From Minisyncoccota bacterium (GTDB lineage Bacteria > Patescibacteriota > Minisyncoccia > JAHIHE01 > JAGLIN01), in NCBI GenBank assembly GCA_023142995.1, contig JAGLIM010000006.1, positions 1-32,576 of the forward strand: a stretch of 32,576 nt of DNA, given 5' to 3'. Positions 1-32,576 of the stretch are shown piece after piece. A program made the translations under genes and the position numbers. The notes below the pieces were generated by a model that worked only from the letters and a program-made list of their open reading frames with translations, ran no database searches and was not told the origin of the DNA. Position 1 is the first letter of the stretch. The number at the start of each line of letters is the position of its first letter.

Positions 1-1
1 A

Positions 2-457
2 ATTGCCAGTAAAACCAGAGCTGTCAAAGCCAAACCATTGATTAACTTAGTGGTGGACAAGACTGTCTTAGGTAAGTTCTTGGTGGACACACTCGAAGGC
101 CATGAACCATTAGGCGATGGTTCAGTTATCTGTATAGGCGAAGCAGGAGATGTATGGCAGCAAATGCCAAACAAGCTTTTGGAAAAGTACGATGTTACTT
201 CTATTGATAATGATGGATGGATGATATGCGATCCCCGTCCGGATAACGCAGTAGATGTGATAGAAGTAGATTCCGCCCAATGCGATATCGATGGGTCATT
301 CTATGTTATTGGTCAATGGGGTGCAACAATCGGAGACGAGAAGAACGTTCAGGTTGGTACTGCTGGAGATTTCATCTGCCGTAATCGTACTGACCATACT
401 GATGTTTGGATCGTTTTGAGAAATCTCTTCCTAAACACCTATAACATCAAGTCTTAA
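2..457 (+). CDS. hypothetical protein, 5'-truncated at window edge (frame open upstream of the listed TTG; possibly PGDYG-like phage/accessory protein)
   Basis: ORF track 38..457; reading frame continues upstream without a stop to the window edge (IASKTRAVKAKPLINL...). Followed by hairpin plus T-tract. Confidence 0.55.
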   Translation: MASKTRAVKAKPLINLVVDKTVLGKFLVDTLEGHEPLGDGSVICIGEAGDVWQQMPNKLLEKYDVTSIDNDGWMICDPRPDNAVDVIEVDSAQCDIDGSFYVIGQWGATIGDEKNVQVGTAGDFICRNRTDHTDVWIVLRNLFLNTYNIKS

Positions 458-480
458 ATTTTTCACAGTTTCCAACAAAA

Positions 481-515
481 GCCGTTAGTATCAACTGACG
501 GCATTATTTTTTTTT
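481..515 (+). terminator. Rho-independent terminator
   Basis: GCCGTtAG-tatcaa-CTGACGGC stem followed by ATTATTTTTTTTT. Confidence 0.75.
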
Positions 516-677
516 CGAAATCTAACAGATTCAAACTTTATATTTTCAAGATTATATGCTATAGATTATCCAAGCAGGTTCGAACGTCGTGTACTCAGCG
601 GAGCTAGTTGAATAGCCCCTTATTTTAGGGGTTATTTTATATAACCACAAAAAGAGGTTGGAACTTTTAACATTGAT

Positions 678-705
678 TATTGACATTTTACTTTTTTATT
701 CTAAT
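678..705 (+). promoter_or_regulatory. sigma70-like promoter for the 726 ORF
   Basis: TTGACA, ~16 nt, TAATCT, upstream of SD GGAGGTG and ATG at 726. Confidence 0.45.
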
Positions 706-725
706 CTGTTATTGGAGGTGAAAAA

Positions 726-1028
726 ATGCAGAAATTAGTTTGTATAATTGTAGAAGCAAGACAAAATAAAGGAGTAATAGAAAAAAGATATCGATTGTTT
801 GAAAGTTGTATGAGAAAGTTTTCTCATGCATCTGATCCTGAAACAAGACCATGGGTTATAGATGATAGCGATAGTCTTGAGATTATAACAGATTCTATTT
901 TATTATATCGTGAGGGACCAGTAATAAAATTTGGATTACCTGAAGAACTTGATCCAAAGATATTTTTCCCACTTTATGGAGTAGATTTGATTATAGCCAG
1001 GGAGAAACTTGGTTTACCACCAAATTAA
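726..1028 (+). CDS. hypothetical protein (100 aa)
   Basis: ORF with good SD (ttGGAGGTGaaaaaATG), promoter upstream and terminator downstream. Confidence 0.7.
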   Translation: MQKLVCIIVEARQNKGVIEKRYRLFESCMRKFSHASDPETRPWVIDDSDSLEIITDSILLYREGPVIKFGLPEELDPKIFFPLYGVDLIIAREKLGLPPN

Positions 1029-1041
1029 AATTTGGGATATA

Positions 1042-1068
1042 CTCTTTTCCTTAAGAGCTATTTTTTTT
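1042..1068 (+). terminator. Rho-independent terminator
   Basis: CTCTT-ttcctt-AAGAG followed by ctaTTTTTTTT. Confidence 0.6.
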
Positions 1069-1194
1069 AACTATTTTTTGCTGGAAAAAGTTCTAATATC
1101 CTTCCCAAGGCGGACAGGTGTTCCAAATCCCGAGCAGACATTTTTATGATAGTAATCAATATGTGTCGCTGGATTATATAGAATTTCATACAAG

Positions 1195-1222
1195 AACCAC
1201 CTTATTAAAGGCGGTTTTTTTG
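1195..1222 (+). terminator. Rho-independent terminator (one mismatch)
   Basis: AACCaCC-ttattaaa-GGcGGTT followed by T-run, just before the defence operon. Confidence 0.5.
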
Positions 1223-1286
1223 TTATTTCTTCTTGATTTTTTAGTTAAAAAGAGTAGAATAGAAGTATAAGTTAATTTAGTATATT

Positions 1287-2987
1287 ATGAAGAGTAAAAA
1301 CAAAAACAATCTAAGAGTAATCGATTTTTTTTGTGGAGCTGGCGGTTTTTCGGAAGGGTTTCGTCAGCAAGGTTTTGATATTGTAAAAGGAATTGATTTT
1401 TGGAAACCTGCAATTGATACGCATAATCTCAATCATAATCTCAATGATTCCACAAAAGACATTTTGGATTTTTGGGGTAAAGATTCTGCTGATATTGAAG
1501 AAATAAATAATATTCCAAATTCTGAATTTATTATTGGAAGCCCTTCTTGTGTTTCATTCTCAATGTCTAATAAATCTGGTAAGGGAGACAAAACTTTAGG
1601 AATAAAACTTATTGAAGCATATCTTCGAGTGATTGTTGTAAAAAAACATCAGAAGAATCCAATATTATTGAATTGGTATATGGAAAATGTTCCAAAGTCT
1701 AGGGAATATATAAAATCAGAATATACTTTTGAAGATTTGAATCTAAAAAAATGGGCAAAATTAATAGGCAAAAACTTGAAAGATATTGCTCTTAAGATAA
1801 ATGGCGGGATTTTTAATGCGGGAGATTATGGTGCGCCACAAGAAAGAAAAAGATTTATTGCGGGAGAATGGATAAGGACTGGAGAATTTATTATTCCGCA
1901 AAAAACATATAAAGTTCATATAGAATCTTGTGAGGTTCGTCAAAAAATGCCGAAGCCAGATAATAAAAAATCTAAAAAGTGGTCAGATCCTAATTATCAA
2001 AACTTAAAATTAAAAACGAGTGAATTAACGGATCATTTTTATGATACTGGACTTTATGAAATTGAATGGGAAAAAGCTGAATACCTTAAAATAAACCATC
2101 CGTTTATGGGAAAGATGTCTTTTCCTGAAAATGAGAATAGAACTTGTCGAACAATCACAGCAACTCGTTCAGCTATTACGCGAGAATCTATTATTTATAA
2201 ATCTGAATATGATAAAAAAGGAAATGGTGAATATCGTTTACCGACAATTAGAGAAATTGCTAGTTTAATGGGATTTCCATATGTGTATCAATTTGTGGGA
2301 ACGGAAGGTACAAAATGGAGACAAATTGGAAATTCTGTCTGTCCGCATATGAGTTCAGCACTTGCTGTGGCACTAAGAGAAAAAATGAATCTTTCAAAAA
2401 TCAAACTGGAAAATGTTGATTTTTCCTTATTGACAGAAAATTATCAAAAAATAAATAATTTAAATTCTTTTCAAAAGAAGCAATTTGATAATCCCAACAA
2501 AAGGAAAATAAATGCTCGCTTTAGACGGCATCCATTGAAAATTGGAAATATGACTGTTGATCTTATGAATTATCATCCCGAGAAAAAAGATGAAGTTGCT
2601 CAAAAATGGTATTTAAGTATCTATTTTGGAAATGGTGACGGATATGGGTTAAAAGTTCTTAAGACAAAAGATTTTAAAAAAATTGAAAAAGTTCTAAAAA
2701 ATAATTTTTCTCATTTTTCTTCTTTTAAAAAGGAAATAAAAAGTCATATTGTCACAAAAAAACAATTGCAAAAAATCTATGAAAAAGACTTATTGTTGCA
2801 AGAAAAAGATAATCCTCTTAAGATAGTAAAGCGATTGGCTCAGATTATTAAATCTTATGATTCTTATGGGGAAAATGTAGAAGTTAATGGAATTTTTCCA
2901 AAAGATAATATTCCTATGGCACAGCTAATGGCAATGTATGGTTTATTAGAACTCATTCAATTTAATTCTTTAATGCGAAAAATATGA
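1287..2987 (+). CDS. C5-cytosine DNA methyltransferase
   Basis: Motif I FFCGAGGFSEGF, motif IV variant GSPSCVSFS, motif VI ENVP, motif VIII APQERKRF, motif X QIGNSVCPHMSSALA; about 150-190 aa C-terminal extension. Confidence 0.93.
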   Translation: MKSKNKNNLRVIDFFCGAGGFSEGFRQQGFDIVKGIDFWKPAIDTHNLNHNLNDSTKDILDFWGKDSADIEEINNIPNSEFIIGSPSCVSFSMSNKSGKGDKTLGIKLIEAYLRVIVVKKHQKNPILLNWYMENVPKSREYIKSEYTFEDLNLKKWAKLIGKNLKDIALKINGGIFNAGDYGAPQERKRFIAGEWIRTGEFIIPQKTYKVHIESCEVRQKMPKPDNKKSKKWSDPNYQNLKLKTSELTDHFYDTGLYEIEWEKAEYLKINHPFMGKMSFPENENRTCRTITATRSAITRESIIYKSEYDKKGNGEYRLPTIREIASLMGFPYVYQFVGTEGTKWRQIGNSVCPHMSSALAVALREKMNLSKIKLENVDFSLLTENYQKINNLNSFQKKQFDNPNKRKINARFRRHPLKIGNMTVDLMNYHPEKKDEVAQKWYLSIYFGNGDGYGLKVLKTKDFKKIEKVLKNNFSHFSSFKKEIKSHIVTKKQLQKIYEKDLLLQEKDNPLKIVKRLAQIIKSYDSYGENVEVNGIFPKDNIPMAQLMAMYGLLELIQFNSLMRKI

Positions 2988-4444
2988 ACAAAGAAACCAG
3001 AATTCGGAAAATTGCTGAAATAATTCAGTTAACAGAGAAATCTGATAAGCCTGAGAGAATTGGTGTTTATTGGAAAGATGTTAATAGATCAATGTTGGTT
3101 TGTCAAATTCCACTTGAATGTTTGATTTATAATAAGTATAATGGTCGTATTTTGAGTCGAACAAAATCTTTGGAAAGTCAGGGACACATTATTGACGCTG
3201 AAACAAAAGAAGGAGAAAGAAAAATAGATGAGCTTCTTTGGCAATCAAAAAAAAATAGAAATGAAATTACTAAAATAGATATCGAAAAAAAAGGACAATT
3301 AAAAGTAGGAATTATAACAAAAGATGGAATTATTATTGATGGGAATAGACGTGTAATGCTTTTGAATAGAATTAAAAAATACGATTATTTTATAGCGGTT
3401 GTATTACCAGTTGAGTTAAAAGATGATCCTATCGAAATAGAGAAATTGGAAACAACCTATCAAATGGGGGAAGATGAAAAATTGGGATACAATCCTATCG
3501 AAAAATATTTGAAAGCGAAACAGCTTTATAAGAAATTAAATGAACAATTTGATCATAAGGAATCTATAAATAAGATTGCCGATTGGATGGGAGAAAAGCC
3601 ATCTGAAATAAAACATTATTTAGGTGTAGTCGATATTATAGATAGATACTTGGAATATCTTGGATATGATGGAATTTATTCTATGGCAGATACACATAAT
3701 GACGGTAAAGAGGATTTGTTTCTCTATCTAAAAAAATGGATTGATACTTTTAAAGATAAAGATGTAAATGGTAAGGATATAAACAAGGAAAGTGATAAAG
3801 GCTTTGATAATTATAGTTTGTCTGATGTGGATGATTTAGAAATAATATGTTTTGATTATATCCGAGCAAAAATAGGAAAGTCATATGATGGGAAAATTTT
3901 TAGAAGTATTGCTAGTGGGCAAAAGAAGAATCATTTTTTTGGAAACAAAAAAATATGGGATAGTTTCCAAAATTATCATATGCAATATATTTTTCCATTT
4001 TTGGAGAAAATTGATAACACAATTCCAATTGATTACAACTCGGAAAGACTAGAAGCACATCTGTCTGATAGAGATTCAAAATATAGGGATGCGGTACTTG
4101 AAAATCTTACTAAAAACATAAGGACTCACAATACAGAATTAGGATACAACAAAGCTTCTGACGAGCCAATGGAACTAGTGAGTGATGCAAGGAAAGCGTT
4201 AGAAACAACTAATCAAAAGCATAAATCTTTTTCTTCCTCTAATGTTTTAAATCAAGTAGAAGTTATAAACCAAATAACTACAGATATGTTAAATAATGAG
4301 TCTCCGAAAAGACTACTTTCTCAAATTATTAATTCACTTGAATCTGTGAAGCTTGACTCGTTAGAATCAAGAGAAGAGCTTCTTGAAAAAGTTGCTCAGA
4401 TTAATAAAATTTCTTTTGAGATGAAGAAAAAGTTAGGCGGTTAA
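2984..4444 (+). CDS. ParB/Srx-fold-like protein in restriction operon
   Basis: ParB-box-like segment GIITKDGIIIDGNRRVMLLNRIKKYDYFIAVVLP; ATGA overlap with the MTase gene. Confidence 0.7.
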   Translation: MNKETRIRKIAEIIQLTEKSDKPERIGVYWKDVNRSMLVCQIPLECLIYNKYNGRILSRTKSLESQGHIIDAETKEGERKIDELLWQSKKNRNEITKIDIEKKGQLKVGIITKDGIIIDGNRRVMLLNRIKKYDYFIAVVLPVELKDDPIEIEKLETTYQMGEDEKLGYNPIEKYLKAKQLYKKLNEQFDHKESINKIADWMGEKPSEIKHYLGVVDIIDRYLEYLGYDGIYSMADTHNDGKEDLFLYLKKWIDTFKDKDVNGKDINKESDKGFDNYSLSDVDDLEIICFDYIRAKIGKSYDGKIFRSIASGQKKNHFFGNKKIWDSFQNYHMQYIFPFLEKIDNTIPIDYNSERLEAHLSDRDSKYRDAVLENLTKNIRTHNTELGYNKASDEPMELVSDARKALETTNQKHKSFSSSNVLNQVEVINQITTDMLNNESPKRLLSQIINSLESVKLDSLESREELLEKVAQINKISFEMKKKLGG

Positions 4445-4447
4445 ATT

Positions 4448-6448
4448 ATGAATAATTCTATTACAATTCATGCAGATAGTGAAAAGTCCTGTTTTGTTCT
4501 TACAGGGAATATTGTTGATGTTCTTAAAAATAGAAGATTCATTTTTTCACTTAAAAGGTTAAACTTTTTCAAAGAAGATAAAAAAATTTTAATTCCATAC
4601 GAAGAAAAAACACAGATAAGAATTCTCAAAGAACTCCAGGAATTTTTAGTAAAATTTAATTTCTCAGAACAGTTTACAGAAGAAACAAAAAAAGATGTTG
4701 CAAGTTTCCATCGAGAACAAAAAACTTTTAAAGAATTTTCTGAACAAGCGAGAAAAATACGAGATAATGAAATTAATAAAGATTCAAAATTATTTAAAAA
4801 TCTCATTGAGTTTGAGGAAGTTCTCAAAAAACGGTTATCCAGGCAATTATATAAGAACAAAGAAGATGATAATCCATATCAACTTCTCGCTGCTTATCAT
4901 ATGGCATTTTCTCAAAATTCATGCAATTTTGCTGTACCAGGTGCAGGAAAAACTTCTATTGTCTATGGAGCGTATGCATATTTAAAAAATCTTTCAGAAA
5001 ACGATTTAAGACATGTTGATAAAATTTTAGTTATTGGTCCGATTTCTTCTTTTGCACCATGGGAAAACGAATATGAAAAATGTTTTGGAAAAAAAGTAAA
5101 TGTACAAAGACTCTCTGGTGATAGTACAATTTCACGAGACCAAAAAGAACAACACTTATATTCAGGTAGTCCTGTTGAACTTACGCTTGTTTGGCACGGA
5201 AGTGTTGAAGGATTACAACAAGAAATTGTAGATTTTCTAAAGAAAAATAAAACAATGGTAGTAGTTGATGAGGCGCATCGCATAAAAAACCATGAAGGAC
5301 GTTGGGGTAAAAGTGCTGTAGAAATTGCCAAGGAGGCAAAATCTCGTGTGGTTCTTACTGGAACCCCTGTGCCGAATGGCTACGAAGATTTATATAATTT
5401 GTATCAATTTATTTATCCTTATAAATTTAAAGATATTTTGCGATTTCATCATGGAAACTTGGTGGATATGACTAAAACTTGTGATTTTGACGATGAACGA
5501 GTAAAACAATTTACCAAAAATATTTCTCCTTACTTTATTCGTATTAAAAAAAAGGATTTAAATTTACCATTAGTAAAAAATAAGATTATCTTTGTTGATA
5601 TGGATGAATATCAACGGGAGATTTATGATTTCATTGAAACAAAATATATTTCATCTTTCCAGCAAAATAGTTTTGCCACTGTCAAAGATGTTTTAAATAA
5701 AGCAAAACTTATTCGTTTGCGACAAACCGCTACTAATCCAGCGCTTTTGAAAAAGCCGATTCAAGAAACTTTAAGCAAGGACGACTATGATTCAAGAATA
5801 GCTTTGAGTGACCAGATTCCAGAAGAGTTTCAAGATGATTCAGAAATTCTTTCTAAAATCTATGATTATGCAGAAAATGCAACTCCTCAAAAGTTTAAAA
5901 CTGTAAAAGAAATTGTAGAAAAAATAATTACTGAGAAAGGAAAGGTTATTATCTGGACAATTTTTATTCAAAATGCAAAAGGATTGCAACAATATCTTTT
6001 TGATAATGATATAAAATCAAAACTTCTAATTGGTGAAGTGGAACAAACTGAACGAGAAATAATTATCAAAAAATTTAACAATCCTGAAAATCAAGATTTT
6101 CAGGTTGTAATTGCAAATCCATTTTCCGTAGCTGAATCAATTTCGCTTCATAAGGGATGTCATAATGCTATTTATATGGAGCGAGATTATAATTGCTCTA
6201 ATTTTTTGCAATCAAAAGATCGTATTCATCGTGTCGGTTTGTTAAAAAATCAAGAAACAAATTATTATTATATTTTGTCAAAAGATTCTGTAGACGAAGA
6301 TATTCATAAACTTTTAAATATTAAAGTGGAAAGAATGGAAAAAATTATTGATGAAGATATTCCACTTTTTGCAAGAATTAATGATAAAGGAACTGACGAA
6401 ACTGATATTATAAAATCTCTTTTGGAAAGTTATGCTAAAAGAACTTAG
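4448..6448 (+). CDS. SNF2/SF2-family helicase
   Basis: VPGAGKTS (Walker A), VVVDEAHRIKN (DEAH), LTGTPVPNGYEDLYNLYQF, C-terminal SKDRIHRVG (motif VI). Confidence 0.92.
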   Translation: MNNSITIHADSEKSCFVLTGNIVDVLKNRRFIFSLKRLNFFKEDKKILIPYEEKTQIRILKELQEFLVKFNFSEQFTEETKKDVASFHREQKTFKEFSEQARKIRDNEINKDSKLFKNLIEFEEVLKKRLSRQLYKNKEDDNPYQLLAAYHMAFSQNSCNFAVPGAGKTSIVYGAYAYLKNLSENDLRHVDKILVIGPISSFAPWENEYEKCFGKKVNVQRLSGDSTISRDQKEQHLYSGSPVELTLVWHGSVEGLQQEIVDFLKKNKTMVVVDEAHRIKNHEGRWGKSAVEIAKEAKSRVVLTGTPVPNGYEDLYNLYQFIYPYKFKDILRFHHGNLVDMTKTCDFDDERVKQFTKNISPYFIRIKKKDLNLPLVKNKIIFVDMDEYQREIYDFIETKYISSFQQNSFATVKDVLNKAKLIRLRQTATNPALLKKPIQETLSKDDYDSRIALSDQIPEEFQDDSEILSKIYDYAENATPQKFKTVKEIVEKIITEKGKVIIWTIFIQNAKGLQQYLFDNDIKSKLLIGEVEQTEREIIIKKFNNPENQDFQVVIANPFSVAESISLHKGCHNAIYMERDYNCSNFLQSKDRIHRVGLLKNQETNYYYILSKDSVDEDIHKLLNIKVERMEKIIDEDIPLFARINDKGTDETDIIKSLLESYAKRT

Positions 6449-7415
6449 CCATTATGAAAATTTAGGAACGCCGCAATATTTTTGGGAACTTTTTGATATT
6501 CTTGAAAAGAGTAATCAGGTATGGACAAGAAAAGAAGTCCAGGAGTATTTTTTTAATCGTCTCATTGATGGAAGAAATATTTTTGATGGTTGTCTTCCTT
6601 TCATGGAACTGATGGGAATAATCAAAATTAATAAAGATGAAGAAATCGTTTTAGATGTTTCTCTTCTTGAGTTTCTCAAAAGCCAACAATATTTAAGCGG
6701 AAAACTAATAGAAATGCTTTTTCAAGAGCTCAAAAATGATGAAATATTTTATGAGATTTTTTGTTCACAAAATATTTCCTATGATATTATCTATCATTCA
6801 ATTCAAATTAGTAATTCTGCTTTTCATTTCAAATATGCGAATTTCAAACAATTTCTAATTGATTTTGATTTTTTACTTGTTCATCCAGATAAGCAAGTAA
6901 ATAAACTTGTTATAAATTCAAGATATAAAAAAGTTTTTGACAAAACGGTTTTATTGGAGATAAGAAAAAGAAAAATTGGAATTGAAGAATTAAAAAAATC
7001 ATTAGAGCAACAACAAACTTATGGAGAAGAGGCAGAAAAATTTGTTTTACATTTTGAAAATCAAAGACTTAAAAATCAGAAGAATATTGATTGGGTTGCT
7101 GAATATTGGGCAAATGCAGGATATGATGTTGCTTCTTATAATAATATTGAATCTAAAAAACAGGACAGATTTATTGAAGTGAAATCATATTCAGGACAGC
7201 CAAACTTTTTTTGGTCAAGAAACGAAATTGAAACAGCTCGTATTAGAAAAGATAAATATTTTCTTTATCTCGTGGATAGAGATAAGATAAAATTTGAAAA
7301 TTACACACCAAAAATTATTCAAAATCCTTATCAGTTAGTGTTGAAGAATAATATATGGGACAAGAGAGTGGAAAAATATTTTGTGTTAAGTAAAGAAAAC
7401 AATAAAAACTATTGA
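6432..7415 (+). CDS. NOV_C/DUF3883-like PD-(D/E)XK nuclease, putative restriction effector
   Basis: C-terminal YWANAGYDVASYNN...QDRFIEVKSYSG (D...ExK signature); gene overlaps the helicase 3' end. Confidence 0.8.
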   Translation: MLKELSHYENLGTPQYFWELFDILEKSNQVWTRKEVQEYFFNRLIDGRNIFDGCLPFMELMGIIKINKDEEIVLDVSLLEFLKSQQYLSGKLIEMLFQELKNDEIFYEIFCSQNISYDIIYHSIQISNSAFHFKYANFKQFLIDFDFLLVHPDKQVNKLVINSRYKKVFDKTVLLEIRKRKIGIEELKKSLEQQQTYGEEAEKFVLHFENQRLKNQKNIDWVAEYWANAGYDVASYNNIESKKQDRFIEVKSYSGQPNFFWSRNEIETARIRKDKYFLYLVDRDKIKFENYTPKIIQNPYQLVLKNNIWDKRVEKYFVLSKENNKNY

Positions 7416-7535
7416 TAAGTTTGTGTAGTGATTCAAAAAAATAACAAAATAAATTTATGATGCAAAAACAATTATAAAAAGAATAACAAAAGTTTTTTAA
7501 AAACTGCAGAGAATAAATTAAAGAAGTTTAATAAA

Positions 7536-9707
7536 ATGAACGATTTAACGTCTAAACAAAAGATCAATATATTCAAAAACCTTTTCAAAGGAAGAGAAGA
7601 TGTCTTTGCTGTTCATTGGGAAAAAGCCGATAAATCAAAAAAGGGTTATACCCCAGTTTGTCTGAACGAATGGAAAAATGGAATTTGCATCAAACTTCAG
7701 AGAGAAAAATGTAAAGATTGCAAACACCAAAGATATGCCATTTTTAATGATTATTATGTTGAACAACATTTAAGAGGAAATAAAATTTATGGAATATATC
7801 CACTTTTAGAAGATAATTCTTCTTTTTTTATTGTTGCAGATTTTGATGGCGGTAACTGGAAAAAAGATGCTGGAAATTTTATAAAAAAATGTGATAAATA
7901 TCATTTGCCTGTATATTTGGAAAGGTCAAAATCCGGAAACGGAGGGCATGTCTGGATATTTTTTGTTCAAAAGTATCCTGCCTATAAAAGCAGAAATGTT
8001 GTTATCAATATCTTGAGGGAAGCAAAAATTATTGATCAGTTTGAGAAGGAAGACAGTTTTGACAGACTTTTCCCAAATCAGGATAATCTTAGCGGTAAAG
8101 GGTTTGGAAATCTTATTGCTCTGCCACTTCAAAGACAAGCAAGAAAAGTAAACAATTCTATTTTTCTTAATCCTACTAATAATTTTGAGCCGTTTGAAAA
8201 TCAGTGGGAGTTCTTAAATAAAATTGAAAGAATTTCTCTTGAAAAGATAAACAAGCTTTATGAAAAATTTAATAAAACAGAAAAGACGATCAAAATCGTT
8301 TCAAAAAGTTATGTAGCAATAACCCTAAAAGAAAAAATATTTATAAATAAAAATAATTTACCAAGAACGCTTGTTAATTTTTTAAAAGAAGAATTAAACT
8401 TTTTTAATTCTGAATATTTGATTAAAAAGAAAATAGGGGTAAGCACTTATGGAATGGAAAGATATTTTAAACTGATAGAAACAGAGAATGGCAGTGTTTC
8501 TATTCCGAGAGGATTTATTAACAGGTTAATAAATTTTCTAAATGACGAAACAATAAAATTTGAGATTGTGGATGAGAGAAATAAATTAAAACCAATTGAA
8601 ACAGAAACAAGCGCTAAATTATTTCCCTATCAAAAAGAAGCAATAGATGCAATACTGATGGAAGAAAATGGAATTTTAGTAGCTCCTCCTGGATCAGGAA
8701 AAACAATAATTGGAATCGAGTTAATTGCAAGATTATCTCAAAGTACATTGATTTTGGTTCATAAGAAACAAATATTTGATCAATGGGTGGATAGAATTGA
8801 AAACTTTCTTGATATTCCCAAAAAAGAAATCGGAAAATTTTCTTCTGGCAAAAAGAAAATCGGAGATAAAGTTACTGTAGCTATGGTTCAGACATTAAAT
8901 AGAATGGATAATTTGCAAGATTATTCTGATAGCTTTGGTATGATTATCGTTGATGAGTGTCATCATATGCCAGCTAAAATGTTTCGGAATATAATTACCA
9001 AACTCAATCCTTATTATCTGTATGGTTTAACTGCTACGCCTGAAAGAAAAAATAATGATGATAAATTAATTTTTATATATTTAGGAGAAGTTTTGTATGA
9101 AATTGAAAAAAACTTTTGTGATAAAAAATCTTTTTCAAATAAGAATAGTATAAATGGGAAATCTCAAAAACCGAAACTGATAATCAGAGAAACTAATTTA
9201 AAAATACCGTTTAAAATAAAAACAAACGATTTTCAAATATTATCCAAAATAATGATTTTTGATTCAAATCGTAATGAGCAAATTATTGGTGATATAAAAA
9301 ATGAAGTGAATAATGGTTTAAAATGTCTGATTCTAACAGAAAGAAAAGAGCATGTTGAAGTGTTGAGTTATTATTTAAAAAAGGAATATGAGATTATCAC
9401 ATTAACTGGAGATTTAACACAGCGACAGAGAAATGAAAAAATAAAACAAATTGAAAGTGGCAATTTTCAAGTTTTAATCGCAACAGGACAGCTTATTGGA
9501 GAGGGTACCGATTTCCCAAATCTTGATTGTTTATTTTTAGTTTACCCTTTTTCTTTTTCAGGAAAACTTACGCAATATATAGGCAGAATACAAAGAGGTT
9601 CAAATGAAAATAATATCATTTATGATTACAGAGATTCTAACATTGATTATCTTGAGAAATTATTTAAAAAAAGAAAAAGCTATTATACAAAAAACTTTGG
9701 TTTATAG
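7536..9707 (+). CDS. TOTE conflict system-type archaeo-eukaryotic primase domain fused to SF2 helicase
   Basis: LFKGREDVFAVHWEK...GYTPVCLNEW...CKDCKHQRY...GIYPLL...FFIVADFDGGNW...LERSKSGNGGHVWIFF (TOTE-AEP signature); helicase PPGSGKT, VDECHH, LTATPER, YIGRIQRG. Confidence 0.88.
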   Translation: MNDLTSKQKINIFKNLFKGREDVFAVHWEKADKSKKGYTPVCLNEWKNGICIKLQREKCKDCKHQRYAIFNDYYVEQHLRGNKIYGIYPLLEDNSSFFIVADFDGGNWKKDAGNFIKKCDKYHLPVYLERSKSGNGGHVWIFFVQKYPAYKSRNVVINILREAKIIDQFEKEDSFDRLFPNQDNLSGKGFGNLIALPLQRQARKVNNSIFLNPTNNFEPFENQWEFLNKIERISLEKINKLYEKFNKTEKTIKIVSKSYVAITLKEKIFINKNNLPRTLVNFLKEELNFFNSEYLIKKKIGVSTYGMERYFKLIETENGSVSIPRGFINRLINFLNDETIKFEIVDERNKLKPIETETSAKLFPYQKEAIDAILMEENGILVAPPGSGKTIIGIELIARLSQSTLILVHKKQIFDQWVDRIENFLDIPKKEIGKFSSGKKKIGDKVTVAMVQTLNRMDNLQDYSDSFGMIIVDECHHMPAKMFRNIITKLNPYYLYGLTATPERKNNDDKLIFIYLGEVLYEIEKNFCDKKSFSNKNSINGKSQKPKLIIRETNLKIPFKIKTNDFQILSKIMIFDSNRNEQIIGDIKNEVNNGLKCLILTERKEHVEVLSYYLKKEYEIITLTGDLTQRQRNEKIKQIESGNFQVLIATGQLIGEGTDFPNLDCLFLVYPFSFSGKLTQYIGRIQRGSNENNIIYDYRDSNIDYLEKLFKKRKSYYTKNFGL

Positions 9708-9719
9708 TGCTAGAACGAG

Positions 9720-11147
9720 ATGCGAAGCAATTTTTTTATACTGTTCCATTTTCATTTTCAGATTATGATCAAGATGCATCATTTTAATCAGCAACCCTTA
9801 AATAACAAAAAATTTATGGTAAGAAAAAACTTAAAAATTTACAGTAACTATTTTCTATGGGTAATTGCCATGATCAGTATTTTGATATTGATAGGAATGA
9901 TCTTGTGGAATTTGAATAAGAAGGAAGTACCTTCTCAAACTCAAATACTTACAGAAGAGTCTGTCGAAATAAATAATATTTCTGAAGGTTCGTTGATGCC
10001 AGTTAAAATTTTTGTTAGTCATCTTAAGCATTTTGAAGACGAAAGAGCGGGTAATTGTCAGCAGATAGGAGCTTATCCTCTTACTAGATATATTAATAAA
10101 TCTGGTTCTGTAGAAGAAGATGTTTTTCGAACACTTGATGAATTGTGGAAAGGTGTGACATTAGAAGAAAAAATAGATAGATTTCATCTTTTTAATGGTT
10201 TTCCAAATCGTTTTGGTGTTGAAGATCATAAGAAAGAAATGATTGAAAAGGGATTAGACGTAAGCGCTTTTGAACAAGGTAGAGGGGATTGGGTGATAAA
10301 AGTAAAAAGTTTGGAAATAAAAGACAAAATTGCTTATCTTGATTTAAATTTGGCAATTAATGTTGGCAGTGAAACAACTTATGCCTGTACTGTAAATCCT
10401 TTCAGAATGTCGGTGATCAATACGTTGAAACAGTTTTCAGAAATTGATGATGTTGTGATCACAGCAGAGGGAAAAAGATTTCCCTGTCTTGGCTCAAATT
10501 GTGTGAAAAAGCAAGAATATGAAATTGGTAGAACAAAAGTTTTTTTAGAGAATGTAGGTAAAGGAGAAGGAATAACACATTTGTCCAGAAGAGCATTGGG
10601 CAAATATTTGAAACAGCGTAGTCATTTAGAAGAGCTAGAATTAACAGTTGAACAACAAATTTTTATTGAGGATCACATTCAAAATAGACTTGGTTCAGAG
10701 CAGTTGAATATTGGTGATACAGTTGAGATTTCCAGTGATCTTATTTCAGAAGCGATTGAAATTTCTCGATTTCTTGATTTGCAAGCAATAAAGAAATATA
10801 TTTTACCTACTAGTGTTAAAGCGGATGTAATTCTTGATTCTGATAAGACTGGTGTTTTTGTTTATGTGCGATATTTGGATCAAAAAGACACAATAATTAA
10901 AAATGCTAAAATTATAATTGAGGCGGAATCGGAAATGCTGGATTCTGGGATTTTAAGTAATCCTTATACTTGGATATATGAAGCGGAATTTTCTGAAAAT
11001 GGTAATTATTACTTTTATCATTATTTGGTCGGTGAAGGTGCAATTGAAGAAAATGTTTGCTTTAAAGTAATTGCTACAGCAGAAGCTCACTTATCTCAAT
11101 ACAAAAAATTGCAATGCGTTCAACTATATGAGAATTTAGGTATTTAA
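9720..11147 (+). CDS. membrane-anchored GerMN-domain-like protein (true start probably internal, e.g. MIKMHH or MVRKNL)
   Basis: N-terminal TM (YFLWVIAMISILILIGMILW); GerMN-like VKSLEIKDKIAYLDLNLAI...NPFRMSVINTLKQFSEIDDVVITAEG. Confidence 0.7.
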   Translation: MRSNFFILFHFHFQIMIKMHHFNQQPLNNKKFMVRKNLKIYSNYFLWVIAMISILILIGMILWNLNKKEVPSQTQILTEESVEINNISEGSLMPVKIFVSHLKHFEDERAGNCQQIGAYPLTRYINKSGSVEEDVFRTLDELWKGVTLEEKIDRFHLFNGFPNRFGVEDHKKEMIEKGLDVSAFEQGRGDWVIKVKSLEIKDKIAYLDLNLAINVGSETTYACTVNPFRMSVINTLKQFSEIDDVVITAEGKRFPCLGSNCVKKQEYEIGRTKVFLENVGKGEGITHLSRRALGKYLKQRSHLEELELTVEQQIFIEDHIQNRLGSEQLNIGDTVEISSDLISEAIEISRFLDLQAIKKYILPTSVKADVILDSDKTGVFVYVRYLDQKDTIIKNAKIIIEAESEMLDSGILSNPYTWIYEAEFSENGNYYFYHYLVGEGAIEENVCFKVIATAEAHLSQYKKLQCVQLYENLGI

Positions 11148-11239
11148 TTGTTAAGATAGATTTTGTAGTATTGTTAACAAGATGTTTTTTTGATTAAATC
11201 GTATTTGAAGATAAGGCGCAAATCTTTATTATTGACATT

Positions 11240-11270
11240 TTCTATTTTATATTTAGAATATAAAGTATTG
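11240..11270 (+). promoter_or_regulatory. sigma70-like promoter
   Basis: attaTTGACAttttctattttatattTAGAATat; ~16 nt spacing. Confidence 0.45.
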
Positions 11271-11302
11271 GATAAAATAAAAACAAAAAGGAGTTGTAAA
11301 AA

Positions 11303-11776
11303 ATTAGTAAAGACGAACAAAAATATTTAAGTGTGGATGATCTGATGAAATATTTGAAAGAAATTGGATCATTGGAGCAATCCTGTGCTGTGATTTGCTG
11401 TGCAGACGGTCGTTTACATGGAGAAAATAAGGAATTCCATAAATGGCAAGGGAAAGTAAAACCTTATTTGATCTCTATCCCAGGAGCGAGTAAAAGTTTT
11501 ATGAGCAATAATATAGCAATAATAGAACATAATATTGAACATATTGCTATTTTTGTTAATCATAATTCCGATGAAGAACTCATGTTATATATTATTCATC
11601 ATTCGTTATGTAGGGCTTATGAGGATTTTGGTTTTAACTCGTTTGAACAAGAGAAGGAAGTCCAAATAAGAGATATGAGAAAAGCTAAAAATATCATTCA
11701 GGATAGATTCTCCGAAGTCAAGAAAGTTATTCTGTTGTGGTATGATACGGAGGGCGGTTTTTTTGAAGTAATCTAA
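11303..11776 (+). CDS. beta-carbonic-anhydrase-like protein (ORF track start GTG at 11333; SD supports ATT at 11303)
   Basis: CADGR (CxDxR) and HSLCRAY (HxxC) resemble beta-CA zinc/dyad motifs. AAGGAG at 11288-11293 sits 9 nt upstream of an in-frame ATT, with no in-frame stop between it and the ORF. Confidence 0.65.
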   Translation: MSKDEQKYLSVDDLMKYLKEIGSLEQSCAVICCADGRLHGENKEFHKWQGKVKPYLISIPGASKSFMSNNIAIIEHNIEHIAIFVNHNSDEELMLYIIHHSLCRAYEDFGFNSFEQEKEVQIRDMRKAKNIIQDRFSEVKKVILLWYDTEGGFFEVI

Positions 11777-11792
11777 AATTAAAAGTTATTAA

Positions 11793-11820
11793 TGGCAGAG
11801 TCTGACTCTGTCTTTTTTTT
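11793..11820 (+). terminator. Rho-independent terminator
   Basis: GGCAGAG-TCTGA-CTCTGTC followed by T8. Confidence 0.7.
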
Positions 11821-11870
11821 ATATTTATATCGTTTTGATCTTTAAGAATCTTTTAAGCTATAGTTAAAAT

Positions 11871-11904
11871 TAAAACATTTTTTAAAACATTTTTTAAAAC
11901 ATTG
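11871..11904. repeat. 12-bp tandem repeat, ~3 copies (TAAAACATTTTT)
   Basis: TAAAACATTTTT at 11871 and 11883, partial copy at 11895 running into TTGACA. Confidence 0.8.
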
Positions 11905-11969
11905 ACAGAATTAAAAATAAAAGTTAGAGTCAATTTAGTTTTAACAAATTAATTTAAAAGTAGTTCCTC

Positions 11970-11997
11970 TTGACTTATAATTTTTCGAAAATATTCT
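11970..11997 (+). promoter_or_regulatory. promoter immediately upstream of the cobalamin riboswitch
   Basis: TTGACT-N16-TATTCT. Confidence 0.45.
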
Positions 11998-12009
11998 GAA
12001 AAATAATGA

Positions 12010-12135
12010 AAATAGAGGTTGGTTAGGAAAATCCGGTGATTTCTTATTTGGAAAAAATCCGGTGCTGTGCCGCAACTGTGATCTTTATCTTCCGCGGAAA
12101 GATAAAGTAAGTCAGAATGCTAGCTAACTACTTAC
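12010..12135 (+). ncRNA. cobalamin (B12) riboswitch
   Basis: ggttAGGAAaatcCGGTGat...aaATCCGGtgctgtGCCGCAACTGTGAtc...(ATCTTTATCTTcc/ggAAAGATAAAG-type arm)...aGTCAGaATGCtAGCtaac; B12 box and flanking conserved elements of RF00174, with a possible P1 gttag/ctaac. Confidence 0.92.
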
Positions 12136-12155
12136 AAAAAATAAGATCCTATCTT

Positions 12156-12186
12156 CGAGCTAAAGAAGGGCTTCGTTTTGTTTTTA
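12156..12186 (+). terminator. probable riboswitch attenuator terminator
   Basis: CGAGC...GCTTCG hairpin followed by TTTTGTTTTT just 3' of the aptamer. Confidence 0.5.
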
Positions 12187-12238
12187 TGCTAAATTGCTTT
12201 TATGATTTTGTCTTTGCTGGTTTTATCAATTTATAGAA

Positions 12239-12297
12239 TTATACAATAAGTATTATTTATTGAGATAAACTGGATTCCTGCATCCGCAGGAATGACA
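12239..12297 (+). repeat. REP-like palindromic repeat, copy 1
   Basis: TTATACAAtaagTATTATTTaTTGAGataaACTGGATTCCTGC-atcc-GCAGGAATGACA; matches the copy at 14279. Confidence 0.75.
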
Positions 12298-12397
12298 CGA
12301 TTAATTGAATTATTCTAGCAAGAGAGTATAATTGTGATAAAATGAACATTCTTCTTTGGTGGGGATGTTTTTATTTTTGTCTTAGAAAGGACATTAT

Positions 12398-14197
12398 ATG
12401 AAAAAGTTATTATCCATAATGCTTATTGTTACGTTGCTGTTTCCTGTGTTTCCTTCTTTGGAAACAAACGCAATTTACAATACGAGTACTGCGCAAGATT
12501 ATTTAATTGAAAATAGTGATAATCCGTGGAGCACGATGGCTTTGTCTGTGCTTGGAAATTCTTCTATTCCTACGGAGCATCTTACTTTTGTAAGCGGAAC
12601 AGATGCTATTGATTACGCCGCACCAATTTTGGCTATAATAGCTATTGGTCAAAACCCACGTACTTTTGCTTCAATTGATTATGTTGCCACTCTTAAAAGT
12701 TATCACAGTGAAAATCAAATAGGGGATTCTGTTTTACTTAATGATGATTGCTTTGGAATTTTGGCACTTATATCTGCTGGCGAATCTTCTGATGATGTGA
12801 TTATTGTTGATTCAAAAAACTTTATTTTTTCTCATCAAAATAGTGATGGCGGGTGGGGATATTCTACTACAGCTGGTTCTGATACTAATATGACTGCGTC
12901 TGCTATTTTGGCACTTATATCTGCTGGAGTTGATAGCGCTGATTCTCGTATTCAAAACGCTTTATCTTTTTTAGAAGCGTCACAAAATGATGATGGAGGT
13001 TTTTATTATAATTCTGCTTTTGGCTCTGATTCGGATTCTTCATCTACAGCATGGGTAATTTGGGCGCTTAATGCTTTGAGCGTTGATCCAAATAGCCTGG
13101 TTAAATCTGATAATACTCCTATCTCATATCTTGAATCAAATCAAAGCGATCAAGGATTTTTTAAATATCAAAATAGTTCTACAGAAGAAGATTCTTTTTC
13201 AGCGGTGACTACAGCTTATACGGTAATCGCTTTGCAAGGTAAAAAGCTTCCTCTTAATATTGTAGCGAATGATGTTCCAGAGAAATTTTCTTTTCGCATT
13301 GAAGGATCAGAGGAAACAGTTTGTTTGGGAGAAGTAGAAGGGCCGACTGCTCTTGATATTGTCAAAAATGCAAAAAGTATTTGTGGTTTTACTTATGAGA
13401 TCAAGGATACTGATTGGGGTCCATATTTGAAAAGAATTAATGCTGATGAAGCAGGAGGGGATTCTGGTTGGTTATATTTTGTTAATAACATTTCTCCTTC
13501 TGTAGGAGCGGCAAGCTATGAATTGCAATCTGATGATTCTGTTTTGTGGTATTATGGAGGTTTTGATTGGAAACCAACAAGACTATCGTTGTCAGCTGAA
13601 CAAATAGATGCTAATCAATCTGTAACAGCTACGGTAGAAATTCTTAGTGATAGTTTATGGATTCCTCTTGCTGACGCTTCTGTTTATTTCGGAGTAGATA
13701 CAATTGTCACTGGTGATAATGGACAAGTAGGCATTTCTTTGCAGGATGGATATTATAAAGTTTATGCGGAGAAACAAGGATATATTAGAAGTAATTCTAC
13801 TTTATTAAAAGTTGGACAAGGAGCAAACTCTTCTGTTGATCTAACTGTAACTGTTGGAGATGGAGATGGCAGTGATGACGGTAAAGATATGATCTCTTTT
13901 ATTATTGATACAGATAGTCTGGATTTCGGTGAGCTAGATCCTGGATCTTCTGCTTCTAGAAATATTACAATTAGCAATAATGGATCTTCAAATATACATA
14001 TGGAAGCTTTAGTTGAAGGCGATTCTCTTTTCAGCGAAAATTTAGATTTGGATAATGTATCCTGGAAGAATTTTGAAACTGATATTACTCAAAGTGATTC
14101 TCAGACAGTAGATGTGGAACTTTCTGTTCCTGCTAATTATTCAGATGGGAGTGGCGCGAAGTCAGCGCAGTTGACTTTCTGGGCGGTAGCACAGTAA
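12398..14197 (+). CDS. secreted transcobalamin-like protein: alpha/alpha prenyltransferase-type repeats + DUF4430 + Ig-like C-terminal domain
   Basis: Signal peptide; repeats NSDGGWGYSTTAGSDTNMTASAILALISAG and NDDGGFYYNSAFGSDSDSSSTAWVIWAL; DUF4430-like SGWLYFVNNISPSVGAASYELQSDDSVLWYYGGF; C-terminal LDFGELDPGSSASRNITISNNG. Confidence 0.85.
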   Translation: MKKLLSIMLIVTLLFPVFPSLETNAIYNTSTAQDYLIENSDNPWSTMALSVLGNSSIPTEHLTFVSGTDAIDYAAPILAIIAIGQNPRTFASIDYVATLKSYHSENQIGDSVLLNDDCFGILALISAGESSDDVIIVDSKNFIFSHQNSDGGWGYSTTAGSDTNMTASAILALISAGVDSADSRIQNALSFLEASQNDDGGFYYNSAFGSDSDSSSTAWVIWALNALSVDPNSLVKSDNTPISYLESNQSDQGFFKYQNSSTEEDSFSAVTTAYTVIALQGKKLPLNIVANDVPEKFSFRIEGSEETVCLGEVEGPTALDIVKNAKSICGFTYEIKDTDWGPYLKRINADEAGGDSGWLYFVNNISPSVGAASYELQSDDSVLWYYGGFDWKPTRLSLSAEQIDANQSVTATVEILSDSLWIPLADASVYFGVDTIVTGDNGQVGISLQDGYYKVYAEKQGYIRSNSTLLKVGQGANSSVDLTVTVGDGDGSDDGKDMISFIIDTDSLDFGELDPGSSASRNITISNNGSSNIHMEALVEGDSLFSENLDLDNVSWKNFETDITQSDSQTVDVELSVPANYSDGSGAKSAQLTFWAVAQ

Positions 14198-14278
14198 ATA
14201 ATTGTCATTTTATAATATTTTCTGAAGTGGTAGCTTTAGAGAAAATGTCTGGAATTCAGTTAGTCTTGCTTAATAAAA

Positions 14279-14338
14279 ATTATACAAAAATATTATTTGT
14301 TGAGGCTTACTGGATTCCCGTTTTCACGGGAATGACAA
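14279..14338 (+). repeat. REP-like palindromic repeat, copy 2
   Basis: ATTATACAAaaaTATTATTTgTTGAGgcttACTGGATTCCCGT-tttc-ACGGGAATGACA. Confidence 0.75.
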
Positions 14339-14372
14339 TAAACAAGAAAAATTTAAATATTTAATTCTCTTT

Positions 14373-14906
14373 ATGAAAAATTTTCTTATTCTTATTTCCA
14401 TTTTTGTCTTGTTTCCAATCCTATCGCAAGCAGCTGGAATTCAAGTTAGTCCGTCTAAAATGGATTTTATAGTAGAGATGGGTGGAGAGATAGTATCTAA
14501 AGAGTTAGTTGTTGCTAATCCGACTGCCGATGTTCAAGTTTTTGAAGTATATCCAGATGAATTTTCAGAAATTATAGAAGCAAACCCTGCTAGCTTTACT
14601 CTGGAAGCTGGAGCAAGGAAAGTTGTAATAGTTAAAGTTGATCCTGCTGAGATGGAAGGTTCTTCAAGAATTCTTAGAACAAACTTTTCTGTTTTAGGAA
14701 AGCCTCTCGTAGAAACACGTTTACAGACGAATACTGGAGTAAAAATTCCAACATCTGTTACAATAAATAATGAGATAATAAAATCGGGCAATAAGATCTC
14801 TTCTGAATTATTTTATATAATTTTGATTATCATTGCTTTTGGGTCTGGACTTGTAACACATCTTATTAAACATAGAAAAAAGAAAAAAAGAAATTATAAT
14901 GGTTAA
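14373..14906 (+). CDS. secreted/membrane-anchored Ig-like (DUF916/COG1470-like) protein
   Basis: Signal peptide, IQVSPSKMDFIVEMGGEIVSKELVVANPTAD beta-sandwich pattern, C-terminal TM and KHRKKKKRN tail. Confidence 0.7.
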   Translation: MKNFLILISIFVLFPILSQAAGIQVSPSKMDFIVEMGGEIVSKELVVANPTADVQVFEVYPDEFSEIIEANPASFTLEAGARKVVIVKVDPAEMEGSSRILRTNFSVLGKPLVETRLQTNTGVKIPTSVTINNEIIKSGNKISSELFYIILIIIAFGSGLVTHLIKHRKKKKRNYNG

Positions 14907-14950
14907 ACCGTATTTGTTATATTTAATTTATTGTTGTGGATAACTTTTTC

Positions 14951-14995
14951 TTGACGTTTTTTTTATTAGTGATACTATGTGTATAGACAACACTA
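14951..14995 (+). promoter_or_regulatory. promoter (TTGACG-N16-TACTAT) with NrtR-like operator ATGTGT-N7-ACACTA at 14977-14995
   Basis: Same promoter/operator arrangement recurs at 25583-25627. Confidence 0.8.
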
Positions 14996-15010
14996 AGTAA
15001 TAAAAAAGAT

Positions 15011-15700
15011 ATGAACAAAAAAGAAAAGAAACCAGAGTTTGAGAAATATGAATATTCATCAGCAGCAGTTGATTTGGTAATTTTTTCCATAATAAACGGA
15101 GAGTTAAATGTTCTTTTAACTAAGATGAAATACAAACCGTTTGAAGGAAAATTGGCATTACCTGGTGGAAGGATCAGAGTTCATGAAAGTGTTGATGAAT
15201 GCGCAAAGCGTGAGATTAAAGAGAAGGTTGGGGTAAAAGATATTTATATAGAGCAACTTTATTCTTTCGGAGATGTAAAAAGAGATCCTTCGGTTAGAAT
15301 AATTTCCGTATCTTATCTTGCATTAGTAGATAGCATTGATAATATCAAGCTTGAAACAACTGAAAAGTATGAGAAGATCTATTGGACGCCAATTAATAAA
15401 GTTTCCAAATTGGCATATGACCATAATAAAATCTTAAAATATGCTCTTTTTAGATTAAAATCTAAACTAATTTATACAAATATTGTTTGCAATCTTTTAC
15501 CTAAAAAGTTTAGTTTAAGTGAGATGCAAAAGGTTCATGAAATTATTTTAGGCAGAAAACTGGATAAAAGAAATTTTCGTAAAAAGGTTTTGACTTTGGA
15601 TTTGATCAAAGAAGCGGGCAGGGAAGTAGGGGTTCCTCATCGTCCTTCAAAACTATATTCTTTTAAAACTAAAAAATTAATGATCATTGAAATGTTTTAG
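15011..15700 (+). CDS. nrtR: NrtR-family Nudix-related transcriptional regulator of NAD metabolism
   Basis: Nudix-like N-terminus (GKLALPGGRIRVHESVDECAKREIKEKVGV) with C-terminal winged-helix-like segment; beside NAD genes and palindromic operators. Confidence 0.87.
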   Translation: MNKKEKKPEFEKYEYSSAAVDLVIFSIINGELNVLLTKMKYKPFEGKLALPGGRIRVHESVDECAKREIKEKVGVKDIYIEQLYSFGDVKRDPSVRIISVSYLALVDSIDNIKLETTEKYEKIYWTPINKVSKLAYDHNKILKYALFRLKSKLIYTNIVCNLLPKKFSLSEMQKVHEIILGRKLDKRNFRKKVLTLDLIKEAGREVGVPHRPSKLYSFKTKKLMIIEMF

Positions 15701-15786
15701 CTTGTGCTAGCTTCTTAGGAGTTAGAATAATATTGTTATATGAGAAGATTGGAAAAATTAAAAGACTATTTTTTTAAAACTATAGT

Positions 15787-15805
15787 TAGTGTAAACATTA
15801 CACTA
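15787..15805. promoter_or_regulatory. NrtR-like operator upstream of nadB
   Basis: TAGTGT-AAACATT-ACACTA perfect palindrome arms. Confidence 0.85.
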
Positions 15806-15835
15806 TAATCATTATATAAACCTAATAACAAATAT

Positions 15836-17407
15836 ATGAATAATCAGAAAATACTAAAAACAGATGTTTTGGTTTTAGGAACTGGAATTGCAGGATGTGT
15901 GGCAGCTTTGTGTTTGGCGGAAAATAAAAAGATAGAAGTTCTGCTTGTTACTAAAGATAAAGATATAAGACGATCGTCAACTTTGCGCGCACAAGGTGGG
16001 ATCATAGCAAGAGGTCAGAATGATTCAGCAGAAAAGTTGAAAAAAGACATCTTGCTTGCAGGTGATGGGTTGTGCAATGAAAAGGCGGTAGATATTTTAT
16101 CAAAAGAAGGTCCTGAACTTGTTGAAAGAATATTGATTGGAAAAGTTGGAGTGGAGTTCAATAAAAGCAAAGGAAAGTTAGATTATACAAAAGAAGCCGC
16201 GCATAGCGAAGACAGAATTCTCTATAAAAATGATCATACAGGGGAAGAAATAGAGAACAAGCTGACAAGAGCATTAAAGAGAAATAAGAACATTAAAATT
16301 CTAACAGATCACACGCTAGTTGACCTTTTGACTATGTCTCATCATGCGGTTGATAGGAGAAAAGTTTATCAGAATAAAAAGTGTGTTGGGGGCTATTTGC
16401 TTAACAATCAAAACGGTCTTGTTAAAACTGTTTTTGCCAAAAAAACAATTTTGGCAACAGGTGGGATTGGACAAGTGTATCTCAGGTCGACTAATCCTGA
16501 AATTGCAACTGGAGACGGACTCGCAACAGCTTTTCGGGCTGGAGCGGAAATTATTAATGCTGAGTATGTGCAGTTTCATCCCACTTCGTTATTTCATCGG
16601 GACGTAGATAACTTTCTTATTTCTGAGTCTCTCAGGGGAGAAGGCGCAAAGCTAAGGAATGAAAAAGGAAAGCTCTTTATGAAAAAATATGATAAGCGCG
16701 GAAGTTTGGCGCCGAGAGATATAGTTGCAAGAGGTATCTATGAAGAAATATTAAGCAGTAAAAAAGACTTTGTATATCTTGACCTTGCTTCTTATTTAGA
16801 TAGGAAATATATAGGGAAAAGGTTTCCTTTGATCTATAGAACATGTTTGAAATACGGTATAGATATAACAAGAGAGATGATTCCAGTTGCGCCAACTGCT
16901 CATTATTTTTGCGGAGGAATAAAGATTGATGAATTTGGTAAAAGCTCTTTGGAAAATCTATATGCAATTGGTGAAGTATCTTGTACGGGAGTTCATGGCG
17001 CGAATCGTCTTGCCAGTACATCTCTTTTAGAAGGACTTGTTTTTGCCAATAGATGTGCTGAAAATATATTAGGAAAAATAAGCGATAGTAGGTTAGTACA
17101 AAAAAGAGATATAAAACCGTGGATATATACAGGAGATCAAACTGTTGACCTTGCACTTATAAAGCAAGACTGGATGAGTCTGAAATCTATAATGTGGAAT
17201 TATGTAGGAATCGTAAGAACAGAAGAAAGGTTAGAAAGGGCCGTTTTAGATCTAAACTATTTGAAACACAGGATCGAAAAATTTTATTGTAATGTTTGTT
17301 TAGATAAAGATCTACTGGAATTAAGGAACGGTATTCAGACAGCGCTTATTATCGCAGAGGCAGCAAAGCAAAATAGGAAAAGTAGAGGATGTCATTATCG
17401 GAGTTAA
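15836..17407 (+). CDS. nadB: L-aspartate oxidase
   Basis: VLGTGIAGCVAALCLAE, SSTLRAQGGI, ATGGIGQVY, EYVQFHPTSL, SESLRGEGA, TAHYFCGGIKID, GVHGANRLASTSLLEGLVF. Confidence 0.95.
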   Translation: MNNQKILKTDVLVLGTGIAGCVAALCLAENKKIEVLLVTKDKDIRRSSTLRAQGGIIARGQNDSAEKLKKDILLAGDGLCNEKAVDILSKEGPELVERILIGKVGVEFNKSKGKLDYTKEAAHSEDRILYKNDHTGEEIENKLTRALKRNKNIKILTDHTLVDLLTMSHHAVDRRKVYQNKKCVGGYLLNNQNGLVKTVFAKKTILATGGIGQVYLRSTNPEIATGDGLATAFRAGAEIINAEYVQFHPTSLFHRDVDNFLISESLRGEGAKLRNEKGKLFMKKYDKRGSLAPRDIVARGIYEEILSSKKDFVYLDLASYLDRKYIGKRFPLIYRTCLKYGIDITREMIPVAPTAHYFCGGIKIDEFGKSSLENLYAIGEVSCTGVHGANRLASTSLLEGLVFANRCAENILGKISDSRLVQKRDIKPWIYTGDQTVDLALIKQDWMSLKSIMWNYVGIVRTEERLERAVLDLNYLKHRIEKFYCNVCLDKDLLELRNGIQTALIIAEAAKQNRKSRGCHYRS

Positions 17408-17417
17408 AAAACATTTT

Positions 17418-17616
17418 TGTCATTCTGAACTTGTTTCAGAATCTGTTGACTATTACGGTAATTAAATCTATAAATCACAAACATTTTGATTAAATTGCAA
17501 ACACAGCTACTGAATAATAAAAAATGATTGTGTTTGCGTTGTAGATGAAAATATAGTGTAAGTAATATAAATCGAATCCAAAATAGAAAAGATCCTGAAA
17601 CAAGTTCAGGATGACA
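17418..17616. repeat. composite palindromic (REP-doublet/MITE-like) element
   Basis: TGTCATTCTGAACTTGTTTCAGAATCT ... GATCCTGAAACAAGTTCAGGATGACA as inverted ends; related element at 32102-32210. Confidence 0.7.
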
Positions 17617-17649
17617 ATTCTATTATAAATTTATTAATAAATAACAATC

Positions 17650-18558
17650 ATGAATAATTTAAATTTAATAGAAAAGATAAATGAGTTAAAAGAAAAGCGA
17701 AGCGCGATAATTTTAGCCCATAACTATCAATTGCCAGAAGTTCAGGATATTGCTGATTTTGTAGGAGACTCATTGGAGCTTGCGCAAATTTCTGCAAAAA
17801 CTGATGCGAAAGTAGTGGTTCTGTGCGGAGTACGTTTTATGGCAGAAACAGCGGCGATGATAAGTCCAAAAAAGAAAATTCTTCTTCCTGACAAAACAGC
17901 AGGTTGTCCGATGGCTGAAATGGTTAGCGTGGAAAAAGTGCGAGAAATGAAGAAACAATATCCTAAAGCTGCAGTGGTATGCTATGTGAATTCTACTGCG
18001 GAAATAAAAGCGGAAAGTGATATTTGTTGTACTTCAAGTAACGCACTGAAGATAGTTGAGTCTTTGAAAAACTATAAGCAGGTAATCTTTATTCCAGATA
18101 AATATTTAGGACATTTTCTGTCCTTGTCATCTGAGAAGGAATTTATTCTTGCGAATGGCTATTGTCCTACTCACGCAAAAATATCTTCAAAATTAATTGA
18201 TGAATTAAAAGTGAAATATAAAGATGCTAAAGTTCTTGTTCATGGAGAATGTACTCCAGAGATCAAAGAAAAAGCTGATAAGGTTCTTAGCACAGGAAAG
18301 ATGTGTGATTATGTTCAAAACTCTTTAAAAAAAGATTTTATAATCGCAACTGAGAAGGAAATAATGCACAGAATGAAAAAAGAAAATCCCAAGAAAAATC
18401 TTATTCAAGCAAGTCCATTGGCGATATGTCCTGGTATGAAGAAAAATAATCTGGAAAAAATATTAAATGTTCTTGAAAATATGAAAAATGAAGTTAAAGT
18501 TGATGAAAAAGTAGAACTAAAAGCCAGAAAGTGTATTGATCGGATGCTTTTAATTTAA
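17650..18558 (+). CDS. nadA: quinolinate synthase
   Basis: ILAHNYQLPEVQDIADFVGDSLELAQ, VLCGVRFMAETAAMISPKKKILLPD, HGECTPEI, CPGMKKNNLEKI. Confidence 0.96.
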   Translation: MNNLNLIEKINELKEKRSAIILAHNYQLPEVQDIADFVGDSLELAQISAKTDAKVVVLCGVRFMAETAAMISPKKKILLPDKTAGCPMAEMVSVEKVREMKKQYPKAAVVCYVNSTAEIKAESDICCTSSNALKIVESLKNYKQVIFIPDKYLGHFLSLSSEKEFILANGYCPTHAKISSKLIDELKVKYKDAKVLVHGECTPEIKEKADKVLSTGKMCDYVQNSLKKDFIIATEKEIMHRMKKENPKKNLIQASPLAICPGMKKNNLEKILNVLENMKNEVKVDEKVELKARKCIDRMLLI

Positions 18559-18593
18559 ATGAAATTTAATTGTGAATGCCGTGTGAATGTCCT

Positions 18594-18622
18594 TGACAAG
18601 CATATTGATATTTGTTAGTTTA
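18594..18622 (+). promoter_or_regulatory. possible promoter for the 18811-23341 cassette
   Basis: TTGACA followed by an AT-rich -10-like region, then a ~190-nt leader. Confidence 0.4.
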
Positions 18623-18686
18623 ATATGTTGTCGTAATTTATTTTACGGTGGTTTTATGTGAAGTATTTGCACTTTAACAAACAATT

Positions 18687-18733
18687 TTATGGTTTAAACA
18701 AGACTTAGCTCTGAAGTTTTGTTTAAGCCATAA
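18687..18733 (+). promoter_or_regulatory. 20-bp hairpin in leader of kinase/vWA/AdSS cassette
   Basis: TTATGGTTTAAACAAGACTT-AGCTCTG-AAGTTTTGTTTAAGCCATAA; all 20 positions pair, with two G-U. Confidence 0.8.
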
Positions 18734-18810
18734 GATTTATATAAAAATTAATTCTTAAATGGCTGAAATAGTTATAAGGAAAGAAAATAAGAAAGAAAAG
18801 GAGTGATCAA

Positions 18811-19629
18811 ATGACAGAGATAATAAATGGCTCTAATCGATATAGAGTCATTAAAGAAGTGGCAAGGTCTGAACATTATCATCTCTACTTGTGTAAACAA
18901 AAAGAGACACAATGTCAGTGCTTGCTACAAATAGCAATTACGGTAGAACATAACGGTGAACTTCAGCGCGCAGCATACATTCTTAGAGAACTTGCATTTC
19001 ATGCTGATAGGCTTGAAGAAGAGTATAAGAATGTAAAAACTGATCCAAATGTTTTGCTTAATTATCAACTCGGATTTCCCGAGGTGGTGGATAGTTTTAT
19101 TTGCCAAGAGCAGGGCAGGCGACAAATCAACATTTTTGCATTTAGGAATGTAGATGATGTAGCTGATATGGTGCCGCTTGCGAATATTACAACCAAAGAC
19201 AATTTGCGTATTGATTTGCGCACCAGTGCGTGGATTATGGGTAAAGCTCTAAAACTGCTTGATTTTGTTTATGGTCAGGGTATTTCAGTTGATTTAATGA
19301 CTGGAGAAAATATACTGATCAATGCCAAACAACATTATGTAGTGATATTTGACTTGGTACAAGCACAAATATTTGAGCAAATGGTTCCAAAGGATATCAG
19401 AGGTCGCGAAATTTCGCAGACAGCAAGTGCTGTAATTATCGCTCTGGGGGGAGATGTGAAAACAGGAATTTTCCCAGAGAATGACAGTAGAGAATATATC
19501 GACTATTTATTGCAAATGGCTCGTGGAAATGTGAGTAATGCAAAAAGAGCGCACGAAGATTTCTATGAAATAGTTGATCGGATTTGGAAACGAGAATTCT
19601 ATCCTTTTACGGTTGAGCAATTGAAGTAG
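18811..19629 (+). CDS. divergent protein-kinase-like protein
   Basis: GQGISVDLMTGENILINAKQHYVVIFDLVQ resembles catalytic loop/DFG (HRDxxxxN...DFG) with changes. Confidence 0.5.
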   Translation: MTEIINGSNRYRVIKEVARSEHYHLYLCKQKETQCQCLLQIAITVEHNGELQRAAYILRELAFHADRLEEEYKNVKTDPNVLLNYQLGFPEVVDSFICQEQGRRQINIFAFRNVDDVADMVPLANITTKDNLRIDLRTSAWIMGKALKLLDFVYGQGISVDLMTGENILINAKQHYVVIFDLVQAQIFEQMVPKDIRGREISQTASAVIIALGGDVKTGIFPENDSREYIDYLLQMARGNVSNAKRAHEDFYEIVDRIWKREFYPFTVEQLK

Positions 19630-19659
19630 AATATAAATGAAACGGAGGAATGATATATA

Positions 19660-20799
19660 ATGGGAAAATTAGTAGTAACAAGAGACACTTATGAAAAGGC
19701 GGTTGAGAAGCATGTATCGACAAAAGGACCAGCAACAAGAAGAGCGGAGCAAGAAGCTCACGCTACAGGCAAACTTCATTCGCTTGTTGATCCGGCTGGG
19801 TTTGGCGTAATTCGTTGTTCTTTGCCTCGATTTGAGAAACAAGGTGATGGTCTTTGGCGTCTCACAGTTGGTACGCCAGTACCAGTTGAAACTATTGTTG
19901 ATACAACTGGTAGCATGGGAGGCAATGTTGATGTAGCGTTACGCAGATTGCCAGACGCATATGCTTTATGCAGTGATATTTTACCTGAAGGCTGTGATCT
20001 TCAAATCGCTACCGGAATTTTTGGAGATGTGGTTGATAGATTTGTTCTATGTCGTCCACAATTTGAAATGGAGGCTGGTAAAATTGTTGAGCAATTAACG
20101 CTGATGGTACCAGAGCGAGCTGGGGGTGATTTTACAGAAGATCCTCAATATGGTCTCTTTGGAGCAGCATATCTTTCTAATTGTTATATCAACAGAATCG
20201 GTCTTAAGGAATATCATTTTGTGGTTACGGATGCACCGGCTCGTGATGAACTTGACGAAAGAGAACTTGTGCGGATTTTCGGCGATGAAATTTTTGAGAA
20301 GGTATCTGAGAATGGTCATCAAATCAATCGTCAAGGCTTGCCAACTACAGCTGAAGTTGTTCAGGATCTTTTGAAATATGCACACGCTTTTGTGTTGCAG
20401 GTTGATGAAGAGTTAAGAACAACCGAATTTTGGTCGGAAATATATGGTGTGAATCGAGTTGTGAAACTTCCTGACACCGAATATTTGCCACAGGTGCAGG
20501 CTGTTATTATTGGCCTTACCGAGGGAACGCTTAATCTTCAGGAGGTTAAAAAATTCCTAACAGACAACGGTATTTACGACAAAGATGCTGAGAAAATTTC
20601 TCGCTCTCTTGTCAATATTCCTTTGAGGGCGCAAGCAGATTTGCCAAATTTTGACAAGCGTCCCCGGAAAGGAGATCTTTTCAGGAATAAGACCGATGTT
20701 TGGCCAATTGACCAGGAAGATGTCGTAAAACTTGAATCCTCCGGAATAAATTCGGAGAGTGAGGATAATGATTCAAAAGAAGGTCTTGATTGGCTTTAG
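19660..20799 (+). CDS. vWA (MIDAS) domain protein
   Basis: ETIVDTTGSMGGNVD (DxTxS), GGDFTEDPQYGLFGA, HFVVTDAPARD; SD GGAGGAATG upstream. Confidence 0.75.
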   Translation: MGKLVVTRDTYEKAVEKHVSTKGPATRRAEQEAHATGKLHSLVDPAGFGVIRCSLPRFEKQGDGLWRLTVGTPVPVETIVDTTGSMGGNVDVALRRLPDAYALCSDILPEGCDLQIATGIFGDVVDRFVLCRPQFEMEAGKIVEQLTLMVPERAGGDFTEDPQYGLFGAAYLSNCYINRIGLKEYHFVVTDAPARDELDERELVRIFGDEIFEKVSENGHQINRQGLPTTAEVVQDLLKYAHAFVLQVDEELRTTEFWSEIYGVNRVVKLPDTEYLPQVQAVIIGLTEGTLNLQEVKKFLTDNGIYDKDAEKISRSLVNIPLRAQADLPNFDKRPRKGDLFRNKTDVWPIDQEDVVKLESSGINSESEDNDSKEGLDWL

Positions 20800-20836
20800 G
20801 ACATAAGACGAGACAGAATCAGAAGAGGTGATTGAT

Positions 20837-22228
20837 GTGAAAAAAATCTATATTGTCACCGATCTTGGTCCTGGTGACGGTGGAAAAGGTGGTGTGGTGC
20901 ATAAAATCGCAACAATGATGAATGCTCATACTGTTATAAAAGTTGGAGGTAGCCAAGGAAGCCATGGAGTCAAAACTTCAGAAGGATTTAACTATGCATT
21001 TAGTTATTGGGGATGCGGTACATTTGAGGGAATAAGAACACATATTTCTTCTCGGATGATCGTTCATCCAATTGGTTTATTAAATGAAGCTGAATTAATT
21101 CGATATGGTGGATTTGGTATTTATAATCTTTTTGATCTATTAACAATAGACGAAGAAGCATTATGTGCTACTCCATATCATGGAATTGTTTCGCGCCTAA
21201 AAGAGATGGCGCGAGGAGACGATCCTCGTGGAACAATCGGCACAGGTGTTGGTGAATCCTATCGTTACTCACAGCAATATCCAGATCTTGCAATTCAAGT
21301 TCGTGATCTATTGCGACCGAATCTCCGGGATCAGCTTATTGCTGTACGAGAACAGATACAGAGAGATTTATCTCCGATAATTGAGGGAGAATTTTTTCCC
21401 GAAGACCGCAAAATTATGGAAAAGGAGGTTTATCTTCTTTATGATGATGGCTATCTTGACTTTATTTTGAAGCAATTTCAAAAAGCAGGACAGAAAGCTA
21501 AAACTGTTGATCACGACTATCTCGGAAAGAAAATTCTTTCCAAAAACGGCGTGGCTGTGGTTGAAAGCTCTCATGGAGTTCTTACGGACCATTATCACGG
21601 TTTTTATCCGCATACCAGTGCTATTCGGACATTGCCTTGCTTTACGCAAACAATGCTCAAAGAAGCTGGCTTTGATGGACAAATCGTGAATATCGGAGTA
21701 TTCCGGGCCTATGCGATCAGACATGGTGCTGGACCGATGCCGACTGCCGATCCAACGATGGCGGAAAATCTTTTGCCAGGAAGTCATAAGGAAGAAAATC
21801 GCTGGCAAGGGAAAATACGAGTAGGACCGATTGATTTGGTTTTACTCCGTTATGCAATCAATGTCTGCGGTGGGCCATCTGCATTTGATGGTTTAGCTGT
21901 CACTTGGTTTGACCAGATCGAAAGAAATGGACAGTGGAAGATATGTAAACAATATAACAATAAAGATACTGATAATCGAACATATTTTACATCTTCGGGT
22001 GAAATCAAAGTTCGACAAGGAATAGATGATGAACAATCGGAATACCAAAGGAATCTTGGTAGACGGCTTTTGAGCTGTAGACCTGAGATTACAACTTTGA
22101 AAATTCCATCAGACGCAAAGCAAGAAGAGCTTTACTCGTTTTGCGCTGATGTTTCAGGAAAAGAACTTGGTATTCCAGTGAGAATGGTTTCGCTTGGTCC
22201 AACTGAGCGGGATAAGATTTGTAAGTAA
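20837..22228 (+). CDS. adenylosuccinate synthetase-like (PurA/PurZ superfamily), divergent
   Basis: VTDLGPGDGGKGGVVHKIA (cf. GDEGKGK), IKVGGSQGSHGV (cf. NAGHT), RGTIGTGVGESY (cf. IGTTGRGIGP), VLLRYAINVCGGPSAFDGLAVTWFDQI. SD favours GTG at 20837 over 20828. Confidence 0.8.
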   Translation: MKKIYIVTDLGPGDGGKGGVVHKIATMMNAHTVIKVGGSQGSHGVKTSEGFNYAFSYWGCGTFEGIRTHISSRMIVHPIGLLNEAELIRYGGFGIYNLFDLLTIDEEALCATPYHGIVSRLKEMARGDDPRGTIGTGVGESYRYSQQYPDLAIQVRDLLRPNLRDQLIAVREQIQRDLSPIIEGEFFPEDRKIMEKEVYLLYDDGYLDFILKQFQKAGQKAKTVDHDYLGKKILSKNGVAVVESSHGVLTDHYHGFYPHTSAIRTLPCFTQTMLKEAGFDGQIVNIGVFRAYAIRHGAGPMPTADPTMAENLLPGSHKEENRWQGKIRVGPIDLVLLRYAINVCGGPSAFDGLAVTWFDQIERNGQWKICKQYNNKDTDNRTYFTSSGEIKVRQGIDDEQSEYQRNLGRRLLSCRPEITTLKIPSDAKQEELYSFCADVSGKELGIPVRMVSLGPTERDKICK

Positions 22229-22255
22229 AGCAAAGAAAAAATATAACAGGAGAAG

Positions 22256-23341
22256 ATGATAAGTATGGCAGAAGAAGATACAGTAGATACAGTAGATATA
22301 GCGAAGAACGTAGATATCAAGCCTGAATCAGGCGAAGAAATAACAACAAGCGTTGATGAGTCCGTGACAACTGTTGATCAAGTTACTGCTAAGCTTGAAG
22401 AGCTGGGCGTTGATAGCGATATGATCAAGAAGATCAAGGAAATGGGTGCTGAGATGGTAAAGGATTTAGCCGGTCTTCAAGAGAAAGACCTTACTGATGC
22501 CGGAATGCCAATACTTAAGGCAAGAAAGTTGATTGCCGTGCTTGTTCCGACCAGTGGTGCTAATATTGATCCGAACAAAGAATTGGCAGATAATGAAAAA
22601 CCTTCAAGCGCTCAAGTGACCGGATTTGCAGGTGCTCTTGGAATAGATCCGACTACTTTGATGCTTCTTATGAACGGTCAAGGTGGAGACATGGATCTAT
22701 CAAGCATGATATCAATAGATGTCGTGGTCAATGGCTACAATCCCAAGCTTCGTAATATGTTTCTGATGATTATGGGACAGATCGAAGAACGTCTTGGTGT
22801 GCCTATCGTGGTAATTGATAGTGATGGTGCTGTTAATCGATCTCTCACAGCCGAGTATATTGAAGGTCTTGAAGAAAGCCGTGATTCTGCGGAAAATAAT
22901 ATCTACTTTGATATAGAAAGCGTTCCGCATGAAGTCATTAATGTCGGTGTAGATGCTCAAAGCATCTATGATGCTGATCCATTAATGCCTGATAAAGCTC
23001 TTCAAAAGAGTGGTATGGGTACTGGTCGGGTAAATTGGAATGGTGTTCCTCTTGAAGTACGGCAGGTAGCATATTTTGCTGTAACTGAAACAAAGGAGAT
23101 CAAACCAACCAGTGATGGACATCAAACATGGCTTCGTGGTCATATGAAGCCCGGTGTTAACCGTTTGATCTTCCATGGTCGAGCTCCGCAAGCAATCAGC
23201 GCATATAACGAAGCTGCTCGTACTGGTTCGTTGCCCACGCTTCGAGTTATGCTTTCGCGTAATCCGCGTAGCAAGGAGATAATGCCACGTCGTCGTAAGT
23301 CAAATCCTTCAGATTTGCTGACAGGAATTGGCAGCGAATAA
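22256..23341 (+). CDS. uncharacterised protein with SAM/HhH-like N-terminal segment
   Basis: KKIKEMGAEMVKDLAGLQEKDLTDAGMPILKARKLIAVL resembles SAM-type helical domain; remainder unrecognised; co-directional, short intergenic gap. Confidence 0.6.
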   Translation: MISMAEEDTVDTVDIAKNVDIKPESGEEITTSVDESVTTVDQVTAKLEELGVDSDMIKKIKEMGAEMVKDLAGLQEKDLTDAGMPILKARKLIAVLVPTSGANIDPNKELADNEKPSSAQVTGFAGALGIDPTTLMLLMNGQGGDMDLSSMISIDVVVNGYNPKLRNMFLMIMGQIEERLGVPIVVIDSDGAVNRSLTAEYIEGLEESRDSAENNIYFDIESVPHEVINVGVDAQSIYDADPLMPDKALQKSGMGTGRVNWNGVPLEVRQVAYFAVTETKEIKPTSDGHQTWLRGHMKPGVNRLIFHGRAPQAISAYNEAARTGSLPTLRVMLSRNPRSKEIMPRRRKSNPSDLLTGIGSE

Positions 23342-23375
23342 TCAAAAAATATTAAACCCGTAAAAAAACGGGAAT

Positions 23376-23410
23376 GGTCAAGTAGCTTCGTGCGCTTGGC
23401 CTCTTTTTTT
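23376..23410 (+). terminator. Rho-independent terminator ending the cassette
   Basis: GGTCAAG...CTTGGCC followed by TCTTTTTTT; preceded by CCCGT/ACGGG hairpin. Confidence 0.75.
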
Positions 23411-23411
23411 A

Positions 23412-23444
23412 TAAAAAATAACCGTCAGGTATAAGCCGACGGTT
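23412..23444 (-). terminator. Rho-independent terminator of the minus-strand nucleotidyltransferase gene
   Basis: Minus strand AACCGTC-ggcttatacct-GACGGTT followed by ATTTTTTAT. Confidence 0.65.
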
Positions 23445-23445
23445 T

Positions 23446-25353
23446 TCATTTTGTTATTTTAGGGACAGGAATTTTTGGCAAAAATACTTTACTAACAAAG
23501 AGTTTTGTTGCCAGTTGCCGATATCCAGAATCCCAGAACATACTCTTGTCATCAATTCCTCCAGCATGTAATGTATTAATGCCTCCATATTGAGGAAAGA
23601 ATTGCTCATATCCCTTATGCATCAATCTATATTGTAGAGTATCTTTCTCCAATTCCTCCAAATATAATCTTCGTGCATTAAGTCCATAGATTACTTTGTC
23701 AGTATCATATAGATAGGGAACTAACAATTTTTCAAGCAAATCATATATTGTCTTTTTATCACCAATCCAAGCGGAACCAAAAAGGACATGTGTCCAAGAG
23801 CTTTCACCAAGCGATACATCTAAATCATTAAAGTCACGGACTTGAATTATCCCATCTTTTTCTTCAAGCCAAAACTCAACAATTTTATCTTGAACCTTTT
23901 CATGCACGAAATGCTTTTTAAGCAAGTCTTGCAATTTTGCCCGATTATCAAAAGATATTCCCGGTCGTACAAATACGCCTAAATCAATATCGGCATTTTG
24001 CGCTCCATATCCTTTAAGACGAGAACCAAATACTAAGACTATCGGATATATAAGTTGTGACAACTCAGGATCTGATTTGATCAATGTAGTCATTTCTTGT
24101 ATATCGCATATTTCTTTTTTGATTAGCTTCAAGTTTTCTGAAAATGGTCCAGCCAATTTGGGAATAACAATATTTAATCTCGCCAATTGTTCATTATCAA
24201 TAATTCTTAGATGATAAAGATGACGAAAGGTTTTTGACAATGTCTCATTGATTTGATCATTATCATTTTTCCAAAGTCTCAGCATAGTATCCCGATATTG
24301 TTCGTAGATTTTCAAAGCTCTATTAAGATCGATTGACGCCATGAATTCAATTGCTTTTCGAATTCCTTCAATCAATACTTGTATGCTTGCGATATTGATC
24401 TCTTGATCAAGAAATTTTGTTATTGATTCACTTGTTATATCATCTTCGATAGCTGCTGTGCTGACAATTTCTGCCAAAGTTTCAATAGCTTTTTGTTTCT
24501 TGCTTTCTTTCAACCAATTCCTTCTTTTCTCTGTTATATCACTATATATTGTCGTATCTATACGGAGAAATTCCTTAATTATCTCTTCTTGAACAAATGA
24601 AAGTACTGTTGTTCTCGGTGCTACCTTGATTTTTCTGTCTTTTATATACATATCTGTCTGAATAATTCGAGCAATACTGCTAATATAATAATCAGTAGAT
24701 TTTTCCATAAACTCAAATTCTTCTTCTGTGATCAGACATAGATCAGCTAGAACAGGAAGTGTAGCAACAATGCTATCTCTCAGCGTTTGATCATTACTTT
24801 CCTCCATAAACGTAACAATATCTTTAACTTCTATCAATCCATTTTCAATCAACTTTGGTATGAGATGAGCTGCTTTTACTACGCGAGGTAAATCACCAAT
24901 GCGTTGTTCAATCTCGAGCACATCTCCATCCAAAAAGTTGGCGCGTACATCCTGAACCAAAAGTAAATCTTTCCAAGCTTTTAGATATATTCGTTTAAAT
25001 CGATCCAAAGTTTGTTGAAGTATTCGTTTAGAAGGATGCCACGTTTTGCTTGGCAAGAATTCAAACGGGAGATAAAGGATAAGGCGTTTATATTCTTGAT
25101 TGTGTTCTAGTAAATCGCTTAAAGAGGTAAAGAGTTTTGCCACCTGTTCTTCGTTAATATACTCTTGTTTAATTGCAGTTTCAAGAGATATATCTGGTCG
25201 TGGTAAATAATTTATGATCTCATTAAGTCGATCAAGTAATATTTTTCTTTGTTCTGTCTGTTTCCAGAAAACTTTACTAGCCGTAATACTTTTGGGCCAA
25301 ACCTTGACCGTGTAAACAGGATCAAGGAATGATTCGTTAACTACCAGAATCAC
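23446..25353 (-). CDS. large helical protein with pol-beta-type nucleotidyltransferase domain
   Basis: YPIVLVFGSRLKGYGAQNADIDLGVFV (GSxxxG...DxD); third-acid candidate FNDLDVSLG; N-terminal ~400 aa helical, no recognised family. Confidence 0.75.
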   Translation of the reverse strand: MILVVNESFLDPVYTVKVWPKSITASKVFWKQTEQRKILLDRLNEIINYLPRPDISLETAIKQEYINEEQVAKLFTSLSDLLEHNQEYKRLILYLPFEFLPSKTWHPSKRILQQTLDRFKRIYLKAWKDLLLVQDVRANFLDGDVLEIEQRIGDLPRVVKAAHLIPKLIENGLIEVKDIVTFMEESNDQTLRDSIVATLPVLADLCLITEEEFEFMEKSTDYYISSIARIIQTDMYIKDRKIKVAPRTTVLSFVQEEIIKEFLRIDTTIYSDITEKRRNWLKESKKQKAIETLAEIVSTAAIEDDITSESITKFLDQEINIASIQVLIEGIRKAIEFMASIDLNRALKIYEQYRDTMLRLWKNDNDQINETLSKTFRHLYHLRIIDNEQLARLNIVIPKLAGPFSENLKLIKKEICDIQEMTTLIKSDPELSQLIYPIVLVFGSRLKGYGAQNADIDLGVFVRPGISFDNRAKLQDLLKKHFVHEKVQDKIVEFWLEEKDGIIQVRDFNDLDVSLGESSWTHVLFGSAWIGDKKTIYDLLEKLLVPYLYDTDKVIYGLNARRLYLEELEKDTLQYRLMHKGYEQFFPQYGGINTLHAGGIDDKSMFWDSGYRQLATKLFVSKVFLPKIPVPKITK

Positions 25354-25461
25354 TATTCATACCTCCTTACAATTATTATTTCTATTCAATGTTCTATTCA
25401 TATAAATTGTCAAAAAACAGTATCCTTTTTTATGTCAATTACGGACGTACCTTAAGTGACT

Positions 25462-25493
25462 TTTCAATTTATCATATTTGTATTTATATGTCA
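25462..25493 (-). promoter_or_regulatory. promoter of the minus-strand nucleotidyltransferase gene
   Basis: Minus strand TTGACATATAAATACAAATATGATAAATTG. Confidence 0.45.
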
Positions 25494-25500
25494 ACGTATC

Positions 25501-25534
25501 TAGTGTTTACCCTTAGTGTTTGTATTCAGTGTTT
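25501..25534. repeat. three direct repeats of (T/C)AGTGTTT with 13-bp period
   Basis: TAGTGTTT at 25501 and 25514, CAGTGTTT at 25527; each contains an AGTGT half-site. Confidence 0.75.
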
Positions 25535-25582
25535 GACATATCCAATATATATACGCATTTGACCAATGTAGATAACTTTCTC

Positions 25583-25627
25583 TTGACAATATCTTCAGTA
25601 ATGATACTATGTGTATAGTCAACACTA
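25583..25627 (+). promoter_or_regulatory. promoter P1 (TTGACA-N16-TACTAT) with NrtR-like operator ATGTGT-N7-ACACTA at 25609-25627
   Basis: Near-duplicate of nrtR promoter region (GATACTATGTGTATAG[AT]CAACACTAA). Confidence 0.8.
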
Positions 25628-25664
25628 ACTATATTAATTAAAGCTTTTTATTTTTAAACTGACT

Positions 25665-25683
25665 TAGTGTAGATAATACACTT
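25665..25683. promoter_or_regulatory. second NrtR-like operator upstream of nadE operon
   Basis: TAGTGT-AGATAAT-ACACTT. Confidence 0.75.
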
Positions 25684-25773
25684 TAATAATAATTTAATAT
25701 ATAGGGATCTCGATTTTGAATTATTGAATAAAAAAATTGAGGTCTGAACTTAAAAAATAGTTGGGAATGTTGG

Positions 25774-25801
25774 TTGACAATTAAAAGAATTCCGCTATAA
25801 T
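25774..25801 (+). promoter_or_regulatory. consensus sigma70 promoter P2 of nadE operon
   Basis: TTGACA-N16-TATAAT. Confidence 0.7.
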
Positions 25802-25966
25802 GTAATGTTTGAGTTGGAAGTTTAGAAAGGCTTAATACAACTTCAGATTTGGATAAGTTTAGATTTTAGTTCCGAATAATCGAGACTAAAACCTGAATTT
25901 AACAATCAGGTAGTTCATTGATAATTAAATAGGGATAACAAATAAAAAAATAAAGTAGGTGAAAAT

Positions 25967-26842
25967 ATGAATGGAAATGAAGTAAAAGAAATCTATGACT
26001 TATTTGAAAGACAGATTCCTTTTTATGAGGAATTTAGAGATATTGGTAGAGATAATCTTGAGATCATAGTTGACGAGATTGTAGCTTTTATCAGGTTTCA
26101 TCACATTAATGTTAAAAATGGTGAAATCGCAAAAGCTGTTGTTGGTATTTCAGGAGGAGTAGATTCTTCTGTTGTATTAGCACTGGTTAAAAGAGCTTTA
26201 GGTGCGGAAAATGTAATTGCAGTAAAGATGCCATATATTGGAATAAGTTCAAAGGAAAGTATATTTTATGCGAATTCTCTTGTTGAAAAATTTGGGATAC
26301 AAGATGTTCGTGAGATATCAATAAATGAAGCTGCTGATGCAATTATTGGTGGTGTTGGGAGATCTGGAGATGATCTTACTTCATTTGTCAAAGGAAATAC
26401 TATGGCAAGAATGAGAATGTCTATTCTCTATGCTATAGCTGGAGCAAGTGGTGGCAGAGTTATTGATACTTGCAACGTGACTGAAATCCGTATGGGTTAT
26501 TATACTAAACATGGAGATGGTGCTAGTGATCATAATCCTGTAGGAAATCTGTATAAAACCTGGGTTTGGGATCTTGCAAAGTTTCTTGAAGTTCCTCAAA
26601 AGATCATTGACAGGGCTCCTTCTCCTGAATTAGAAGAAGGGCAAACTGATGAGGATGATATGAAGATCACTTATAGGGCCTTGGATCTGCTTTTATATCT
26701 TATGTATGACAAAGGTATAAGCAAACAAGACTTAATTAAGGATTATTATTTTCCAGAAGAGGTGATCGATATGGTTATCGGAAAAATAAGAGGAAGCGAA
26801 CATAAGAGACATCTTGCACCTGTTTGCAAGATCGATCTGTAA
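25967..26842 (+). CDS. nadE: NH3-dependent NAD+ synthetase
   Basis: VVGISGGVDSSVVLALV, GNTMARMRMSILYAIA, CNVTEIRMGYYTKHGDGASDHNPVGNLYKTWVWDLAKFL, PSPELEEGQTDEDDM. Confidence 0.96.
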   Translation: MNGNEVKEIYDLFERQIPFYEEFRDIGRDNLEIIVDEIVAFIRFHHINVKNGEIAKAVVGISGGVDSSVVLALVKRALGAENVIAVKMPYIGISSKESIFYANSLVEKFGIQDVREISINEAADAIIGGVGRSGDDLTSFVKGNTMARMRMSILYAIAGASGGRVIDTCNVTEIRMGYYTKHGDGASDHNPVGNLYKTWVWDLAKFLEVPQKIIDRAPSPELEEGQTDEDDMKITYRALDLLLYLMYDKGISKQDLIKDYYFPEEVIDMVIGKIRGSEHKRHLAPVCKIDL

Positions 26843-26880
26843 AGAATATTGAATAAATTTATTTCCATGGAGGTGAATTA

Positions 26881-27777
26881 ATGGCAATCCAAATACAATC
26901 AGCTTCATTTGTCATTGAAGATGTTGACTGCAATCAAGGATGTAAATTTTGCGTTGCAAGAATGACATTTTCTCCTAAAGTTAAAGAGTTTGATGAGGAG
27001 AAATATCTCAAAAAGATGAAGAGAGTATTGAAATATGTAAAAAGTGGTGGTGCTCAAACAGCAATTATTACCAGCAAAGGAGAAACTCTTCTTTCAAGCA
27101 AAAGCTATCTCTTGAAGGCCATTGGTCTTTTAGAGAAAGATTTTGGTCAGATCGATCTTCATACTAACGGCTCTTTGCTTACCAGAGAAATGGCCGAAAG
27201 TTTCTATGATGCTGGTCTTACTAATATAACGCTGTCCGTTCCAAGTTTGGATAAAGATAGTTTGGTAAGTATTACTGAAGGTTTTGTGGACTATAAAAAC
27301 ATTATCGCTTTTTGCAGAAATGTTGGTTTGGCGGTTCGTTTAAGCTGTGTCACAAATAAGCAAGGTGTCAAAGATCTTGATTCTATGCTTGAATATATAG
27401 AGAAGGCAAAGCTGATGGGAGCTCATCAAATTGTTTTTAGAGAACTATGGATTCCTGAAAATTCAAAGAAGAATAATCCAGAAGTTTATAAATGGAGTAA
27501 AGAAAATTTTGTCCCGCTTGGAAAATTTAGAGAATATGTAGAGTTACTCAATGAAGAAGGAAAGGCTCATTACATATTTACCCTTCCTTGGGGAGAAAAA
27601 GTCTATGACATAGAAGGAATGAATATTACTTGCGCAACCTGTACGACAAATTATTATAATTCAGGATCGTGCGGTGATGACAGTACAAATGTCAGCAACA
27701 CTATAAAAAGCGTTGTACTCCTTCCAGATGGTCATTTATATTCCAGTTGGGAACTTGGAGGGTCAATGATCTTCTAG
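26881..27777 (+). CDS. radical SAM protein of unknown function in NAD operon
   Basis: DCNQGCKFC (CxxxCxxC), LHTNGSLL, LSVPSLDKDSL; C-terminal Cys cluster CATCTTNYYNSGSC. Confidence 0.88.
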   Translation: MAIQIQSASFVIEDVDCNQGCKFCVARMTFSPKVKEFDEEKYLKKMKRVLKYVKSGGAQTAIITSKGETLLSSKSYLLKAIGLLEKDFGQIDLHTNGSLLTREMAESFYDAGLTNITLSVPSLDKDSLVSITEGFVDYKNIIAFCRNVGLAVRLSCVTNKQGVKDLDSMLEYIEKAKLMGAHQIVFRELWIPENSKKNNPEVYKWSKENFVPLGKFREYVELLNEEGKAHYIFTLPWGEKVYDIEGMNITCATCTTNYYNSGSCGDDSTNVSNTIKSVVLLPDGHLYSSWELGGSMIF

Positions 27778-27854
27778 TATAGTATTGATCAAACCTGAGA
27801 ACTTGTTCAAGTTTTCAGGGGGAAACATCTATTTTATCTTTTGAGGTGGCAAGA

Positions 27855-28751
27855 ATGAGAATTGGGATTGTATATGACTCGCATAAAAAAGAAGCAAGAA
27901 AGCTTGCTTTAGAAGTTGATAACTGTTTGCGAGAAAAGGTTGAAGAAGTTTCTGTTTACGCTGAAGAGGTGTTTCTGGAATTGGATAACAGTATAGTAAG
28001 AACTTTCACAGAAGTAATCACTTTCGGTGGAGATGGACTTGTTCTGCATATAGCGAACAAAGTTGCTCCTTTTGGAATCGGAATGCTAAGAGTTAATTTT
28101 GGAGAAGTTGGCTTTTTAACCAACGTGGAATCAAATGAAGTGTTTCCTGAACTGAATAATTTTCTTGAGGGTAAATATAAAGAAGTTGAAAGAGTTCGAA
28201 TGCAGGGAACAGTCAAGAGAGGTGTGGTCATTGATGAAATAAAAAAAGAAGTGACTGGAGGAAAAGTAAAATCAAGACTTGATTCTCTAAACGAACTTTA
28301 TACCGGTGGCATAACAAGTACTGTTTTCTTGAGACTAATAGTTGTCGGAAAAGAATCTTTTGAGGTTACAACAAAAGGAGACGGAGCGATATTTTCTTCT
28401 CGGACGGGGTCAACAGGTTACAACCTTAATGCTGGAGGTCCAGTATTGCATACTGATTTGGTTTTTGCTGTTACAGCAAGTAATGGACTGTTTAGCTATA
28501 AGGCACCAATGCCTAATAGCAAACTTGTAAACGAGAATTCATTTGTTCTAGAGACTGGTTTTCTAGAGACTGGATTTAAAATACTTGTTCAAGTAACTAG
28601 GCAATGGAAAAAAAATATGCCTTATCTGATAGCGGATGCTGATTCGAAATTCAAGCTTTTGGAGGGTGATGTTGTTCTGATAGAGAGATCGCCACAAAGT
28701 ACGATATTTCTAGAAAGAGAGAGGGAAGCAGAGAAATGGAAGATATTATGA
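27855..28751 (+). CDS. nadK: NAD kinase
   Basis: EVITFGGDGLVLHIA, GIGMLRVNFGEVGFLTN, SSRTGSTGYNLNAGGPVL; SD GAGGTG favours ATG at 27855. Confidence 0.92.
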   Translation: MRIGIVYDSHKKEARKLALEVDNCLREKVEEVSVYAEEVFLELDNSIVRTFTEVITFGGDGLVLHIANKVAPFGIGMLRVNFGEVGFLTNVESNEVFPELNNFLEGKYKEVERVRMQGTVKRGVVIDEIKKEVTGGKVKSRLDSLNELYTGGITSTVFLRLIVVGKESFEVTTKGDGAIFSSRTGSTGYNLNAGGPVLHTDLVFAVTASNGLFSYKAPMPNSKLVNENSFVLETGFLETGFKILVQVTRQWKKNMPYLIADADSKFKLLEGDVVLIERSPQSTIFLEREREAEKWKIL

Positions 28752-28764
28752 ATGATTGGAGGAT

Positions 28765-29319
28765 ATGATGAAAGATAGAATTATAGGACAAGGAAGTCAT
28801 TTGAAGCTAGTAGAGATTAATTGGATTGATGACGAGGGAAATAAAAGAAAATGGGAAGCTGTTAAAAGAATGACTACTGGTACGGGTATTGTATCTGTTA
28901 TGGCAATTACTGATGAAAGCGAAATCATTTTTGTTAGTCAGTATCGTCCTCCAGTTGGAGGAGAAGTGATTGAATTCCCAGCTGGTCTTTGTGATCAAAA
29001 AGGCGAAGCGTTGGAAGAAACAGCCCTGAGAGAATTGCAAGAGGAAACTGGATATCGGGCCAAAAAGATTGAAAAACTTTTTGCTGGTCCTGTTTCCGCT
29101 GGACTTTCTTTTGAGTTTCTAACTGTTTTTTGGGCCACAGATCTTGAATTTGTCGGCAAGAAAGATGGACGAGAAGAAAGAGGGATTACTGTTTATAAAA
29201 TCCCATTTAAAGAAGCAGATGAATGGCTTCGTGGTATGGAAAAAAAAGGTATGCTTGTAGACGTCAAATTGTGGGCGCGTATAAGCTATATCAAAGATAT
29301 TTTGAGTGTTGCAGATTAG
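28765..29319 (+). CDS. Nudix hydrolase, ADP-ribose pyrophosphatase-like
   Basis: Nudix box GEALEETALRELQEETGY; EFPAGLCD; SD ggagg before ATG at 28765. Confidence 0.9.
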   Translation: MMKDRIIGQGSHLKLVEINWIDDEGNKRKWEAVKRMTTGTGIVSVMAITDESEIIFVSQYRPPVGGEVIEFPAGLCDQKGEALEETALRELQEETGYRAKKIEKLFAGPVSAGLSFEFLTVFWATDLEFVGKKDGREERGITVYKIPFKEADEWLRGMEKKGMLVDVKLWARISYIKDILSVAD

Positions 29320-29355
29320 TTTGTGGCGCTAAATTTTCAGGAGGATGATAGTAAG

Positions 29356-29832
29356 ATGAAAAGAATAGGATTGGTAGTAGCAAGAATGCAACCATTACAT
29401 CTCGGGCATATTTCTTTGATAGAAACAGCCATACGAGGGAACGATGAGATTGTGATTTGCATTGGATCTGCTCAAAAAGCTGAGCCTCTTCCTATAGAGG
29501 AACGGCGAGAGAGGATAGCTGAGAAACTTAATTCTCTTGGATATGACACAGGGCTATATAGAATCTTTGAATTGGATGATATTGAGTCTGACGAAGAATG
29601 GCCTTTGTATTTGAAGAATGGATGTGAAATCACGGACGGAACCGAAAACACTTTTTACACTTCGGACAGTCTGCCGGAAAGCTATCTGAAAGCAATGAGA
29701 GATCTTGGCTTTCGGATAAGAACTATTGAAAGAGGTTCGTTTGATTACGAAGCTTCTAACGGTATGGTTTATAAAGTATCTTCAGCAACGAAGATTAGGG
29801 AGATTTGTAAAAGGCTTGGTTTGAGAGTATAG
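29356..29832 (+). CDS. nadM: nicotinamide-nucleotide adenylyltransferase (NadM-type)
   Basis: GLVVARMQPLHLGHISLIETA, IGSAQKAEPLPIEERRERI, KVSSATKIREI; SD AGGAGG before ATG at 29356. Confidence 0.85.
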   Translation: MKRIGLVVARMQPLHLGHISLIETAIRGNDEIVICIGSAQKAEPLPIEERRERIAEKLNSLGYDTGLYRIFELDDIESDEEWPLYLKNGCEITDGTENTFYTSDSLPESYLKAMRDLGFRIRTIERGSFDYEASNGMVYKVSSATKIREICKRLGLRV

Positions 29833-29856
29833 GAACAGAATGTAGGAGGAATATAT

Positions 29857-31323
29857 ATGATGGATATAAATAATTGGGAATACGATGAACAAAAGACACG
29901 ACCAGGCGATCCGTTGATTGCCGACAAGTATCATTTCACTCAAATAAAAACAATTTGGGCATTAGGATTTTCTGAAGTCAAAACAGTTCATGATTGTTTT
30001 GTCAGAAGAACTCCTTTTGGTAGCTATCTGCTGGTGAATGGAATTGAAAGAGTGATAAAGCATCTGCATAATTTTAGATTTACTGCTGAAGATATTGAAG
30101 CAATAAGTTTAATGGATCCGCTCAGTTTAACGCCAAAGTATGATGGATATCTTGACTATCTTGCAAATCTTCGATTTAAAGGAGATGTATGGGCCATTCC
30201 GGAGGGAAATTTAGCTTTTCCAAAAGAACCCATTTTGAGAGTTGAGGGCAATTGGGCTGAAACATGGATGGTTGAAAGTGCGATCTTGAAAGCGGTTGAT
30301 GATGCTTCTTTGATTGCAACTTATGCGTCAAGGGTAAAAGAGGCGGCAGGTCGAGTTCCATCATTTGATTTTGGTTTAAGAAGATCAAAAGGTGACGGGG
30401 CTAATGTAAGTTCTGCAAGAGCTGCTTATGTCGGAGGGTTGGATGCGACCTCGAATGGTAGAGCTGCGAGCAATCTTAAAATTCCATGGGTAGGGACAAC
30501 ATCTCATGAAGGAATTGCTGGTTTGACGGCTTTATTGGGATCAGAAGTTGACGCTTTTGTGGCTATGATGACACATAACGAAGGAAATGACGTACTCATC
30601 GCAGACACTTTTAGCACAATGTCAGGAACTGAGAATATAAAAAGAGCGGCTAAGATTGTTGGCAGACCGGTAAAAGGGGTGCGAACCGACAGTGGCGACA
30701 CAATTGGATATGCTTTTAAGATGAGGGAAAGTGATCCAAATAAAGAAGGTTTTGAAGGAATTATGCCTACTGGCGACTATACTTTTGAATTGATCCACGA
30801 GGCCATAAAAAGAGGAGCTCCGGTAACGGGATTTGCTGTTGGAGGAAAAATGGTTGCGCCATCAAATCCAACAACCGCGGGTTCTGTGTATAAGCTTGTC
30901 GCAATGAATATTGACGAAGAAATGGTTCCAGTCATCAAAATATCTGATGACGAAATCAAAACTCTTCTTCCTGATAGAAAAAATACCTGGCGAAAAGTAG
31001 ATGGTGGACAGATCATTGGCGATGTCATCGCGTCTGATAATGAAGGGAAGCCAGACGGAGAGTATGAGCCAGTTTTGGTTCAGGTAATGAGGGGAGGTAA
31101 CACTAGAAGAAGTAAGATACTCATTGAACCTAGAGATTTGCAGGACATTCAGGCATTCGCGCGGGAAAACATCGCGATGTTGCCGACAAAATATCGCCGA
31201 ATAGAAAATCCTGTGCCATATCCGGTTAGGATCAGCGATAACCTGAAAGATCTACAGAGAAAGATAATTTCAGAGATTAAAGCAAAACAAGCTCAGATTG
31301 ATGAGATTGTGATAATCCAATAA
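29857..31323 (+). CDS. pncB: nicotinate phosphoribosyltransferase (NAPRT/NAMPT family)
   Basis: FDFGLRRSKGDGANVSSARAAYVGGLDATSN, VGTTSHEG, GVRTDSGD, FAVGGKMV. Confidence 0.85.
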   Translation: MMDINNWEYDEQKTRPGDPLIADKYHFTQIKTIWALGFSEVKTVHDCFVRRTPFGSYLLVNGIERVIKHLHNFRFTAEDIEAISLMDPLSLTPKYDGYLDYLANLRFKGDVWAIPEGNLAFPKEPILRVEGNWAETWMVESAILKAVDDASLIATYASRVKEAAGRVPSFDFGLRRSKGDGANVSSARAAYVGGLDATSNGRAASNLKIPWVGTTSHEGIAGLTALLGSEVDAFVAMMTHNEGNDVLIADTFSTMSGTENIKRAAKIVGRPVKGVRTDSGDTIGYAFKMRESDPNKEGFEGIMPTGDYTFELIHEAIKRGAPVTGFAVGGKMVAPSNPTTAGSVYKLVAMNIDEEMVPVIKISDDEIKTLLPDRKNTWRKVDGGQIIGDVIASDNEGKPDGEYEPVLVQVMRGGNTRRSKILIEPRDLQDIQAFARENIAMLPTKYRRIENPVPYPVRISDNLKDLQRKIISEIKAKQAQIDEIVIIQ

Positions 31324-31336
31324 GGAGGAAGATGAA

Positions 31337-31894
31337 ATGACCAGTAGGACAATGATAAGAGGTATAATACTTGTAGTAGACGATATAGATGGGTTTCTCA
31401 AAGAAGGAATTCTTGCCGATAAGAAGAACATGGTGGTTGTTCCAGAGACAAGAAAGCTCTTGAGAAGGAAAATTTCCGAAGGATGGGAAGTTATATTCCT
31501 ATGCGATAGTCACAAAGAGGGAGATCCTGAGCTTCAAATATTTGAGGATCACTGCATGGCTGGGACAAAGGAAGCTAAGGTAGTTGATGAATTATTTGAG
31601 TTTGTCACTCCAGAGAACTATATTCCAAAGCCTGGTCATGATGGTTTTTATGGCACTAATCTGGAAGAAATCATTAAGCAGAAGAATCCAGAGAAGATAG
31701 TTGTTGTTGGTGTTTGTACGGATGTCTGTGTATTGTACACAATAATCGGTCTACGCAATATCAAATTGCCAAATCCTGATTGTCAAGTAATAGTTCCAAA
31801 AGATTGTGTTAGAGCGTTTGATGTAGCTAACACAGACGTGTGGTTTGCTCACATGAAAAATGTTTTGGATGTTCAGGTAGTTAAAAAACAGTAG
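31337..31894 (+). CDS. pncA: nicotinamidase/isochorismatase-family hydrolase
   Basis: VVDDIDGFLKEG, CDSHKEGDPELQIFEDHCMAGT, VVGVCTDVCVLYT. Confidence 0.85.
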   Translation: MTSRTMIRGIILVVDDIDGFLKEGILADKKNMVVVPETRKLLRRKISEGWEVIFLCDSHKEGDPELQIFEDHCMAGTKEAKVVDELFEFVTPENYIPKPGHDGFYGTNLEEIIKQKNPEKIVVVGVCTDVCVLYTIIGLRNIKLPNPDCQVIVPKDCVRAFDVANTDVWFAHMKNVLDVQVVKKQ

Positions 31895-31946
31895 GAAATA
31901 TAAAAGAATAAAAATAAATTAATAAAGAAATTACAAAATAAGTAAA

Positions 31947-31975
31947 AGCTATCTGCAACGCAGATAGCTCTTTTT
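31947..31975 (+). terminator. Rho-independent terminator of the nadE-pncA operon
   Basis: AGCTATCTGC-aac-GCAGATAGCT followed by cTTTTT. Confidence 0.85.
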
Positions 31976-32014
31976 ATTATCTAAAAACATGTTGATTCCA
32001 TATTCCGTTGTGTT

Positions 32015-32041
32015 GGCTCCATACTCCATGTGGAGCCTTTT
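32015..32041 (+). terminator. second hairpin/terminator
   Basis: GGCTCCA...TGGAGCC followed by TTTTG. Confidence 0.5.
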
Positions 32042-32101
32042 GTGATTTAGAAAAAATTATTTGTTTTGTGTATTATATAGTACTACTATTCTAAACTTTT
32101 C

Positions 32102-32210
32102 TGTCATCCTGAATTTATTTCAGGATCTTTTAATTACTACAATTAGCTTGTGATTTGTAGGTTAACTTAACATAAAATACAATAGATTCTGAACTAAATT
32201 CAGAATGACA
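32102..32210. repeat. composite palindromic (REP-doublet) element
   Basis: TGTCATCCTGAATTTATTTCAGGATCT ... GATTCTGAACTAAATTCAGAATGACA inverted ends. Confidence 0.7.
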
Positions 32211-32297
32211 TCTATTGTGCAGTTGTTATTCCTGAGCTAAATTTAGGACAGACCTTGAACCAAATTCAGACAAACTGGTGAATTTAGAATAATATCA

Positions 32298-32576
32298 CTA
32301 TACAACTCCCCACAAAATTGTTATTCCCATACCAAGCATAATTAACCCAGCAATCAGGTGTAAGAATTTTATTTTACTGCTTCTTAATTTTTCCAGTTTT
32401 TTAGGATCTAAGCCCTTGTAAACTCCTATAGTAATTAAGACCATTGGGGAAATAAAGATTAGATTGTAAAGTAAGAGCATCCAAAGGGCGGTGCTGAAAG
32501 TAGCAGTGTTGCCGAGCATTCCCATAACAACAATATACGGACCAGAGGTACATGGGAGCAAAAATAAACTTACCAA
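32298..32576 (-). CDS. CcdA/DsbD-like cytochrome c biogenesis membrane protein, 5'-truncated at window edge
   Basis: FLLPCTSGPYIVVMGML, multiple TM segments; ORF runs to window edge. Confidence 0.7.
   Translation of the reverse strand: MVSLFLLPCTSGPYIVVMGMLGNTATFSTALWMLLLYNLIFISPMVLITIGVYKGLDPKKLEKLRSSKIKFLHLIAGLIMLGMGITILWGVV

Follow-up and report, generated by a model that had tools for sequence, protein, structure and literature searches.

The K-V-A gene combination, joined in a patescibacterial lineage by P4 and P5, is a real conserved system that recurs in bacteria and large phages, and its link to NAD genes is real. In the reading favoured here, to which a probability of about 0.5 is given, NAD status would control the module, and a pseudokinase (K) and a vWA-like protein (V) would together gate A, a nucleotide ligase that derives from PurA but has changed its specificity. 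The individual folds are known; the constant combination, the HGAVxPxH/DWC signature of the pseudokinase and the NAD context are what appear to be new, and no description of the K-V-A combination was found in the open-access literature, from which the subscription journals may differ.

The stretch of DNA analysed, called the window throughout, is 32,576 nucleotides long (Table 1). As the original prediction described, four of the five open reading frames are co-directional and close, with gaps of 30, 28 and 27 nt at K/V, V/A and A/P4, and P5 is convergent with them. The leader and terminator that these four genes had been proposed to share are likewise both present, the former with a hairpin, the latter as a hairpin and T-run after P4; an Rfam search gave no match. 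The cassette sits inside an nrtR-nadBA...nadE-pncBA cluster. Candidate boxes in the window lie at nrtR, nadB and P5/nadE and, a point against the favoured reading, none is directly before K. Perfect copies of the palindrome GTGTATAGWCAACACTAA occur only twice in the 1.48-Mb genome, one ahead of nrtR and one in the P5-nadE interval. For the palindrome ahead of nadB, TAGTGTAAACATTACACTA, 0.15 occurrences of the pattern are expected per window at up to 3 mismatches.

Table 1. Cassette genes, NAD-related genes and candidate control elements of the window
Feature	Position	Strand	Remarks
nrtR, Nudix + NrtR winged-helix regulator	15011-15700	+	PF21906 8e-23, PF00293 3e-14
nadB, L-aspartate oxidase	15836-17407	+	TIGR00551 481 bits, above cut-off
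nadA, quinolinate synthase	17650-18558	+	TIGR00550 342 bits, above cut-off
Leader	18559-18810		upstream of K, between nadA and K
Leader hairpin	18683-18737	+	24-nt arms, 88% complementary; fold -26.6 kcal/mol
K	18811-19629	+	pseudokinase; no J domain in the window member
V	19660-20799	+	vWA-like protein, MIDAS-type DTTGS motif
A	20828-22228	+	PurA (adenylosuccinate synthetase) paralog, aspartate loop rebuilt
P4	22256-23341	+	N-terminal SAM-like domain, then swappable C-terminal region
K-V-A-P4 intrinsic terminator	about 23376-23411	+	GGTCAAG...CTTGGCC, then T-run TCTTTTTTT; stretch folds at -13.7 kcal/mol
Terminator-like hairpin of P5	23420-23444	-	stem 9 bp, 5 GC pairs
P5	23446-25353	-	N-terminal helical region + pol-beta-type nucleotidyltransferase
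nadE, NAD synthase	25967-26842	+	PF02540 6e-64
NAD kinase-like	27846-28751	+	PF01513 1.2e-9
Nudix hydrolase	28756-29319	+	PF00293 1.8e-11
NMN adenylyltransferase-like (HIGH-type nucleotidyltransferase)	29323-29832	+	PF01467 2e-5
pncB, nicotinate phosphoribosyltransferase	29857-31323	+	PF17767 8e-25
pncA-like, isochorismatase-family	31337-31894	+	PF00857 3.6e-26
Candidate NrtR box GTGTATAGACAACACTAA	14979-14996	none	upstream of nrtR; perfect copy; putative binding site
Candidate operator, palindrome TAGTGTAAACATTACACTA	15787-15805	none	upstream of nadB; perfect match
Second candidate NrtR box	25611-25628	none	perfect; between divergent P5 and nadE
Third candidate box, weaker	25664-25681	none	3 mismatches

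Comparison across genomes has revealed a co-occurrence that is clearly non-random. When 156 loci with room upstream were gathered by A alone and all open reading frames were counted, V was present within 5 kb and on the same strand at 154 and K as well at 123, while V was found at none of 21 housekeeping purA loci used as a control. The K-V-A module is found in Patescibacteria, Actinobacteria, Chloroflexi, Myxococcota and Variovorax as well as in large phages, and the full unit, K-V-A-P4 with a convergent P5, is repeated with its gene order unchanged in a further five patescibacterial genomes (G065, G600, G461, G373 and G440). An alignment-based scan of viral contigs located the module at 80 large-phage loci, and C1 mycobacteriophages carry it; scanning the viral contigs with the window A sequence singly gave no match.

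The NAD-linked function that had been suggested from gene position alone extends well past the window. An nrtR-type gene lies within 5 kb of the module in 16 of the 18 actinobacterial genomes tested, against 0.053 expected; nrtR-like genes are present at 61 loci, with 65 of 66 matches on the same strand, and nadE or nadD is near the module in other bacteria. NAMPT-family genes occur at 11 of the 80 viral loci, some of which add NMNAT-like, NadM-Nudix or PRPP-synthetase-like genes. The link is not universal, because no NAD gene among those scanned for is present at 69 of the 80 viral loci or at about 29 of 80 bacterial ones. NrtR is a homeostasis regulator, and its known relatives sense ADP-ribose. 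Neighbourhoods of a Nudix/WYL regulator, an ADP-ribosylglycohydrolase and a vWA protein have been described (PMC9503650), and the module resembles them in having a Nudix-type regulator, a vWA or vWA-like protein and a connection to ADP-ribose; however, no ADP-ribosylglycohydrolase/phosphatase was recognised in the module, and those neighbourhoods are without a PurA paralog or pseudokinase.

The viral loci raise the question of whether this is instead a conflict system, in which phages would use the module to restore NAD (or a different nucleotide) or to guard it from NADase-type defences, with the bacterial copies as defence or stress versions. Carriage by so many large phages and by the C1 mycobacteriophages is in keeping with this idea. 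In addition, the 11 viral contigs with NAMPT-family genes join the module to relatives of the clusters for phage NAD reconstitution, a pathway described as comprising NAMPT, NMNAT and Adps/Namat (PMC12774641); as described, these pathways are without K, V and A. On the other hand, the window has no defence-island context, PADLOC gave no system apart from weak matches to the nucleotidyltransferase domain, and the bacterial copies are numerous, chromosomal and adjoin NrtR. Since both phages and bacteria carry the module, its distribution is no better explained by defence than by NAD maintenance or counter-defence, and we consider the conflict explanation unlikely, though the strongest of the alternatives.

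The K protein of the window has no Pfam match when searched alone. It does match a K-family profile built without it and its close kin (1.9e-27), and this profile in turn matches the solved protein kinases CK2 and PknA at E-values of about 1e-18 to 1e-17, so that the family is assigned a protein-kinase fold. In window K, the VAIK Lys has become Gln and the HRD Asp has become Leu; the DFG Asp is kept. Among 135 family kinases, the VAIK Lys is retained in 124 and the DFG Asp in 97, with DFG often reading DWC, but the catalytic Asp is present in only 13, Ala taking its place in 96, and the kinase Asn is His in 103. The full set of residues looked for in a working Ser/Thr kinase, namely the VAIK Lys, the HRD Asp and the DFG Asp, is missing from window K and from most of the family, and by its sequence K is a pseudokinase family, which agrees with the degenerate kinase fold of the original prediction. 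In other members of the module, K is often fused to a J domain.

For V, a MIDAS vWA protein had been proposed, and the MIDAS part of this has stood. Window V matches a held-out V-family profile at 2.4e-38 and carries a DxTGS motif; D-x-T/S-G-S is found in 163 of 178 members, and across 32 sequences D81, G84, S85, E160 and D191, that is D-x-x-G-S plus downstream acidic residues, are invariant. The vWA fold is less certain: searches of Pfam and the PDB returned no match that rose above noise, and comparison by hhalign with ViaA, YeaH and YfbK of E. coli gave 61, 52 and 34%. V is consequently termed vWA-like, the fold being suggested by motifs alone.

A kinase fold beside a vWA-like protein recalls the TerY-P triad of vWA, kinase and PP2C, and one possible reading is that, as in a TerY-type system, an active kinase phosphorylates the vWA protein or the enzyme. 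One family member, from genome G040, retains HGD and matches Pkinase at 6e-29. However, the constant partner in the module is the enzyme A, and no PP2C phosphatase was present among the annotated neighbours in the loci examined. Because most K members lack the catalytic Asp and no PP2C was found, the phosphorylation scheme is unsupported; the Asn to His change, the DWC motif and the loss of the VAIK Lys from window K also argue against it, and it is judged improbable.

The third constant protein, A, matches PF00709 at an E-value of 2.6e-36 and scores far below the cut-offs of the purA equivalog models (92 and 87 bits against 402 and 396). In a comparison of 168 aligned cassette sequences, numbered by E. 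coli PurA, whose residue roles are assumed to apply, Asp13, His41 and the P-loop Lys16 are present in 100%, Gln224 in 95% and Asp333 in 99%; by sequence, the fold family is that of PurA. In contrast, the aspartate-binding loop of PurA, TTGRxRR, is replaced in essentially all of them by WQG-xFR, with Thr301 changed to Gln in 97% and the Arg303 column empty in 100%. Furthermore, Val273 is His in 100%, and Asn38 is changed to Gln. A tree sets A apart from PurA with support of 100/100 and a branch of 1.64. A is therefore a PurA paralog, predicted to be an active but altered enzyme: the "AdSS-like enzyme" first proposed has the family match and keeps the Asp13/His41 pair, but the PurA aspartate-binding loop is gone.

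It could be argued that A does no more than serve its host as adenylosuccinate synthetase, in replacement of PurA, as A is the sole PF00709 gene of the window genome and a purB-like gene is present. Yet in 27 of 29 other carrier genomes PF00709 is matched at least twice, as a rule by a strong purA and by the weaker cassette copy, making A a second copy beside purA in most hosts. This, together with the replacement of Thr301/Arg303, the separation in the tree and the near-constant company of V, leaves a PurA replacement still less probable than the phosphorylation scheme. Least credible is a PurZ-like role, in which A would supply phage DNA with a modified purine nucleotide: A and PurZ/PurZ0 (2-aminoadenylosuccinate synthetase of Z-genome phages) are both PurA paralogs found in phages, and the phage A has the PHROG label "2-aminooxy adenylosuccinate synthetase", but Ser replaces the Asp13 of A in all phage members of PurZ (PMC12884076), A reaches 15.6 bits against the cut-off of 300 of the PurZ model NF038379, no dutZ/datZ-type neighbours were noticed near the module, and the bacterial copies would have no use for a phage-DNA purine.

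P4 and P5 are accessories of the patescibacterial form. The N-terminal ~60 aa of P4 are SAM-like and common to the G065, G373 and G440 proteins; its C-terminal type is common to G600 and G461. The nucleotidyltransferase motif reported for P5 has held up: the pol-beta GS...DxD motif is accompanied by a PF18765 match at 1.3e-6, and within GS..KGY...DxD the residues G443, S444, D455 and D457 are invariant in six homologues, each convergent with P4. No relatives of P4 or P5 were detected in the viral contigs scanned with them, and a plasmid search with P5 gave no match. The predicted structures are weak (pLDDT 63 for P5 and 41 for P4), and PDB matches of the P5 model, which were to generic helical repeats, were disregarded. 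An assignment of P5 as an MntA antitoxin (type VII) was also rejected, with 23 bits against the NF047752 cut-off of 60 and no HEPN neighbour recognised.

The mechanism that we infer from conservation, gene order, residue changes and NAD-gene adjacency returns to the NAD-status-controlled ligase. In this model, NrtR would control the cluster and, given its ADP-ribose-sensing relatives, the module would be made during NAD breakdown. K and V may together serve as a scaffold or chaperone, dependent on ATP and metal, by which A is held or gated. Using an NTP and the Asp13/His41 pair, A would transfer a phosphate to the oxo group of a substrate resembling a purine nucleotide and then couple the phosphorylated substrate to an acceptor other than aspartate, a reaction by which a nucleotide of the NAD pathway might be repaired, salvaged or modified. 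P4 may act as an adaptor, and P5, in the patescibacterial lineage, may transfer a nucleotide to the product or to a partner protein.

Recurrence in bacteria and large phages, often beside NAD genes, points to an undescribed form of NAD housekeeping or defence. More tentatively than the model above, it is proposed that bacteria and large phages share an undescribed enzyme system of the NAD pathway: its ligase, derived from PurA, would have a new amine/acceptor specificity, would be under the control of a pseudokinase with a J domain and of a vWA-like protein, and would make or repair a nucleotide outside current NAD biochemistry. Culturable hosts include Micromonospora, Streptomyces and Variovorax, and phage I3 is a further carrier. 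Besides being a central cofactor, NAD is a main object of conflict between phages and bacteria. The presence on both sides of a module that is found repeatedly with NrtR and NAD salvage genes, and whose enzyme has had its amino-acid pocket replaced in essentially all members, suggests an uncharted NAD-related reaction.

The original prediction placed five unfamiliar genes within an NAD gene cluster: K (kinase-like), V (vWA-like), A (related to adenylosuccinate synthetase, AdSS or PurA), P4 (SAM-like), and P5 (a pol-beta-type nucleotidyltransferase). This observation is borne out, with the open reading frames as described, and is extended by the recurrence of K-V-A, the module, beyond the window. 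K, V, A, and P4 are separated by only 27-30 nt, and the cassette lies between nadBA and nadE in surroundings that include nrtR, nadB, nadA, nadE, and radical-SAM, NAD kinase-like, Nudix, NMNAT-like, pncB, and pncA-like genes. The nadB-nadA interval contains a 27-nt repeat, TGTCATTCTGAACTTGTTTCAGAATCT, which is present genome-wide in 72 copies at up to three mismatches, often as inverted pairs ~170 nt apart, and is a REP/MITE-like element.

Features of the cassette and its surroundings (window positions)
Feature	Position	Strand	Remark
GTGTATAGWCAACACTAA copy 1	14979-14996		upstream of nrtR
TGTCATTCTGAACTTGTTTCAGAATCT inverted pair	17417-17617		between nadB and nadA
K	18811-19629	+	no Pfam match of its own
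V	19660-20799	+	no Pfam match of its own
A	20828-22228	+	Pfam AdSS domain, 2.6e-36
P4	22256-23341	+	no Pfam match of its own
P5	23446-25353	-	convergent with K-V-A-P4
GTGTATAGWCAACACTAA copy 2	25611-25628		divergent gap between P5 and nadE
Radical-SAM gene	26881-27777		in NAD cluster, flanked by nadE and NAD kinase-like gene

Relatives of A were gathered by the A sequence alone (80 loci on genome contigs, 80 on viral contigs, and further ones of patescibacterial, plasmid, and phage origin), and co-occurrence was counted with all open reading frames and family profiles. Of the 156 loci with 3 kb or more of upstream sequence, 154 have a co-directional V no more than 5 kb away, and 123 have K as well as V; related species and some viral contigs that are near duplicates are among them, so these are not independent events, yet the loci span several phyla and phages. 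In contrast, the 1.5-kb flanks of patescibacterial housekeeping purA loci yielded V in 0 of 21 cases. The window's K and V match family profiles from which the window and its close kin had been left out (1.9e-27 and 2.4e-38, respectively). Furthermore, the A tree separates cassette members from PurA (support 100/100; branch of 1.64 changes per site) and unites those having P4 and P5 in a single clade (100/99). The order K-V-A-P4, followed by a P5 that converges on P4, is also found in five other patescibacterial genomes (G065, G600, G461, G373, and G440). K-V-A is a conserved module and no local accident.

The P5 proteins of the window and G065 share 53% identity. Six homologues, two of them shorter, all preserve the GS..KGY...DxD site of P5 unchanged. 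P4 has a modular build: its SAM-like N-terminus of 60 aa is 53% identical between these two genomes, the remainder is unrelated, and the window's C-terminal type is shared with G600 and G461. Comparison with P4 of locus L009 (8583-9725) likewise reveals a retained SAM-like N-terminus and unrelated C-terminal regions swapped between otherwise orthologous loci.

By profile, the K family has a protein-kinase fold (Pfam Pkinase, 6e-29 for the member from genome G040; PDB CK2/PknA, ~1e-18). However, Ala takes the place of the catalytic HRD Asp in 96 of 135 members, which weakens the earlier idea of kinase signalling. The catalytic-loop Asn is His in 103/135, DFG is often DWC or DWS, and the ATP-binding VAIK Lys is retained in 124/135. 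An N-terminal J-domain HPD motif is present in 74/135, some with DnaJ Pfam matches; the window's K has no such motif and has lost the VAIK Lys too. V has a MIDAS-type DxTGS motif and is vWA-like; checks independent of the motif did not establish its putative vWA fold.

A reaches 87-92 bits, where the purA cut-offs lie near 400. With residue roles as in E. coli PurA, Asp13, His41, Lys16, and Asp333 are kept essentially universally and Gln224 in 95%, whereas the aspartate-binding loop has been exchanged: Gln stands for Thr301 in 97%, Phe for Arg305 in 77%, and Arg303 is absent from 100%. His takes the place of Val273 in 100%. This pattern indicates an enzyme that would retain phosphoryl activation with a changed acceptor. 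Because no canonical purA or other PF00709 (AdSS family) gene was found in the window genome, which does have a purB-like gene (C49:14212-15489), the possibility that A is simply PurA was considered. This is disfavoured, since 27 of 29 other carrier genomes have more than one PF00709 match, mostly a clear purA plus a weaker cassette copy, and essentially every member has lost the aspartate pocket.

The proposed connection of the module with NAD is much strengthened, and the original interpretation is partly supported. Genes for NrtR-type proteins (Nudix plus winged-helix regulators) accompany the module in 61 of the 177-179 collected loci, with 65 of 66 matches on the module's strand. Of 18 actinobacterial genomes holding only 1-3 NrtR_WHD genes each, 16 have one no more than 5 kb from A, versus 0.053 expected. 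NAMPT-family genes occur in 11 viral loci, some also with NadM-Nudix, CinA/NMNAT-like, or PRPP-synthetase-like genes, and nadE or nadD adjoins the module in L011, L017, L091, and L179. The palindrome GTGTATAGWCAACACTAA, with exactly two perfect copies in the 1.48-Mb window genome, is likely an NrtR operator. Nonetheless, none of the NAD genes looked for turned up in about 29/80 bacterial and 69/80 viral loci; the link, though strong, is thus not universal.

Other genes also neighbour the module. A recurring pyruvate-kinase-like TIM-barrel protein of ~310 aa is encoded beside it in L010, L011, L017, L053, L091, and L179, and two GCS2-type glutamate-cysteine-ligase-like genes lie downstream of it in G040 (L010:15166-17388). 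In phages, a CTP_transf_like nucleotidylyltransferase domain with an N-terminal region (L104:10416-11552, where that region weakly matches CinA; L110:10510-11709) is encoded directly 3' of the pseudokinase gene.

No description of the K-V-A combination was found in the open-access papers searched. The nearest systems, PurA, PurZ, the TerY triad, and phage NAD reconstitution, each fail at least one defining feature or lack module components, and in PHROGs the phage homologues are separate entries, annotated as kinase, unknown, and '2-aminooxy adenylosuccinate synthetase'. From sequence and gene context, the following function is proposed. NrtR proteins sense ADP-ribose, as stated in PMC9503650, citing primary work; if so here, the module would be expressed during NAD consumption. 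K and V may then gate or assemble A, which would use an NTP to activate a purine-type oxo group and join this to a partner other than aspartate.
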